DNA of 64,000 bases from Pseudomonadota bacterium. GTDB lineage: Bacteria > Pseudomonadota > Alphaproteobacteria > Caulobacterales > Caulobacteraceae. A program made the position numbers and the translations under genes. Under the pieces are notes generated by a model. The model was given only the letters and a program-made list of their open reading frames with translations, was not told where the DNA came from and did not search any database. This document shows, one piece after another, positions 1-64,000 of the stretch. The stretch is taken from the NCBI GenBank assembly GCA_021808285.1, contig JAKBBV010000008.1, positions 1 to 64,000 on the forward strand. Direction: 5' to 3'. The first letter of the stretch is position 1; every line of letters begins with the position of its first letter.

Positions 1-2
1 TA

Positions 3-812
3 CGGCCGGAAGCCGGGCTTTTGGCCCTGCGCGCGGGTATGGGCGTGTTCGCCAACTTGCGGCCGGCGCTCTGTTTCCCGGCCCTAGCCCGGGCCTCGAC
101 GCTTAAGCCCGAAGTGATCGAGGGTCTGGACCTGATGATCGTGCGCGAGCTTACCGGCGGGGTCTATTTCGGCCAGCCGCGCGGGGTTGAGACCCTCGCC
201 GACGGCCAGCGGCGAGGCGTGGACACCCAGGTCTACACAACCGGCGAAATCGAGCGGGTGGCTCGCGTCGCCTTCCAGCTTGCGCGCGGCCGGCGCAATA
301 AGGTGACCTCGGCGGAGAAATCCAACGTCATGGAGACCGGTCTGCTATGGCGTGAGACGGTCACCGCCCTTCACGCGCGTGACTATTCCGACGTGATCCT
401 CGAGCACATTCTCGCCGACAACGCCGCCATGCAGTTGGTTAAGGCGCCGCGGCAATTCGACGTCCTGCTCACCGACAATCTGTTTGGTGACATTCTCTCT
501 GACGAAGCCGCCCAACTTACCGGATCGCTCGGAATGCTGCCCTCGGCCGCGTTGGGCGCCGAGGGCCGGCCGGGTCTCTATGAACCGATCCACGGCTCGG
601 CGCCGGACATCGCGGGCCTGGGCCTCGCCAATCCGCTCGGCGCCATCCTCTCATTGGGCATGGCGTTCCGCTGGTCGCTGGGGCGACCCGATATCGCCGA
701 CCGAATCGACACCGCCGTCGGACGCGCCCTGGATGGCGGCGCGCGCACTCGCGACCTGGGCGGCGATCTGACCACAGCCCAGATGGGCGCCGCGGTCATC
801 GACGCGCTCTGA
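3..812 (+). CDS. leuB: 3-isopropylmalate dehydrogenase, 3' part (5' end outside window)
   Basis: Oxidative decarboxylation of 3-isopropylmalate to 2-ketoisocaproate in leucine synthesis (cytosol, NAD+ and divalent metal). The frame is open from base 3 ([10 protein letters not shown]), so the ORF-track start at base 21 is internal. Visible family motifs are FANLRP near the left edge, [11 protein letters not shown], the [11 protein letters not shown] tract, [12 protein letters not shown], the metal-binding segment [21 protein letters not shown], and [12 protein letters not shown]. About 270 of the usual roughly 350 residues are present, the N-terminal NAD-domain start being off the edge. No other leu gene is visible downstream. 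Identification is firm. Confidence 0.96.
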
Positions 813-897
813 CCGTTCGCTCTTATGCTGCGCCTTGGCGGTCGACGGAGGGATCGTCTAAGGTTCGCGCGGAAGCGGGCCTCAGGCGAGGGCCTTG

Positions 898-1812
898 ATG
901 GGGGCTTCGACCGACATGCGCAGGTTTTCGGCGACCGATGCCGCCTTTACCGGGTTTCGCATCGCACGTGAACGCTGGCGAGCGCTGCCCTTCTGGTTTG
1001 CCGCAAGCCTGCTCTACAGTCTGATCCTCCTGGCATTGCTTAGCCAGGTTCCGGGATCGGCTCCCGACCCAGCGGCGATTCAGGCCGACCCGCAGATCGC
1101 GATCGCCTTCCTCGCCCAGATCGCCCCGTCGCTGTTCGGGGCCGTGGCCATAGCCATAGTCGGCCACGCGATCATCTCGGCCGCCATGTTCCGGGCAGTC
1201 CTCAAACCCAACCAGAGCGCGTTCGGTTATCTTCGTCTCGGATCTGATGAACTGCGCCTCCTGGCGGTGACCTTGCTGTACCTCGCCGTTCTTATCGGCC
1301 TCGACCTCTTCGGCGGCATTGCCGCAGGTCTTATCAGCGGGGCCGTCGCCGCCGTTCTGAAGACCGACACCGAAGTCGTGGCCTATGCGATCATCGTCCT
1401 CACTCTCTGCGCGGCTGTGGCTGTGGGGGTGCGGCTTTCCCTTGCGGCTCCCCTGACCTTCGCCGCCGGTCATATCCAGATCCGACGGTCTTGGGAGATG
1501 ACTCGCGGTCGGTTCTGGCCGATCCTGGGCGCCTTTCTCCTGGCCTTGGCCCTGGCCATGGTGGTCGCGGTGCTCGGCCTGATCGTCCAGGGTGGGGTGG
1601 CGGCGGCCCTGGGGGGCAACGGCGTCGCGATGACCTCCGCGGAGGCCTCCACACCCTTTTTGAGCCAGCTTCTGAGCCCAGCGGGGATAGCCAACGTGCT
1701 TATTTCCTCGCTCATCAACGCACTTATCTGGCCGGTGCTGATTGCGCCGGCCGCGTCGATCTATCAGGACCTGACGAGAGGCGAGCCCGACGATGGCGTG
1801 GCGGCGGCGTGA
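898..1812 (+). CDS. Polytopic membrane protein of unknown function
   Basis: About 304 residues with roughly six hydrophobic segments (for example FWFAASLLYSLILLALL, LFGAVAIAIVGHAIISAAMF, LLAVTLLYLAVLIGLDL, ILGAFLLALALAMVVAVLGLIV and a C-terminal VLIAPAASIYQDL). The layout resembles small alphaproteobacterial inner-membrane proteins without an assigned role; I recognise no catalytic motif. The ATG at 898 is taken; TTG at 895 and ATG at 916 (MRRFSATDAAF) are alternatives. The stop overlaps the GTG start of the following MFS gene (GTGA), so the two are probably translationally coupled. Function unknown. Confidence 0.8.
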   Translation: MGASTDMRRFSATDAAFTGFRIARERWRALPFWFAASLLYSLILLALLSQVPGSAPDPAAIQADPQIAIAFLAQIAPSLFGAVAIAIVGHAIISAAMFRAVLKPNQSAFGYLRLGSDELRLLAVTLLYLAVLIGLDLFGGIAAGLISGAVAAVLKTDTEVVAYAIIVLTLCAAVAVGVRLSLAAPLTFAAGHIQIRRSWEMTRGRFWPILGAFLLALALAMVVAVLGLIVQGGVAAALGGNGVAMTSAEASTPFLSQLLSPAGIANVLISSLINALIWPVLIAPAASIYQDLTRGEPDDGVAAA

Positions 1813-3107
1813 GCCCTCCCACGTCCGCCCCCCATCGCATCACGCCGCGCCAGGTCGCCGCCGCTGTCGCCGGCAATGCTCTCGAGTTCTACGACTTCAC
1901 GGTCTACGCCACTTTCGCCAGCCAGATTGGCGCCGCCTTCTTCCCCGCGAAGACGCCTTTCGTCAGCCTCATTCTGACCCTGGCTACATTTGGCGTGGGA
2001 TTTCTGCTCCGGCCGATGGGGGCCGTTATCATTGGCCGATTTGCCGACCGGCGCGGTCGGCGCGAAGCGATGATGTTGAGCTTCGCCATTATGGGGGTTT
2101 CGATCTTGGGCCTCGCCTTGACCCCTACCTATGCCCAGATCGGACCCGTCGCGCCGCTTCTGGTCCTGGTCTGGCGGCTCGGACAGGGCTTTGGGCTTGG
2201 CGGCGAGGTGGGCTCGACGACGGCCTTTCTGGTGGAGGCGGCGCCCATCGAGGCGCGGGGACTCTATGCGGCATGGCAGGGCGGGAGCCAGAATATCGCC
2301 AATTTGGTGGGCGCGGGTGTGGGTCTTCTCTTTACCACCTTCGCTGGCGCGGCGGCGCTGGAGGCGTGGGGCTGGCGAACCGCATTTCTGCTGGGCGCCC
2401 TGGCGCTGCCCTTCGGCCTACTTCTACGCCAAGCCCTGCCGGAGACCCTGCATCATCGCGAGGCGCCCACAAAATCCCAACCCCAGGCGACAACCTTGCG
2501 CGCCGGCGCGCCGGTTCTGGCCAAGGGCCTTGCTCTCGTCGCCTCCTCGACCGTCTCCACCTACGTTTTCGCCTATCTGACCACATACGCCATCAAGACG
2601 CTCCATATCCCGACAATAGCGGCACTAGGGGCGACGGCTGTGAGCGGGACATGCGGGCTTGTCGGAGGCCTCGCGGGAGGGGTCCTGGCCGACCGACTGG
2701 GCCGCCGAACGATGATGATCTGGCCGAGGCTCGTGTTTCTGCTGGCGACATGGCCGGTGTTCTGGGTGATCGTCGACAGGCACGATGCCCCAAGCCTGCT
2801 CATCGGCACAGCCATCCTGACCTTCTCCAGCGCCCTTTCGACCTCGGCGGTATTCGTAGGTCTGGCCGAGTCCCTGCGTAAGGAAGTAAGGGTAGTGGGC
2901 CTTGGGACGGTCTATGCCCTTGCCGTGGCGGTCTTCGGCGGCACGACCCAGCCGATCATCGCCACCTTGGTGCATGTGACGGGCGATCCGCTTTCGGTGG
3001 CCTGGTACACCGTTGCTGCGACCCTGATCGGTCTGATCGCCTCTTTGACGATGCAAGAGACCCTGCCCAGACCTGAGACCATAGAGGCGGTCATTCCCAC
3101 CGTCTGA
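1809..3107 (+). CDS. MFS transporter, metabolite:H+ symporter type
   Basis: About 432 residues with around 12 hydrophobic segments. The N-terminus ITPRQVAAAVAGNALEFYDFTVYATFA matches the metabolite:H+ symporter branch of the major facilitator superfamily (citrate/proline/dicarboxylate permeases). The loop 2-3 signature is GRFADRRGRREAM and the matching second-half loop is GVLADRLGRRTMM. RLGQGFGLGGEVG in TM4-5 is also typical. The likely substrate is an organic acid or betaine-like solute, but it cannot be read from sequence. The start is the GTG overlapping the preceding stop; the ORF-track start at 1491 lies in the previous gene in another frame. The 3' end overlaps the convergent KAS gene by 17 bases. 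Confidence 0.9.
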   Translation: MSPPTSAPHRITPRQVAAAVAGNALEFYDFTVYATFASQIGAAFFPAKTPFVSLILTLATFGVGFLLRPMGAVIIGRFADRRGRREAMMLSFAIMGVSILGLALTPTYAQIGPVAPLLVLVWRLGQGFGLGGEVGSTTAFLVEAAPIEARGLYAAWQGGSQNIANLVGAGVGLLFTTFAGAAALEAWGWRTAFLLGALALPFGLLLRQALPETLHHREAPTKSQPQATTLRAGAPVLAKGLALVASSTVSTYVFAYLTTYAIKTLHIPTIAALGATAVSGTCGLVGGLAGGVLADRLGRRTMMIWPRLVFLLATWPVFWVIVDRHDAPSLLIGTAILTFSSALSTSAVFVGLAESLRKEVRVVGLGTVYALAVAVFGGTTQPIIATLVHVTGDPLSVAWYTVAATLIGLIASLTMQETLPRPETIEAVIPTV

Positions 3108-4326
3108 AGGCTAGGCTCGCGTTAAGGCCGCCGAAGGCGAAGGCGTTGACGAGGGCGGCCTCGGCGAAAATGTCTCGAGGCTCGCCCAGAACCAGATCCA
3201 GATCGCATTCCGGATCGCGGCCGAGATGATTGAGGATCGGCGGCGCCTTGCCTGATCGCAGGGCTTCTAGGGCCAACACGGCTTGGAGCGCGGCGGTGGC
3301 CCCGATGAGATGACCGTGGGCGCTCTTGGTGGCGATGATCGGCGTGTCAACGACAGCATCGCCCAGAACGGCGTGAAGCGCGGCCGCTTCGTTCCTGTCA
3401 TTGAGCAGCGTTCCGGTGCCATGGGTCGAGACCAGTAGCCGGGCTTTGGGACCTAGGTCGGCGGCGGCTAACGCAGCGGTCATGGCAGAGACTGCGCCCT
3501 CGAGGCTGGGCTGGGTCCAGTGGAAGGCATCAGAGGAAAGCCCGACGCCGGCGCACTCCGCCAGGATCGCCGCTCCGCGCGCCCTCGCGTGCTCGAGCTC
3601 CTCGAGGACGAGCACCGCCCCGCCCTCGCCGATGGCCATGCCATCGCGGCCGGCGGAAAATGGCCGGCAGGCCGTCGGGCTCATGGCCTGAAGACCGTCC
3701 CAGGCCTTCAGGCAGCCAGGCGTGGCGATCGCTTCGCTGCCGCCAACCACGGCAAGGTCACAGGCACCTGTGGCGATGAAGCCCGCGCCTTGGGCGATGG
3801 CGTGGCCCGATGAGGCGCAGGCGCTAGACACTGCGAACACCGGACCGCGGATACCGAAAGACATCGCCACTGCGCTGGCCGGGGCGCTGACCATCACCTT
3901 GGGAACCGTTAGCGGATGCATGCGCGCCGACTTGCGTCCGAAATAACGCAAATAGCTCGCTTCAAGCGTGTGGATACCGGCGAAGCCGTGGCCGAGCACC
4001 AGGGCTGTTCGCCTCTCCAGCGCGGCGTGCCCGATCAAGCCGGCCTGGGCCAGGGCCTCTTGCGCCGAAGCCAGGGCGAAGAGGGCGAAGGGGTCGAGCG
4101 AAGCCCCGATGCGGCGCCCCAGCGCCGTCTCGAGGGGCGCCACCAAATCTCCCTCCACCAAAGCAGCGGGCATCTCGTAGGCTTCAGGCCCCTCCGGTCC
4201 CGGATCGAAGCTGCGCCTCCGTATCGCCCCCTCGCCAGCCAGGGCGGCGGCGAAATTGGCTTTGACATCAGCGCCAAGGCCCGAGACCGCCCCAAGTCCC
4301 GTGACCACGATCCGACGGCGGACCAT
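3091..4326 (-). CDS. Beta-ketoacyl-ACP synthase (FabF-like), distal gene of the sphingolipid locus
   Basis: Decarboxylative Claisen condensation of an acyl chain with malonyl-ACP in the cytosol. The 411-residue length is normal for KAS II. The full catalytic set is visible: the nucleophilic Cys in SSACASSGHA, His in HGTGTLLND, and Lys/His in KSAHGHLIGA. The N-terminus RRIVVTGLGAVSGLG is the usual KAS start. It begins 4 bases after a private ACP and lies at the far end of the ceramide gene block. This suggests it makes or extends a particular acyl chain for this lipid rather than serving bulk fatty acid synthesis (inference). It is not recognisably a type II polyketide chain-length factor, since the Cys is present. 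Confidence 0.9.
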   Translation of the reverse strand: MVRRRIVVTGLGAVSGLGADVKANFAAALAGEGAIRRRSFDPGPEGPEAYEMPAALVEGDLVAPLETALGRRIGASLDPFALFALASAQEALAQAGLIGHAALERRTALVLGHGFAGIHTLEASYLRYFGRKSARMHPLTVPKVMVSAPASAVAMSFGIRGPVFAVSSACASSGHAIAQGAGFIATGACDLAVVGGSEAIATPGCLKAWDGLQAMSPTACRPFSAGRDGMAIGEGGAVLVLEELEHARARGAAILAECAGVGLSSDAFHWTQPSLEGAVSAMTAALAAADLGPKARLLVSTHGTGTLLNDRNEAAALHAVLGDAVVDTPIIATKSAHGHLIGATAALQAVLALEALRSGKAPPILNHLGRDPECDLDLVLGEPRDIFAEAALVNAFAFGGLNASLAFRRWE

Positions 4327-4330
4327 CAGG

Positions 4331-4579
4331 TCAGGCGGCCTTTCCGGTCGCGATGACGTCCTCGATGCTGGCGAGAAAGCCTTCCAGATCGGTCACATCG
4401 CGCAACGCATCCTCAGCGATCTCGATGCCGTATCTCTCCTCAACGGCGAAAACGACGCTGACAACACCGACCGAGTCCAGGCCCACATCCGTGAGGGTCG
4501 CCTGAGGCGTCAGCTTGGCGCGATCCACCAGCGCCTCATCGGCGATGAGATCCAGGAGTTCGTCGCGCAAGGCCGTCAT
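4331..4579 (-). CDS. Acyl carrier protein (partner of the adjacent KAS)
   Basis: An 82-residue acidic carrier protein that presents acyl chains on a phosphopantetheine arm. The attachment Ser is in DVGLDSVGVVSVVFAVEERYG (about residue 36), matching the D-S-L/V motif of helix 2. EERYGIEIAEDALRDVTDLEGF is the usual helix 2-loop-helix 3 tract. It is 4 bases upstream of the KAS gene and 86 bases downstream of the VWA gene. It is a second ACP in the same locus, distinct from the one beside serine palmitoyltransferase, so each probably serves a different enzyme. Confidence 0.9.
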   Translation of the reverse strand: MTALRDELLDLIADEALVDRAKLTPQATLTDVGLDSVGVVSVVFAVEERYGIEIAEDALRDVTDLEGFLASIEDVIATGKAA

Positions 4580-4665
4580 AAAGAGTCTCCGCCAGACTGC
4601 TGTCGCGCCTGCAACCTAAGGCGCCTATACCAGTCGTCCGGATGCCTTCAAACCAGCGCCTTGTC

Positions 4666-6048
4666 CTACCTCGGAAGATATTTTCTCAATACGTCCTCAA
4701 TGATGCGCTCCAACGACTCCAGCGTGTTGCAGGTGCGGGCCACAGTGCAGAATCGGCCATAGGCGTCCATCTTCGAGTCCCCCTGGCCCCAATAGGTCTG
4801 AGGCTCCGGATTGAGCCAGATCACCGATCGCGCGCGATCGGCGATCGCCCGAAGGATATCCAGTCGCGGCTCCGCGTAGTTGGTTCGGCCGTCGCCAAGG
4901 ATGATCAGGGTGGTCCGCCGATCGATCTTGGCCCCATGCAACTCGAATACATCGGCGAAGGCGCGCCCATAGTCAGTGGAGCGAAAGCCCACCCGGTCGA
5001 GAATCAGGGCGATGGCGTCGTCCACGGACTCCTCGCGCAGGACATCACTTACGGCAACGGCGTGATCGGAAAAGGCGAAGGCGTCGAGACGCTCCACCAC
5101 CTCATTCAGACAATGGAGGAACAGCAGCAGGAACTGAGCAGCCTGGGCTACCGAGCGCGACACGTCGCACATCACCGCAATTTTGGGCTTCTCCACAGCC
5201 CTGGTGCGCCAGACGATCTCAAAAGGTATGCCGCCATAGCCCAGGCTGCGCCGCAGGGTATGGCGCACATCCAAGCGGCCCAGTCGCGCCCGACGTCGCC
5301 GCCGGGCATATTTTGAGGCCAGCTTGCGGGCCATTCGCCGCACCAGAGTCTCCATGGCCCTGATGTCCTCGGGCTCTACGGCCGTCAGGGCCTTGCGCGC
5401 CAGGACCTGCTCTCGCATCCGGCGGGCGGACTGGGCGGCGAACAGTCCCGCCTGGCGCTCAATGAAGGCGCCGGCGCGGGCGAAGAGGCGTTCACGCTGT
5501 CCGGCCAACGACTCAGCCTGGATCCGATCGGCGAGGCTTTCGGAGCCTCGTCCGGCGGCGATGCGCGCCTCCAAGGACCGCAAGCCCAAGTCGTCGAGCA
5601 GGCGCCGTGTCATCAGACTCCGTTGGCTCTGCAGCCGAATCTCGCCGGCGCCGATGCGCGCGGCGGAAGCTTCCATGGCTGCCGCCAAAGCAGCCTCGTC
5701 GCCAGCCTCCAGACTTGCCTCAAGGTCGAAGGCGGCGCTTGGGCCACCCATCTCGTCCCGACCCGCCTCCTGCGGGGGGCCATGCGCCAAGTCGAAAGCA
5801 TCGCGCGCATAGTAGAGATCGAAACAGGTCTCGAAGCGCTCTACCTCCTCGGCCGACTTGGCCAGAGTCACGCAAAAGGCGTCGCGCAGCAGCGTACGGC
5901 TGGAGAAACCGATTTGGGCGAGGGCGCGATGGGCGTCGATCGCCTCCGCTGGCGAGACCGCGACATCGTGGGCGCGCAGGGCCCTGAGGAAGCCCTCCAG
6001 TCCGTCCTGCATGGGGGTCGCCATCCCACCAGAAGCTGGATCCGGCAA
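4666..6048 (-). CDS. VWA domain protein, CoxE-like, partner of the MoxR ATPase
   Basis: A 460-residue cytosolic protein. The first 270 residues are helical and Arg/Glu-rich. The C-terminal third is a von Willebrand A domain with the metal-ion-dependent adhesion site: DVSRS (DxSxS), STDYGRAF (Thr) and LGDGRTN (Asp). This architecture is that of CoxE/DUF58-neighbour VWA proteins that act with MoxR AAA+ ATPases in chaperone-like cofactor insertion or complex remodelling (family knowledge). It follows the MoxR gene after 3 bases, so the two are a classic pair. Its client is not known; embedding in a sphingolipid operon suggests a client there (inference). An internal ATG at residue 9 is an alternative start. 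Confidence 0.88.
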   Translation of the reverse strand: MPDPASGGMATPMQDGLEGFLRALRAHDVAVSPAEAIDAHRALAQIGFSSRTLLRDAFCVTLAKSAEEVERFETCFDLYYARDAFDLAHGPPQEAGRDEMGGPSAAFDLEASLEAGDEAALAAAMEASAARIGAGEIRLQSQRSLMTRRLLDDLGLRSLEARIAAGRGSESLADRIQAESLAGQRERLFARAGAFIERQAGLFAAQSARRMREQVLARKALTAVEPEDIRAMETLVRRMARKLASKYARRRRRARLGRLDVRHTLRRSLGYGGIPFEIVWRTRAVEKPKIAVMCDVSRSVAQAAQFLLLFLHCLNEVVERLDAFAFSDHAVAVSDVLREESVDDAIALILDRVGFRSTDYGRAFADVFELHGAKIDRRTTLIILGDGRTNYAEPRLDILRAIADRARSVIWLNPEPQTYWGQGDSKMDAYGRFCTVARTCNTLESLERIIEDVLRKYLPR

Positions 6049-6051
6049 GGC

Positions 6052-7017
6052 TCAGGCCCCAGAGGTCAGAAGGTCGCCGATCTGCGGCTCGACAGCGGCG
6101 ATGTCGGCCTCGAACTTGAGAAGGACGTTGAGCGTATCCCGCACGACCACCGCGTCCAGCGCCTGGACGTGCAGCAGAATCAGGGCTCGGGCCCAGTCCA
6201 CGGTCTCGGAGATTGATGGGAGCTTGCGCAGGTCTCGGCTCCGCAGTTCCTGAACGAAGGACACTAACTGGCGCCGCAGCGCCGCCTCAACCTCAGGCAC
6301 GCGCGTCGCAACAATGCGCTCCTCCAGCGCCTGGTCAGGCAGCGGAATGTGAAGGTGCAGACAACGTCGCTTGAGGGCGTCGCCCAGATCCCGGACATTG
6401 TTGGAGGTGAGGAAGACCACGGGCGGCGTTTTGGCCCGAATCACGCCCAGTTCCGGAATCGATACCTGAAACGCCGACAGCGTCTCCAGCAGGAAGGCCT
6501 CGAAGGCCTCATCGCTCTTGTCGATCTCGTCGATCAGCAGGACCGCCCCGCCCGGCTGACGCAGCGCCGTGAGCAGCGGACGCGGCTCAAGAAACGGTTC
6601 GGAAAAAAACAGATCGCCAGCGCCATGCAGCCCCTCCATTGCGGCGCCGAGGTCCGGCGCGTCGGCCAGGGCTCGGCCCATATGGTCTTTGAGAATCTGG
6701 GTGTAGAGGAGCTGTTTGCCGTACTTCCACTCGTATAGCGCCTTGGACTCGTCCAGGCCCTCGTAGCACTGCATGCGGATGAGCGGCAGGCCCAGGAGGC
6801 CTGCGGAGGCGATCGCCAGCTCAGTCTTGCCCACGCCAGCCGGGCCCTCAACCAGGATTGGCTTACCCAGGTTCAGGGCCATGAATAGGGCCGTGGCGAT
6901 CCGCCGTGAGGCGATATAGCCCACACCGGCCAGACCCGCGATCAGACTTTCGACACTATCACGCGCTTCGCCGGCCGCCAGTACGGCGGGATCCAGGGTG
7001 CTGTCTTCGGGCGCCAT
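6052..7017 (-). CDS. MoxR-family AAA+ ATPase
   Basis: A 321-residue AAA+ ATPase of the MoxR family. Walker A is EGPAGVGKTELA (about residue 57), Walker B is AVLLIDEIDKSD, sensor 1 is VVFLTSNNVRD, and the arginine finger lies in ALKRRCLH. MoxR proteins form hexamers that remodel client proteins together with a VWA partner. Here the partner gene (CoxE-like) follows immediately. The pair sits 68 bases downstream of the ceramide-synthase-like acyltransferase, on the same strand and with no obvious promoter or terminator between. It is probably cotranscribed with the lipid genes. The client is unknown. Confidence 0.92.
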   Translation of the reverse strand: MAPEDSTLDPAVLAAGEARDSVESLIAGLAGVGYIASRRIATALFMALNLGKPILVEGPAGVGKTELAIASAGLLGLPLIRMQCYEGLDESKALYEWKYGKQLLYTQILKDHMGRALADAPDLGAAMEGLHGAGDLFFSEPFLEPRPLLTALRQPGGAVLLIDEIDKSDEAFEAFLLETLSAFQVSIPELGVIRAKTPPVVFLTSNNVRDLGDALKRRCLHLHIPLPDQALEERIVATRVPEVEAALRRQLVSFVQELRSRDLRKLPSISETVDWARALILLHVQALDAVVVRDTLNVLLKFEADIAAVEPQIGDLLTSGA

Positions 7018-7085
7018 CCGGTTCTCTCTCCGTCTCGGTTTCCGGTCTGACGTTGAAGCGGAAAGCGCGCAAGGGCGATGAAGGG

Positions 7086-8213
7086 TCAGCCCAACTCTTT
7101 GCGATAGATTCGGTAGGTCTTGTAGATGCGGGCGTCGAGGCCCTCGAGAATGTGCCGCATGGCGTGGTTGTCCTCGAGAATCCAGGAATACTCCGCCTGG
7201 CGCAGGCCTCGTTTTACCGCCTCGCGACGGACGGCATCGCTCAGGAAGAACGGCGCCATCATACCGCGACGATCCCGGGCGAACTTCTTGCGCACGCCCA
7301 TCAACGGCACCCGGGCGCGGCTCGGCCCCTTGACCTTAAGCCGCCACAATAGCTTGGCCCAGCCGAATGGCAGGATCTTGCCGTTCAGGTCATGGATAGC
7401 CTCGTTGATGTCCGGCAGCATGACGATGAAGCCAGCCGGCTCGCCATCGATCTCATAGAACCAGATCCAGTCCGGGATCAGGATCAGTTTCAGCGATTCG
7501 CCCAGATGCTTGGTCTCGGCCTCCGTCAGGGAGAGCCCCCCCCAGTTCTCAGACCAGGCGTCATTGACGATGTCAGCGAGGATTTTCACCTCTTCATCGA
7601 ACCGGTTCATCCGTACCCGGCGGAGAGCCGCACCGGCTGGCAAACCCCGGGCGAGGCGCCGCTCAACGCCTTCGCTGAAGCGGAAATTATGGGCGTTGAT
7701 ATAGGCGTAGACGTCCTTGGCCTTGGCGTAACCCAACTCCTGCAGGCGGCGCTCGGTCCAGCGCGGATCATGTCCCATCATCACCATCGGCGGGGTGTCG
7801 AACCCCTCGACCAGCAGACCCACCTCCTCGCTGGTGGCGAGGTTGAACGGCCCCATGGCGGCCTTGAACCCTCTCTGGCGCAGCCAGTCCTCCGCCACCT
7901 GGAACAAGGCCGCAAATACCTCGGGGTCGTCCTCAGCCGCGATCATGCCGAAATAGCCAGCGTCGGGATCAGTCTTGGCCAGATGATCCACCTGAGCGCT
8001 GATGCGGCCGACATCACGCCCATCCTTCCGCGCCAGCCAGAACTGATAGTCGGCGTGCTGAAAGAACGGATTGACCTTCGGCGAAAGCGCCTCACGGCGC
8101 TCGAACATCAAAGGGGCGATGTAGTTGGGCTCCCGGGCCATGAGCCGCATCGGAACCCGGATAAACCGCTCAAGTTCGGCCTTGGTGGAGACAGGAACAA
8201 TGTCGACGGCCAT
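7086..8213 (-). CDS. bcerS: GNAT-fold acyltransferase, likely bacterial ceramide synthase
   Basis: A 375-residue soluble protein with a duplicated GNAT-like architecture. The N-terminal half has YQFWLARKDGRDVGRISAQVD and GFKAAMGPFNLATSEEVGLLVEG; the C-terminal half has WIWFYEIDGEPAGFIVMLPD and RGLRQAEYSWILEDNHAMRHILEGL. This family is found beside serine palmitoyltransferase in Caulobacter-type loci. There the bacterial ceramide synthase (bCerS) transfers an acyl chain to 3-ketosphinganine to give oxidised ceramide. Location directly downstream of the LptFG fusion (5-base gap) and two genes from SPT supports this role. The assignment rests on recalled family resemblance and context, not a search; another N-acyltransferase is possible. 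Confidence 0.8.
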   Translation of the reverse strand: MAVDIVPVSTKAELERFIRVPMRLMAREPNYIAPLMFERREALSPKVNPFFQHADYQFWLARKDGRDVGRISAQVDHLAKTDPDAGYFGMIAAEDDPEVFAALFQVAEDWLRQRGFKAAMGPFNLATSEEVGLLVEGFDTPPMVMMGHDPRWTERRLQELGYAKAKDVYAYINAHNFRFSEGVERRLARGLPAGAALRRVRMNRFDEEVKILADIVNDAWSENWGGLSLTEAETKHLGESLKLILIPDWIWFYEIDGEPAGFIVMLPDINEAIHDLNGKILPFGWAKLLWRLKVKGPSRARVPLMGVRKKFARDRRGMMAPFFLSDAVRREAVKRGLRQAEYSWILEDNHAMRHILEGLDARIYKTYRIYRKELG

Positions 8214-8218
8214 GCGGG

Positions 8219-10528
8219 CTACCCTTCGGCGTAGAGGAGGAGACTGGCGGCGCCGGCCGCAAAAGCAATAGGAGCGCCCCAGGCGGCGACACCCGGCGGC
8301 ACCACCCCGGTGGAGCCCATGGAAGTGAGCACGCCGTCGACCACGAGATAGAGAAGGCCGCAGCCAAGCGCGAAGATGATCGGTCCGGTGCGATTGCTCC
8401 GGGCATGTCCCAGCGCCGTGGGAAGGGCGAGCAGCAGCATGATCAGCGGCGCCATCCCCTCTGCCAGGGTGCGGTAGAGCTTGGTCTCGAATTCGCTTGG
8501 GGGCTTGTCGATGGCCCCCTTGCCGAACAGCGAGCGCAGCGCCGTCCAGGACGTAATCTCATATCCGGTTGAGAACGGATTGGCGGCGTTAAAGAGGCGC
8601 GATACGTCACCTGGACGCAGCGTCGTTCGCCAGTCCGCCGCGGCCACGGCGATGGCCGTTGCGCGCACCGCACCGACATCGGTGATGAGGGCATCGTGGA
8701 GGATCCAGCCCTTTCCCGTCCAGTCCGCCTCCTCTGCCCGGACGCGCCGCTCAAGACTGTGCTGAGCGTCGCGATCATAGATGGTCAGCCCCCGCAGCCG
8801 GCGTCCGTCAGCGCTCGCCGCCGTCGCCTTGACGATATCATCGTCGATCCGAAACCAGCGCGGCGCCCCCGGATCTGGACGCGCACCTGGCGTGGTCGCC
8901 TTCCACCATGTGGCCAGCGCCTGCTCGGCGCGGGGGGCGATCTGGTCGGTCACCGCCATGTCGAGCGCCGCGACAGCGAGGGCCACGGGCAAGGTTCGCC
9001 GAAAGATCTCGAAGAGGGACAGCCCCGAGATCCGCATCACCACGAGTTCACTGTTACGGGCCAACTGGCTGAACGTGAAGACCGCTCCCGCCAGGACCGC
9101 GAACGGCGCCACCTCCTGCACCATGGAGGGCGTCCGAAGGAGCATGTAGCGACCGATATCGAGGAGGCCCCCGCGCTGAAGAATCTGACTGGTCTCGCCC
9201 AGCAGGTCGATCAGTTGAAGCAATGCGATGAGCGCGATCCCGGCGCCCAGCGTCCGCACCGCCATCATCCGGGTGAGGTAGGCGGAAAGGCTCAAGGGAC
9301 CCTTCAAATTCACGGTCGTCACAGCCCTGGGACGGCGCTCCATCAGGGTCTCGATACGACGCAGCAGGCCGGAGATCGGGGTATCCCCCGGTCGGGTTCG
9401 GCTCGAAAGAAAGAGCCAAAAAGCGAGAACCGTAATGCTCAGAAATGCGAGGCCGATCGAGACGAAGGGGTTGATCGCCCCCTCGTCGGAGAAGCTTTTG
9501 GCCAGGGTGACGCTGTGGTGGTAGGCCACCAGAATAATGGCTCCAACGATCATCCCCGCGGTGCGATTGCCGCGCTTGGACGCCATCGCGAGCGGGAGGG
9601 CGATGAGCGGGAGGAGCGGGATCGCCAACGACCTCGCCAACCGCGCGCAGAGCTCAGCCTCGAGCACCCGGCGGGGGATCAGCGCATCGGGCCGCTGAGC
9701 CTCATCGATGAGCTCAGGAAATGTCAGCTCCTGCTCGTTGCCGCCGCGTGGTCGGAGCGTGGCGCCTCCCTTGATCAGTTCCCGGTCCGTGAGATTGCCA
9801 AAACGCAGTAACTTCGGCGCTGCATCGCCCTGTTCGGATAAGATGAGGCCACCGCGAAGTCGCAGCTCGGTGGTCTTGCGATCGGGAGCCATTCCGAGGG
9901 CGCCCTCCGAGGCGGTAACCACCTGTTCGCCTTCACCGTCCTTGCGGCTGATGAAAACCCCGCTCAATTGACGACCCGTAGCGTCCACTTCGTCGGCGGA
10001 TATCGTGAACTGGGGGCCGGCATTGATGAAGACCTGCGGATCGAGACGCGCGGTCCATCCCGCCTCCGTGGCTGCATTGAGGACGGCGCGATATCCGAAC
10101 CGGCTGTAAGGCTGCAAATAGCCCATGAGCAGGAGGTTGCCGACACCCAGAACGAGGCCGGCGAAAACCAGGGGCGCGAGAAGGCGATCGAACGATACGC
10201 CGCCCGCCAGACAGGCATCGATCTGGCTTTCCTCGTCCAGGCGCCCGATGACCATGAACATGGCCACGAAATAGGCGGCGGGCAGCGCCAGGCCCAGCTG
10301 ATAGGGAATCATATTGCCCACCAGCCCAACCAGATAGCTCATGTGGGCGCCGTTGGCGGCCAGCTGATCAATCAGCCTGAGCGTCTGCTCCAGCAAAAAC
10401 GCCACCAGGGTCACGCCAAGCACGGCCAGAGCCGGCAAGGTCAGCATCCGCAGGATGTAGCGGTCGAGTATAGAGGGACGCCAGGGGGGCCGAGGCGCCG
10501 CCGCGGCGCTAAGCGCCAGGGAGGTCAC
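8219..10528 (-). CDS. Fused LptF-LptG permease, putative (sphingo)lipid exporter
   Basis: A 769-residue protein made of two consecutive LptF/LptG (YjgP/YjgQ) permease units. Unit 1 (about residues 15-375) starts SILDRYILRMLTLPALAVLGVTL, has a large periplasmic beta-jellyroll segment and ends in three hydrophobic spans. Unit 2 (about 410-769) starts SLSAYLTRMMAVRTLGAGIALIALLQLIDLL and repeats the plan. In canonical systems LptF and LptG are separate proteins that, with LptB2, extract LPS from the inner membrane. Here both are one polypeptide. It is 6 bases after serine palmitoyltransferase and 5 before the acyltransferase. Export of a sphingolipid rather than LPS is the obvious inference. No LptB ATPase is adjacent. 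Confidence 0.88.
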   Translation of the reverse strand: MTSLALSAAAAPRPPWRPSILDRYILRMLTLPALAVLGVTLVAFLLEQTLRLIDQLAANGAHMSYLVGLVGNMIPYQLGLALPAAYFVAMFMVIGRLDEESQIDACLAGGVSFDRLLAPLVFAGLVLGVGNLLLMGYLQPYSRFGYRAVLNAATEAGWTARLDPQVFINAGPQFTISADEVDATGRQLSGVFISRKDGEGEQVVTASEGALGMAPDRKTTELRLRGGLILSEQGDAAPKLLRFGNLTDRELIKGGATLRPRGGNEQELTFPELIDEAQRPDALIPRRVLEAELCARLARSLAIPLLPLIALPLAMASKRGNRTAGMIVGAIILVAYHHSVTLAKSFSDEGAINPFVSIGLAFLSITVLAFWLFLSSRTRPGDTPISGLLRRIETLMERRPRAVTTVNLKGPLSLSAYLTRMMAVRTLGAGIALIALLQLIDLLGETSQILQRGGLLDIGRYMLLRTPSMVQEVAPFAVLAGAVFTFSQLARNSELVVMRISGLSLFEIFRRTLPVALAVAALDMAVTDQIAPRAEQALATWWKATTPGARPDPGAPRWFRIDDDIVKATAASADGRRLRGLTIYDRDAQHSLERRVRAEEADWTGKGWILHDALITDVGAVRATAIAVAAADWRTTLRPGDVSRLFNAANPFSTGYEITSWTALRSLFGKGAIDKPPSEFETKLYRTLAEGMAPLIMLLLALPTALGHARSNRTGPIIFALGCGLLYLVVDGVLTSMGSTGVVPPGVAAWGAPIAFAAGAASLLLYAEG

Positions 10529-10534
10529 GAGAGT

Positions 10535-11758
10535 CTAGACCGCCCCTGCAATGCGGCGACGGCCCGACGGCAGGAAGCCCAAGGTACGGCCGACCTCGGC
10601 GAAAACGCTCAAGACGGTGTCAATTTGCGCCAGGGTGTGAGCGGCGCTGACGCTGCTGCGCAGAAGTCTCACATTGGTTGGGGTCGCCGGGGGTAGAGCC
10701 AGATTGAGATAGACCCCTCCCTCAAGCAGGAGCTTCCAAAACATCACTGCCGTTTCCTGATCAGGCATGGCGACCGCGACGATGGGATTGGCCTCCGGGC
10801 CGACCTCGAAGCCCATGGCCTTGAGCCCATCATAAAGCCGGTGTGCATTGCGCATGAGCGTCTCACGCAAGGACGGCTCCGCCTGAAGTTTCTCCAATGC
10901 CGCCAAGGTCGAGGCGACAATGCCAGGCGGCAGGGATGCGGTGAACATGTAGGGGCGCGACACGATGCGCATGATGTCGAAATCGGGTGTGTCGGACACA
11001 CAGAAGCCGCCGACGCTGCCCAGACTCTTGGAGAACGTCCCGACGATGAAGTCGACATCCGCCTCGACGTCCGCCGCCTCGGCCAGCCCCCTGCCGGTCT
11101 CGCCTAGAACGCCCATGGAATGGGCCTCGTCCACCAGGAGGTAGGCGCCGGTCTCGCGCTTCACCGCCGCGATCTCCTTGAGCGGCGCCGTGTCGCCCAG
11201 CATAGAATAGATCCCCTCCACGACGATCAACCGATCGCCGGGCGCGCCTTCGAGGCGTCTGAGCCGCTTGTAGAGGTCGTCTGGATTGTTGTGACGGAAC
11301 CTGATCACTTCTGCGTGACCAAGGCGCGAGCCGTCGTATATGCTGGCGTGACTATCGGCATCGAGCATCAGGTGGTCGCCGCGTCCCACAAGAGTCGACA
11401 GTACGCCGAGATTAGCCTGATAGCCGGTGCTGAAGACCATGGCGTTCTGTCGCCCGAAGAACTTGGCCAGAGCCTCTTCAAGCCGCTTGTGGCCGCCATA
11501 GGTTCCATTGGCGACCCGTGAGCCCGTGGTTCCGGTGCCTTGGCCTCGGGTCGCCTCGATGGCGCGATCGACACAGTCTGGGTCGAACGTCAGACCCAGA
11601 TAGTTGTTCGTGCCAAGCAGAATCATTGCCTGACCGCCTATCACACCCTCTGTGGGCGAGGTGACGGCGTCGAATCGGACGTTCAGAGGGTCCACGCCAC
11701 TGGCGCGAAGTTGGTCATAGGCCTGCTTATAGGCCCCGTGCTTGGCGAGGATGGTCAT
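10535..11758 (-). CDS. spt: Serine palmitoyltransferase
   Basis: PLP-dependent alpha-oxoamine synthase condensing L-serine with a long acyl thioester to give 3-ketosphinganine, the committed step of sphingolipid synthesis. The 407-residue protein shows GTNNYLGL near the N-terminus, the acyl-binding GTGTTGSRVANGTYGGHKRLE tract, DADSHASIYDG, VDEAHSMGVLGETGRG, and the PLP-lysine loop GTFSKSLGSVGG (about residue 245). It overlaps the upstream ACP by four bases (ATGA), so the two are translationally coupled, and ACP is the likely acyl donor. Related enzymes (KBL, BioF, HemA) share the fold, but the flanking ceramide genes decide the call. Confidence 0.93.
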   Translation of the reverse strand: MTILAKHGAYKQAYDQLRASGVDPLNVRFDAVTSPTEGVIGGQAMILLGTNNYLGLTFDPDCVDRAIEATRGQGTGTTGSRVANGTYGGHKRLEEALAKFFGRQNAMVFSTGYQANLGVLSTLVGRGDHLMLDADSHASIYDGSRLGHAEVIRFRHNNPDDLYKRLRRLEGAPGDRLIVVEGIYSMLGDTAPLKEIAAVKRETGAYLLVDEAHSMGVLGETGRGLAEAADVEADVDFIVGTFSKSLGSVGGFCVSDTPDFDIMRIVSRPYMFTASLPPGIVASTLAALEKLQAEPSLRETLMRNAHRLYDGLKAMGFEVGPEANPIVAVAMPDQETAVMFWKLLLEGGVYLNLALPPATPTNVRLLRSSVSAAHTLAQIDTVLSVFAEVGRTLGFLPSGRRRIAGAV

Positions 11759-12051
11759 GCGACGCGCCCAGACCGAAGGGCTTCGACAGCGGCGATAAGG
11801 TCAGCCACGGTCTGGATCTGTGCGATCCGGTCGAGCGGAATCGAAATGTCGTAGAAATCTTCGATGGCCATGACGAAATTCATCACCCCAAGTGAGTCCA
11901 TGCCCAAATCCTCCACGATGTCGGTATCGTCCCGGATAGATACGGGGCGACCCAGAACCTCCTCGAAGATCGTGGAGATTTCGTTTCGGATGGCGGCATT
12001 GGCGTCAGCGTCGGTGCCGCCGACCACAGCCAGTTGCAAATTCTGCCGCAT
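11755..12051 (-). CDS. acpR: Acyl carrier protein coupled to serine palmitoyltransferase
   Basis: A 98-residue carrier protein with the phosphopantetheine Ser in EDLGMDSLGVMNFVMAIEDFYDISIP (about residue 54). An N-terminal extension of some 15 residues (MRQNLQLAVVGGTDADANA) precedes the normal ACP start. The stop overlaps the SPT start (ATGA). In Caulobacter-type loci an ACP beside SPT is needed for ceramide synthesis and presumably delivers the acyl group; that role is inferred here. It is the first gene after the promoter at 12100-12126. Confidence 0.9.
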   Translation of the reverse strand: MRQNLQLAVVGGTDADANAAIRNEISTIFEEVLGRPVSIRDDTDIVEDLGMDSLGVMNFVMAIEDFYDISIPLDRIAQIQTVADLIAAVEALRSGRVA

Positions 12052-12099
12052 TCTCTATCGGCCCCCTCTCGGTGACAACGGAAACGCGCGCAACCCCAA

Positions 12100-12126
12100 A
12101 CCTTAGCTAACAGGATCGACCGCCAA
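12100..12126 (-). promoter_or_regulatory. Predicted housekeeping promoter for the acpR-spt operon
   Basis: Read on the minus strand, TTGGCGG, 12 bases, then GCTAAGGT. This closely fits the Caulobacter sigma-73 consensus (TTGaCgS, N10-14, GCTANAWC). Transcription would start near 12093, giving a leader of about 40 bases before the ACP ATG at 12051. The gap between this and the upstream reductase gene is 235 bases, the only sizeable gap between acpR and the acyltransferase end of the block. Confidence 0.55.
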
Positions 12127-12286
12127 GCTTCAACCTCATGGGGCGGGTCGACGCCCCCGCAAGCCACCGGAGGGCATCGCGGAACCGGCGGATCAAGTCC
12201 GGTTTCGAAACGCGCTTTTGATCGGCGGCGGCGCACAAAGCAAGTCATGTTGCACCGCAGAAGACATTTTTCGCCTCCAAGCGGCC

Positions 12287-13222
12287 TCAGAGCCATCCCT
12301 TGAGACGGTACCATGCCGCGGTTTCCGTAAAGCCCTGATCCAGCGAACGACCCATCGGCCCGGATCGCCAAGGCGCCATCTCAGAGGGGGAAACCGCCCA
12401 ATCGGGATGGGTGAGTTCTCGCGCCTTGCCCGCGCCAAAAATGGCTGGCCGGCCGGTCAGTCGGGACGCCAGGTCCGCGATCCCCCCCGCCGCGTGGATC
12501 AGGCTGACGGGCAAGGGCATCAGGGGCGCATTTCGATTGAACGCGCTGCGAGCCGTCCGCCAGATCTCCCGCCAGCCATAACCCTGGGGCCTGTGTCCCC
12601 CCAAGGCGAAGCGGCCATCCTCGTCTCGCCGCGCCGCCTCAGCGATCTCCGCGGCCACATCGTCAACGTGAGCCAGGGCGAGGCGCGTCGTCGGCGCACC
12701 GGGGTAGGGCAGGATTGGCGCGTGGGCGGCGAGTTGGAACAATCCAAGCGTCGCGCGATCGCCCGGCCCGTAGACGGCGGGGGGTCGAATTATGGTCAAG
12801 GACCCTCCCAGAACCTCCCGTGCGGCGAGCTCGCCCGCGTGCTTGCTGAAGGCATAGGAAGAGAGTTGCGGCTGGCGGGCAGCCAGGCTGGAGACGAGAA
12901 CGAATCTCGCCCCGACGGCCTTAGCCGCCCGCGCGGCCGCTGCGGCGCCCGCCTCGTTCACGGCTAGAAATCCGGCACGGTCACGGGCCATGATCGCTCC
13001 CGCCAAATGCACGAAGACCTGAGCGCCGGCGGCGAGGCGGGCCAGGGCCCCAGCATCGGCGAGGTCGCCGAGAACCCATTCCAGGTCATCCTTGCGCGCC
13101 TCACCCTCAATCGGCGGACGGCGCGCCAGAGCTCTCAGGCTCCAACCCTGCGCAAGAAGATGCGGAGCGAGCCGTTGCCCCAGAAACCCCGTCGCACCCG
13201 TAAGGGCTATGAGGCCGGCCAT
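12287..13222 (-). CDS. cerR: NAD(P)-dependent epimerase/reductase, likely ceramide reductase
   Basis: A 311-residue extended short-chain dehydrogenase. The nucleotide-binding Gly motif is TGATGFLG at residues 8-15, DL follows beta-3 (WVLGDLAD), and the active-site pair is S/Y-x3-K in LSSYAFSKHAG. In Caulobacter-type ceramide synthesis the CerR enzyme reduces the 3-keto group after N-acylation. The gene lies between the acyl-AMP ligase (21-base gap) and acpR, the position expected of cerR. A nucleotide-sugar epimerase is the alternative from fold alone, but no sugar genes are near. Confidence 0.82.
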   Translation of the reverse strand: MAGLIALTGATGFLGQRLAPHLLAQGWSLRALARRPPIEGEARKDDLEWVLGDLADAGALARLAAGAQVFVHLAGAIMARDRAGFLAVNEAGAAAAARAAKAVGARFVLVSSLAARQPQLSSYAFSKHAGELAAREVLGGSLTIIRPPAVYGPGDRATLGLFQLAAHAPILPYPGAPTTRLALAHVDDVAAEIAEAARRDEDGRFALGGHRPQGYGWREIWRTARSAFNRNAPLMPLPVSLIHAAGGIADLASRLTGRPAIFGAGKARELTHPDWAVSPSEMAPWRSGPMGRSLDQGFTETAAWYRLKGWL

Positions 13223-13243
13223 GACCAGGCGCGATCCGCCGTC

Positions 13244-14974
13244 TCAGGCCTGGACGCGCTCAGTGGCCGGGGCGAAAGCGCCCGACATAAAGAGGGCGCG
13301 CGCCCGCGATCGACTCAGTTTGCCGGAGGACGTCTGGGGCAGGCTGTGAGGAGGAGCCAGAACCACCTGAATCTCCAACCCATGGCGGGCGCGTAGGAGG
13401 CCGGCGACCTCTTTTTCCAGAGACATCCGGGCCGAAGCCTCCCGAGTCCGACACTGGACCAGGGCCACAACCCGCTCATCACTACCCCCCTCGGCGTAAG
13501 AGAACACCGCCACGTCTCCCGATCGAAGCCCCTCGATTTCGCGCTCCGCAGTCCATTCCAAATCCTGCGGCCAGACGTTGCGGCCATTGACGATGATCAG
13601 GTCCTTGGCGCGACCTGTGATCACGATCTCGCCATCCAGGAGGTAGCCCAGATCGCCGGTATCCAGCCACCCATCGGCGGAAAGGGTTCTGGCGGTTTCG
13701 TCGGGCGCACCGAAATAGGCCTTCATCAAGCTCGGGCCGCGCGCGAAGATTCGGCCGACCTGCCGCTCGCCCAGGACGCGACCGGCCAGGTCGCGCACCT
13801 CAAGCTCATGATCCTTTAGAGGTCGACCGCAGAGGGCGAACTCGCGCTGTCGCCGGCCCTCGCCCAAAGGATGAGCTGCCACGGCCTCGGCTTCGAGACG
13901 GTCCATATCCGCCACGTCCGTGCGCAGCCCCTTCCCCACCGGGGTGAGTGACAGGGCCAGGGTCGCTTCAGCCATGCCGTAGCTCGCGGTGAAGGCCGCC
14001 GCGTTGAAGCCCGCCGGCGCATAGGCGTCAGCGAATGACCGCAGCGGTTCAGGGCGGATCATGTCACCGCCGAGCCCCGCCACACGCCAGGACGAAAGGT
14101 CGAGCTCTGTTAGGTTCGCGGCTCCCGCCCGCCGCGCGGCGAGGTCGAAGCCGAAGGTGGGTGCGTAGGAAATCGTTCCCTTGCGCTGTGAAATGAGGTC
14201 GAGCCACAGCAGGGGCCGACGAACGAAGGCGCCTGTGGGAAGGAGATCGACCGAGACCTGGAAGCCAACGCTGCAAAGGAGCATCCCGACCAGACCCATA
14301 TCGTGATAGAGCGGCAGCCAGCTTACGGTCCGGTCGGTGGCGGCGACCCCGAGCCCCGGACCGCCGATCGCATAGACATTGGCCATGAGCGCGGCTTGGG
14401 TGACGGCGACGCCCATGGGGAACCGGGTGCTTCCAGACGAGAACTGCAGATAACAAAGCCCCTGCGGGTCTGGCCGAGGGAGCGGCCCAGCGCCGGCGCG
14501 GGGCAGATCGTCCAGACGCCCACAGATCGCGAGATCGAGACCGTTGGCGGCTTCGTTGAACCAGTCCGCGAGCGCACCGGGCGCCAAGGCCGCCCGCGCC
14601 TCGGCCGAGACGAGCATACGCCTTACATGTTCGAGATAGGCGTCTTTGCCGCCGAAAGGCGCCGGCAGTGGGGTCGGCGCGGGAACGAGGCCAGCAAATT
14701 GGCAGGCGAAAAAAGCGCGCAGGAAATCACCGTCGCTTTCCGCAGCCAACATGACCCGGTCGCCCGGCTCTAAGCCAGTCGCTAGAAGGCGCCCCGCGAG
14801 GTCCAGCGCCTGATCGCGAAGGTCCCGATAGGGCAGGACTTCAATGAGCTCTCCCTTGAGGGAATGCACATTGATCCCAGTGCTCTGAAGCGCCGCGTAG
14901 TCGAGGGCCTCGGCAAGAGTCGCGAAATCGCCTTTGCGGACGGAGCGTCCGGGCGCGGTCGGTGTCGGAGTCAA
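13244..14974 (-). CDS. Fatty acyl-AMP ligase / acyl-CoA synthetase of the sphingolipid locus
   Basis: A 576-residue ANL-superfamily adenylating enzyme. Motifs in order: YLQFSSGSTRFPMGV (phosphate-binding loop), WLPLYHDMGLVGMLL (typical of the FAAL branch), TASYGMAEATLAL, the GWLDTGDLGYLLDGEIVITGRAKDLIIVNGRNVWPQDLEW hinge, and a C-terminal SSGKLSRSRAR lysine. FAALs pass acyl-adenylates to carrier proteins, so it could charge the ACP beside SPT (inference); acyl-CoA formation is the alternative. It is the first gene of the minus-strand block and is divergent from the ABC exporter with 178 bases between. Confidence 0.88.
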   Translation of the reverse strand: MTPTPTAPGRSVRKGDFATLAEALDYAALQSTGINVHSLKGELIEVLPYRDLRDQALDLAGRLLATGLEPGDRVMLAAESDGDFLRAFFACQFAGLVPAPTPLPAPFGGKDAYLEHVRRMLVSAEARAALAPGALADWFNEAANGLDLAICGRLDDLPRAGAGPLPRPDPQGLCYLQFSSGSTRFPMGVAVTQAALMANVYAIGGPGLGVAATDRTVSWLPLYHDMGLVGMLLCSVGFQVSVDLLPTGAFVRRPLLWLDLISQRKGTISYAPTFGFDLAARRAGAANLTELDLSSWRVAGLGGDMIRPEPLRSFADAYAPAGFNAAAFTASYGMAEATLALSLTPVGKGLRTDVADMDRLEAEAVAAHPLGEGRRQREFALCGRPLKDHELEVRDLAGRVLGERQVGRIFARGPSLMKAYFGAPDETARTLSADGWLDTGDLGYLLDGEIVITGRAKDLIIVNGRNVWPQDLEWTAEREIEGLRSGDVAVFSYAEGGSDERVVALVQCRTREASARMSLEKEVAGLLRARHGLEIQVVLAPPHSLPQTSSGKLSRSRARALFMSGAFAPATERVQA

Positions 14975-15152
14975 TTCGGGGGGTTCCGCTGAGGGGCTTC
15001 CATGAGGCCAGGGACACGACCATGATGCACGGACCTTGGCGGCGCGTCACCATTGAACCGGCCGGGCGCCTCTTAGTCGAATTGCCCCCCCCGCGTCGAG
15101 CATGCTTTATGACACGGCCCGTTAAAACCTGGGCGACGAGACAGTCCTGTAC
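14975..15152. promoter_or_regulatory. Divergent promoter region between acyl-AMP ligase and ABC exporter
   Basis: This 178-base gap separates two divergent genes and must carry both promoters. On the plus strand TTGCCCC, about 15 bases, then GCTTTATG (about 15089-15118) is a loose match to the Caulobacter housekeeping consensus. On the minus strand I see no convincing match. No hairpin or operator stands out. Confidence 0.35.
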
Positions 15153-16994
15153 ATGAACGACACCTCCACCGCCGGCCCAGACCGACCCAGTCTCGGAGCC
15201 CTGATGAAGGAGGAACTCCTTCACGACGCGCTCAAGCACCCTCCAGCTGGCGACCTGCAGCCTCTCACCCGCCTCGCGCCTTTCGTGGGAGCTCACCCCG
15301 TGGACGCCATCCTTGGGATGGTCTTCCTCACGCTGTCCTCGGCCTCCGCCCTCGCCATGACCGATGGCGTCCGACGGGTGATCGACGGCGGCTTCACCCA
15401 CCGCACCGAAGGCGAACTCGTCCAGCTCTTCATGACCGCCGGCGTGATCGCCGTCGTCCTGGCCCTGTCGACCGGAATGAGGATGTACTTCCTCTACAAG
15501 CTGGGAGAGCGGGTCGTCGTCGACCTTCGCAAGGTCGTGTTCCGGCGCGTACTCGGCCTCGACCTGGCGCATTTCCAGAAGCTCAAGACGGGAGAGATCC
15601 TGTCCCGCCTGACCACCGACATGACGATGGTCGAGGGCATCGTCGGGACCGTGGCGCCGGTGGCGCTGCGCAATCTCATGACGCTGGTGGGCGCACTGGG
15701 ATGGATGCTGATCGTCAGTCCCAATTTCACCGGCCTGGTCCTGGCCCTGATTCCCTTTCTGCTCACGCCGCTGTTCCTCATGGGCCGGCGCCTGCAGCGC
15801 CTTTCCCTGCGCGCTCAGGATCGCTTCGCCGAGGCCGTGGGGTATGCCGGGGAGGGCCTGGGAGCGGTCGATACGGTTCAGGCCTTCGGACAGGAGGACG
15901 CCGTCGCCGCGCGTTTCAACCGCTCGGTGGAAAGCGCCTTCGAAGCCTCCCGGGCACAGCTCAAGGCGCGCGGTCTACTGTCCGCCCTGATGATCACCCT
16001 GATCTTTGGCGGCATGATCGCGCTCCTGTTCCAGTCGACGGTGGCCGTTGTGCATCACCGGCTGTCGCCAGGGCGCCTCGTCCAGCTCCTGGCCCTTGCC
16101 TTCTTCGCCGCCAACGCCGTGCGTGATCTTTCCGATGTCTGGGGGCAGATCCAGAAGGCGTCGGGCGCTGCGGCGCGGGTTATCGAGATGCTGGATGCCC
16201 GTCCGACCATCGCCGCGCCCGCCAAAGCCACCCCGTTGCCGCGACCCGCTTTGGGGGAGGTGGATTTCGACAGGGTGCGTTTTGCCTATCCCGGACGTCG
16301 GGGACCGCCGGCGCTGGATGAATTCGATCTGCACGTCCGTCCAGGAGAACGGGTGGCGTTGGTGGGGCCATCCGGCGCCGGCAAGAGCACTGTTCTCCGC
16401 CTACTGCTGCGTTTCTACGATCCGGAACGGGGCGCCGTGCGTCTGGACGGGGTCGATCTGAGAGAGGCGGACCCCTCAGAGGTGCGTGAGCGCTTGGCTC
16501 TCGTTGCTCAGGATGCGCCGCTGTTCTCCGGTTCGGCGAATGACAATATTCGATTTGGCTCGCCAGAGGCGAGCTTGAGCGAGATCCGCGCGGCGGCGCT
16601 GGCGGCCCAGGCGGATGGTTTTCTCAAGGCCCTGCCGCAAGGCTACGAGACCCTTGTGGGAGAGCATGCCAAGACCCTTTCAGGTGGGCAAAAGCAGCGG
16701 CTCGCGATCGCCAGAGCGCTGCTGCGGGACTCGCCGGTCCTGCTGCTGGATGAGGCCACCAGCGCCCTCGACGCAGAGAGTGAGCGGCTGGTCCAGCAGG
16801 CTTTGCATGAAGCCATGCGCAATCGCACCACTCTGGTCATCGCCCACCGACTCGCGACCGTTCTTGAAGCCGACCGCATCGTGGTTATGGAGCGCGGACG
16901 CGTCGTCGAGGAGGGCGCCCATGGCCAGCTGCTGGCAAAGGGGGGCTTGTATGCCCGGCTAGCCAAGTTGCAATTCACGGCTCAGACCGCGTAA
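15153..16994 (+). CDS. MsbA-like ABC exporter (fused membrane and ATPase domains)
   Basis: A 613-residue half-transporter that would work as a homodimer in the inner membrane. The N-terminal transmembrane domain (about 35-335) has six hydrophobic spans. The nucleotide-binding domain carries Walker A GPSGAGKST, Q-loop VAQDAPLFSGSANDNIRFG, signature LSGGQKQR, Walker B VLLLDEATSALD and H-loop VIAHRLAT. This is the lipid A flippase/MsbA type (ABCB). Divergence from the acyl-AMP ligase makes inner-membrane flipping of the sphingolipid or lipid A plausible (inference). The M28 peptidase gene follows after 24 bases. Confidence 0.9.
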   Translation: MNDTSTAGPDRPSLGALMKEELLHDALKHPPAGDLQPLTRLAPFVGAHPVDAILGMVFLTLSSASALAMTDGVRRVIDGGFTHRTEGELVQLFMTAGVIAVVLALSTGMRMYFLYKLGERVVVDLRKVVFRRVLGLDLAHFQKLKTGEILSRLTTDMTMVEGIVGTVAPVALRNLMTLVGALGWMLIVSPNFTGLVLALIPFLLTPLFLMGRRLQRLSLRAQDRFAEAVGYAGEGLGAVDTVQAFGQEDAVAARFNRSVESAFEASRAQLKARGLLSALMITLIFGGMIALLFQSTVAVVHHRLSPGRLVQLLALAFFAANAVRDLSDVWGQIQKASGAAARVIEMLDARPTIAAPAKATPLPRPALGEVDFDRVRFAYPGRRGPPALDEFDLHVRPGERVALVGPSGAGKSTVLRLLLRFYDPERGAVRLDGVDLREADPSEVRERLALVAQDAPLFSGSANDNIRFGSPEASLSEIRAAALAAQADGFLKALPQGYETLVGEHAKTLSGGQKQRLAIARALLRDSPVLLLDEATSALDAESERLVQQALHEAMRNRTTLVIAHRLATVLEADRIVVMERGRVVEEGAHGQLLAKGGLYARLAKLQFTAQTA

Positions 16995-17018
16995 GCCCTT
17001 CCTGACAGGACGCCGCTC

Positions 17019-18590
17019 ATGAGTCTCCGCCTCACCTTGCCCCTCGCCCTGTTCTCGGCCCTGGCCTTGGCGGCGCCCCTGGATGCGGCCACAGCCATGC
17101 CGCCTGCCCCCCCGGGCGCCGACCCCGACACCCGAGCCTGGTGGGAGATAACCGGATCGCTCTCAGGCGATGAGATGGAGGGTCGGGATACTGGTTCCGC
17201 GGGCTATGCGCGCGCGGCGCAGAGGGTCCAGGACCTTTTCGCCGAGGCGGGTCTTAAGCCGGCTGGCGATTACGGTTCCTGGCGCCAAACCGTGCCGCTC
17301 GAGGAGGTTCGCGTCGAAAAGGCGGGCACGCGCTTCATCCTGCACGGTGGCGCCGCGGAGGCGAAGCCGCTCCGATTCCTGCACGATATCGATGTCCGTC
17401 CCACGAACGATCTGCCGCCCCACACCGACGCGTGGCTGAGCTTCGGCGGCTATTGCTCACCCTCGGACATGAGCCCGAGCATGAAGGACAAGATTGTGGT
17501 CTGCTTCGGGGCCCGAAGGGCTGGAGAGACCAGTGCGGCTGAACGGTTGCGCGCGGCGGCGGCGGTAGGCGCCATCGGGGTGATCGACGTGGACGATCCG
17601 GGATTCACCCTTGAGCCGGCGCGCTGGCCAGACGCCTATTCCCGACGCGTGACGATCGCGGGGTCACCCCCCCCGCCCTTTCCACGCCTGCTCGTTATCC
17701 GCCTCTCAGACGCCCGATTCGCCGATGTGATCGCCGGCTCCGGACACGACGCCCAAGCCCTGCTGACAGCCGGCGCCGCCGGACGCCCCCTGCCCGCTTT
17801 CGATATTCCCCAGAGGCTTGAGGTGGACACCCGGCTCAGCCGCCGGACCTTCAGCTCGGACAATGTCCTGGGGCTGTTGCCAGGGTCTGATCCCGCTTTG
17901 AAATCACAGGTTGTGGTCGTCTCGGCCCACCTAGACGGTTATGGTCATGGGGAAGCGGTGAACGGAGACGACATCTATAACGGCGCATTCGACGACGCCG
18001 CCTATGTGGCGACTCTGATCCGACTGGCGGACCAGCGTCACGGCCGGGGGTTCCGTCGTAGCGTTCTGTTCGCTGCCTTCACCGGTGAAGAAAAGGGGCT
18101 TCTGGGCGCGGTATGGTTCACGCGTCACCCCACGGTGCCCACAGCCGAGCTCGCTGCCGATATCAACCTCGACCAGCTTCGCCCGCTCTTCCCACTGAAG
18201 ATTCTGACCATGCACGCGGTGAATGACACCACGCTCGGCGCCACCGCTCGAGACGTGGCCGCAAGCCTTGGAATCGAGATTCGGCCTGATCGAGAGCCGG
18301 ATCGCCACCTTCTGATGCGAGCCGACCATTGGCCGTTCCTGCAGATCGGCGTGCCCGCCACCGGTTTCGTGTTCGGCTACGATTCCGGTACGGATGCCGA
18401 GCGGCGCTACCGCGAATGGTACCAAATCCGCTATCATCGACCGCAGGACGACATGACCCAGCCGATCGACTTCAAGGCGGCGGCGGATTTCAATACCTTC
18501 TTCTATCATCTGACCGCCGCCGTCGCGAACGCGCCGTCGCGACCCGCCTTTCTTCCCGACAGCCCCCTCAAGCCGAGATCGCCCGACTAA
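17019..18590 (+). CDS. Secreted M28-family metallopeptidase
   Basis: A 523-residue exported zinc aminopeptidase. The signal peptide is LTLPLALFSALALAAPLDAATA. A protease-associated (PA)-like insert lies in the middle (about 130-260), followed by the catalytic M28 domain. Zinc ligands and catalytic residues are visible in VVVSAHLDGYGH, YNGAFDDAAY, FAAFTGEEKGLLGA (Glu-Glu), NLDQ and the late His in YQIRYHRPQDDM. It probably degrades periplasmic or external peptides. The close spacing after the ABC exporter suggests cotranscription, though a functional link is not evident. The 3' end is 8 bases from the convergent DUF2141 gene. Confidence 0.9.
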   Translation: MSLRLTLPLALFSALALAAPLDAATAMPPAPPGADPDTRAWWEITGSLSGDEMEGRDTGSAGYARAAQRVQDLFAEAGLKPAGDYGSWRQTVPLEEVRVEKAGTRFILHGGAAEAKPLRFLHDIDVRPTNDLPPHTDAWLSFGGYCSPSDMSPSMKDKIVVCFGARRAGETSAAERLRAAAAVGAIGVIDVDDPGFTLEPARWPDAYSRRVTIAGSPPPPFPRLLVIRLSDARFADVIAGSGHDAQALLTAGAAGRPLPAFDIPQRLEVDTRLSRRTFSSDNVLGLLPGSDPALKSQVVVVSAHLDGYGHGEAVNGDDIYNGAFDDAAYVATLIRLADQRHGRGFRRSVLFAAFTGEEKGLLGAVWFTRHPTVPTAELAADINLDQLRPLFPLKILTMHAVNDTTLGATARDVAASLGIEIRPDREPDRHLLMRADHWPFLQIGVPATGFVFGYDSGTDAERRYREWYQIRYHRPQDDMTQPIDFKAAADFNTFFYHLTAAVANAPSRPAFLPDSPLKPRSPD

Positions 18591-18598
18591 ACCAGCGG

Positions 18599-19171
18599 CT
18601 ATTGCGGCCCTGACTGGCTTGGCTCCGGGTGTGGTTGCGAGGGGCCGCCGCCGGAGTCTCCAAACCAATAGCTGAGGTGGATGACGACCGTCGTATCGCC
18701 CGGCCCTACCTCGAAACTTGCGGCGCGGGCTGAAGGCGGAGCGAAGAACAGGTGCGGGTTGTTTGAAAACCCGTAGGGCTCGCGCGGCGCGAACAATGTG
18801 TGGTCAAAGCGATGGTTGCTATTAAGGTCGTCATAGATCGCCACGGCATAGCGTCCCGGCGCCGGCAGCCAGGTACAAAGGATCGTGGTCGGGGCCGTGG
18901 CCTCCGTGCGCCACACGGCGATCTCGCCCTTGGGCTTGAGGAACCGGGTCGGATCATCGGGGTAGAGCGTGGCTGTCATCAGGCCGCGCGTCTCCCGCAC
19001 GGCGTCGACGACAATCCTCAGACGCACCCCGCTAGGCTCCCCACGACAGGCGGTCTTGGCGGGGGTCGGAGACGCCGGCGGCGGCGCCTGGGCCTCAGCG
19101 CGTCCCTGCCAGACCAGAGGCGCGACCCCCAAGGCGCCAGCGATCCAGGGCGCGAGTCGGTGGACATTCAT
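18599..19171 (-). CDS. DUF2141 family exported protein
   Basis: A 190-residue protein with a signal peptide (APWIAGALGVAPLVWQGRAEAQA). The core, LRIVVDAVRETRGLMTATLYPDD and RYAVAIYDDLNSNHRFDHTLFAPREPYGFSNNP, is characteristic of DUF2141. The function of that family is unknown. A Pro/Ser/Gln-rich tail ends the protein. It is a monocistronic gene by position, convergent with the M28 peptidase. Confidence 0.85.
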   Translation of the reverse strand: MNVHRLAPWIAGALGVAPLVWQGRAEAQAPPPASPTPAKTACRGEPSGVRLRIVVDAVRETRGLMTATLYPDDPTRFLKPKGEIAVWRTEATAPTTILCTWLPAPGRYAVAIYDDLNSNHRFDHTLFAPREPYGFSNNPHLFFAPPSARAASFEVGPGDTTVVIHLSYWFGDSGGGPSQPHPEPSQSGPQ

Positions 19172-19344
19172 AACCGCGATGTCTCACCCGCATCCCATGA
19201 ATGAATCGTGAAACCGAACGTTCCGCAATCGGAGTCCGATGCAGACATGCGAACCTGCGGCAACAGCTGGTCCGCCTTGCTCCTGCTCACCCTAAAGGGT
19301 CCTCGGCAGGCGCCGAGCGCATATCGGCGCGAACCCAGAGCGCT

Positions 19345-20346
19345 TCAGGCGGCGTGATCGCGCCCATCTCCGGCGGCGGCGATCAGTTCCAAGGAGCGCA
19401 GGCGGGCGTTGAGGTCAAACATGGAGACGGCCACGATCAACTCGTCCGCCTGGGTGCGCTTGGCGAACCTTGCCAGTCCCGCGCGCACGGACGCCGGACC
19501 GCCGATCACGGCGCAGGATAGAGTGTGGTTGAGCACGGCCTGCGCCTCGGGACCCAGACTCGCATCATAGTTCTCCATGGGCGGCGGAAGGGGACCGGGG
19601 CGGCCGCTGCGCAGGGCGACAAAGGCCTGCTTAAGGGAGCTGGAGAGCCATGCAGCCTCGGCGTCAGAATCGGCGGCGATAACCGTCAGGGCGGCCATAA
19701 CCCTTGGCCTGGAGAGGCGCATCGAAGGCTGAAACGCCTGGCGATAGATCTGCAGCGCCTGGTCCAGCTGGGCCGGCGCAAAATGTGAGGCGAAGGCGAA
19801 AGGCAGACCGAGCGCGGCGGCAAGCTGTGCGCCGAAGAGACTTGAGCCGAGAATCCAGACCTCCGCATCTGCACCGGCGCCCGGAATCGCCCTGACCGCC
19901 TGCTGAGGCGAAGCGGGCTGGAGGAAATGCAGGAGTTCGACGACATCCTCGGGGAACCGATCAGCATCGCCCTGCAGACGCCGCCGCAGGGCCCGAGAAG
20001 TGAAGGGGTCGGTTCCCGGCGCCCTCCCGAGGCCCAGGTCCACCCGCCCAGGGTGCAGCGCCGCCAGAGTCCCGAACTGTTCGGCGATCACCAGGGGAGC
20101 GTGGTTGGGCAACATCACTCCGCCCGCGCCGATCCGGATCGTCTGGGTACCGGCGGCGACATGCGCCAGGGCCACCGCTGTCGCTGCGCTCGCGACCCCC
20201 GGCATGTTGTGATGCTCGGCCATCCAGAAGCGTCGAAATCCCAGCGCTTCAGCTTTCCGCGCCAGGGTCAGACTGGCGCTGAGCGCGCCCGCCGCATCGC
20301 CCCCCTCGACTATGGGGGCCAGGTCCAAAAGCGAAATCTCAGTCAT
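19345..20346 (-). CDS. Luciferase-like (LLM) flavin-dependent monooxygenase
   Basis: A 333-residue TIM-barrel oxidoreductase of the bacterial luciferase-like family. [75 protein letters not shown] is the standard N-terminal half of group 1 LLM proteins. The start is taken at [12 protein letters not shown] (20346); the ORF-track start 32 codons upstream lacks family resemblance. Substrate unknown. It is divergent from the Mur-ligase gene with about 60 bases between. Confidence 0.87.
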
Positions 20347-20407
20347 GATTCCGATATAGGCCCGGCGGGGCCAACGGGAAGCCGATGCTTTCCCCGGCCG
20401 CAAAGCA

Positions 20408-21853
20408 TTGTATCTATGCTCCGTGGTGTCTAGCGATCTCAAACGGCCCGGCCGCGCCTATTTCCTCGGAATCGCAGGTGCGGGCATGAGTGCGCTTGCC
20501 TCGCTCCTGAAGTCCGAGGGCTGGGAGGTGTCTGGTTCGGACAAAGACGTCTTCCCGCCAATGACCACCTATCTCGACAGGCTGGGCATTTCCTGGCGAG
20601 ACGGCTTCGACGCTGCGGCGCTCCCCGATCCTATCGACCTGGCTGTCATCGGCTCCAGCGCGAAACTGGACCTGCAAGACAATCCGGAGCTTGCCGAGAT
20701 CGCTCGCCGCGGCGTCCCCGCCATGGGATTTCCTCACTATTTGGGCCAGCACACCCGGGGGCGAGAGGTGATCGTCGTCGCCGGTAGCTTCGGCAAATCG
20801 ACCTTGACCACACTTTGCGCTCATCTCGCGCGGTGCGCAGGGCGGGATCCCGGCTATTTCATCGGCGCCGCACCGCTCGATCTGCCGGCATCAGGTCACT
20901 CTGGAACCTCGCCCGAGGTGTTCATCGAGGGCGACGAATACATCATCAGTCCGCAGGATCAGCGGCCGAAGTTTGCCCTCTACCATCCGCGCGGGGCGGT
21001 TCTGACATCGATTGTCCACGACCATGTCAACGTCTATCCCACTCTCAGGTCATACGAGGCCGCTTTCGCAGGCCTGATCTCCCAGCTCCCACCTGATGGC
21101 CCGTTGATTGCGGCGCGTGGACATGAGGCGATCCAGCGCCTGACTGAGGAGCGAGAGGTGATCTGGTACGGCGCAGCTCCAGGACCTGGCTATTTCGCTG
21201 ATCGCATCGTCATAGGTGAGACGACCCGCTTCGACCTTGTCACCCCGCGGGGAGGACGCATCCCCCTGACGACACAGCAACTGGGTCTGCACAATATTGA
21301 GAATCTCGTGGGCGCCTGCGCCCTGATGTTGGAGCGCGGCTGGGCGAACCCTCGTGATCTTCAGGCCGGCGCGGCGAGCTTCAAGGGCCTGGAACGGCGT
21401 CTTGACCGAAAAACCCAAACCTCCAGCGCACCGGTCTATGAGGGATTCGGGTCCTCCTACGAAAAGGCCCGTTCGGCCATAGACGCCGTCCGGCTCCATT
21501 TTCCCGACCGGACCATGATCACGGTGTTCGAGCCCCACACCTTCAGTTGGCGCAATCGCGAGGCCCTGGATTGGTACCGGCGAGTATTCGATGGAGTCGA
21601 TCAGGTGCTCATATTGCCGCCTCCCGTGCATGGGGCGGAGAGTCACGCCCAGCTCAGCGGGGCAGAGATCCTGCAGGCGGTGCGCCGCTCCGGAACTGCG
21701 GTCGAGGCGGCGGCCGACGGCGACGCAGTGATCGCGCGGCTTGACCAGATGATGACCGGAGAGGAGGTCGTGTTGCTGCTCTCATCGGGTCCCCTTGCGG
21801 GCCTGCCCGCCCGCCTGCCCAAGCACCTCGATGCGCGATTTGGGTCGTCCTGA
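20408..21853 (+). CDS. Mpl/MurC-type Mur ligase with altered signature motifs
   Basis: About 481 residues with the three-domain Mur ligase plan. It has an N-terminal dinucleotide-like fold ([17 protein letters not shown]), a central ATPase domain ([46 protein letters not shown]) and a C-terminal domain ([17 protein letters not shown]). The nearest family is Mpl, which ligates recovered murein tripeptide to UDP-MurNAc. The usual P-loop GTHGKTT reads GSFGKST here, and the usual DDFAHHPT segment reads EGFGSSYEK, so the substrate may differ. The start is uncertain: TTG at 20408, or GTG at 20423 or 20426, none with a clear ribosome site. Confidence 0.78.
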
Positions 21854-21971
21854 AGGCGGACCGAACGTTCCGAGCCAGGAACGCCCCTTGCGCACTCGCG
21901 TTTACCATCGGTGACCTCTCGACGGTCCGCCCGACATACGCCGACCGCTCGCAGCGAAGGAGAGCTTTCAC

Positions 21972-22541
21972 ATGGACATGAACCGTCGATCCCTTGGCCT
22001 TGGCGCCCTTGGCCTCGCCGCCGCGGGCCTGCCGCTCACGCTGGCAAGCCCGGCCCTGGCCGACCCACGACAACGTCTCGTGGAGCGGGCGCGCACCGAT
22101 CTCAATCTGCTGCTCCAGGAGGAGCCTCGTTCACGTCTGTTCGATGCGAAATGCCGCGCTGTTCTGGTTTTCCCCTCAATCCTCAAGGCGGGCTTCATCT
22201 TCGGCGGCGAAACAGGAAATGGCGTACTGCTCGATCGCAATGGCGCGCCGTTGGACTTCTACAACCTAAGCGGAGGGTCATGGGGCCTGCAGATCGGTGG
22301 ACAGGACTTTTCCTACGCCCTGTTCTTCATGACCGATTCTTCTATGAACTATCTGCATCGCGTCGACGGTTTCGCGATCGGGACCGGCCCAAGCGTCGTG
22401 GTGCTCAATAAGGGCGCCGCCGCCTCCGCCGACAGCACCACGCTCAGCCACGACGTCTATGCCTTCCCCTTCAACGGCAAGGGTCTGATGGCCGACCTGA
22501 CCCTGCAGGGGACAAAGATCACCCGCATCCACCCCCGTTGA
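21972..22541 (+). CDS. SYLF (Ysc84-like) domain exported protein
   Basis: A 189-residue protein with an N-terminal export signal (NRRSLGLGALGLAAAGLPLTLASPALA) containing an Arg pair that could be read by the Tat system. The mature part has the SYLF hallmark LFDAKCRAVLVFPSILKAGFIFGGETGNGVLL and FMTDSSMNYLHRVDGFAIGTGPSVVVL. SYLF domains bind phosphoinositide-type lipids in eukaryotes; bacterial versions are periplasmic and of unclear role. A Shine-Dalgarno AAGGAG lies about 10 bases before the ATG. Monocistronic by position. Confidence 0.87.
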   Translation: MDMNRRSLGLGALGLAAAGLPLTLASPALADPRQRLVERARTDLNLLLQEEPRSRLFDAKCRAVLVFPSILKAGFIFGGETGNGVLLDRNGAPLDFYNLSGGSWGLQIGGQDFSYALFFMTDSSMNYLHRVDGFAIGTGPSVVVLNKGAAASADSTTLSHDVYAFPFNGKGLMADLTLQGTKITRIHPR

Positions 22542-22566
22542 GGGCGAAAAGGAAACGGCGCCACGC

Positions 22567-23343
22567 TCAACGGCCAGTGAATCGGGGCGGCCGCTTTTCG
22601 ATGAAGGCGGCCATGCCCTCCTTCTGGTCTTCAAAAGCGAACAAGGAGTGGAATAGGCGCCGCTCGAGTTTCACCCCTTGCGAAAGGGGCGTTTCATAGG
22701 CGGCGCATACCATCTCTTTGGTAAGCATAACGGCATTGGGAGACAAAGCGGCGATCTTACGCGCGGCTTCGAGGGCAGTGGGCAGAAGCTCCGTCAGGGG
22801 CGTGACCCGACTCACCAGACCGCAGCGCTCGGCTTCAGCGGCGTCCATCATCCGACCCGTAAGGACCATATCCATGGCCTTGGACTTGCCGACAAAGCGG
22901 GGAAGGCGCTGCGTGCCGCCGGCGCCGGGCGACACGGCGAGGGTGATCTCCGGCTGACCGAAACGGGCATTGTCCGCGGCGATGATGAAATCGCACATCA
23001 TGGCCAATTCGCACCCTCCGCCCAGGGCATAGCCGGCCACAGCGGCGATCACCGGCTTGCGGCACCGCGTGACCCGCTCCCAATTGCGGGTGATGAAGTC
23101 CTCACCAAATACCTCCGCATAGGACTTTTCCGCCATCTCCTTGATGTCGGCGCCGGCGGCGAAGGCGCGGTCGGAACCGGTAATGACCAGGCAGCGCACC
23201 TCTGGATCGGCCTCAGCGGTGTCGAGCGCCGCTGTAAGTTCGTCCATGAGTTGGCCGTTCAGGGCGTTCAGCGCCGCCGGTCGGTTGAGGCGGATGAGGC
23301 ACACCGCCCCTGTGGTTTCCACCAGAAGAGTCTCATAGGTCAT
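22567..23343 (-). CDS. Enoyl-CoA hydratase (valine catabolism context)
   Basis: A 258-residue crotonase. Oxyanion-hole residues are in [10 protein letters not shown] and [14 protein letters not shown], and the two catalytic Glu residues in GGGCEL and [21 protein letters not shown]. It hydrates short enoyl-CoA; in this operon the likely substrate is methacrylyl-CoA from valine. It is the last gene of the mmsA operon, 26 bases after the hydrolase. It could equally serve general short-chain beta-oxidation. Confidence 0.92.
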
Positions 23344-23369
23344 GGCGGGGGCAAGCTCCGAAGCGAGGG

Positions 23370-24428
23370 TCAGGCGAGGTCAGGAAGAGGCGTCCACTCC
23401 CGCTGCAGCGGAAGCGGAGCGAAGACGGCGTCCAGCATGGCTCGGCTCACGCCCTCCAGTGTCGCTGGAGACCAGAGGGGGCGGTTGTCCTTGTCGCGGA
23501 TCACCGCGCGCACGCCTTCCCGAAAATCGTGGGACATGACCATACGAGCGCCAATTCGCATTTCCTGACGCATCTCTGCGGCGAAGTCCGGTATGGACGC
23601 CCCCTCCTCCACCTGCCTAAGTGCGGTCTTGAGGCTGAGCGGGGATCGCGCGTCGAGGAGGGCCAGTTCAGCGCGAGCGAAGGCGCCAGAATCCGCCGCC
23701 ATTGCGGCGCGGATCGCTTCAAGAGTGTGCCCGCCGTACAGACGGTCGATGTCCGACCGTATCGCCTGTACCGGCGCGGCTTCCGTCAAATGCTGCGCGA
23801 ACCTGTTCAGGATCATCTCAACCTCACCTGGCCGCGCCAGAAGCTCGCCCTTCATCGTCTCGAGAGACGACGCCGCGATGCTGTGTGTGGCCAGTCCGAG
23901 GAACAGACAGTCGGCCGCCTCGAGCCGCGCTCCGGTGAGCGCCAGCCAGACGCCGGTACGGCCCGGCAGCCGCGACAAATGCCAGCCGCCCCCCACATCC
24001 GGGAACAGACCGATGGCCGTTTCGGGCATGGCCAGCCGGGTGCGCTCGGTGGCGATGCGATAGCGGGCAGGCAGGGCGAGGCCTACCCCGCCGCCCATGG
24101 TCACACCGTCCATGATCGCAATGACGGGCTTGGGAAAAACCATCAGCAGATGATTGAGACGGTATTCTCGGAAGAAGAAGTCACAGGCCGCCTCTCCCCC
24201 CTCGGCCGCGCTGTCCGCCAGGAACCTGATATCGCCGCCGGCGCAAAAGCCGCGCTCCCCCGAATGGTCGATCAGGATGGCTTGGACCGCGGGATCGAGC
24301 CTCCAACCCAGCAGCGCCTCGGTCATGGCCTGCACCATGGCGGTGTTCAGGGCGTGCAAGGCGTTGGGACGGTTGAGCGTGACCCGCCCGATGGCGCCCT
24401 CCACGCGGCAGATGACCTCATCGGTCAT
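23370..24428 (-). CDS. 3-hydroxyisobutyryl-CoA hydrolase
   Basis: A 352-residue member of the HIBCH branch of the crotonase superfamily, longer than true hydratases. Diagnostic are [42 protein letters not shown], and [23 protein letters not shown] with the catalytic Glu. It removes CoA from 3-hydroxyisobutyryl-CoA in valine breakdown. Its ATG overlaps the stop of the acyl-CoA dehydrogenase (ATGA), so the two are translationally coupled. Confidence 0.92.
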
Positions 24429-25564
24429 GTGCGCAGAAGCTCCCGGGCGATGATCACGCGCATGATCTCGTTCGTCCCCTCAAGGATCTGGTGCACGCGG
24501 AGGTCGCGGACCACCCTCTCGAGGGGATAGTCCTTGAGGTAACCATAGCCGCCGTGGAGTTGAAGCGCGTCATTGGCGATCCGGAAACCGGCGTCAGTCG
24601 CGAACCGCTTGGCCATGGCGCAAAGGCGCGTCGCGGAGGGGTCGCCGGCGTCGAGCGCGCTCGCGCCGCGGCGGACCATCAGCCGCGCGGCCTCCAGGTC
24701 CGTGGCCATGTCCGCCAAACGAAACTGCAGGGCCTGGAAATCGGCCAGCGGCTGACCAAACTGCCGCCGGCTCTGAAGATACGCCTTGGCCGTTTCCAGG
24801 GCGAAACCCGCACCTCCGAGCGAGCACGAAGCGATATTCAGCCGCCCGCCATCGAGGCCCATCATGGCCATGCGAAAGCCCTCGCCCTCTTCGCCCAGAC
24901 GGTTGGCCGCCGGCGTGCGGACATTGTCAAAATGCACCATGGCCGTCGGCTGGCTGTTCCAGCCCATCTTGCGCTCCGGCGCCCCGAAACTGAGGCCAGG
25001 CGCGCCCTTTTCCACCAAAATAGCGGAGACTCCGCGCGCACCTTCCCCGCCGGTTCGCGCCATGACCACATAGAGATCCGAGACTCCGGCGCCAGAGATG
25101 AAGGCCTTTGACCCATTCAGGACATAGGTGTCGCCCTCGCGGCGGGCGCTCGTGCGCAAGGAGGCCGCATCCGAGCCGGAGGACGGCTCGGTGAGGCAAT
25201 AAGAGGCGATCATCTCCATGGTCGTGAGCCGAGGCAAGTACCTGCGCCGAGTGGTCTCGCTGCCGAACCGGTCGATCATCCAGGAAGCCATATTGTGGAT
25301 CGACAGGAACGCCGCGGTTGAGACGTCTCCTTGGCTAAGCGCCTCGAAAATCAGCGTCGCCTCGAGCCTTCCCAGCGCGGCCCCTCCCACATCTTCCTGC
25401 ACATAGATGCCCGCCAGCCCCAGAGCCGCCGCGGCGCGCAGGGTGTCGACCGGAAAGATCTTGTCCTCGTCCCAGCGGGCGGAATGCGGCGCAAGATGCT
25501 CGGCGGCAAAACCTCGGGCCATCTCGAAGATCGCCGCCTGTTCCTCAGTCAGAGCGAAATTCAT
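24425..25564 (-). CDS. Acyl-CoA dehydrogenase, likely isobutyryl-CoA dehydrogenase
   Basis: A 379-residue FAD flavoenzyme, full length for the family. Motifs include [17 protein letters not shown] (FAD/substrate loop), [17 protein letters not shown], the [16 protein letters not shown] stretch and the C-terminal [19 protein letters not shown]. The Glu in ILEGTNE is the usual catalytic base position for short-chain enzymes. The flanking HIBCH and mmsA genes indicate isobutyryl-CoA as substrate. Electrons would go to electron-transfer flavoprotein, which is not encoded in this window. Confidence 0.9.
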
Positions 25565-25582
25565 CGCGGGCTCCCGGCCTGC

Positions 25583-27082
25583 CTAGCGCATTGTCGGGAT
25601 GACGAAGGCGGAATCCTCGACCTCGCCCTCAGGCCAGCGCGCCGTGACGGTCTTGACCTTGGTGTAGAACTTTACTCCCTCCATGCCGTGCTGATTGGTG
25701 TCGCCAAAGGCGCTTCGCTTCCAGCCGCCAAAGGTGTGATACGCCACGGGCACCGGGATCGGCACATTGATCCCCACCATTCCAACGTCCACCCGGGCGG
25801 CGAAATCACGCGCCGCCTTGCCGTTACGCGTGTAGATGGCCACACCGTTGCCATAGGGGTGAGCCGAGGGCAGCCGCAGCGCGTCTTCGAAGCTGTTGGC
25901 GCGGGCGATCTGTAGGACGGGACCGAAGATCTCCTCCTGATAGGTGGTCATGTCAGAACGAACATGATCAAAAAGGGTCGGACCAATGAAAAAGCCCTTT
26001 TCGTAGCCCTGCAGGGTGAAACCCCGGCCGTCGACGACCAGCTCCGCGCCCTCCAAGATGCCCTTGGCGATGGAGCTCTCGACCCGATCCTTGTGCGCCG
26101 CTGTGACGACTGGCCCATACTGGGCGTCGGGATCGGTGGAGACGCCGACTTTCAGCCCTTCGATGCCCTTGACCAGACGCTCCCGCAAGGCCAGCGCGGT
26201 CTTCTCACCCACGGGAACGACGACGGGAAGCGCCATGCAGCGCTCGCCGGCCGAGCCGTAAGCCGCGCCCAATATGTCATTCGTCGCCTGGTCCAGATCG
26301 GCGTCAGGCAGAACGATGCCATGGTTCTTGGCCCCACCCATGGCCTGGACGCGTTTGCCGTAGGCGGCTCCCGTTCGATAGACGTAATGCGCGATATCTG
26401 ACGAGCCGACGAAGCTCACTGCGCGGATCAGCGGATGGGTGAGGATGGCGTCGACCACGGCCTTATCGCCCTGAACGACATTTAGAACCCCCGCCGGCGC
26501 GCCAGCCTCCATCATCAGCTCAGCCAGACGCAACGGGACGCTGGGGTCCTTCTCCGACGGCTTCAGGATGAAGCTATTTCCGACCGCTATGGCGATGCCG
26601 AACATCCACATCGGAATCATCGCCGGGAAGTTGAATGGAGTGATCCCAGCGACCACCCCCAGGGGTTGGCGCATGGAGTAGACATCGATGCCCGGGCCCG
26701 CCCCTTCGGTATATTCGCCCTTGAGCGCGTGGGGGATGCCGCACGCGAACTCGATCACCTCCAGACCGCGCTGAACGTCCCCGCGCGAGTCGGCGATGAC
26801 CTTGCCATGTTCGGCGGACAATAGGGCCGCCAGTTCATCCATACGCGCCTCCACGAGGCGCTTGAATTCGAACATGACCCGAGCTCTGCGCTGGGGATTT
26901 AGCTGGGCCCAGCCGGTCTGAGCCCGGGCGGCAGCCTGCGCCGCGTCGTCGACCAAGGCCGCGTCACCCATGGCCACACGCGCCTGCACCGCCCCGCTAT
27001 TGGGGTCGAAGACATCGCCCCGCCCCGCACCGGGCGGACCGCCGACGATGGCGCCGTTCACGAAATGTCCGATCTCACGCAT
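25583..27082 (-). CDS. mmsA: Methylmalonate-semialdehyde dehydrogenase (CoA-acylating)
   Basis: About 499 residues of the aldehyde dehydrogenase superfamily. It converts methylmalonate semialdehyde to propionyl-CoA in valine and myo-inositol breakdown. Family features are ITPFNFPAMIPMWMFGIAIAVGNSFILKPSEKDPS, SFVGSSDIAHYVY, the mmsA-type QAMGGAKNHGIVLPDAD, the catalytic Cys in GSAGERCMALPVVV, and the C-terminal FGGWKRSAFGDTNQHG. It is the first gene of the valine operon. The ATG at 27082 (MREIGHF) is taken; GTG at 27100 is an alternative. The divergent purE gene is about 250 bases away. Confidence 0.94.
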   Translation of the reverse strand: MREIGHFVNGAIVGGPPGAGRGDVFDPNSGAVQARVAMGDAALVDDAAQAAARAQTGWAQLNPQRRARVMFEFKRLVEARMDELAALLSAEHGKVIADSRGDVQRGLEVIEFACGIPHALKGEYTEGAGPGIDVYSMRQPLGVVAGITPFNFPAMIPMWMFGIAIAVGNSFILKPSEKDPSVPLRLAELMMEAGAPAGVLNVVQGDKAVVDAILTHPLIRAVSFVGSSDIAHYVYRTGAAYGKRVQAMGGAKNHGIVLPDADLDQATNDILGAAYGSAGERCMALPVVVPVGEKTALALRERLVKGIEGLKVGVSTDPDAQYGPVVTAAHKDRVESSIAKGILEGAELVVDGRGFTLQGYEKGFFIGPTLFDHVRSDMTTYQEEIFGPVLQIARANSFEDALRLPSAHPYGNGVAIYTRNGKAARDFAARVDVGMVGINVPIPVPVAYHTFGGWKRSAFGDTNQHGMEGVKFYTKVKTVTARWPEGEVEDSAFVIPTMR

Positions 27083-27331
27083 CACTGGGTTTATCTCCAC
27101 TCCCGCGGTGCAGGGAGCACGCCGGGAACCGCGCTAAAGCCGCTGCTCTAGGCCTGTGATCCGACCGACACAACGCCCGGGCCTGAGAGACGAACGCACC
27201 ACGCCTCGCCATTGCCCGCGCCAAGCCCTCGCCTGTAAGATGTATCCGGTCGTCAATACAGCTTTGGCCGCACGCTTGACGCCTTGACGCGTCCGAAAGC
27301 GGGACCCCAACCGGAAAGGACCCGACCAGGC

Positions 27332-27823
27332 ATGAGCCAGACGCCGCGCGTGGCGATCATTATGGGCAGTCGTTCGGACTGGCCTACCCTGAAGGGCGCA
27401 GCGGAAGCCCTCGACGCCCTTGGTGTGACCTATATGGCCCGGGTGGTATCGGCGCATCGCACTCCTCAACGCCTCTACACATTCGCGACAGGCGCCCAAG
27501 CGTCAGGATTCCAGGTGATCATCGCCGGCGCGGGCGGCGCCGCCCACCTGCCCGGTATGACCGCGTCCATGACCAATCTGCCCGTACTCGGCGTCCCGGT
27601 GGAATCGAAATCTCTGGCGGGCCTGGATTCCCTGCTCTCGATCGTCCAGATGCCCGGCGGTGTACCCGTCGGAGCCCTGGCCATAGGCGGACCCGGCGCG
27701 CGCAATGCAGGCCTCCTCGCCGCCCGCATCCTCGCCCTCTCGGACCCTGTGCTGGCTGAGCGTCTGGAGGCGCAAAGCCGCGCCCAGACGGAGTCCGTGC
27801 CAGAGACGGTGGAGGACGCGTGA
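27332..27823 (+). CDS. purE: N5-carboxyaminoimidazole ribonucleotide mutase
   Basis: A 163-residue class I PurE that converts N5-CAIR to CAIR in purine synthesis. The phosphate-binding start [26 protein letters not shown] and [30 protein letters not shown] are all intact, including the catalytic His in SAHRT. The start at ATG 27332 has AAAGGA about 12 bases upstream and fits the family N-terminus; the ORF-track start at 27284 does not. The 3' end overlaps purK by four bases (GTGA). Two near-copies of CTTGACGC precede the gene at about 27278-27293 and could include a -35 element. Confidence 0.95.
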
Positions 27824-28902
27824 GCTTTCCCTTAGCGCCGGGCGCCCGGATCGGAATCCTCGGCGGCGGTCAGCTCGGCCGCATGTTGGCCATGGCGGCG
27901 GCCCGCCTCGGCTTTGACGCGACGATTCTCACGCCGGAGAGAGACGCACCGGCAAGCCGCGTCGCCGCGCGCACAATCTTGGCCGACTATGATGAACCGG
28001 CCGCGCTCGACGAGCTCGCGACGACCTGTGACGTCGTGACCTTCGAGTTCGAGAACGTCCCGGCGGCGGCCGTTGGTCGACTGACCGCGCGAGGCGTGGC
28101 CGTAGCGCCAGGCGAGCGAGCTCTGGAGATCTCCCAGGACCGCATTGAGGAGAAGAGTTTCGCCAACGCCGTCGGCATTCCCACCGTGGCCTTCTCCGCT
28201 GTGGAGCGCCTTGGCGACATCGAGGCGGCCCTGGCGACTCTGGGGACGCCGGTGCTGCTCAAGACCCGCCGCGGTGGGTATGATGGCAAGGGACAGGTCT
28301 GGGTTCGCCGCCCCTCAGAGGCCAAGACCGCGTTCAGCGAGCTCGGCGAGCGACCCGCCATCGCCGAGGCGCCAGCTGACTTCCGTCGCGAATTGGCGAT
28401 CATCGGCGCGCGCGGCAGGGATGGCGAGATTGCTCTGTATCCCCTGACTGAAAGCCATCACGAGAACGGCATTTTACGCCGGACCACGACCCCGGCGAGG
28501 GACGCCGCCAAGGCTTGGCCGGAGGCGGAGCGAATTGCTGTCAGCCTACTCACATCTCTCGATTATGTTGGGGTCATGGGGATCGAGCTGTTTGAGCGGG
28601 ATGACGGACGTCTGCTGCTCAACGAGTTCGCGCCTCGGGTGCACAATACCGGTCACTGGACCTTAGATGGCTGCGAGGTCGACCAGTTCGAGCAGCATAT
28701 CCGCGCCATCTGCGGCTGGCCTCTAGGGCCGGCCCGGGCCGTGCGCGGCGTGGAGATGATCAACCTGCTCGGCGACGAGATCCACGCTTGGCCGCGTTAT
28801 GCAGCGGAGCCCGAAACCCGGCTTTGGTTCTACGGCAAGGCGGAGGCGAGGCCCGGTCGAAAGATGGGTCACGTCAATCGGATGATGCGAGCCCAAACCT
28901 GA
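27820..28902 (+). CDS. purK: N5-carboxyaminoimidazole ribonucleotide synthase
   Basis: A 360-residue ATP-grasp enzyme that carboxylates aminoimidazole ribonucleotide with bicarbonate; its product feeds PurE. The start [22 protein letters not shown] and [12 protein letters not shown] are typical of PurK, as are [16 protein letters not shown] (ATP-grasp loop) and [34 protein letters not shown] (metal site). The GTG start overlaps the purE stop, indicating translational coupling and one transcript. Confidence 0.95.
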
Positions 28903-29105
28903 GCGGGCGCCGTTCGGCAAGGCAGTTCGCTCCGAAGTCGGATGAATTTTCGGGCGCCGAGTTAGCTGTCACGGTTCCGTCGAAATTTGTTCAACAAGGT
29001 TTCACGCACGACTCAGACTGGGTCGATTACCATTCCTGAAAGGATAGTCACGGCGCGGCGGAGAATCCGTTTGCGTCTCTGACTGGGTGCGTCGAGCTGA
29101 ACGGG

Positions 29106-31448
29106 GTGGACTTCATGACACGTGCGCATTGGCTTGCTGGCGCGGGGCGTCTGGCGTTGGCCGTCTCGGTCTTGAGTCTGGGAGCCGGGGCCGCCATCGC
29201 ATCGGACGGGGCAGTCGACAGCGCAGGCAGCAGCAACGCAACGGCGGTCTCCAGCGTTACCGTCGTTGGCAAACCGATTGAGACGGCGCCCGCTGTTCCT
29301 CCGCTCGCGACTCCCTACACCGTCGATACCATCACCTCCGGCGAACTCCGCGCCCTGCCGGACTCGCCGACCGTGAACATCCAGTCGATGCTCAACAACA
29401 TGCCGTCATTCTACGCCACCTCAGATGGCCCCAACGAGGGTATCAATGTGGAGTTCCGGGCCTTCAATTCGGGACAATTCTCAGAGACCTATGAGGGCGT
29501 TCCGCTCAATGACATCTTCAACGGCGGCGTCACCAATCAAGCAGCGGTGGCCAATGGCACTCTGTTGTTGCCGCGTAACGTGGACAGCGTTCAGGTCTAC
29601 CGCGGGATCAACAATCCGGCCGTCAATTCCTACAACTCCTTGGGCGGCACGATCAATTTTCTCCCACGCATGCCGACGAGCGACTTTAACGCCCAGATCG
29701 GCGGGTCTTATGGCAGCTTCGATTCCTACGACGTCCACGCCCAGATCAACACGGGCGACATTGGCGGGCTGAAGCAATTCCTGGCCTATGATCATTCCGA
29801 GAGCGGCGGCTGGCTCGCCTACACGGGGGACCGCAACACCAACATCTATTACTCGGCGGCCTATGATGCGCCCAACGGCGACCACGCCAGCCTCGTCCTG
29901 GTGTATGACCACAATAACGGCAAGACACCGTTCCAAGAGCCTCTCGCCGTGCTGGGCCCTTCAGGTTTCAATAATCTGCCGCCCAGTGACGAATATGAGA
30001 ACGACCGGGATACCCAGTGGATGGGCATCTTCGACTTCCGCATGCCGATCAGCAGCCGTGTCAGCTTCGACCAGAAAGTCTATGGCGCCGCCGACAACTA
30101 TGTGCGGACCTCATTCGCCAATCCCAATTATAACGGCCAATACCCCTTACAGAATAACCCAACCGGCTATGCCTTCTGGTTGAGCACAGCCTATCCCTAT
30201 CCTTCGGGCCCGACCTATGATCCCGCGTCGGTATTCGGGTCGGTTCAGGCAGGGACGGACTATCACTACTACGGCTATACGAGCTGGACAGTGGGCTATC
30301 AACCGACCTTGACGGTGGACCTGCCACACAATGAAGTGGTGGTGGGTGGCAATTTCACCTACGGAAATCTTCACTCACGCGAATACTGGTACGGTTCCTA
30401 CAATATGCCGTTGACACCGGGATACAACAATGCTTGGGACGAGCATGACTGGCGGATACTTGCCAACGCCTTCGCTCAGGACACGATCACATTATTGAAC
30501 GATCGCCTGACTCTGACACCCGGGGTGAAGTTCATCTTCGCTAACACCTTCGACAATGATCAGGTGGGCTTTTATTATCCCTATGCCGGATCACCGAGCG
30601 ACACTGAGAACTATGTCGCACCGACTGTTGGCGTGAATTACCAGGTCACCCAAAATCTGGCGGCATTCTTCGCCTTCGGCCAGAACATCAAGTTCCCGGA
30701 CATAGGCGCCTTTTACGGCGCCGTGCCCGCTTACGCGAACGCTGCAGGAGGCGCGGCCTTCCAAACTCCGCCGATCACCATCAAGCCCGAGCACGTCAAC
30801 GATTTTGAGGGCGGACTACGCTACGAGCATGGCGGCCTCTATTTGGAAGCCGACATCTATCGTGAGAACTTCACCAACACCTTCGTCACCCAGTTCAACG
30901 CGGTGACGGGATCCACCGCAGTCTCAAATGGCGGCAATTCGCGTTATCAAGGGGTCGAGCTTCAAGCGAAGGATGTCTTCGATATCGGAGCCTTTGGAAA
31001 GTTAGCGCCCTTCATCAACTATTCCTACAATCAGGCCCAATACACCTCGGTCTTCTCTGACCAGGCCAGCGGCCTCACTGTGGCGGCTGGCGAGCCCTTG
31101 GCAAATGTGCCTATGGACGAAATGCAGTTTGGCGCCACCTGGAGCTACGACGGCTGGAGCGTAAATGCGGTCGGCCGGCGCATCGGCGGCCAATTTATCG
31201 TCAACAACGACACAGGCGGCACGACAGGGGTGAAGAATCCCGCCTATTTCACCGCCGATCTCGGCATCGAGAAGACATTCCCCCTACATGGGATCGGCAT
31301 CATAGCCAAGAGCGTGACCGCGTCGCTCAACTTCACCAATCTGTTCAATAAGTATTTCCTGAACACCTATTATTTCCAAGGTGGGGCTGAATATGCGACA
31401 CCGGGCGCTCCACGGGCCGTGCTGGGACGTTTGGATCTGAACTTCTGA
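29106..31448 (+). CDS. TonB-dependent outer-membrane receptor
   Basis: A 780-residue outer-membrane beta-barrel receptor. A signal peptide (GRLALAVSVLSLGAGAAIA) precedes a TonB-box-like SSVTVVG stretch. The plug domain follows (INVEFRAFNSGQFSETYEGVPLND, VDSVQVYRGINNPAVNSYNSLGGTINFLPR), then a Tyr/Asn-rich barrel that ends GRLDLNF with the terminal Phe expected for BAM insertion. Substrate is unknown and no transporter is adjacent. The start is GTG 29106 or ATG 29115. The upstream gap holds a short palindrome TTGTTCAACAA near 28989 that could be an operator. A hairpin terminator follows the gene. Confidence 0.93.
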   Translation: MDFMTRAHWLAGAGRLALAVSVLSLGAGAAIASDGAVDSAGSSNATAVSSVTVVGKPIETAPAVPPLATPYTVDTITSGELRALPDSPTVNIQSMLNNMPSFYATSDGPNEGINVEFRAFNSGQFSETYEGVPLNDIFNGGVTNQAAVANGTLLLPRNVDSVQVYRGINNPAVNSYNSLGGTINFLPRMPTSDFNAQIGGSYGSFDSYDVHAQINTGDIGGLKQFLAYDHSESGGWLAYTGDRNTNIYYSAAYDAPNGDHASLVLVYDHNNGKTPFQEPLAVLGPSGFNNLPPSDEYENDRDTQWMGIFDFRMPISSRVSFDQKVYGAADNYVRTSFANPNYNGQYPLQNNPTGYAFWLSTAYPYPSGPTYDPASVFGSVQAGTDYHYYGYTSWTVGYQPTLTVDLPHNEVVVGGNFTYGNLHSREYWYGSYNMPLTPGYNNAWDEHDWRILANAFAQDTITLLNDRLTLTPGVKFIFANTFDNDQVGFYYPYAGSPSDTENYVAPTVGVNYQVTQNLAAFFAFGQNIKFPDIGAFYGAVPAYANAAGGAAFQTPPITIKPEHVNDFEGGLRYEHGGLYLEADIYRENFTNTFVTQFNAVTGSTAVSNGGNSRYQGVELQAKDVFDIGAFGKLAPFINYSYNQAQYTSVFSDQASGLTVAAGEPLANVPMDEMQFGATWSYDGWSVNAVGRRIGGQFIVNNDTGGTTGVKNPAYFTADLGIEKTFPLHGIGIIAKSVTASLNFTNLFNKYFLNTYYFQGGAEYATPGAPRAVLGRLDLNF

Positions 31449-31460
31449 GCGAACAAGACG

Positions 31461-31481
31461 GAGGGCGAAGACGACGCCCTC
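31461..31481. terminator. Hairpin between convergent TonB receptor and COQ9 genes
   Basis: A perfect 7-bp stem GAGGGCG/CGCCCTC with the 7-base loop AAGACGA lies between two convergent genes, 13 bases after the receptor stop and 6 before the COQ9-like stop. There is only a weak T-rich tail (GATTCTTAG), so termination in both directions is inferred from position. Confidence 0.5.
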
Positions 31482-31486
31482 GATTC

Positions 31487-32203
31487 TTAGATTTCCGCGG
31501 GCGCTCCATAGCGGAGCCGGGATAAGCGTGCGGCCAAGCCTGCGGCCCAGGCTGAAGCGTCAGGCAGGCGACGCTTCCAAGCCTCGAAGGCCATAACGCC
31601 CTGAATGCGCCTCTGGGCGTGCCGTCGCGCTGCGCCGGGCCCCAGAGTCAAGCAAATGGCGCCCGAACTGATCAGAATCTCTGCGAGCAGCAGGCGCTTG
31701 GTGTAATGATTTTCGTCCACGGCCGCGTCCCCGGCCCAGCGCCAAACGACGTCTGCCGTCTCCCAGGCGAGTCGCAATCCCAGGGATAGGTTCGACGGCA
31801 AGGCCAAGAAGCCGGTCCAGCGGCGAGAAGCGGAATCCTCAGACTCCAAGGCATCAAGCCAAGCCTCGACCCCGGCAGCGATGCGCTCGCGCACCTTCAT
31901 CTGGGTCGGATCATAATGGACCAAGCTCGCCAAGGTCGCCTGTTCCAATCGCTTCGCGAAAAGCTCGGCAAGATCCCTCGGGCCGCCGGGCAGCAGAAGT
32001 TCCGACTCGGCGCGGCTCAGTCCCACTTCTGCGCCGGCAGCCCAGACTAGCGACCAGGTCCAGCCCGCTTGGGCCACCAGGGGAATGGATGCGCGGAGCA
32101 CAAGAGCTTCGGTTCGCTCCACCCAATCCTGACGCGGTGGAGCATCGTTCGGCGGGGACATGATCATGCGTTGAGCCTTACCACCGCTGGGATCGATGGA
32201 CAA
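31487..32203 (-). CDS. COQ9-like ubiquinone biosynthesis accessory protein
   Basis: A 238-residue protein resembling the COQ9 family. It has a TetR-like helical N-terminal part ([31 protein letters not shown]) and a C-terminal region with [25 protein letters not shown], close to the lipid-binding end of COQ9. COQ9 binds quinone intermediates for hydroxylation in the ubiquinone pathway. The start may be ATG 32161 (MSPPNDAPP) rather than 32203. It is divergent from rpsU. Confidence 0.8.
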
Positions 32204-32309
32204 AAGCCGCCACGGCTGCTATGCGCCCGCCTTCGAATTTTACATTGCGCAGAAGCGTGGCCGGGGGCGCATCAGTTCTCCCGGCCAGACCGAACACTCC
32301 GGAGGACTG

Positions 32310-32546
32310 GTGGTTCAGATTTTCGTCCGCGACAACAATGTCGATCAGGCGCTCAAAGCCCTGAAGAAGAAGATGCAACGCGAAGGCGCGTTTCGCGAGA
32401 TGAAACGCCACGTCCACTATGAAAAGCCGTCGGAAAAGCGCGCGCGCCAGAAGGCCGAGGCGGTGCGTCGGGCGCGCAAGCTCGCACGCAAGCGGGCACA
32501 GCGCGAAGGTCTGGCTCCAATGCCGAAGAAGCCCGCCAGGGCTTGA
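32310..32546 (+). CDS. rpsU: 30S ribosomal protein S21
   Basis: A 78-residue small basic ribosomal protein that helps in mRNA selection on the 30S subunit. The start is GTG 32310, which gives the family N-terminus [26 protein letters not shown] and has GGAGG four bases upstream; the ORF-track start at 32196 adds 38 unrelated residues. [27 protein letters not shown] is the invariant middle. The C-terminus is extended with [12 protein letters not shown]. It lies alone, between divergent COQ9-like and convergent hydrolase genes. Confidence 0.95.
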
Positions 32547-32587
32547 GACCCTCTCCGGGCGCGGGCCGTCGACCTGCGTGAGGGCGG

Positions 32588-33574
32588 TCAGGTGGTTGAA
32601 TCAGTGTCCAGAGCCGGCGCCTCCGCCCGGGGCCGCCGGCTTTCGCTTAGCTGGACCACGCTTCGCGCCAGGTTCGCGGCGTGTCGCGGCCCCAGAAGTG
32701 AGGCATGATTGGCGCCAGGTTCATGCTGGACGCGGGCAAATGGGCACGGAGCGTGATCGCGGATGACGCGCGGACCTCGCGGTCGGCGTCGGCGAGGAGC
32801 CCCGGCGAACACCGCTGAGATCGGCACAGCTTCCGGGTAGAGTCCCGCGCTCATCGCCTGGTAGGCTGAGGCCGCCCACACCTCCACCTCGCGTGTGGAC
32901 CAAAGATTATGGGCGGCGTCGGCGAAGGCCCAGCGCTTTTCCGCATCCGCGGCGCCTTGGACCCCGATCGCATTGCCAAAACCCAGCGCCGCCAGGGGGC
33001 GAACCATCCCGGCATTCGCCGCCGCCGTCACCGCGCGACACAGCCAGGTAAAGCTTTGCAAAGCCCGACGGGCGCCTGGATCGTCAATGGTCTCAGGCGT
33101 CGTGGCGTCAACCAGCACCACCCCGGTCACGCGGTCGCCGTGTCTGGCGGCGAACAAGCGGGCGTGCAATCCAGCCATGGAGTGTCCGCAATAGATGTAA
33201 GGCCCGGGCTCGCCGATCGCGTCCAGCAGCCTATAGAGATCAGCATCCACCGCCAGGGCATCGCGCGGCGCAGGTCCGGGATCAGAAAAGCCGAGCCCGG
33301 CACGATCATAGGCCAGGGAGCGGAGCCCCTGCCCCGCCAGCTCAGCCTGGACGCTGGCCCAGTCGGCGGAGAAGCCGAAGGCGCCAGCCTCAAGCACCAC
33401 CAGGGGCGCGTTTGGCTCGCCTGTCCCAGTCGTGGGTTCTTGTAGAATCGCGTGCATGCGCCGACCGTCGGCGATGGTCACGTGCCGGCCGCGTGGACGG
33501 GGTGTGGAGACATCTGACAGCATCTGACCCTGCTTGTCGGGGGCCGTGCGAGCTCGCCCCACGCCCCCTATCAC
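32588..33574 (-). CDS. Alpha/beta-hydrolase
   Basis: A 328-residue alpha/beta-hydrolase. The nucleophile elbow is CGHSMAG (about residue 131), YDRAGLGFSDPG is the conserved strand-turn before it, VLVDATTPE follows, and the late HEPGANHASL region would hold the catalytic His. Substrate unknown. The start GTG 33574 has GGAG nine bases upstream; ATG 33523 (MLSDVSTP) is an alternative. It is convergent with rpsU. Confidence 0.82.
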   Translation of the reverse strand: MIGGVGRARTAPDKQGQMLSDVSTPRPRGRHVTIADGRRMHAILQEPTTGTGEPNAPLVVLEAGAFGFSADWASVQAELAGQGLRSLAYDRAGLGFSDPGPAPRDALAVDADLYRLLDAIGEPGPYIYCGHSMAGLHARLFAARHGDRVTGVVLVDATTPETIDDPGARRALQSFTWLCRAVTAAANAGMVRPLAALGFGNAIGVQGAADAEKRWAFADAAHNLWSTREVEVWAASAYQAMSAGLYPEAVPISAVFAGAPRRRRPRGPRVIRDHAPCPFARVQHEPGANHASLLGPRHAANLARSVVQLSESRRPRAEAPALDTDSTT

Positions 33575-33657
33575 GCCATATAGGCTCCGCGTCCGTCGTC
33601 AGCCAGAGAGTCCCCTTATCGCCGAGCAGCTCCCATGGGGTCGGATGGCGTTCTGGC

Positions 33658-35076
33658 TCAAGCCGCCAGCGCCTTGACGATGCCTTCGACCATCTTCTTT
33701 GCGTCGGCGAACAGCATCATCGTGTTGTCGCGGAAGAACAGTTCATTCTCCACCCCCGCATAACCTGAAGCCAGCGAGCGCTTGATGAACAGCACCGTCT
33801 GCGCCTTCTCAACGTCGAGGATCGGCATGCCGAATATCGGGCTCTTTGGATCGGTCTTCGCGGCCGGATTGGTCACGTCATTGGCGCCGATAACGAAGGC
33901 CACATCTGCGGTGGCGAACTCTGCGTTGATGTCATCCAGCTCGAAAACCTCATCGTAGGGGACATTGGCCTCCGCGAGCAGCACGTTCATATGTCCAGGC
34001 ATACGGCCAGCCACGGGGTGGATGGCGTATTTCACCTCCACGCCGGCCTCCTTCAGCTTGTCCGCCATCTCGCGCAGGGCGTGCTGAGCTTGGGCCACGG
34101 CCATTCCGTAGCCGGGCACGATAATCACCTTCGACGCGTTCTTCATAACAAAGGCCGCGTCATCGGCCGACCCCTGTTTGACCGGTCGGGTTTCCACCCG
34201 CGCCTCGCCCGTGGTGGCCGCTTCGGCCCCGAAGCCGCCAAGGATCACAGAGACAAACCCCCGGTTCATACCCTTGCACATGATGTAGCTAAGGATAGCG
34301 CCGGATGAGCCGACCAGAGCCCCGGTGATGATCAGGGTGATATTGGCCAAGGTGAAGCCGAGCGCCGCCGCCGCCCAGCCCGAATAGCTATTCAACATCG
34401 AGATGACGACGGGCATGTCGGCCCCACCGATGGGTATGATCAGGGTCACGCCAGCGATCAGAGCGAGGACGAAAATCGTCCAGAAGGCCCAAAGCGCGTG
34501 GCCGCCGCTGATCACCAGGATGACGATCATCACGACGAGGGACGCGGCGATGGCGAGGTTCAGGACATGACGCGCGGGCAGCAGGATGGGCGCACCAGAC
34601 ATATTGCCGTTCAGCTTGGCGAAAGCGATCAGCGAGCCGGTAAAAGTGATGGCGCCGATGGCCAGGCCCACCGAAAGCTCGACCAAGCTCTCAAGCCGAA
34701 CGCCATCACCCTCAGCGATATGGTAGGCGGCGGGCGTATAGATCGCGGCCACGGCGACAAGGCAGGCGGCCAGACCCACCAGGGAATGGAAAAAGGCCAC
34801 CAGTTGCGGCATGGCGGTCATCTCAACGCGCCGCGCGATCACGGCGCCCACGCCGCCGCCCACAGCCACACCGCCGACGATCAGGGCCAAGGTCGTCGCG
34901 TCCAGCAGGCCTTGAGCGAAAAGCAGGCTCAGCGTGACAAAGACGGCGATGGCCATGCCGATCATGCCCAGGCGATTGCCCCGCCGGCTGGTGGCGGGGC
35001 TTGAGAGCCCCCTCAAGGTGAGGATGAAAAGGACACCGCTGGCCAGGTAGGCGAGGGTAGCGAGATTGGCGTTCAT
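33658..35076 (-). CDS. pntB: NAD(P) transhydrogenase subunit beta
   Basis: A 472-residue membrane subunit of the proton-translocating transhydrogenase that makes NADPH from NADH using the proton gradient. About nine hydrophobic spans fill the first 270 residues, starting ATLAYLASGVLFILTLRGLSSP. The soluble NADP(H) domain (dIII) follows with VIIVPGYGMAVAQAQHALREMAD, HPVAGRMPGHMNVLLAEA and VIGANDVTNPAA. It is the last gene of the pntAA-pntAB-pntB operon, 25 bases after pntAB. Confidence 0.96.
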   Translation of the reverse strand: MNANLATLAYLASGVLFILTLRGLSSPATSRRGNRLGMIGMAIAVFVTLSLLFAQGLLDATTLALIVGGVAVGGGVGAVIARRVEMTAMPQLVAFFHSLVGLAACLVAVAAIYTPAAYHIAEGDGVRLESLVELSVGLAIGAITFTGSLIAFAKLNGNMSGAPILLPARHVLNLAIAASLVVMIVILVISGGHALWAFWTIFVLALIAGVTLIIPIGGADMPVVISMLNSYSGWAAAALGFTLANITLIITGALVGSSGAILSYIMCKGMNRGFVSVILGGFGAEAATTGEARVETRPVKQGSADDAAFVMKNASKVIIVPGYGMAVAQAQHALREMADKLKEAGVEVKYAIHPVAGRMPGHMNVLLAEANVPYDEVFELDDINAEFATADVAFVIGANDVTNPAAKTDPKSPIFGMPILDVEKAQTVLFIKRSLASGYAGVENELFFRDNTMMLFADAKKMVEGIVKALAA

Positions 35077-35101
35077 GCCGTGATTTCCCCCGTCCGGTCG
35101 A

Positions 35102-35491
35102 TCACTCGCCGCGACCCAGCGGCCCAGCGCCGTCGGACTTCGGCCGCTCCTTACGGCGATACATCGCCAGCATGCGCTGGGTCACGAGGAAGCCGCCGAA
35201 GATATTGACCGAGGCCAGCCCTGCGGCGATCGCTCCGGCGCCCTTGGAAATCCAGACCTGTCCGCCAAAGACACCGCCTGTGCCGCCCAAAGCGTTGCCG
35301 GGGGCCGCTGGATCGCCGTGGGCGGCCGCCGCCAGCAGCGCACCGACGATGATCACGGATGACACCGCGTTGGTCACGCTCATAAGCGGCGTATGGAGAG
35401 CTGGCGTCACGCTCCAGACCACATAATAACCGACGAAGACCGCCAGGACAAAGATCGCCAATCGGAACAGGGTGGGATCCACGGCATCCAT
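35102..35491 (-). CDS. pntAB: NAD(P) transhydrogenase subunit alpha 2 (membrane part)
   Basis: A 129-residue protein equal to the membrane C-terminus of the E. coli alpha subunit; alphaproteobacteria carry it as a separate gene. About three to four hydrophobic spans are visible ([46 protein letters not shown] and [21 protein letters not shown]). TPLMSVTNA and NIFGGF are conserved. A good Shine-Dalgarno AAGGAG precedes the ATG by six bases, directly beside a tandem repeat. Confidence 0.94.
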
Positions 35492-35500
35492 GTCGGGCTC

Positions 35501-35545
35501 CTTGGGGCTTGATGCTTGGGGGGCTTGATGCTTGGGGGACTGATG
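35501..35545. repeat. Three imperfect tandem repeats just upstream of pntAB
   Basis: On the plus strand three adjacent copies read CTTGGGGCTTGATG (14), CTTGGGGGGCTTGATG (16) and CTTGGGGGACTGATG (15). The block lies in the 78-base gap between pntAA and pntAB and abuts the pntAB ribosome-binding site. It may be a slippage-generated repeat able to vary in length. Confidence 0.8.
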
Positions 35546-35569
35546 CTTCGGTCGGTGTTCGCTCGAGGC

Positions 35570-36703
35570 TCAGGCGGTCAGAAGTGAGGGATGACAAACC
35601 GCACCATCCCGCGCCACCAGGGCCGCTTTGAGGATTTCATCCTCCAGATCGGGCGACAAGGCGCCGTCCTTGTTGAACAGCAGACCCGCGAAGGCGTGAA
35701 GATTGCGCGCATAGAGGGCCGAAGCGTCAGCCGCCACGCGACCCGGGAGATTGTAAAGGCCGATGATCGTGGCTCCGCCCAGACGTGTGACCTCGCCGGG
35801 ATTTACGCCTTCGACATTGCCGCCCTGCTCCACAGCCAGATCCACCAAAACAGAGCCTTGGCGCATGGACAGCACCTGGGCCTCGCTGACCAATCGCGGC
35901 GCCGGACGGCCCGGGATCAGGGCGGTGGTGATGACGATATCCTGCTTTTTGATGTGCTCGCTCACCAGGAGCGCCTGTTTGGCCTGGTACTCCGCGCTCA
36001 TCGGCTTGGCGTAGCCGGCAGCCGTCTCGGCGGCCCTGAATTCCTCATCCTCCACAGCGACGAATTTGGCCCCCAGGGATTCCACCTGCTCCTTGGCGGC
36101 GGGCCGGACATCGGTTGCCGTGACCACCGCACCCAGGCGCCTAGCCGTAGCGATCGCCTGTAACCCAGCCACTCCGGCGCCCATGACGAACACCTTGGCC
36201 GGAGCGATGGCGCCCGCCGCCGTCATCATCATGGGAAAGGCTCGGCCATAGACCTCGGCCGCCTCGATCACCGCGCGATAACCCGCCAGATTGGCCTGGC
36301 TGGAGAGCACATCCATGGCCTGGGCCCGAGTAATCCGCGGCACGAACTCCATGGAGAAAGCGCAGACGCCCCGCCCGGCGAGGACCTCAAGGGTCTCCCG
36401 CTCCCCAAAGGGATTGAGCAGCGCCGCCACATAGGCTCCTTGGGCCAAGTGGGACGCTTCCTGCGAGGTCACAGCGCGCACTTTGAGCAGGATGTCCGCG
36501 CCAGCCAACGCACTGGCGGCGTCGGGCGCCAGCCGGGCCCCCGCGCCCTCGTAATCGGCGTCAGAGAACGATGCCCTCTTACCCGCCCCGGCCTCCACCA
36601 CGACCTCAAGACCCTGGGCGATAAACTTCTTCACCGTCTCAGGCGTCGCGGCGACCCGCGTTTCGTGCGCGGCGCTTTCGGCGATGACGGCAAGTCGGGG
36701 CAT
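35570..36703 (-). CDS. pntAA: NAD(P) transhydrogenase subunit alpha 1 (soluble NAD-binding part)
   Basis: A 377-residue soluble NAD(H)-binding domain I of the transhydrogenase. Motifs are AESAAHETRVAATPETVKKF, EVVVEAGAG, MEFVPRITRAQAMDVLSSQANLAGYRAV (the RQD-loop region), KVFVMGAGVAGLQAIATARRLGAVVTATDVR (NAD Rossmann turn) and TTALIPGRPAPRLV. The start is ATG 36703; the ORF-track start 64 codons upstream has no family resemblance. First of the pnt genes; the small oxidase subunit gene lies 26 bases upstream and may share the transcript. Confidence 0.96.
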   Translation of the reverse strand: MPRLAVIAESAAHETRVAATPETVKKFIAQGLEVVVEAGAGKRASFSDADYEGAGARLAPDAASALAGADILLKVRAVTSQEASHLAQGAYVAALLNPFGERETLEVLAGRGVCAFSMEFVPRITRAQAMDVLSSQANLAGYRAVIEAAEVYGRAFPMMMTAAGAIAPAKVFVMGAGVAGLQAIATARRLGAVVTATDVRPAAKEQVESLGAKFVAVEDEEFRAAETAAGYAKPMSAEYQAKQALLVSEHIKKQDIVITTALIPGRPAPRLVSEAQVLSMRQGSVLVDLAVEQGGNVEGVNPGEVTRLGGATIIGLYNLPGRVAADASALYARNLHAFAGLLFNKDGALSPDLEDEILKAALVARDGAVCHPSLLTA

Positions 36704-36729
36704 GGAATCTCGACCTCCGGCCTGAGGCG

Positions 36730-36978
36730 TCAGCCGTGACCCGTGGTCTGTCCAGATGGAGATCTCTCGCGCAGAAAGGTTACACCCACAGCCGTGAGTA
36801 CGGCGCCGGGGATCGCCCCTCCCAGAAAGCCGAGGCCCAGACAGAACCAGAGGACCAGCATCAACACCAGCACGGCCACCGACAGGGAGCCCCACTTCGC
36901 GAGGCCGCCAAAAAGCCTGTAGGTCGCCACCTGCTCGTGGATATTCTGATCCCCGTGGTGATAAACGGCCTCAGCCAT
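36730..36978 (-). CDS. aa3-type cytochrome c oxidase subunit IV-like small membrane protein
   Basis: An 82-residue protein. The start HHGDQNIHEQVATYRLFGGLAKWGSL matches the short bacterial aa3-oxidase subunit IV family, which carries a cytosolic N-terminal segment and membrane helices. Two hydrophobic spans follow (LSVAVLVLMLVLWFCLGLGFL and AIPGAVLTAVGVTFL). In alphaproteobacteria this small gene often lies next to pntAA. The start is ATG 36978 (MAEAVYHH), five codons inside the ORF-track call. Its oxidase is not in this window. Confidence 0.82.
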   Translation of the reverse strand: MAEAVYHHGDQNIHEQVATYRLFGGLAKWGSLSVAVLVLMLVLWFCLGLGFLGGAIPGAVLTAVGVTFLRERSPSGQTTGHG

Positions 36979-37166
36979 GAGAACTCCGTGCAATGGGCGA
37001 AAAGACGCTAAGAACGCTGCTACACCAGGGCGCAGCGTCTCTCAAGGCGCGAGCGGACCTGACCCGATCAGGTCAGTGCGCCATTAGCGCCGGTCACACG
37101 ACCTCGTGCGAGGCGCTGAGGTTGTCCGCCAGCCGCCCCCTTCTCAACCGCTTCGGGAGGCTCACC

Positions 37167-38687
37167 TCAATCCGGGATCGGCGACAAGCCCAGACGCTCG
37201 AATTGAGTTTCAGGCGCCCCGATCCTCTGCAGGGCCCGAGCCAGTTCGAGCGCCGCCTTCGCTTCAGCCTCAGTTCCGGCCAGATTGGTCTCTTCCCCGG
37301 GATCAGCCTCCAGATCATAAAGCGCGGGGCCGGAAAAGCGTCGCGACGCCCAGAACGGAATGCGGTCGCCAGCCCTCCAGATCTGGTGCAACACGGGGGT
37401 CGGACTGCCGGGCATGCGTTCAAGCGTCGCACGATCGTCCGGCAGCGGCATTTCCTCGATTCGGCTGAGACGGTGGGTGGGCATGGTGGACCACCGATTA
37501 GAATAGACCGAAAGCGGAGCGTTGGCCGCCGCCGGCGCCCGAATGTATTTCGACCCTTTGCGGATCAAATGGACCTCGCGTCCCCAGACCCCGGCAAGGA
37601 CATGGGAGCGCACCTCCACCGCCTCGCCGCGGAGCAGGGGCAGAAGCGACACGCCGTGGATTTGCTGACGCACCCCGGTCACGCCGAACACCTCGGCAAG
37701 CGTCGCGAAGAGATCGACGCTGGTGGTCAGGGCGTCGGAGGTCCCGGGCTTCACGCCGGGCGCCGAGATCAAGAGAGGGATGCGGGCGATCGGCTCATAA
37801 AGCGGAGCGCCTGGTTTCCCCCAGATATCCCGCTCGCCAAGATAGTGGCCGTGGTCCGTACACAGAATGACCAGGGTGTCGTCCCAAAGCGCCTCGGCAT
37901 CCAACGCATCTAGGAGCCGTCCCAGCCAGTTGTCGATCATTGTAAGCTTGCCGCCATAGCTGGCGCGGATCTGCGCACCTTGGCGGGCGGTCAGCACGCC
38001 CCGCGCCTGACCGCCGACAACGTAAGGCGGCCAAATCAGGTGCGGACCTTCCCACTCCTTATCATACAGGGAGGCATAGGGCTCGGGCGTATCGAAAGGT
38101 TCGTGCGGGTCGAACTCATCGATCATCAAGAAAAAACGGCTGTGATGGCCTGCATTCTCCCCAATCCAGCGGGCGCCGGCGGCCAGGGTCCGGGGGCCGG
38201 GAAAGTCCGCTTCTCCCCGAAACCAGCCACGCGAATTATCATAAGGCATGTGACCCCGGCCAAAGCTCGGCGCACCGGCCCAGGATGGATCGGGCCGGGT
38301 CCTCCAGGCGTCTCCCTCGTGACCGCGCTGATAGTCCCAGGCTGTAAAGTCGACATGATAGTTCTCCCCACCAGTCTCGAAGAGATGGGGGTGGTCAGTG
38401 ATCAGTTGCGAAGTCACGCCCGCCGCACGCAGATGGGCGGTGATCGCATCCTCCCAGATCTCCACCGAACCCCAGGGTCGCCAGAGAAAGTCCAACGATC
38501 CGCAGAGGATATCGTGACGGGCCGGCATGCAGGGGAGCGAGCCGACATAGTGCTGGGTGAAGCGCGTTGATCGTGCGGCCAGGCGATCGATGTTGGGTGT
38601 GGCGAATTCGTGCGCGCCGTAACAACCGAGCATATGGCGATTGAGACTGTCGAGGAGGATCAGAACGACGTTTCGGACCGGCTTCAC
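37167..38687 (-). CDS. Sulfatase (formylglycine-dependent type I)
   Basis: A 506-residue member of the alkaline-phosphatase-like sulfatases. The metal-binding N-terminus is VVLILLDSLNRHMLGCYG, followed by FATPNIDRLAARSTRFTQHYVGSLPCMPAR. CMPAR fits the C-x-P-x-R motif whose Cys is converted to formylglycine. The second metal site is ILCTDHGHYLGERDIWGKPG. No signal peptide is apparent, so it would act in the cytosol. No formylglycine-generating enzyme or anaerobic maturase is visible in the window. A phosphonate or phosphodiester hydrolase of the same superfamily is an alternative. Confidence 0.88.
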   Translation of the reverse strand: MKPVRNVVLILLDSLNRHMLGCYGAHEFATPNIDRLAARSTRFTQHYVGSLPCMPARHDILCGSLDFLWRPWGSVEIWEDAITAHLRAAGVTSQLITDHPHLFETGGENYHVDFTAWDYQRGHEGDAWRTRPDPSWAGAPSFGRGHMPYDNSRGWFRGEADFPGPRTLAAGARWIGENAGHHSRFFLMIDEFDPHEPFDTPEPYASLYDKEWEGPHLIWPPYVVGGQARGVLTARQGAQIRASYGGKLTMIDNWLGRLLDALDAEALWDDTLVILCTDHGHYLGERDIWGKPGAPLYEPIARIPLLISAPGVKPGTSDALTTSVDLFATLAEVFGVTGVRQQIHGVSLLPLLRGEAVEVRSHVLAGVWGREVHLIRKGSKYIRAPAAANAPLSVYSNRWSTMPTHRLSRIEEMPLPDDRATLERMPGSPTPVLHQIWRAGDRIPFWASRRFSGPALYDLEADPGEETNLAGTEAEAKAALELARALQRIGAPETQFERLGLSPIPD

Positions 38688-38764
38688 CTACGGAGGCTCC
38701 TTGGCGAGATCATCGCGGCGCGGGAGGCGCCCCGTCTTCTCTCACAAAGGCGCGAGCCTGTCTG

Positions 38765-39733
38765 TCATGACCCTGCGAGGTCGACCTCCACACCGGCGCC
38801 GGACTCCACTGCGCGATCGAATACGAAGCGGGCGGCTGCGAGGTCTTCCGCGGCGTTGCCGAGCGACTTGAAGAGGGTGATGTCGGAGGGGTTTCGGCGC
38901 GGCGCAGTCCGGCCAGCGGCGACCTCGCCAATCTCACCGAGGATATGGCCCGCGCCAATGGCGCCCGAGGCCCTCGCCGCCAGGTACTCGCCCGCCTCGG
39001 CCTCGGCGGAGAGGCGAAGATCGACCACATACCGCGCGCGCCGAACCAGGGTCTCATCGACCTCCGCCGCATCCGGCGTGCAGGCCCCGACGGCGTTGAT
39101 ATGGGCCCCGGCCGAAACCCAGTCGCCCTTGAGAATGGGTGTGCGGGCGCCCGTGAGAGTGCAGATAATGTCAGCGTCGGCAACAGCCTCGGCCACGCTC
39201 GCGACCGCCTCCACGCCGTCATGGCGAGCGGCGAAGGCCTCGGCGTTCGCAGTGCGGCGGGACCAGACCCGGACCCTCCGCAGGGGCCTCACCCGGGCGA
39301 TCGCCTCGAGATGACTTGCCGCCTGTTCGCCCGAACCCAGCAGAGCCAGATCGCAGGCTGAGGGGCGCGCCAGGAGACGGGTCGCCAGAGCGCTGACGGC
39401 GGCGGTGCGTACAGCGGTGAGTGATGACGCCTCGAGAACAGCGAGCGGACGTCCGTCGTCAGCGTCGAACAGGGCCACCAGGCCAAGATGAGAGGACAGT
39501 CCACGCCTAGAATTGCCGGGAAAGAGGCTCAGAACCTTGACGCCAAAGCCCGCTTCCCCGAGTCCGCCCGGCATGACGCCCATGCGCCTGGCTTCTGGGC
39601 CGACCAGGCATGCGCTTCGCAACGGCGCCTGGGCGCGCCCCGCCGAAAGATCCTGTAGAACACCCTCCATCAGAGTGAGGGCCCGGTCAGGCGTCAAAAG
39701 GCGGCGGACCTCCACTGCGGATATGACTCTCAT
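38765..39733 (-). CDS. Ornithine cyclodeaminase / mu-crystallin family protein
   Basis: A 322-residue NAD(P)-binding protein. FGVKVLSLFPGNSRRGLSSHLGLVALFDADDGRPLAVLEASSLTAVRTAAVSALATRLLARP is the family hallmark. The Rossmann turn is LALLGSGEQAASHLEAI and DIICTLTGARTPIL follows. Members deaminate ornithine to proline or reduce imines of other amino acids; substrate is not clear here. It sits 21 bases downstream of kynureninase on the same strand, suggesting cotranscription and an amino-acid catabolic or synthetic role. Alanine dehydrogenase activity is another family option. Confidence 0.83.
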   Translation of the reverse strand: MRVISAVEVRRLLTPDRALTLMEGVLQDLSAGRAQAPLRSACLVGPEARRMGVMPGGLGEAGFGVKVLSLFPGNSRRGLSSHLGLVALFDADDGRPLAVLEASSLTAVRTAAVSALATRLLARPSACDLALLGSGEQAASHLEAIARVRPLRRVRVWSRRTANAEAFAARHDGVEAVASVAEAVADADIICTLTGARTPILKGDWVSAGAHINAVGACTPDAAEVDETLVRRARYVVDLRLSAEAEAGEYLAARASGAIGAGHILGEIGEVAAGRTAPRRNPSDITLFKSLGNAAEDLAAARFVFDRAVESGAGVEVDLAGS

Positions 39734-39754
39734 TTCAATTCGCCCCCCCTTGTC

Positions 39755-40996
39755 TCAGGTCACCCTTTGGCGGGTCGAATCATCGTCCTGAGCGAAGGCT
39801 CCGGTCTCAAGCACCTCGCGAAGGACCTCGACGGCATCCCAAACCTCCGTAAAGCCCAGATAGAGAGGAGTCAGTCCGAAGCGAATGACGTCAGGGGCGC
39901 GGAAATCGCCGATCACGCCGCGGGCGATCAGGGCCCGCATCAGGCCGTAGCCTTGCGGGTGTGTGAAGGCGACGTGAGAGCCACGCCCCTCGCGACGCTC
40001 GCTCGTGGTCAAGGTCAGGCCATGACCTGCGCAGCGGGTCTGAATTAAACGAATAAGCACATCGACGAGGTCCTGCGCCTTGGCGGCGACCACCGCCATG
40101 TCCACCTCCGCGAAGACGTCAAGGGCCGCGTCGAGCGCCGAGAGGGCCAGGACCGGCGGGGTGCCGGAGAGAAGGCGCGCGACCCCGGGCGCCGGAGAGA
40201 AGGCGTCGACGAAGGCAAACGGCTCGGCATGACCCATCCAGCCCCAGATCGGTTGTTCCAACAGCCCATGATGGCGACTTGCTGCAAAGGCGAATGACGG
40301 GGCCCCCGGACCTCCATTGAGATATTTGTAGCCGCAACCGACGGCGAAATCAGCCCTGGCCCCAGCAAGGTCAATCTCTAGCGCCCCAGCGCTATGGCTA
40401 AGGTCCCAAAGAGTCAGTGCGCCGACGGCCTGCGCCTTCTGCGTCAATTGTGTCAGCGGCCAGAGCGCGGCGGTTTTGTAGTGGGAGTGTGTCAGCGCCA
40501 GCAGGGCGACCTGATCGTCGAGGCCTTCCAGGATCTTGTCCCGGGCCAGGACTCGCAGGTCCAGCCTGCCCGCCGACGCCTGGACCAGCCCCTGAAGGAC
40601 ATAAAGGTCAGTGGGAAAATTGCCGGCCTCAGTGAGGATGACGCGCCGATCCGGCCGAAGGGCCAGGGCTCCACAAGCAAGCTTGAACAGATTGACGGTC
40701 GTGGAATCGGCGACGACGATCTCATCTGGCGAGGCGCCGATCAGGGGGGCGATCTTGGCCGCCACCCTCTGAGGCAGGCCGATCCAGTCATGGACGTTCC
40801 AGCCCCGCACCAAGCTTCTGCCCCATTCATGCTCGACCGTGTGGGTAATCCGCGCCCGCGTCATTCCGGTGGGAGGCCCAAGGGAGTTCCCATCCAGATA
40901 GATCACGCCGGGAGGCAGGCTGAAGGCGTTGCGCGCAGTCCTCAGCGGATCACAGGCGTCGCGCTCTGCCATGTCGCGGCGGGATAAGGGCATCAT
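39755..40996 (-). CDS. kynU: Kynureninase
   Basis: A 413-residue PLP enzyme that cleaves kynurenine to anthranilate and alanine. Diagnostic features are IYLDGNSLGPPTGMTRARI near the N-terminus, RVILTEAGNFPTDLYVLQG, LTHSHYKTAALWPL, LWDLSHSAGALEIDL (the PLP-contact Asp) and GCGYKYLNGGPGAPSFAF, whose Lys (about residue 226) binds PLP. No tryptophan 2,3-dioxygenase or formamidase is nearby. The ornithine-cyclodeaminase-like gene follows 21 bases later. The start is ATG 40996 or the next codon. Confidence 0.94.
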   Translation of the reverse strand: MMPLSRRDMAERDACDPLRTARNAFSLPPGVIYLDGNSLGPPTGMTRARITHTVEHEWGRSLVRGWNVHDWIGLPQRVAAKIAPLIGASPDEIVVADSTTVNLFKLACGALALRPDRRVILTEAGNFPTDLYVLQGLVQASAGRLDLRVLARDKILEGLDDQVALLALTHSHYKTAALWPLTQLTQKAQAVGALTLWDLSHSAGALEIDLAGARADFAVGCGYKYLNGGPGAPSFAFAASRHHGLLEQPIWGWMGHAEPFAFVDAFSPAPGVARLLSGTPPVLALSALDAALDVFAEVDMAVVAAKAQDLVDVLIRLIQTRCAGHGLTLTTSERREGRGSHVAFTHPQGYGLMRALIARGVIGDFRAPDVIRFGLTPLYLGFTEVWDAVEVLREVLETGAFAQDDDSTRQRVT

Positions 40997-41289
40997 GAGC
41001 CGCGTTTAGCGTCTTTTCGCATCAGATGCGCGTTTCCTAGGCGACGCAAGTGGCGCTTTTTTAGACAAGTCACGGAAACTTCATCCTTGCCCGCCGGCTC
41101 GTGCAGACCAAAGCGACCGAGGCATGCGTCCATACCCTTAGAGCAGGCGGCGGCAAGCCGTGGGGGTTTTGTGTGTTTCGGGATGTTGGTGAGTCGGTCG
41201 AAGGAGGCGCCGACGCTTTACCGGGCGCAGACTCTCTTTAATCAGATCAGGCCCAGGGCTGTTCCTGGAGTCTTGACGGGAGTTTGGTG

Positions 41290-41790
41290 ATGATTTCGCG
41301 TTTGGAGCTTCGTAGTCTTTCCCTCGGTGTGGCGCTGCTTTCCGCCATCGCTGTTCCCGCCGCGCCCTTTGCCGCCCTAGCGGCGCCTCAAATAGTCCGT
41401 AGCGGCCCGGCGGACTTTCCGATCTCCGGGGTTGTCGTGGTGAAGGACGCTGGAGGCGTCGACATCGCCTATGCCAGCGGCGTCCCCGGGCCCGCGACGG
41501 CCGGAGACACCAAGGCCCAGACCGTGGCTTCCCTGACCCGACTTCTTGAGGGTCTCAAAGCCCAGGGTTTCGGCGCCGGCGATATCGTCATGATGCGCAT
41601 CTATCTCGTCGGCGACCCGGCCCAGGGCGGCAAGATGGACTTCGCCGGCATGATGGCCGGCTACAAGCAGTTCTTCGGCACGGCCGATCAGCCCAACAAA
41701 CCTTCCCGGACGACGGTGCAGGTGGCCGGTCTGGCCTCGCCCGGCTCCCTCGTGGAGATCGAGGCCCAAGCGGTGAAACCTCACCGCTGA
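41290..41790 (+). CDS. Exported RidA-like (YjgF/UK114) protein
   Basis: A 166-residue RidA-superfamily protein with a clear signal peptide (LRSLSLGVALLSAIAVPAAPFAALA). The domain includes IAYASGVPGPA, QTVASLTRLLEGLKAQGFGAGDIVMMRIYLVGD and PSRTTVQVAGLASPGSLVEIEAQAV. True RidA is cytosolic, destroys reactive enamine/imine intermediates and has an Arg in the position read here as VEIEAQAV. The Arg is not evident and the protein is exported, so it is probably not a standard deaminase. The start is ATG 41290 with GGGAG seven bases upstream. The TonB receptor begins 121 bases later on the same strand. The 290 bases before it contain no convincing gene. Confidence 0.87.
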   Translation: MISRLELRSLSLGVALLSAIAVPAAPFAALAAPQIVRSGPADFPISGVVVVKDAGGVDIAYASGVPGPATAGDTKAQTVASLTRLLEGLKAQGFGAGDIVMMRIYLVGDPAQGGKMDFAGMMAGYKQFFGTADQPNKPSRTTVQVAGLASPGSLVEIEAQAVKPHR

Positions 41791-41911
41791 ACCGAGGGCG
41801 TTCAACAGTTCGCGTAAACGAGACACGGGAATACCCGGTCCTCGTCAGTCTCAACGGGGGGGACGTTTTCAGTGAAGAGGTGCGTAACGATTCAACAAGG
41901 AGTTAAGGGGA

Positions 41912-44434
41912 ATGACACGGCTTTTTGCGAGCGCCAGCGTACTCGCCATCTTGGCTTCCACCGGGGCCGCCAACGCCTCTGACGCCGCCGCCGCCGCGGC
42001 GGCTGCTACGGCCCCCTCGAGCGTGGAGGAGGTGATCGTCACGGGCACTCGAGAAACCGGCATAAAGGCCGCCGACAGCGCCGCCCCGATCGAGCTCGTT
42101 GGCCACGGCGAACTTCTGCGCACTGGAACGCCCGACCTCGCCAGCTCCCTTACCGTCGCAGTTCCTTCCCTGAACATCGACACCCAAGGCGGCGACGCCG
42201 CGGGCGTCCAGATTCTGGCCGCGCTTCGCGGCCTGAGCCCTAACGACACTCTGGTGCTCGTCGACGGCAAGCGCCGCCACCCGACGTCGAACCTCGCTGT
42301 GGATGGCGGGAGTCCCTATTCGGGTTCCGCAACAACCGATCTGTCGTTCATCCCGCTCGACGCCATCGACCACGTGGAAGTGCTGACCGACGGCGCAGCG
42401 GCGCAGTACGGAACCGACGCCATCGCCGGGGTGGTGAACATCATCCTCAAGAAGGGCGCAAGCGGCGGCACGCTGGATGTGACCGGCGGCCAGTACGACA
42501 GCGGTCAGGGCGACACCGCTGACATCTCCCTCAACCACGGGTTCAATCTGGGCGACAAGGGCTTTGTCAACGTCACGCTGGAGGAGCGGTACCACGACTA
42601 CAGCACCCTGGGTATCGGCGATCGGCGGGTGACCAACCCGGATGGACAGCTTCTACCGGGCCTCTCCTTCCCAAACTCCAACGCCGGGGGCAATCCGCTC
42701 TTCCCCTACATGAACCGCCTAAACGGCGACCCCCAGTACAATATTTACAACGCCTTGGTGAATGCAGGTTACCAGATCGCACCGAACGTTGAATTCTACA
42801 CGTTCGCCACGTTCGGATATCAGGAATCTCAGCACTATGAGAACTATCGTCTACCGAGCAAAGTCTCGGGCGTGACGTCCACTGGGCAGACGGTTTATCC
42901 GTTGCCATTCGGCTTCTCGCCGCGCGAAAAATATGACGAGACCGATTATTCGGTCACCGCCGGCCTGCGCGGTGATCTTTCAGGCTGGAACTGGGATTTC
43001 TCAACCACCTATGGCGGCAACCGCACCAGCGTCTATGTGCCGGGCTCGGCCAATGCGCAGTTGTTCCCAGTGCTTCAGGCCCAGTCGGCGACGCCGCTCA
43101 CAGCGGAACAGACCTTCTACAATGGCCAATTCAACGCCACCGAATGGACCAACAATTTCGACTTCAATCGAGATTTTAATCTTGGCTTGGCGACGCCGCT
43201 CAACGTCGCATTCGGTCTGGAAACGCGGCGAGACACCTATTCAATCGGCGCCGGCGAGCCGGCCTCCTATTATGGCGCAGGCGCCCAGTCCTTTGACGGT
43301 TACACGCCGCTCGACCAGGGGAATTTCTCGCGCACCAACCTTGGCGCCTACGTCGACTTCGCCGCCGACCCGATCAAGCACCTCCATGTCGACCTTGCCG
43401 GTCGGTTCGAACACTACAGCGACTTTGGCGACACCGAGATTGGCAAGGTCACCGCACGCTACGACTTCACCCCGCAGTTCGCCATGCGGACAACGATCAG
43501 CACCGGGTTCCGCGCCCCGACCTTGGCGGAAGAATACTACTCAGGCACCAACGTGTCGCCGACCTCGGCGGAGGTTCAACTGCCGCCGAACTCAGCCGCG
43601 GCCGCCGTGGCCGGCTTCGGTCCGCTTAAGCCGGAGCTCTCGCACAACTACAGCGTCGGGTTCGTCATGCACCCGACGGAGAACCTCGAAATCACCGCCG
43701 ATCTCTATCATATCATCCTACGCGACCGGATCCTGACCACCGGGTTCATCTACGGCACCTGCTGTTCAGCAGGCAGCGCCTCAGTCATCTCCCAAGCGGT
43801 GCTCAACGCCATCGCCGCCCGAGGCGTCAACCTGGACTCCGGACTCAGCTACACCGGCATCTCGCTGTTCACCAACAGCGCCAACACCGTGACCAATGGC
43901 GCGGAAATCACCGCCAATTACTCGACCGATTTTGGCGACGCTGGGCATGTGGACTGGTCGGCCGGCTTCAACTGGAACAAGACCCATATCACCCAATTGA
44001 ACAGCCTTCCGGGGATCGACCAGAACATTCCATTTGGTCAGGTCGCGGAGCAGAGCCAGCAAGCGGCAAGCGCCCTAACCACAGGCACGCCCCGGGACAA
44101 GCTGATCCTTCAGGCGTACTGGACCAAGGACAAGTGGTCGGTGAACCTTCGCGGCACAGTGTGGGGCTCGTCGGGTGAATATACGGCGACCTCGAATCCC
44201 GTGTTCTTGTCGACGCCCACGGTGCTTCTGGTCGACCTCGACATCGGCTACAAGATCACCTCGTGGCTTAAGATCGATATTGGCGCCAATAACCTTCTCA
44301 ACACGCAGCCGCCCACGGTGCCCATCGTCAATGGCCGACCGGTGGATGGGGCCCTCGTCTATAACGTGCCCATTGGATCGGCCTGGAATCCGAATGGCGG
44401 CTACTATTACGGGCGCTTCACGGTCAGTTTCTGA
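41912..44434 (+). CDS. TonB-dependent outer-membrane receptor
   Basis: An 840-residue receptor. Its signal peptide (LFASASVLAILASTGAANA) is followed by an Ala-rich linker and the TonB box/early plug VEEVIVTGTRETG. The plug has LRGLSPNDTLVLVDGKRRHPTSNL and IDHVEVLTDGAAAQYGTDAIAGVVNIILKKG. The barrel includes RAPTLAEEYYSGTNVSPTS and ends GRFTVSF with a terminal Phe. AAGGAG and a second AAGGGG precede the ATG. It shares a strand with the exported RidA-like protein and could be cotranscribed. Substrate unknown. A strong hairpin follows the gene. Confidence 0.94.
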   Translation: MTRLFASASVLAILASTGAANASDAAAAAAAATAPSSVEEVIVTGTRETGIKAADSAAPIELVGHGELLRTGTPDLASSLTVAVPSLNIDTQGGDAAGVQILAALRGLSPNDTLVLVDGKRRHPTSNLAVDGGSPYSGSATTDLSFIPLDAIDHVEVLTDGAAAQYGTDAIAGVVNIILKKGASGGTLDVTGGQYDSGQGDTADISLNHGFNLGDKGFVNVTLEERYHDYSTLGIGDRRVTNPDGQLLPGLSFPNSNAGGNPLFPYMNRLNGDPQYNIYNALVNAGYQIAPNVEFYTFATFGYQESQHYENYRLPSKVSGVTSTGQTVYPLPFGFSPREKYDETDYSVTAGLRGDLSGWNWDFSTTYGGNRTSVYVPGSANAQLFPVLQAQSATPLTAEQTFYNGQFNATEWTNNFDFNRDFNLGLATPLNVAFGLETRRDTYSIGAGEPASYYGAGAQSFDGYTPLDQGNFSRTNLGAYVDFAADPIKHLHVDLAGRFEHYSDFGDTEIGKVTARYDFTPQFAMRTTISTGFRAPTLAEEYYSGTNVSPTSAEVQLPPNSAAAAVAGFGPLKPELSHNYSVGFVMHPTENLEITADLYHIILRDRILTTGFIYGTCCSAGSASVISQAVLNAIAARGVNLDSGLSYTGISLFTNSANTVTNGAEITANYSTDFGDAGHVDWSAGFNWNKTHITQLNSLPGIDQNIPFGQVAEQSQQAASALTTGTPRDKLILQAYWTKDKWSVNLRGTVWGSSGEYTATSNPVFLSTPTVLLVDLDIGYKITSWLKIDIGANNLLNTQPPTVPIVNGRPVDGALVYNVPIGSAWNPNGGYYYGRFTVSF

Positions 44435-44450
44435 ACTCCAGGGCCTTCTC

Positions 44451-44483
44451 AAGCCCCCTCCTCGAGACTTCGAGGAGGGGCTT
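44451..44483. terminator. Strong hairpin terminator between convergent receptor and epimerase genes
   Basis: The stem AAGCCCCCTCCTCGA / TCGAGGAGGGGCTT pairs over 14 bp with one unpaired C and a GACT loop. It lies 16 bases after the receptor stop and 36 before the end of the convergent epimerase. No U-tract of length follows on either strand, so it may act as a bidirectional terminator or transcript stabiliser. Confidence 0.7.
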
Positions 44484-44519
44484 ACATTCCCATGTGGCCG
44501 AGAGCTCAGACGTCGAGGC

Positions 44520-45524
44520 CTATCGGCTTCGGCCCGGGAACTCTGCGGACAGAGTCCGATCCAATCCTTCTGTGAGAGTCAGCGGGGGGCGAAAACCGGT
44601 CTCGGCCAAGGTCGCCGCGGCGAATTGAGTCGTCGCGCAGAATTTCTCGACGCGTATTCGACTGAAAGGCAGGGGCCGACGCAGTAAAGCCGCGACGACA
44701 TCGGCCGCCAGTCCCATCGCCAGGCCGACAGTCTTGGGGATGCGAAGGTAACCCTCAGGGGAACGCCCCAAGGCTCGACGAGCCTCGGCGGCGAGCGACC
44801 GCATGTCGAGGTCAGGTTTGTCGACATAGTTGTAAACCCGCACGCCGCCTTGCAGTCGGCCGGCATGGGTAAGGAAAGCCGCGACATTGTCCACGTAGGC
44901 CATTGATTTCACGTTCCGGCCCGAACCGATCATCGCGAAGCGCCCAGCGGCGATCTGTGACAGCAGCAGGTGCACATTTCCTCGATTGCCCGGACCAAAA
45001 ACCACAGTGGGCCGAACGATAATCAGGGTGCGGTCGGCTTCTGCCGCGGCCCATGCCCGATAGACCTCCTCCGCTAGAGCCTTCGTCCGCCCATAATCGT
45101 TGAACGGGGCGATGGCCCCGGTCTCATCGGTGTTGGGGGGGGCAAAACCATAGACGGCGACAGAGCTCGTGAAGACAAGGCGCCTTGCGCCTACCGCATC
45201 GGCCAGCCGACACACCTGACGAGCGCCCTCGACATTCACCTCGTCATAGAGCGAGACCGGCCGGACATCGTCGCGATGCACGGCGGCGAGGTTGAAGACC
45301 ACGTCAAAGCTCCGCCGGGCATGGGGACAGCTGTGCAGATCGGGACTGGTGATGTCACAGCGAACATGGTCACCGCTCTCGGGATGCGGTTCCTTGTCGA
45401 GGGTCGCGACATTGGCGGCGCCGTCGCGGGCGACGAGCTGCCGGGTCAGGTGCGACCCGATGAAGCCCGCAGAGCCGATGACTAGGCTTCTGCCGGCCTG
45501 CGACAAGGTTTCAGGGGCAGGCAT
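44520..45524 (-). CDS. NAD-dependent epimerase/dehydratase, nucleotide-sugar type
   Basis: A 334-residue extended SDR. SLVIGSAGFIGSHLTRQL is the NAD-binding turn (G-x2-G-x2-G), VVFNLAAVHRDD follows, and FTSSVAVYGFAP with YGRTKALAEEVY gives the Ser and Tyr-x3-Lys catalytic set. VRPTVVFGPGNRGNVHLLL and GSGRNVKSMAYVDNVA fit nucleotide-sugar-modifying members (UDP-glucose 4-epimerase-like). It overlaps the end of the glycosyltransferase remnant by 14 bases, suggesting a former surface-polysaccharide unit. Substrate not known. Confidence 0.88.
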   Translation of the reverse strand: MPAPETLSQAGRSLVIGSAGFIGSHLTRQLVARDGAANVATLDKEPHPESGDHVRCDITSPDLHSCPHARRSFDVVFNLAAVHRDDVRPVSLYDEVNVEGARQVCRLADAVGARRLVFTSSVAVYGFAPPNTDETGAIAPFNDYGRTKALAEEVYRAWAAAEADRTLIIVRPTVVFGPGNRGNVHLLLSQIAAGRFAMIGSGRNVKSMAYVDNVAAFLTHAGRLQGGVRVYNYVDKPDLDMRSLAAEARRALGRSPEGYLRIPKTVGLAMGLAADVVAALLRRPLPFSRIRVEKFCATTQFAAATLAETGFRPPLTLTEGLDRTLSAEFPGRSR

Positions 45525-46227
45525 GATCGGCGAACTCCTCTCGGACGCGCTCGCTCTGCCGCGATAGCTGTGTCCGCTCGTAGTTGATACGTCTCACAAC
45601 GAAAGGGGTGGCGCTCCAGCTCGCAACTGCGGCCAGTCCAAACCGTCTATACGGGAGGTTGTCGAGACCGAAATGGCGCAAACAGGCGCGCAGATTCCCG
45701 TTCCAGTTGACCGCGTTCCGATCCGTCGCCTCCTGCCGATAGATGACCAGCGCCTCATTTGGGTTGGCGAACCGCACCCCTCGAAAGACCCCCGCGAAAT
45801 CCACCGCCCGCAGCGCGCAACCCAAGTCCCCTATCTCTAGGCGCTTCCCCAGGAACTCCACCTGGCGCTCCAGCCGGCATGGCGCTTGGAGGTCATCCCC
45901 GTCTGCTCGGGCGATATGGACGCCCTGGGCAAGCGATGGGCCAAAGGTCAAGGCCCCTCGCTGGCAAAGCCGCTGCGGCCGCTTGTGGTTGCGGGGTCGC
46001 GCGCCCTCACGGTAAAGGCTTTCGCAGGCCTGGGCCATGTCAGGGTCGATGCTATCGCCGATGACCGGGTCCTCAGAGTCCGCGGAGGTCTGCGACACGA
46101 CCGAAGAGGGGCTCGCCCTCAGCGCGGGGGGCGGCTCATTGAAGGTGGGAAAGAGCAGACAAACGAGCGGGCGCTCGCCCGCCGCCGACAGTGGGGAAGG
46201 CATGGCTCTACGGCTCACTTCCCCCAC
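45511..46227 (-). pseudogene. Decaying family-2 glycosyltransferase
   Basis: An open frame of 238 residues with eroded GT2 landmarks. LVCLLFPTFNEPPPALR resembles the GT-A start and VVSQTSADSEDPVIGDSID stands where SQTF-D-E-VVVDDGS is expected. HIARADGDDLQAPCRLERQVEFLG matches the IARMDADD...RLEKQV-FL region, with DGD for DAD. GCALRAVDFAGVFRGVRFANPNEALVI follows. The acceptor half then seems largely missing; family members usually exceed 300 residues. It overlaps the upstream hydrolase by 13 bases and the downstream epimerase by 14. It may be a very divergent functional enzyme, but loss looks more likely. Confidence 0.5.
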
Positions 46228-47273
46228 ATGGCCAGGACGGCGCGCATCGCCGACACCAGGGCCAGGGGTTGATCGACCATGATGTGATGCTCGCTTTCAG
46301 GGATGACGATCCGCGTCACACTCCCGGGCAGACGATCGAGACCATGGTCGCTGTAACGTTGGACGATGGCTGAATTCGCCCCATAGATGTGGGCCATGGG
46401 CAGGTGCAGGGGCCCTAGATTTTGGGACATCCCCGAGCGATCAAGCTTTGACCAGAGGGAGGGATCGAACTTCCATGTCCAGCCTTGCTCTCCGCCCTCA
46501 GAGATGGGGGCAAGCTTGAGTGACCTCCTGGCGATGTAATCAGCGATGTAGAGGTTTCCCGGTACCTGGGGCGGCATGAACCTGAATCGGGTCAGGGCCA
46601 TTTCAAGAGTCGGATAGACTCGGTGGGGCCGGGTCTGCGGCTCACGCCAACGCGGCGCCTGCCCGCGTGCGCGCGCCTCACGCTCTAGACGTTCGGCCTC
46701 CTCGCGCGTCGGCGGTCCACCAAAGCCAGTATCCACCAAAAGGCAAGCGCTCATCCGGTCCGGGTGATTGACCGCAGAGTAGAACACCTGCGAGCCACCG
46801 AACGAATGGCCGATATAGACCGGCTTTCTCCCGTCGTCGTAAAGGCCCGCCGCGCGGCCCGCCGAATGGATCTCGTCAGCGAAGATGTCAAAGCTATAGC
46901 GGTCACGCCAGCTCGACGCGCCCATTCCGGAAATCGACAAGGCTGCAACCCGGTGCGTCTCGGCGAAGTAAGGCGCGATGAAACTCCACCAGTCGGCGTG
47001 GGCGCTATTGCCGTGAACAAAGATCAGGCCCGGCTTGCCGACCTCGCCCCAGGTCAGGAGTTCGATTTCCGCCCCGGCCACCGGAATGAGGCGACGTTCC
47101 GGCTCGTGGGCGAGAGCCGCCTCAAACCAGGATGGCGCAGGAGGGCGGGCGCCGGCAAAGGGCGCAAGAGGCGAGGCAATCTCAGGCGGCAGGTCAGACC
47201 CCAGAGGCAAAGGGCGATCATCATCCTCACCCGGCGCGCTTCCCGCCGCCTTCCCCTCCCGTCCCGCCATCAC
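46215..47273 (-). CDS. Alpha/beta-hydrolase
   Basis: A 352-residue alpha/beta-hydrolase. PGLIFVHGNSAHADWWSFIAPYF holds the oxyanion region, YIGHSFGGSQVFYSA the nucleophile Ser (about residue 155), and VIPESEHHIMVDQPLALVSAM the late catalytic His. The N-terminal 45 residues are Pro/Ala-rich and atypical. Substrate unknown. It overlaps the glycosyltransferase remnant, so the hydrolase, remnant and epimerase form one overlapping series on the minus strand. Confidence 0.87.
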   Translation of the reverse strand: MMAGREGKAAGSAPGEDDDRPLPLGSDLPPEIASPLAPFAGARPPAPSWFEAALAHEPERRLIPVAGAEIELLTWGEVGKPGLIFVHGNSAHADWWSFIAPYFAETHRVAALSISGMGASSWRDRYSFDIFADEIHSAGRAAGLYDDGRKPVYIGHSFGGSQVFYSAVNHPDRMSACLLVDTGFGGPPTREEAERLEREARARGQAPRWREPQTRPHRVYPTLEMALTRFRFMPPQVPGNLYIADYIARRSLKLAPISEGGEQGWTWKFDPSLWSKLDRSGMSQNLGPLHLPMAHIYGANSAIVQRYSDHGLDRLPGSVTRIVIPESEHHIMVDQPLALVSAMRAVLAMWGK

Positions 47274-47344
47274 CTGCTCCGACCCTGATAATCCGCGAGC
47301 TTGCTAACCGGCGTGGAAAAAATGGCAAGGTAGGAGATGCCCTT

Positions 47345-47551
47345 TCACCAAGTCAGACGCACTCCCGCCAGCATCAGGGCAAGCCCGAAGGGGCCGAGAG
47401 CGCCCGACAGCCAACCCAAACGACGGGGACCCGTTTCAGAATGTATCCCGGACGGCATCAGCCCAAAGCCCACTAAGCCGAGGCTCAGGGTGGGCCCTGG
47501 AACTGTCGTAAGTGTCTCGATCAGGAGTTGAAGTTCATCGCCCCCCAGCAT
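47345..47551 (-). CDS. Possible small membrane protein
   Basis: A 68-residue open frame in an otherwise empty 354-base gap (47274-47627). Two hydrophobic segments (TLSLGLVGFGLM and LGWLSGALGPFGLALMLAGVRL) with a short polar loop would suit a two-helix membrane protein. I recognise no family. GC-rich DNA often yields such frames by chance, so this is tentative; the rest of the gap shows nothing else. Confidence 0.3.
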   Translation of the reverse strand: MLGGDELQLLIETLTTVPGPTLSLGLVGFGLMPSGIHSETGPRRLGWLSGALGPFGLALMLAGVRLTW

Positions 47552-47627
47552 GGTTTACCCCGCGTCAGACGGAGACTTCACGCCGCGATGTTTCAAACGC
47601 GCGACGAACGCCCATCTGTCGCGCGGT

Positions 47628-49019
47628 TCAGTCGCTCAGGCCGGCCCTCGCCAAAGCGTCCGTTTGCGCCTGCGCTAGGCGCTGCTCGTTGAAACCTTCC
47701 AAGGAGGCCTCGAAAAGGGCGCGCCAATTGTGCCGCGCCTCTAGATGCAGGAAGGCGGCGCCCAGACCAATTGCGGCTCGGTCCATAAACACGAACTCGC
47801 GCGGGATTGTGACCGGTCCCCTGGTCTCAAGCGCCCTTTTGACCGCCATGGCCTCCCGTCGCCCATATTCGCCAGGTGGGACTCCATCGGCGACACTGCG
47901 CACCCGATCGTCCAAAAGAGGGCCATAGATGAACCGCGCCCACAGCCCCAACACCTCGACCAGGTCCTTGGTCAGTGACGTGAATCCCCAGGCGCGATAG
48001 GCCTCAGCCTCGGCCTCGCGGTCGCCTGCGGAGATGGCGTGGAACAATCGGACCACGCCCCCGACAAAGGCGGGTGGGAAGATGCGCACACAACCGAAGT
48101 CGAGCATGTTTATGCCTTGGACGCCGGGTGAAAAACTGTAGTTGCCAAGGTGCGGGTCACCGTGAATGACGCCCAGACGGGTGAGTGGGCTCCACCAGGC
48201 CTCAAAGAGTAGGCGCGCGGCGCGGTTCCGGCTTTCCTGGTCCGCGGTCTTGAGAGCCAGAAGCCCCTCTCCGTCCAACCAGTCCATGGCGATCAGGCGG
48301 CCAGTGCAGAGCTCCTGCCTCACCTTCGGCGCGACGATATCGCCACGGGCGGCGAAATGGTCGCCAAACAGCCGCATCATCGCCGCCTCCCGTCCGTAGT
48401 CCAGCTCTTCGCGCAAACGCGCGGCGATCTCCTCCACCGCCTCGCGGGCGTCGATTCCGGAGACCAGCCTGCGGCCCACGCCAAGCAGGACCCTAAGTTG
48501 ACCCAGATCACTCTCCACCGCGCTCGCCATATCGGGGTATTGCAGTTTCACCGCCAAGCGGGCTCCGTCGAGGCTGCGGGCCCGGTGTACCTGTCCAAGA
48601 GAGGCGGCGTGCGCAGGCGCCAGGTCGAACTCCGAGAATCGCTCACGCCAGGTCGGGCCGAGTTCCGCAGCCAAACGCCGCCTGACAAACGGTGGCCCCA
48701 TGGCCGGGGCGTGGGCCTGAAGTTCGCCGAATGTGGCGGCAAATTCGGGCGGCAGCAGGTCGGGAATGGTGGCCATGATCTGGGCCACCTTCATCAGGGG
48801 GCCCTTGAGCCTGCCCAGAGCCTCGCCGGCGATACGGGCGTTGCGAGCCTCGGCGCCCTCGCCGCCCAGGATCGTCCGCGCGCCCATGTTCGCCGCCGCG
48901 CCGGAAAGCCCGAGGCCAACCCGCGTGAAACGGGCGAGGCGCCCGGCAAAACGGTCGCGTTCGGGATCATCGCGCTCGGGAGTCTTGGCCATTTCGCCCT
49001 TCTGCGGCGCGCCGCTCAT
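47628..49019 (-). CDS. ABC1/UbiB-family atypical kinase
   Basis: A 463-residue protein of the ADCK3/UbiB protein-kinase-like family. It has GLGLSGAAANMGARTI, then PLMKVAQIMATIPDLLPPEFAATFGELQ (the KxGQ-type motif, here KVAQ), an Ala-rich loop SLGQVHRARSLDGARLAVKLQYPDM with the ATP-site Lys, the catalytic stretch VIHGDPHLGNYSFSPGVQGINMLDFGCVRIF (HGDPHxGN and DFG). Members support ubiquinone synthesis or lipid homeostasis and appear to act as ATPases. No C-terminal membrane helices are seen, unlike E. coli UbiB. It is followed (upstream in sequence) by a small gap and gapR. Confidence 0.9.
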   Translation of the reverse strand: MSGAPQKGEMAKTPERDDPERDRFAGRLARFTRVGLGLSGAAANMGARTILGGEGAEARNARIAGEALGRLKGPLMKVAQIMATIPDLLPPEFAATFGELQAHAPAMGPPFVRRRLAAELGPTWRERFSEFDLAPAHAASLGQVHRARSLDGARLAVKLQYPDMASAVESDLGQLRVLLGVGRRLVSGIDAREAVEEIAARLREELDYGREAAMMRLFGDHFAARGDIVAPKVRQELCTGRLIAMDWLDGEGLLALKTADQESRNRAARLLFEAWWSPLTRLGVIHGDPHLGNYSFSPGVQGINMLDFGCVRIFPPAFVGGVVRLFHAISAGDREAEAEAYRAWGFTSLTKDLVEVLGLWARFIYGPLLDDRVRSVADGVPPGEYGRREAMAVKRALETRGPVTIPREFVFMDRAAIGLGAAFLHLEARHNWRALFEASLEGFNEQRLAQAQTDALARAGLSD

Positions 49020-49096
49020 AGTCGGGCCGAAATAGGTCGCCTCAACTCCCGGCGCCAGTGTCTACTGTCCGCGCCGTCGCGCGCGTCGGCGAGGTC

Positions 49097-49372
49097 TCAC
49101 AGCCCGCCAATGGCGGAGATATAGAGGTCCAGCAGCGCCTCTTCTTCCTGACGCTTGATCGAGTCCTGCTTCCGCAGCCGGATGATCTTGCGCAGGATGC
49201 GGACATCGAAGCCATCGCCCTTGGCCTCGGCATAGACCTCCTTGAGGTCGCCCATCACCGCGGCCTTGTCCGCCTCCAGCCGCTCGATCCGCTCCACGAG
49301 GCTCTTCAGCCGGCCCTGGGCCAGGGCCGTCTCGGGCCTCATTCCCCCCGAACCGCCGCCGATCTCCGACAT
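49097..49372 (-). CDS. gapR: GapR-type DUF2312 nucleoid-associated protein
   Basis: A 91-residue DUF2312 protein. LAQGRLKSLVERIERLEADKAAVMGDLKEVYAEAKGDGFDVRILRKIIRLRKQDSIKRQEEEALLDLYISAIGG is the whole conserved domain, with a coiled-coil first half and a Lys/Arg-rich DNA-binding end. In Caulobacter GapR clamps overtwisted, AT-rich DNA ahead of replication and transcription complexes and is important for growth. It is divergent from folE, with about 100 bases between starts. Confidence 0.93.
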   Translation of the reverse strand: MSEIGGGSGGMRPETALAQGRLKSLVERIERLEADKAAVMGDLKEVYAEAKGDGFDVRILRKIIRLRKQDSIKRQEEEALLDLYISAIGGL

Positions 49373-49459
49373 GATCTCAACCTCGCGAATTGAATCCGGG
49401 AAGACGCGCTCTTAAGTGCGCGAGCGAACGGTGTCATCGGGCGCCGCCTTTCTGTCCAC

Positions 49460-49476
49460 AGGAGACTGGTCCCCTG
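49460..49476 (+). promoter_or_regulatory. Shine-Dalgarno and probable CTG start of folE
   Basis: AGGAG at 49460-49464, nine bases, then in-frame CTG followed by TCT GAG. It gives a family-length protein and a usual N-terminus. There is no ATG, GTG or well-placed TTG as a competing start. Confidence 0.5.
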
Positions 49477-50082
49477 TCTGAGTCCCCTCCAACGTCCTCC
49501 GCGCCAAGCCTCTCCTTGCCGACCCGCGAGGAGGCCGAGGCGGCCATCCGCACCCTGATCCGCTGGGCCGGCGACGACCCGGACCGCGAGGGTCTGCGTG
49601 ATACGCCGTCTCGGGTGGCCAAGTCCTATCGCGAGCTCTTCGCGGGCTATGCCAGCGACCCGCACGAAGATCTTGAGCGAACGTTCGCAGAGGTGGGCGG
49701 TTATGATGAATTGGTGCTGCTTCGCGACATCCCTGTGATCAGCTTCTGCGAGCATCATATGCTGCCGGTAGTCGGGGTGGCCCATGTGGGCTATCTGCCC
49801 ACCAGCCGGGTCGTCGGCATCTCCAAGCTCGCCCGAGTCGTTCAGGGGTTCGCGCGACGTCTGCAGATCCAGGAGAAGCTCACCGCCGAAATCGCCGGGG
49901 CCATCGACCGCATTCTCAAGCCTAAAGGCGTCGGCGTGGTGATCGAGGCCGAACACAGCTGCATGACCCTGCGCGGGGTCAAGACGCCCGGAACGCGCCT
50001 AATGACCAGTTGCCTGACCGGAGATGTTCGCGACGATGCCCGGACCCGGACAGAGTTCCTGCGCCTAGCCATGGGGAAATAG
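49474..50082 (+). CDS. folE: GTP cyclohydrolase I
   Basis: Converts GTP to 7,8-dihydroneopterin triphosphate, the first step of folate synthesis. The 202-residue protein has DPDREGLRDTPSRVAKSYRELFAGY, ISFCEHHMLPVVGVAHVGYLP (zinc Cys and His), VVGISKLARVVQGFARRLQIQEKLT and AEHSCMTLRGVKTPGTRLMTS (second zinc Cys). There is no ATG or GTG in the right place. The best start is CTG 49474 (LSESPPTSS) with AGGAG nine bases upstream; TTG 49390 has no ribosome site and adds an unrelated 28-residue stretch. The start is therefore uncertain. Confidence 0.93.
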   Translation: MSESPPTSSAPSLSLPTREEAEAAIRTLIRWAGDDPDREGLRDTPSRVAKSYRELFAGYASDPHEDLERTFAEVGGYDELVLLRDIPVISFCEHHMLPVVGVAHVGYLPTSRVVGISKLARVVQGFARRLQIQEKLTAEIAGAIDRILKPKGVGVVIEAEHSCMTLRGVKTPGTRLMTSCLTGDVRDDARTRTEFLRLAMGK

Positions 50083-50147
50083 AAGCGGCGCGAGCCGATC
50101 TCAGAACGAGGTTCGACTCAAGCAAAGCCAGGACGGGCTGCTGTCTC

Positions 50148-50966
50148 TCAAATCAGCCTGGCGCGGATCCACTGCGAGGCCAAGTCGATGGCCGTGACGG
50201 TGACGACGATCATGAGAACGATGGCGCTCGCTTGACCGAAGGCGAAACTATTGATGGCGTCAAACAACGGCTGACCTATACCGCCTGCGCCGATCAGGCT
50301 GAGGACCGTGGCTGCCCGGGCGTTGGACTCGAATCGGTAGAGGAAATAGCTGATCCAAAGCGGCGCGACCTGAGGTATGACGCCCCACAAAGCCACCGCC
50401 AGAGGCGACGCGCCTGTGGCTCGGACGCCCTCCACAGGGCCCGGGTCCACCGCCTCCACGGCCTCGGCGAAGAGCTTGCCCAAGACACCGCCGGTATTCA
50501 GCGCCAAGGCCAGGACTCCAGCGAGCGGCCCAAGACCAATGGCGGCGACGAACAGCGCACCGGTGACGAGGTCGGGCACTGATCGGAGAATGTCGAGCAG
50601 GCGTCGCGCCGGCTGCTGCAGCCACAGGGGAGTCAGATTGCGCGCCGCCGCCAGGCCCAGCGGCGCGGCGAAGATCACGGCCAGGGCCGAGCCCCAAATC
50701 GCCATCTGGACGGTGAGCCACATCTGACGCGCATACAGAGGAAAATCGGCGAAATCCGGACGTGTGAATTCCCGCGCCAGACTGGCCATATTGCCGGCGC
50801 CTGAGATCAGCTCGCCGGCGCGACCGATCTCCGCGCCCCTGAAGCCCACGATCAGGGCGAGCGCGATCCCTCCCCAGACAAGGATATCCACCACACTGCG
50901 GCTCCACGCTCTCACCGAAAAGGGGGGCAGGACCGGCGAGGCGTCCGGGGATCCAGCGCTCGACAC
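50148..50966 (-). CDS. phnE: Phosphonate-type ABC transporter permease
   Basis: About 272 residues with six or so hydrophobic spans. WLTVQMAIWGSALAVIFAAPLGLAAARNLTP and the permease loop EGVRATGASPLAVALWGVIPQVAPLWISYFLYRFESNARAATVLSLIGAGGIGQPLFDA (EAA-type) identify the PhnE family. It would form the membrane channel with PhnC as ATPase. The start is GTG 50966, eight bases after phnD. Last gene of phnC-phnD-phnE. Confidence 0.9.
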   Translation of the reverse strand: MSSAGSPDASPVLPPFSVRAWSRSVVDILVWGGIALALIVGFRGAEIGRAGELISGAGNMASLAREFTRPDFADFPLYARQMWLTVQMAIWGSALAVIFAAPLGLAAARNLTPLWLQQPARRLLDILRSVPDLVTGALFVAAIGLGPLAGVLALALNTGGVLGKLFAEAVEAVDPGPVEGVRATGASPLAVALWGVIPQVAPLWISYFLYRFESNARAATVLSLIGAGGIGQPLFDAINSFAFGQASAIVLMIVVTVTAIDLASQWIRARLI

Positions 50967-50973
50967 GCGAGGC

Positions 50974-52008
50974 CTATTGCGCCGCGGCCGGGGCCCGGGT
51001 GCGAGCCTCCAGCGCCTCACGTTGCGCGCGAATGGAGTCTAGAGCGGCCTTGGCGGCGGCGACCCGCGCCTTGTCGCCATGTTGCTTCGCCTCCAGCCAG
51101 GTCTCGGCCGCCTCCATCTCGCGCACCGGGAGCAGATGGGAATCGTCCGCTGCACGGAAGCCGCTCACATTGACCATGGCCAGATAGGCCCTTTGGCGCG
51201 CCGCCTCGGGGGTGTCGCCCTGGCCATAGGTGAGAAAGAACCTCCGCAGCTTTTCCTTGACGTCGGGGTCGAGGGTCTTGCGCCAAACGATGGGGTCTGC
51301 CGGTAGCAGGGGCGAGGTCCAGATCACCCTGACCGCCGCCGCCTCGGGCTTACCCGACTCCTCCGCGAGTTTCAGCGAGATCGTATTGTTGGTCGCCGCG
51401 TCAAGCTTGCCGTGGGCGACCGCGAACAGATTGGCCATATGGCTGGCGCTGCGCACCTCGCGGAAACAGTTGCGAGGGTCGATGTCACGGGGGGCGAATA
51501 GGTAAGTCATGGGCGCGAGCGTGCCGGAGGTCGACAGCGCGTCGCCAAGGCCGAAGGTCAACCGGCGATCGCATTTCAACAGCCGGTCGAGACTGATGTG
51601 GCTGTTAGCTCTGACAAGGACAACCGAGGCGTAGCCGTCCACGCCGCCAGCGCCGACGCTGCGCGCGAACACCTCGCCGCCCCCCCGGCGGACAGCTTCG
51701 AGGCCGGACTCGTTGGAAAACCAGCCGGCGTCCGTCTTGGCGAACCGCATCGCTTCCACCAAAAGGGTGTAATTAGAGGCGTAATAGGGAACGATCCTCA
51801 GCCCGGTCTCTCTGGCCATGTCAGCCAGGATCGGACGCCAGTACTGGCTCATGGCCTGGCTCGACCCGGTGGAGAGAATCGAGAAACGCACGACCTCGGG
51901 GCTTGGCTTGGGCGTTCCGGCCGGCTCCGGCCCGCAGGCGGCTAGCAGGCCCAGCAGCCCGACCCAAAACGCGGTGAGGTTCCAGCGCCGATGCGTGAAG
52001 GGTCTCAT
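50974..52008 (-). CDS. phnD: Phosphonate/phosphite-type substrate-binding lipoprotein
   Basis: A 344-residue periplasmic binding protein. The N-terminus AFWVGLLGLLAACGPEP is a lipobox (LAAC) for lipid anchoring. The PhnD/PBP fold shows FSILSTGSSQAMSQYWRPILADMARETGLRIVPYYASNYTLLVEAMRFAKTDAGWFSN and FREVRSASHMANLFAVAHGKLDAATNN. The C-terminus ends in an extra helical Ala/Arg/Lys-rich tail. The start is ATG 52008, overlapping the phnC stop (ATGA); the ORF-track start at 52434 is inside phnC. Substrate could be a phosphonate, phosphite or phosphate ester. Confidence 0.9.
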   Translation of the reverse strand: MRPFTHRRWNLTAFWVGLLGLLAACGPEPAGTPKPSPEVVRFSILSTGSSQAMSQYWRPILADMARETGLRIVPYYASNYTLLVEAMRFAKTDAGWFSNESGLEAVRRGGGEVFARSVGAGGVDGYASVVLVRANSHISLDRLLKCDRRLTFGLGDALSTSGTLAPMTYLFAPRDIDPRNCFREVRSASHMANLFAVAHGKLDAATNNTISLKLAEESGKPEAAAVRVIWTSPLLPADPIVWRKTLDPDVKEKLRRFFLTYGQGDTPEAARQRAYLAMVNVSGFRAADDSHLLPVREMEAAETWLEAKQHGDKARVAAAKAALDSIRAQREALEARTRAPAAAQ

Positions 52009-52784
52009 GCGATGACCGCCTCCTGAATCTCCGGACCATAGATGGCCGTCAGGCGCGCCATGTCGAGCCCGGTGGTCGGACCGTCGTAGGCGATTACGGC
52101 CCCGGAGAGGGCGATGGTGCGGGGACAATAGCGCCGGGCGTGTTCGATCTGATGCAGCGACACAATCACGGTCAGGCCGTCGCGACCATTGAGCATGGCG
52201 AGAGTGTCCATCACCCGGCGAGCGGAGACAGGATCGAGTGCGGCCACGGGCTCGTCCGCAAGAACCAGCTCCGCCCGCTGGACAAGCAAGCGAGCGAGAG
52301 CGCCGCGCTGTTGTTCTCCACCCGATAGCCGGCTGGCGCGTTGGGAAGCCTTGTCCAGGAGCTCGACCCGCGAGAGCGCCGCAGTCACATCCGCCCTCAC
52401 ATTCAGGGGCCAGGCGCCGGTGAGCGCCCGCCACGACGGCATGGACTGCAGAGCGCCCAGAGCCACATTGGCCGCGAGGTCGAGACGACCGACAAGATTT
52501 GGCTTCTGGAAGATCATGCCTGTCCGGGCCCGGGCCGCTCCGTCCCGCGCAGCGCGGCGCCCCGCCGCTTGCACCACCTCGCCCAGGACCCGCACCTCAC
52601 CCGAGTCGGCAACGTCAAGTCCCGCGATGAGCTTCAGCAAGGTTGATTTGCCCGACCCGGAAGGTCCAATGAGCGCAACCATCTCCCCCGGCGCGATGTT
52701 TATTGAGACATCGCGCAGCGCCCAGCGCTCGCTGAAACGCCGGCACAGGCGATCGATTGCGACGGCGTCTTGGGGCTCGGACAG
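52005..52784 (-). CDS. phnC: Phosphonate-type ABC transporter ATPase
   Basis: About 259 residues from the proposed CTG start, the usual PhnC length. Visible are IDRLCRRFSERWALRDVSINIAPGE, Walker A GPSGSGKST, Q-loop MIFQKPNLVGRLDLAANVALG, signature LSGGEQQRGALARLL, Walker B LVLADEPVAALDPV and the H-loop VSLHQIEHARRY. The ORF-track ATG (52682) would remove the whole first strand and A-loop. No ATG, GTG or TTG lies in frame between the upstream stop at 52917 and that ATG. CTG 52784 has GGAGG seven bases upstream and gives MSEPQDAVAIDRL. It couples to phnD by ATGA overlap. Confidence 0.87.
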   Translation of the reverse strand: MSEPQDAVAIDRLCRRFSERWALRDVSINIAPGEMVALIGPSGSGKSTLLKLIAGLDVADSGEVRVLGEVVQAAGRRAARDGAARARTGMIFQKPNLVGRLDLAANVALGALQSMPSWRALTGAWPLNVRADVTAALSRVELLDKASQRASRLSGGEQQRGALARLLVQRAELVLADEPVAALDPVSARRVMDTLAMLNGRDGLTVIVSLHQIEHARRYCPRTIALSGAVIAYDGPTTGLDMARLTAIYGPEIQEAVIA

Positions 52785-52796
52785 GTTCTGGCCTCC
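52782..52796 (-). promoter_or_regulatory. Shine-Dalgarno and probable CTG start of phnC
   Basis: On the minus strand GGAGG (52792-52796), seven bases, CTG (52782-52784), then AGC GAG CCC. The frame is open upstream to a stop at 52917-52919 with no ATG, GTG or TTG, so a CTG start (or an undetected base change) is required to give the complete ATPase N-terminus. Confidence 0.6.
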
Positions 52797-53051
52797 AAAA
52801 GGGCCTCTCGGGCGCCCAAAGCAGCGCGTTTTGGGTTTCCTGGCGTGAATGACATAAGCGCGCGCAGGCGGTCCAGCCGGGTCCGCTGCGAGCCGAGTCG
52901 CCGACGCGTACGGCCGTCATTCGGCCGCTGGTGAAATTCGCGCTTTACATGGGGGGGGTTCATCCCTATTTCCGCGCGCTCCGGCGGACCCGATGTCCTC
53001 TGCAAAGATAGCGCTGCTAACGCCGGCCTGGGTTCAACGATCTGTAGGGGG

Positions 53052-54299
53052 TTGCGTGAGTTGCACACGTACCAATCGCCCCTGGACCTGGTCCGTCAGC
53101 GGTCGCCGGAACGGCCTGTCGCCCTCGTGCGACCGGGCGCGGTGGCCGTAGCGGCGCGCTGGCTCCAGTCCGCTTTCAAAGGCAAGGTGTTCTATGCGGT
53201 GAAGGCCAACCCTTCGCCGTGGGCTATTCGTGAGCTGGCCGCTCACGGAATAGCCGCTTTCGATGTCGCCTCGATGCCTGAAATCGAAGCTGTCCGCGCC
53301 CATGCTCCGGGGGCGGAACTCGCCTTCATGCATCCGGTCAAGGCGCCCGAGGCTATCTCTCGGGCCTATTTCGATCACGGGGTGCGCACCTTCGCGCTCG
53401 ATAGCGAGGATGAACTGGCCAAGATTCTCGCAGCCACACACCATGCGCGCGACCTGAACCTGATGGTCCGACTGGCGGTGGAGGCGACCGGCGCGGCCTA
53501 TGCCCTTTCAGGCAAGTTTGGCGCGACGTCGGCGGATGCCCCTGGACTTCTGCTTGCCGCGCGGCGCGCTACCCAGGATCTTATGGGAGTCAGCTTCCAT
53601 GTGGGCAGCCAATGTATGCGTCCCTCGGCCTTTCAGGCCGCGATGTCTCAGGTCTCCCGCGCTCTTGTTCGCGCGGGCGTGCTGGCCGATGTCATTGATG
53701 TCGGCGGGGGCTTTCCCTCGGTCTATCCCGGGATGTCGCCGCCGGACTTGTCGGAGTATGTCGCGGCCATTGAGCGTGGCTTCAACGACATGATGGTGCA
53801 CGACACCACTGAGCTTTGGTGTGAACCCGGCCGGGCCCTGGTGGCGGAGAGCACCTCACTGCTTACCCGAGTGGAGCTGCGCCGCGGCGACTCGCTCTAT
53901 CTCAATGATGGCGCCTACGGCTCGTTGTTCGACGCGGCTCACGCCAAGTGGCCGTTCCCGGTTAAGCTGATCCGCCCGGAGGGCCCCTCGGAGGCGCCTT
54001 TACGCGGGTTCCAGTTCTACGGCCCCACCTGCGATTCCATCGACGTCATGCCCGGGCCCTTCCGCCTGCCAGACGACGTCCGGCAAGGTGATCACGTGGA
54101 AATCGGCATGCTGGGCGCCTATGGCGTCGCCATGGCTACGCGGTTCAACGGCTTTGGCGATCTGGAGACCGTCGAGGTCGAAGATAGCCCCATGGCATCG
54201 ATGTATGGCCTCGCCCCCCGATCAATCCCCACAGCCCGTACGGACGCCAATATCGTGCGTTTCGCGCGGCCTAAGGGACGTCGTCGCCGCAAGCGGTAG
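53052..54299 (+). CDS. Fold-III PLP-dependent ornithine/lysine decarboxylase
   Basis: A 415-residue eukaryotic-type (alanine-racemase fold) decarboxylase. The PLP Lys is in FYAVKANPSPWAIRELAAHGIAAFDVASMPEIE (about residue 51). Also present are MHPVKAPEAI, VSFHVGSQC, VIDVGGGFPSVYPG, WCEPGRALVAES and the catalytic Cys loop GPTCDSIDVMPG, which belongs to the partner subunit's active site in the dimer. It makes putrescine (or cadaverine) for the adjacent homospermidine-type enzyme. The start is TTG 53052 or TTG 53061, both near a G-rich tract; no ATG is available. A lysine/Arg-rich tail ends the protein. Confidence 0.9.
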   Translation: MRELHTYQSPLDLVRQRSPERPVALVRPGAVAVAARWLQSAFKGKVFYAVKANPSPWAIRELAAHGIAAFDVASMPEIEAVRAHAPGAELAFMHPVKAPEAISRAYFDHGVRTFALDSEDELAKILAATHHARDLNLMVRLAVEATGAAYALSGKFGATSADAPGLLLAARRATQDLMGVSFHVGSQCMRPSAFQAAMSQVSRALVRAGVLADVIDVGGGFPSVYPGMSPPDLSEYVAAIERGFNDMMVHDTTELWCEPGRALVAESTSLLTRVELRRGDSLYLNDGAYGSLFDAAHAKWPFPVKLIRPEGPSEAPLRGFQFYGPTCDSIDVMPGPFRLPDDVRQGDHVEIGMLGAYGVAMATRFNGFGDLETVEVEDSPMASMYGLAPRSIPTARTDANIVRFARPKGRRRRKR

Positions 54300-54408
54300 T
54301 GGCGGCACGCGTCGCGGTTCCGTGAATCCCAAATGTCGCATGCTCCGGCTATAGCCGTGTGCGACGCCTATTCGCCCCTTAAGTCCCATCGCCCGAGAGA
54401 CTGAACCC

Positions 54409-55461
54409 ATGACCGCGCCCGCCGCCAACGCCAAGGCCGAACTGCTCAGCCACCCGGTAGAGCATGTGGATATCGCCGCCTATGACGCCCGACCGGTGAT
54501 CGACGCCATGCGCAAGATGAGTTTTACCTCCCGTGACACCGCCAGGGCCGCCGACATCCTGACGATGGCGCTTGAGGACACATCCTGCTCGGTGTGGCTG
54601 ACCCTTGCCGGCTCGACAAGCGCGGGGGGCTGCATGCACGTCTATCGCGACATGCTTCGCGACGGCTTGGCTGATGTCGTTGTCTCCACCGGCGCCTCGA
54701 TCATCGACATGGATTTCTTCGAGGCCCTGGGCTTTCGTCACTATCAGGCCAAAGGGGCGGTGGACGACCGCGACTTGCGCGCCCTCTATATCGACCGAAT
54801 TTACGACACTTATATCGATGAAGAGGAACTTCAGGCCTGCGACATGGCCATTAAAGATATCGCCGACTCCCTGGAGCCTCGCCCTTATTCGTCACGAGAG
54901 TTCATCTACGAGATTGGGCGTTGGCTGGCCACGGGCAAGGCCAAAAAGCCAGCGAGTCTGATCCAGACCGCCTATGAACAAGCGTGTCCGATCTTTTGCC
55001 CGGCCTTCACCGACAGCTCCGCGGGCTTTGGCCTCGTCAAGCATCAAGCCGAGCGCCTTAGAATGGGGAAGCCCTATGTCAGTATCGACTCCGTGGCCGA
55101 TTTCCGCGAACTCACGGAGATCAAACTGAAGGCTGGGACGACGGGCCTGTTCATGGTCGGAGGCGGCGTGCCCAAGAATTTCGCCCAGGACACCGTGGTC
55201 TGCGCCGAGATCCTCGGCTTTGAGGCCGAGATGCACAAATATGCCGTGCAGGTGACCGTGGCCGATGTCCGCGACGGGGCCTGCTCCTCCTCGACGCTCA
55301 AGGAGGCTTGCTCCTGGGGCAAGGTGGATGTGACCTTCGAACAGATGGTGTTCGCCGAGGCCACCACGGTCGTGCCTCTGATCGTGTCGGACGCGTGGCA
55401 CCGGGGCGCCTGGCGGACTCGCACCAGGCCTCGCTTCAACGAACTGTTCGTCAAGGCTTGA
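54409..55461 (+). CDS. Deoxyhypusine-synthase-like protein (probable homospermidine synthase)
   Basis: A 350-residue protein of the deoxyhypusine synthase family. WLTLAGSTSAGGCMHVYRDMLRDGLADVVVSTGASIIDMDFF, FDSSAGF-like TDSSAGFGLVK and the active-site Lys loop LKEACSWGKVDV (equivalent to the Lys that forms the enamine intermediate in human DHS) are visible. Bacteria lack eIF5A, so such proteins are believed to make homospermidine from putrescine and spermidine or putrescine. The upstream ornithine/lysine decarboxylase (109-base gap) fits. NAD+ dependent. Its exact product needs assay. Confidence 0.88.
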   Translation: MTAPAANAKAELLSHPVEHVDIAAYDARPVIDAMRKMSFTSRDTARAADILTMALEDTSCSVWLTLAGSTSAGGCMHVYRDMLRDGLADVVVSTGASIIDMDFFEALGFRHYQAKGAVDDRDLRALYIDRIYDTYIDEEELQACDMAIKDIADSLEPRPYSSREFIYEIGRWLATGKAKKPASLIQTAYEQACPIFCPAFTDSSAGFGLVKHQAERLRMGKPYVSIDSVADFRELTEIKLKAGTTGLFMVGGGVPKNFAQDTVVCAEILGFEAEMHKYAVQVTVADVRDGACSSSTLKEACSWGKVDVTFEQMVFAEATTVVPLIVSDAWHRGAWRTRTRPRFNELFVKA

Positions 55462-55530
55462 GGCCACAGCCCACCCCGCCTATCCGTCTTTGGGCGGAGC
55501 GCGCGCGACGCGCGAGGTGCGGAGAGCGAA

Positions 55531-56397
55531 ATGGTCACGAACCGAGCGCTGGGCCGATGGGCGGCCACCACGGTGGTAGGGCTTCTGGCTATTGGCGGCG
55601 CGGGGGCGCTGGCCCAGGCTCAGTCACAGGCGCACTCTCCGTCGCAGGCAGGGAGCATGAGCGCGACGGCGGCGAAGGTCGTTATTGGACCGGGCTACCT
55701 GGCAGGCGAGGAGCCGAACACGATCCTGGCGACCCCCCAGGCTCCCGCTGCAGGCGATATCCGCGATGAGGCTGATCGCGCCGTCTTTCGCCAGACCCGC
55801 GCTCTGGAGGGCTCGCCTCGATGGCGGCTGGCGACGGACGACGCAGTTCTGAGCCCGACCTCGATTCTCAACGACTTCAGCTGCGCCGCCGGAGTTCAGC
55901 TGACGCCGCAAAACGCACCGGCGGTGATGGTCTTGTTGCGCCATATGGCGCCGGATCTGGCTTCAGCCTATGGGCTTCCCAAGGCCCTGTACAAACGTCC
56001 CCGGCCGTTCCTGCGCGACCCGGGAGACATCTGCGTTCCGCGCGACAAGAATCTGGTCGACAGCCCCGACTATCCCTCAGGCCACGCCACGTTCGGCTGG
56101 ACATTTGGCATGGTGCTTGCCGAACTCATGCCTGATCGCGCTGCCGAGCTCATGGCCCGAGCACGGAGCTTCGGTGAGAGCCGAGCTGTGTGCGGCGTGC
56201 ATAGCGCCAGCGCCGTCACCGCTGCGCGAGCACCAGCCTCAGTCCTTTTCGCCGCCCTGCAGTCCAATCCCGCCTTCCGTCGCGATTTGGCCTTGGCGCA
56301 GAAGAACATCGATACGGTGCGCGCCGCGGGACCGCAGATCAGCGGATCGGGCGCTTGCCTCGCCCAGGCTTCGCTGATCGCGAAGACTCCCTGGTGA
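55531..56397 (+). CDS. PAP2-superfamily class A acid phosphatase lacking the canonical Asp
   Basis: A 288-residue exported protein with a signal peptide (VVGLLAIGGAGALAQAQ). The phosphatase motifs are KALYKRPRP (K-x6-RP), PSGHATFGW and SRAVCGVHSASAV (SR-x5-H). The last motif normally continues with an Asp three residues after the nucleophilic His that positions it; here the position is Ala (SASA). This could reduce activity. Class A non-specific acid phosphatases hydrolyse phosphomonoesters in the periplasm. Its stop overlaps the GTG start of the thioesterase gene (GTGA). Confidence 0.83.
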   Translation: MVTNRALGRWAATTVVGLLAIGGAGALAQAQSQAHSPSQAGSMSATAAKVVIGPGYLAGEEPNTILATPQAPAAGDIRDEADRAVFRQTRALEGSPRWRLATDDAVLSPTSILNDFSCAAGVQLTPQNAPAVMVLLRHMAPDLASAYGLPKALYKRPRPFLRDPGDICVPRDKNLVDSPDYPSGHATFGWTFGMVLAELMPDRAAELMARARSFGESRAVCGVHSASAVTAARAPASVLFAALQSNPAFRRDLALAQKNIDTVRAAGPQISGSGACLAQASLIAKTPW

Positions 56398-57347
56398 GCC
56401 AAGAATCTGGCGCGACGCCCCTTCAGGGGCTTGAAGTCTGGCGCGGCGGCGTCAACACCTGGGAGTGTGACGAGATGGGACATCTCAATGTCCGGTTCTA
56501 TGTCGCACGCGCCATCGAGGGTCTGGTCGGCATCGCCGCCGCAATGGGCCTACCGCACGCATTTCGGGCCGGATCGTTGGCCACGCTCCAGCTCCGCGAT
56601 CAGCATATCCGCTTCATGCGTGAGGCTCGACCGCGCGCGTCACTTCACATGACCGCGGGTCTTCTTGAACTGACGTTGAGCGAGGCACGGCTGCTTCAAC
56701 TCCTCGTTCATTCTGAGAGCGGGGAAATCGCAGCGGCGATCCAGACGCGCCTCGCCCATGTCACCGCCGCGGAGGGACGGGAGTTTCCCTGGCCCCGAAG
56801 AGTGCATGAGCTGAGCAGGGATCTCTTCGTCTCCGTGCCTCCCCATGCCGCTCCGCGTAGTCTGGACCTCAAGCCATCGGCGGAAACAGCGAGCCTCGCG
56901 GCGGCGGAACGGATGGACCTGATCGCGCTTTCGTCTGGCGCGGTGGGCGCCGCGGACTGCGACGCATTCGGGCGGATGCGGCCGGAGCTGGTGATCGGAC
57001 GCATCTCTGATGGCATCCCGACCCTTGGCGCAAGGCTGGGCTCTCGCCTTGGCCCAAACCAAGAGGCGCCCGCTCGCATGGGCGGTGCGGTATTGGAATA
57101 TCGACTCGCCTACATGGGCTGGCCGGTGGCGGGTGACAGATTCGTTATCCGCTCAGGTTTGGTGGGCCTGGATGATCGCACCACACGCTATGTCCATTGG
57201 ATGCTCGACCCGCACAGCGGTCGTCCATGGGCCTCGACCTTGGCGGTGGCCGTCGGCCTGGATTTGGACACACGCAAGATCGTGCCCATCGACGCCGAGG
57301 CCCAAGGTCGACTACGTGAGCGGATTACGCCCGGGCTGGCCTTTTAG
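56394..57347 (+). CDS. Tandem-hotdog acyl-CoA thioesterase
   Basis: A 317-residue protein with two hotdog (4HBT) units. Unit 1 carries WECDEMGHLNVRFYVARAIEGL, close to the Asp-containing N-terminal helix of 4HBT thioesterases. Unit 2 has ALSSGAVGAADCDAFGRMRPELVIGRISDGI. YGW-type MGWPVAGDRFVIRSGL follows. It would hydrolyse an acyl-CoA in the cytosol; substrate unknown. The GTG start overlaps the phosphatase stop. The 3' end overlaps the convergent hydrolase gene by four bases. Confidence 0.85.
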   Translation: MSQESGATPLQGLEVWRGGVNTWECDEMGHLNVRFYVARAIEGLVGIAAAMGLPHAFRAGSLATLQLRDQHIRFMREARPRASLHMTAGLLELTLSEARLLQLLVHSESGEIAAAIQTRLAHVTAAEGREFPWPRRVHELSRDLFVSVPPHAAPRSLDLKPSAETASLAAAERMDLIALSSGAVGAADCDAFGRMRPELVIGRISDGIPTLGARLGSRLGPNQEAPARMGGAVLEYRLAYMGWPVAGDRFVIRSGLVGLDDRTTRYVHWMLDPHSGRPWASTLAVAVGLDLDTRKIVPIDAEAQGRLRERITPGLAF

Positions 57348-58243
57348 GTCCGGTTTGGAATTGCCCTCACATGAGCGAGCGCCGCGCTTAGAGCGACCTT
57401 TACGAGGTCGGGACGCTCCATGGGGAGGAAGTGGCTGGCCCCGACCACCGTCTGCACTGTCACGCGCGGGGCCAGCGCCTCCAGACGTTCCTGTTCAGGG
57501 GCCTCGCGACGGAAGGTCGAGCCCGTCTCAGAAGTGAAGATGTCGATTGGTTGCACGCCGCAGCTCAGAGCGGCCCAGGAATCGTGGCCCTGCGCCGCAT
57601 AGTTCGAAGCTTCCCATTGTGGCGAGCAGGACAAAGCAAGCCCGGGACCTTCAGGCGCGGGACGCAGACCGTCACTGAGATAGGCGGATAACGTGTCGTC
57701 CGGCCAGGTGCGAAATGCTCCGCGGCCGCGATAAGCCTTAAACGCCTCGTCCACGTTGGAGAATCGGGCGCGCCGTCGCAGGGCCCCCTGGACCATGGGG
57801 GACCCCTCTGTCCCCTCGAGCAGTGGCGCGGGCAGGATGACCGGATCGAACAGCACGAGCCGGGCCACCCGGTCGGAGCCTCTCATCTCGGCGCTGGCCA
57901 GAAGCGAGACAGTCCCGCCCATGGAGTGACCCGAGAGGACGAGATCTCGAGCGTTGAGAACCTCGATCAACGCCAGAAGGTCGTCACGAAGATCCAGCCA
58001 ATCGGTGCGCGCATCGGCGACCGTCGCCAGCGTGGTGCGGCCATGGCCGCGCTGATCGACGGCGAGCCACCGGCTCTGGACCGCAATTGACTCAAGCGTC
58101 TCGAGATAGGTGGCGGCGTTAAAGCCGTTGGCGTGAACGAAAATACCGGCCAGGGCCGCGTCCTCGGGGCCCACTTCATAAGCGGCCATGTCCCCCTGCC
58201 CCCGGCCGGGCAACCGGAACCGGCGAGTACGCGCCAGAGGCAT
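57344..58243 (-). CDS. Alpha/beta-hydrolase
   Basis: About 299 residues. GIFVHANGFNAATYLETLESIA (oxyanion), LVLSGHSMGGTVSLLASAE (nucleophile Ser) and VVGASHFLPMERPDLVKVAL (late His) give the catalytic frame. VDQRGHGRTT is the typical strand-turn. ATG 58243 is taken; ATG 58189 with GGGGGA just upstream is an alternative. The ORF-track start at 58612 lies inside the CHAP gene. Substrate unknown. Confidence 0.86.
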   Translation of the reverse strand: MPLARTRRFRLPGRGQGDMAAYEVGPEDAALAGIFVHANGFNAATYLETLESIAVQSRWLAVDQRGHGRTTLATVADARTDWLDLRDDLLALIEVLNARDLVLSGHSMGGTVSLLASAEMRGSDRVARLVLFDPVILPAPLLEGTEGSPMVQGALRRRARFSNVDEAFKAYRGRGAFRTWPDDTLSAYLSDGLRPAPEGPGLALSCSPQWEASNYAAQGHDSWAALSCGVQPIDIFTSETGSTFRREAPEQERLEALAPRVTVQTVVGASHFLPMERPDLVKVALSAALAHVRAIPNRT

Positions 58244-58254
58244 GCGGCGCGCGC

Positions 58255-58920
58255 CTATTTCTTGCTTGAGTCGCCGCCGCTGCTGGTCGCCATCTGGATC
58301 AGAGCGGCGATCCGGTCGGTGGAATCCGCGACCTGTTGCAACATCTGCAGCGGCGAGGCGCCGGGCCGGACCGCGGCTACAACCTGATTGGCGGCGTTCT
58401 GAGCCACCTGGATGGCGGTCCTTTGAGCGGCGACAGACTGCTTGGCAAGGCTGTCGGGATAGATGAACCCGTAGGTCGGATAGGTGGTCGATCCCAGATC
58501 GCGCGAGGGGTCGTACCAAACCTTCACCAAGCTCCAGTCGCCCGACTTGCTGACATCGATCACTGTGACGTTGTTCTCGACTTGGCCTCGCGAGCCGTCG
58601 ATCGGCGACCAATTCGCATGGGTGATCTGGATCACCCGGTCAGTTACGACTTGGCTGACCACGGCCACATGCCCCAACCGCATGCGCTCATTAGGCTTGA
58701 AGCACAGCACGGCGCCCAGTTTTGGGGTCGAGCCGGTCTGATAGCGGCCGACCGCCTGACGCCACCACGTGTAGGCGTCGCCGAATATCTGAATGCCCGA
58801 AACCAGGCGCGCGAACGGCACGCACTCCCAGTAAGGATCGGCCGACGCCTGGAGCGGTCCCAGGCACACCACAAGGGCGAGGGCCAGAGAACGAATCGCG
58901 GGCTTCACGCTCAAGCTCAT
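58255..58920 (-). CDS. Exported CHAP-domain protein
   Basis: A 221-residue protein. After a signal peptide (KPAIRSLALALVVCLGPLQASA) comes the CHAP amidase/endopeptidase domain, with the catalytic Cys in YWECVPFARLVSGIQ and the His in MRLGHVAVVSQVV, plus ITHANW and WW. CHAP enzymes cleave peptidoglycan peptide bonds. The C-terminal 70 residues are Ala/Gln/Ser-rich and helical, without a known domain. The start is ATG 58920; 26 extra residues in the ORF track look non-native. It ends 11 bases before the hydrolase gene and is probably cotranscribed with it. Confidence 0.87.
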   Translation of the reverse strand: MSLSVKPAIRSLALALVVCLGPLQASADPYWECVPFARLVSGIQIFGDAYTWWRQAVGRYQTGSTPKLGAVLCFKPNERMRLGHVAVVSQVVTDRVIQITHANWSPIDGSRGQVENNVTVIDVSKSGDWSLVKVWYDPSRDLGSTTYPTYGFIYPDSLAKQSVAAQRTAIQVAQNAANQVVAAVRPGASPLQMLQQVADSTDRIAALIQMATSSGGDSSKK

Positions 58921-59217
58921 CAGATACGAGAGACTCCCCCGTTCAAGACCCGTCTGCCTAACCATCCGCGACCGGATTGAAAAGGCCATTGCCTCCAAAT
59001 CTCGGCCTTGGAGCTGGGCGTGAGCAAGACGTGATTTTTTTCAGGCGCCGGGGCTGCCCTTTGGGTCAGCCGTTCGAAGATCGGCGGCAAATACAGATGC
59101 CGGATCGTCGCGCGATCGCGCCCTCCTTCGTTTTAGGACAGGACGCACTACCCCGCACGGGTATTCCTTGTCATATACTCGCCGTCAAGTCCCTTTTTTA
59201 TATGTAATCCTCATACC

Positions 59218-59267
59218 TTTATAGATTTATATATACGGTATTTACGAACATTTATAGATCTTATATT
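59218..59267. repeat. AT-rich direct repeat, 33-base period
   Basis: TTTATAGATTTATATAT (59218-59234) and TTTATAGATCTTATATT (59251-59267) share 14 of 17 bases, offset 33 bases, close to three helical turns. They lie in the core of the AT-rich island. Confidence 0.7.
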
Positions 59268-59380
59268 ATTATTTTCCGGCTTTTTACTAATTATATTGCA
59301 GATTGAACGCCATCCTCAAACCCGATGGACATCGCAATATTCGTGGCGTTCGACGAGCGTCAGGCAAGACCCCCCGACAA

Positions 59381-59405
59381 AGGTGCGACGTTATGTCGCA
59401 GACCT
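59381..59405. other. Hairpin in the priA-CHAP gap
   Basis: AGGTGCGAC / GTCGC(AG)ACCT around the loop GTTAT gives a 5-bp stem continued by four pairs after a two-base bulge. There is no adjacent T-tract, so terminator function is doubtful. Confidence 0.35.
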
Positions 59406-59547
59406 AGGGGCGGCCCTTGGTGAAACCAATCCAAAACGTGTCAGCGCTACTCACCTGTCGTCGAAACGAGTCGGGAATTAGGTGATCGGCTATGCAGACG
59501 GGATGGGCCGGCTTTCGAATAGGAGACACGTTCGCCGACGTTGAGCG

Positions 59548-61767
59548 TCAAAGAAAACTGTAGGGATCCACATCGAAGGTGACGCGGACTCTGGTCGGAG
59601 GTCGAACCCGCAGACGCCAGGCGGCCAAATATGCCGCGAGATCGACGGTCTTTTCTGCGCGGACGAGGAACCGCTTGCGTCGGATGCCTCGGATGAGGGC
59701 AAGCGGCGCTTCAGCGGGACCAAACACCTGGACGCCGTCGGCGTTGGGCGCTGCTGCGGCGAGCGCACGGGAATAGGCCTCCAGCCGCTCTGGGTCGGAC
59801 GAGGCGAGAATCACCGCCGCGAGGCGTCCGAAGGGCGGCAGACCTGCGGCCTCGCGCTCGGCCAGTTCCAAGTCCGTGAAGGCTTCGCGATCCTGGCTGG
59901 CGAGGCTGGTCATAACAGGATGGTCGGGCGCCCAGGTCTGAATCAGCGCTCGCCCCGGCTCAGCCCGCCGTCCCGCCCGACCTGCGACTTGAGTCAGGAG
60001 TTGGAACGTGCGTTCAGCCGCGCGCAGATCACCGCCGCGGAGCCCGACGTCCGCATCGACAACGCCCACGAGAGTCAGACCGGGAAAGTCATGTCCCTTC
60101 GCTGCCGCTTGGGTGGCGACAAGAATGTCGATCTCGCCCTGCGCCATTGCCCCGATCAGGGCCTGAGCGGAGGCGGTGTCTGGCGCCGTGTCCGAGGAGA
60201 AAACCGCGACCCGGGCTTGGGGAAACAGTTGTCGAACCTCCTCTTCGACACGCTCCACTCCCGGTCCCACAGAAACCAGGCTGTCGCGGGCGCCGCAGTG
60301 CGGACAGGCCTCGGGTTTGGGCATGGAAAAGCCCGTCAGATGACACACTAGGCGGTTTCGGTAACGATGTTCGACCAGCCAGGACTCGGTGTTCGGCGAC
60401 TTCAGCTTCTCGCCACAGGCTCTACAAAGAACAAGTGGGGCATAGCCCCGGCGATTGAGAAAGAGCAGGCTCTGGCGGCCGGCGGCCAAGGTGTCGGTAA
60501 GGGCGTGGGCCAAAGGCGGAGAAATCCAGCGCCCCGCGTCGGGCGGGGTCCGCCTCAGGTCCAAAAGCTCTACTTGAGGAAGCTTGGCGGAGCCGTGTCT
60601 ATCGCTCAATCTCAGCCATTGATATCGACCCTGTCGCGCGTTCCAGAGACTCTCCAGGGAAGGCGTCGCCGAGGCGAGAATGACCGGTGCGTCCTCAATC
60701 TTACCTCGCGCCACGGCGAAATCCCGGGCCTGATAGATGAAGCCGTTGTCCTGCTTGTAGGCCTCATCGTGCTCTTCATCGACGATGATGAGGGACAGGC
60801 GGGCGAAGGGCAGGAACAGGGCGGAGCGCGCGCCGATCACAATCCGCGCCTCCCCGGAGGCGACAGCATCCCATATCTTTCGTCTCTGCGGCCCAGGGAC
60901 TCCCGAGTGCCAAGCGGCTGGCGCGGCGCCAAACCGTTCGGCGATGCGGTCGAGCGCCGCCACGGTGAGAGCGATCTCCGGCAGGAGGATGAGAACCTGC
61001 GCCCGGGGGTCCGCGCTCAGGGCCTCCGCCGCCGCCTCGAGGTAGACCTCCGTCTTTCCCGACCCGGTCACGCCGTCCAGAAGAACGGTCGCAAAGGCGC
61101 CCGCGGTCACCAGCTTGGCTAGGACCGCCGCGGCGGCGGACTGACTCGCATTGAGCCTCGGCCCCTGCCGCTCCAGATCGGGAGGAGCGAAACCGTCAGG
61201 CGCCGCGCTGACCTCGACGAGGGCGCCCATGGCAATCAGCCCCGCCACCACGGACGAAGACACTCCCGCCGCTCGGGAGAGATCCACACGAGTTAGGGCG
61301 GTGGCCGCCGCCATCTCAAGCACCCTTCGTCGCGTCGGGCTGAGGTTCGAGGGGATCGCGGCGCCAGGCGCAAAACGGGGGCTGAGGCGTGGATGGCCAT
61401 GCCTCAGCCCTCTTAAGCACAAGGCGAGCGCCGCACCCGGCGCGTCAACGGCATATCGCGAAGCCCACTGAACAAAGCTCAGGGTCGCCGGCGAAAGCCA
61501 TCCGAGGCGTCCCTCGATCTCCTTAAGCGGCCGATTGGTTCCGGCTCCATCGCGCAGCGCCACCACGACGCCGAGGACGCTGCGAGGTCCCAGAGGCGCC
61601 TGAACAATGTCTCCAGGCCTGAGGACGAAGCCGCTCGGCTCCGCGTAATCATAGGGCTCAGAAAGCGGCAAGGGCAGCAGCACCTCGGCCACACGGGGAG
61701 GCCCCGCCGGCCCAGGGACCGCCTCGCCTGACCCTTCTCGTGCAATGGGCGGGGTATGGACGCTCAT
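59548..61767 (-). CDS. priA: Primosomal protein N' (replication restart helicase)
   Basis: A 739-residue superfamily 2 helicase that reloads the replisome at collapsed forks. It has the 3'-DNA-binding start VAEVLLPLPLSEPYDYAEP, Walker A LLDGVTGSGKTEVYLEAA, DEEH in LIIVDEEHDEAYKQ, GSATPSLESLW and ATQAAAKGHDFPGLTLVGVVDAD. The zinc module has CRAC and CPHC, but the inner cysteine pairs are SPNT and CHLT. The protein ends DVDPYSFL. It follows the frameshifted gene by an ATGA overlap. Confidence 0.95.
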   Translation of the reverse strand: MSVHTPPIAREGSGEAVPGPAGPPRVAEVLLPLPLSEPYDYAEPSGFVLRPGDIVQAPLGPRSVLGVVVALRDGAGTNRPLKEIEGRLGWLSPATLSFVQWASRYAVDAPGAALALCLRGLRHGHPRLSPRFAPGAAIPSNLSPTRRRVLEMAAATALTRVDLSRAAGVSSSVVAGLIAMGALVEVSAAPDGFAPPDLERQGPRLNASQSAAAAVLAKLVTAGAFATVLLDGVTGSGKTEVYLEAAAEALSADPRAQVLILLPEIALTVAALDRIAERFGAAPAAWHSGVPGPQRRKIWDAVASGEARIVIGARSALFLPFARLSLIIVDEEHDEAYKQDNGFIYQARDFAVARGKIEDAPVILASATPSLESLWNARQGRYQWLRLSDRHGSAKLPQVELLDLRRTPPDAGRWISPPLAHALTDTLAAGRQSLLFLNRRGYAPLVLCRACGEKLKSPNTESWLVEHRYRNRLVCHLTGFSMPKPEACPHCGARDSLVSVGPGVERVEEEVRQLFPQARVAVFSSDTAPDTASAQALIGAMAQGEIDILVATQAAAKGHDFPGLTLVGVVDADVGLRGGDLRAAERTFQLLTQVAGRAGRRAEPGRALIQTWAPDHPVMTSLASQDREAFTDLELAEREAAGLPPFGRLAAVILASSDPERLEAYSRALAAAAPNADGVQVFGPAEAPLALIRGIRRKRFLVRAEKTVDLAAYLAAWRLRVRPPTRVRVTFDVDPYSFL

Positions 61768-62197
61768 CCTTCGCCTTCCTTCGGCCGAGCGTCATAAACC
61801 GACAAGTGGCGCCATGCCTTTACGGAAGCGTTTTGAGCCGCCAAGGCGCACAGAAGCGTCACGCCCGTGCGGATGAGCAGGCCCAAATCCGTCCCCTCAC
61901 GCTGAACCGAGGCGCCGCCCCGTCGAACGCCAACACCGCAGTAACCAGGCCGATCACCGACTCCCAGACGACACGATACCCACACTGTGCAGCCTGAGAC
62001 TCCTTGTTGCGCAACCGCGTGAAGTCCGAGAGCACAACCGCATCTGCAAGGGCCAGCGTCGCCACGTCGACCGACTGTGAAACGAGCGCCTTCGGCAGGC
62101 CGGGATCCAGGCGCCAGATAAGGGCCTGTGCGCCTAGAAGTCCCGTCCCAGCCACCGCGGCCAGGGCCCAGGCCGCCCGTCCAGAAGTTTGGTCCAT
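61764..62197 (-). pseudogene. Small membrane protein gene with a probable frameshift
   Basis: Two overlapping frames read as one gene. The first part (frame of 62197) is MDQTSGRAAWALAAVAGTGLLGAQALIWRLDP through RVVWESVIGLVTAVLAFDGAA. The second, in a different frame, is TDLGLLIRTGVTLLCALAAQNASVKAWRHLSVYD, ending with ATGA overlap on priA. Both carry hydrophobic segments and the join falls near 61905-61925. That a plausible start and a priA-coupled stop lie in different frames suggests a one-base indel in the DNA or in the assembly. Function unknown. 62198-62481 shows no other gene. Confidence 0.5.
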
Positions 62198-62481
62198 CCC
62201 TCCGGCGACCCTTCGCGCGAAAAGGATCGGCCCCAGGAAATGCGACAGCGGGCCGCCGCGGCGAGATGATCGATTCACCTTCATTGAGCACGGCCTGAGC
62301 CTTGATCGTTCCGGGATCGAGGCCGGACGAAATAGTCTCAATGACGAGATAGCGGAGAAAGCTGCGAAGTGCATTCGTCGCCGAGGTGCGCCGCGCCAGC
62401 CTAACGGCCGCCTTGACCCCGACAGCCTGGCGCCGTTGATGAACCGTCGACAGCCCGTAACGGAGGAGGCGCGAAGACGCC

Positions 62482-63243
62482 ATGGAGCTATTCGATCTCA
62501 GCGGCAAGGTCGCCATCATCACCGGCTCGTCCCGGGGTATCGGCAAAGCCATGGCCGAACGCATGGCTGAACATGGGGCCAGGGTCGTGATCTCCTCGCG
62601 CAAGGCCGGTCCCTGCGAGGAGGTCGCAGCGGCGATCAACGCCGCCCATCCCGGCGCCGCGATCGCTGTCCCCGCGAATATTTCCTCAAAGGAAGACCTT
62701 CAGCGTCTGGTTGACGAAGGTCGCAAGGCGCTCGGACCCATCGATGTTCTGGTCTGCAACGCCGCCTCCAACCCCTATTACGGGCCGATGTCGGGTATCG
62801 GCGACGACGCTTTCCGCAAGATCCTCGACAACAACATCATCTCCAACCACTGGCTGATTCAGATGGTCGCGCCCGAGATGATCGAACGGCGCGATGGGGC
62901 GATCATCATCGTCTCGTCCATCGGCGGTCTTCGCGGCAATGCCGTCATTGGGGCCTATAACATCTCCAAGGCCGCGGATTTCCAACTGGCCCGAAATCTC
63001 GCCCACGAACTGTCGCCGCACAATATCCGGGTCAACTGTATCGCCCCGGGATTGGTCAAGACCGATTTCGCCAGGGCCCTCTGGGACACCCCCGAGGCCG
63101 AGAGGCGCTCAAGTTCAGCGACGCCGCTCCGCCGCCTGGGTGAGCCTGACGACATAGCCGGGGCGGCGGTGTTCCTGGCCTCGAAGGCCGGGTCCTGGAT
63201 GACCGGTCAGGCCATTGTCGTGGACGGCGGCTCGACCATCTGA
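62482..63243 (+). CDS. Short-chain dehydrogenase/reductase
   Basis: A 253-residue classical SDR. NAD(P) binding TGSSRGIGKAMAE, the NAG-equivalent VCNAASNPYYGPM, catalytic Ser in IIIVSSIGG, Tyr-x3-Lys in AYNISKAAD, and C-terminal GLVKTDFARALW and GQAIVVDGGSTI are intact. The ATG is preceded by GAGGAGG about 13 bases upstream. Substrate unknown; the closest type is a general 3-oxoacyl-ACP reductase-like or alcohol dehydrogenase. Confidence 0.9.
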   Translation: MELFDLSGKVAIITGSSRGIGKAMAERMAEHGARVVISSRKAGPCEEVAAAINAAHPGAAIAVPANISSKEDLQRLVDEGRKALGPIDVLVCNAASNPYYGPMSGIGDDAFRKILDNNIISNHWLIQMVAPEMIERRDGAIIIVSSIGGLRGNAVIGAYNISKAADFQLARNLAHELSPHNIRVNCIAPGLVKTDFARALWDTPEAERRSSSATPLRRLGEPDDIAGAAVFLASKAGSWMTGQAIVVDGGSTI

Positions 63244-63383
63244 TCGCCAGAGCACGACCCGCTGAGACGGAATCGCCGAAACGCTGGGCCATGTGTTAGC
63301 CATAAGACCCTGAATGCGTTACGAGTTGGCTTGGCGGCTCCATCTCAACCCCATGCGCGTTGCGGCCCGAGGGGGCAGCGCGT

Positions 63384-64000
63384 TCAGCCCCGCTTAGCGG
63401 CCCTTGGCCTGCGGGCCGGGCGCAATGTGGGGATCAGGCCCCGGACCTCATAGCCGATCGCCGGCGCGGTTTTGCGCGTCGGTGCGCCCTTCTCGAAGGC
63501 AACGATGCTATCATAGAAGCAGATCGAGAGAGTCTGGCGCGTAAAGTCATCAGCCTCGACCTGTCCGCGCGCATGATCGGCGTTGAGGCGGTCCACGAGC
63601 GCCTTGGCGTGGGCGATAAAGCTTTCGGGCGCACCCAATCCGCCGCCGAACTCCGGCCAATAGGCGGTGTGCAGATCTTCGACCAGATAGACGCCGTTCT
63701 TGGATAGGCGCGGATAGAGGATGTCGAAACTTGCGCGAATGTCGCTCATGCGGTGGCTGCCGTCGTCCAAAACGATATCTGGAGCCCCGAATTCGTCCAG
63801 CACGCGGGCAAGAAAGTCCAGATCGGCCTGGTCGCCGATTCGGACGTGCACGCCTTCTTCTTCATGGACCTGGCAGCGCGGATCGATGTCCAGACCGACG
63901 ATGCGGGCGCAGGGGCCGAAGAAGCGTCGCCACATCTGTAACGACCCGCCGCGCGCCACGCCGATCTCAAAGAACGTCAGGGTTCGACCGCGCCAGGGCC
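63384..64000 (-). CDS. Class I SAM-dependent methyltransferase, 5' end cut by window
   Basis: The frame is open to the window edge: PWRGRTLTFFEIGVARGGSLQMW leads into the ORF-track protein, whose Met is internal. EIGVARGGSLQMWRRFF is the SAM-binding turn, followed by IVGLDIDPRC and APDIVLDDGSHRMSDIRASFDILYPRLSKNGVYLVEDLHT (motif IV and post-motif). This fits the class I methyltransferases near MycE and cephalosporin-hydroxylase-like proteins that act on sugars or cell-surface glycans. Substrate unknown. The C-terminus is basic (RPARRPRAAKRG). Confidence 0.82.
   Translation of the reverse strand, partial: PWRGRTLTFFEIGVARGGSLQMWRRFFGPCARIVGLDIDPRCQVHEEEGVHVRIGDQADLDFLARVLDEFGAPDIVLDDGSHRMSDIRASFDILYPRLSKNGVYLVEDLHTAYWPEFGGGLGAPESFIAHAKALVDRLNADHARGQVEADDFTRQTLSICFYDSIVAFEKGAPTRKTAPAIGYEVRGLIPTLRPARRPRAAKRG

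Follow-up and report, generated by a model that had tools for sequence, protein, structure and literature searches.

A MoxR/VWA gene pair beside the ceramide cluster in one genus of uncultured Caulobacteraceae: a possible, unproven link to lipid synthesis

A ceramide cluster in the analysed stretch of DNA, 64,000 nucleotides in length and referred to here as the window, has at its downstream end a complete gene pair that encodes a CoxE-type VWA protein and a MoxR-type AAA+ ATPase. In the genus to which the window genome belongs, the pair lies beside the ceramide-synthase-like gene (bCerS), in the same order, wherever both were found (12 of 12 genomes). One possibility is that the pair was co-opted for the activation or assembly of an enzyme of lipid synthesis, either bCerS or the adjoining ACP2/KAS, that is a metal-free client, in a lineage that apparently lost its molybdenum enzymes; we give this reading a probability of roughly one in four. 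The link between the pair and lipids is confined to one genus and is unproven. The genes concerned are the following.

3091-4326, minus strand: FabF-like ketoacyl synthase (KAS; PF00109/PF02801, FabF-type NCBIfam matches)
4331-4579, minus strand: second acyl carrier protein (ACP2; PF00550)
4666-6048, minus strand: CoxE-type VWA partner, 460 aa from TTG, intact MIDAS
6052-7017, minus strand: MoxR-type AAA+ ATPase, 321 aa, NorQ/CbbQ/CoxD-like
7086-8213, minus strand: bCerS, ceramide-synthase-like, 375 aa, named by position
8219-10528, minus strand: LptF-LptG fusion (LptFG), 769 aa, PF03739 in two stretches
10535-11758, minus strand: serine palmitoyltransferase (SPT; NF047599, 674.8 bits vs a cut-off of 500)
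11755-12051, minus strand: AcpR-like acyl carrier protein (PF00550)
12287-13222, minus strand: CerR-like NAD-dependent reductase (PF01370)
13244-14974, minus strand: AasR-like fatty acyl-AMP ligase (PF00501; NF006624, 814 bits vs 600)
15153-16994, plus strand: ABC-transporter-like gene, 613 aa, divergent from AasR

The first-pass annotation had described a complete MoxR ATPase and a VWA protein with intact MIDAS residues, and the open reading frames, the Pfam matches and the invariant motifs all confirm this description. The matches of the MoxR protein to the Pfam families AAA_5 and AAA exceed the cut-off, and an alignment of 22 orthologues showed its AAA+ core to be conserved throughout, including Walker A (GPAGVGKT, residues 58-65) and Walker B (LLIDE, residues 160-164). 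The partner scores 127 bits with VWA_CoxE (PF05762; cut-off 26.4), and its MIDAS residues D295, S297, S299, T358 and D386 are invariant in the 22 orthologues. Its start is probably not the TTG at 6048 but the ATG at 6012 or 6024, since an ATG at 6012 (or 6024), yielding proteins of 448-452 aa, is common to the orthologues. The adjacency of the two genes reported before thus stands, whereas the reported gap of 3 bases rests on the TTG start and becomes 39 bases from the ATG at 6012 or 27 bases from the ATG at 6024. The same MoxR-VWA gene order recurs in dozens of other genomes, from which we conclude that the pairing is not due to chance. In the bog_900 MAG, the MoxR gene is split into two open reading frames of 132 and 163 aa (L169:7605-8478, the same region as L069), reflecting either a frameshift or an assembly error.

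Metal insertion or the activation of large enzymes is the usual explanation for MoxR/VWA pairs: NorQ/NorD inserts FeB into cNOR, CoxD/CoxE acts in the maturation of CO dehydrogenase and CbbQ/CbbO is a Rubisco activase. An AlphaFold model of the MoxR protein (mean pLDDT 74) retrieved NorQ, CbbQ and NorQ-NorD complexes as top structural matches, with NorQ in first and CbbQ in second place. The model of the VWA protein (mean pLDDT 79, pTM 0.47) combines an N-terminal half of helices with a VWA domain, and the best structural matches of the latter include the midasin MIDAS and the NorD VWA domain; a sequence search of the PDB using the VWA profile gave no significant match. The likeness to NorQ/NorD, another AAA+ protein with a VWA partner, is structural; the sequence similarity is very remote. 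Neither a nitric oxide reductase gene nor a Rubisco gene is present among the cluster genes. The nearest NCBIfam models are MadB for the MoxR protein (305 bits) and MadC for the VWA protein (190 bits), yet both scores are far below the equivalog cut-offs of 475 and 600, respectively, and our literature search found no paper on MadB/MadC as an AAA+/VWA pair. By analogy to these systems, the two genes most likely encode a complete AAA+/VWA pair of the NorQD/CbbQO/CoxDE kind with a predicted remodelling activity.

Domain matches and open reading frames likewise bear out that the pair lies between the ceramide-synthase-like gene and the ACP/KAS genes, all on one strand, and, as claimed before, no metalloenzyme is evident among the cluster genes. 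The gaps between bCerS and MoxR and between VWA and ACP2 measure 68 and 86 bases, respectively. Both halves of the LptFG fusion scored over the cut-off (TIGR04407 at residues 20-374, TIGR04408 at 414-765). bCerS has no Pfam or NCBIfam match; its place after LptF/LptG corresponds to that of cerS (CC_1154) after CC_1156/CC_1155 in Caulobacter crescentus, and homologues with 57-61% identity occupy the same place in Caulobacter-type clusters. The C. crescentus cluster (CC_1168-CC_1152) comprises AasR, CerR, AcpR, SPT, LptF, LptG and CerS (PMC11324152), all of which have counterparts in the window. It differs in that LptF and LptG are separate, no MoxR/VWA pair is named in the publication and ceramide-phosphoglycerate genes, which are missing from the window cluster, lie in between (PMC11324152). 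Promoter and terminator scans returned sites no more frequently than in shuffled sequences.

Further differences between the clusters were observed. A fused LptF-LptG protein is encoded in this genus and also in G008 (genus g9), whereas Phenylobacterium and Caulobacter-type clusters have two separate genes. The genes found in the spt-lptF2 interval of Caulobacter-type clusters are missing from the window (about 10529-10534). The ABC-transporter-like gene upstream of AasR, possibly a lipid flippase, is kept at the same place in G055, G063, G070, G085 and G101. Second bCerS-like genes off the main cluster are found in L158 (G095:C187) and L168 (G102:C347), with 69% and 43% identity, respectively, to the bCerS of the window.

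We compared the 16 genomes of the genus, which consists of uncultured Caulobacteraceae MAGs including the palsa_881, bog_900 and Kiruna2 bins; the window genome (G000; 2.9 Mb, 97.75% complete) harbors one MoxR/VWA pair. The 12 genomes with the pair beside bCerS are G000, G021, G034, G046, G063, G070, G076, G085, G095, G099, G100 and G103, and in G090 and G102 the cluster is cut by contig ends. In the remaining two, G055 (100% complete) and G101 (85% complete), AasR, AcpR, SPT, LptFG and bCerS were found and no pair was detected genome-wide; ACP2 and KAS still come after bCerS in G101 despite the missing pair. Since these two relatives do without it, the pair is an accessory and not a requirement, and no cluster component depends strictly on the pair, because each of them occurs without it. 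The cluster of G055, G101 and G095 (L147, L163 and L038) lacks CerR. A coupling of CerR loss to pair loss was rejected, since G095 has the pair without a cluster CerR and G008 has CerR and no pair.

bCerS is always the ceramide gene closest to the pair in this genus, and the other side of the pair is more variable, with ACP2/KAS, a TonB receptor or others. In G046, G063, G076, G095 and G100, however, bCerS and MoxR are separated by one or several genes, of which at least one is encoded on the other strand, from which we conclude that a single bCerS-MoxR transcript is not general. In G100 and G101, the gene inserted next to bCerS is encoded on the other strand and resembles C92 permuted papain-like amidases, with a score below the Pfam cut-off (L165:9755-10366 and L163:2945-3574, respectively). 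The lipid-unrelated flank beyond the pair (MFS, c30) is also kept nearby in G021, G070, G063 and G034, and in G021 a leuB-like flanking gene is syntenic as well. Because lipid-unrelated genes are syntenic too, adjacency is weak evidence of function, and shared synteny accounts for part of the constant position beside bCerS.

Among 99 genomes of the family, close orthologues of the pair are restricted to three genera, namely this one, Phenylobacterium (g7) and g20. The MoxR orthologues of the latter two are 75-81% identical and are located in catabolic loci, mostly in genomes without bCerS, where the pairs adjoin either aldehyde dehydrogenase and saccharopine dehydrogenase-like genes or a P450 and a 361-aa protein that belongs to no Pfam family; a molybdenum hydroxylase or a biotin-dependent carboxylase is often nearby. 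bCerS is present in three Phenylobacterium genomes, on contigs other than that of the pair, and in none of g20. Conversely, genera g9, g11, g14, g19 and g22 have bCerS without the pair, g22 representing the Caulobacter-type clusters. The link to the ceramide genes, which the first-pass annotation would have regarded as chance if relatives had the pair without sphingolipid genes, is therefore kept within the genus and fails outside it, where pairs without sphingolipid genes and Caulobacter-type clusters without a pair speak against a general link with spt. A role of the pair as a general part of bacterial ceramide synthesis was accordingly rejected, as there is no co-occurrence with bCerS across genera. 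Acyl-CoA dehydrogenase and SDR genes adjoin a paralogue that is more distantly related (MoxR about 62%, VWA about 40%).

In a tree of the concatenated pair, the nine sampled sphingolipid-linked pairs form one clade (SH-aLRT 99), and the branching among this clade, Phenylobacterium and g20 is left without resolution. A saccharopine dehydrogenase-like gene was found in 14 of the 16 genomes of the genus, including that of the window (65%, contig C101). In the six loci that were read, it is followed by the aldehyde dehydrogenase gene and not by the pair, the contig of G076 ending soon after; the window genome thus keeps the Phenylobacterium-type locus without the pair (L170:583-3235). Since this locus persists without the pair, we conclude that the pair changed neighbours within the family. 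It would have been inherited vertically in the Caulobacteraceae and would have reached the downstream end of the ceramide cluster at the base of the genus. At the one variable MIDAS position, all nine sphingolipid-linked proteins compared have R, 14 proteins of the Phenylobacterium group have K and three of g20 have G, a pattern that fits a change of client but follows the phylogeny and may be drift.

These distributions bear on the possibility that the pair came to lie at the ceramide cluster by happenstance, that its client is encoded elsewhere, e.g. an acyl-CoA dehydrogenase or another oxidoreductase, and that synteny preserves the neighbourhood. The occurrence of orthologues in several unrelated contexts, the syntenic lipid-unrelated flank and the ceramide clusters without a pair are all consistent with such a client, as is the fact that in several Alphaproteobacteria, and in the paralogous group as well, the pair is immediately preceded by acyl-CoA dehydrogenase genes. 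It is less easily reconciled with the fact that, within the genus, the pair is never away from bCerS where both were found, and that the gene content on its other side is less constant. Taken together, we give a client elsewhere somewhat less than an even chance.

The pair shares the VWA_CoxE domain and the adjacency of the AAA+ and VWA genes with CoxD/CoxE. A further possibility is that it acts in trans in the maturation of a molybdenum hydroxylase, comparable to the role of CoxDE for CO dehydrogenase. Phenylobacterium orthologues have a MoCoBD-type hydroxylase encoded within a few kb, such a gene being present in 28 of 70 non-sphingolipid loci. However, genome profile searches of G000 and its sister G021 found no MoCoBD_2 protein (PF20256), MoeA (PF03453) or MoaA (PF06463). 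These are the only two of the 16 genomes of the genus without MoCoBD_2 and MoeA, both being present in the other 14; MoaA was likewise not found in G103 (90% complete). G000 and G021 are each about 98% complete and were assembled separately, and control genomes and relatives gave matches in the same searches, which suggests that this pair of species lost its molybdenum enzymes and the synthesis of the cofactor. The pair is nevertheless intact in both genomes, with dN/dS values between G000 and G021 of 0.13 for MoxR and 0.16 for VWA (other cluster genes: 0.05-0.22), which, as judged from these coding sequences, indicates that it is under purifying selection. Because the pair is intact where molybdenum genes are missing, a molybdoenzyme client is excluded here, barring an assembly loss of all molybdenum genes in both genomes, and we rejected CoxDE-type maturation, for which neither a molybdenum hydroxylase client nor cofactor genes were detected in the window genome; a hydroxylase served in trans appears highly improbable.

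Another candidate is the LptFG fusion, which the first-pass annotation had suggested as a possible client and for which the pair would assemble or regulate a sphingolipid exporter. The fusion is only two genes away, and the closest known case of a lipid role likewise concerns a MoxR/VWA pair, RavA/ViaA, which is membrane-associated, binds anionic phospholipids and affects membrane lipids in E. coli (PMC9489729). The window ATPase differs from RavA in that, with 321 aa and AAA+ matches only, it leaves no room for a LARA domain. Since G055, G101 and, in a neighbouring genus, G008 have this fusion and no pair, and since the constant neighbour is bCerS and not LptFG, we do not favour this suggestion and regard it as unlikely.

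For the recruitment to lipid synthesis, we propose a mechanism modelled on NorQD, in which the VWA partner is rotated and stretched to open the client (PMC13036017). The MoxR protein would form an ATP-driven hexamer on which the VWA protein would dock, gripping the client via the MIDAS site and the helical N-terminal half, and ATP hydrolysis would force the client, by twisting it, into the active state. The pair would thereby activate an acyl-handling enzyme of the cluster, with bCerS as the first and ACP2/KAS as the second candidate. That the client is encoded inside the cluster, in this order of preference, is a tentative assignment to which we grant a little under even odds, both the remodelling mechanism and the client being deduced, and a client elsewhere is about equally likely.

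Our literature search turned up no paper with an apparent link between MoxR and sphingolipids, two papers mentioning both words only in passing. The retention under selection of the pair beside ceramide genes, in a genome without a detectable molybdenum cofactor pathway, implies that it serves another client. If this is not a ceramide enzyme, the case would be a warning that the genes adjoining a MoxR/VWA pair do not name its client, because the same orthologous pair switched its neighbours at least once within one family. If the client is a ceramide enzyme, this class of chaperones would be extended to lipid synthesis, and the pair would represent a new kind of control over bacterial sphingolipid production.
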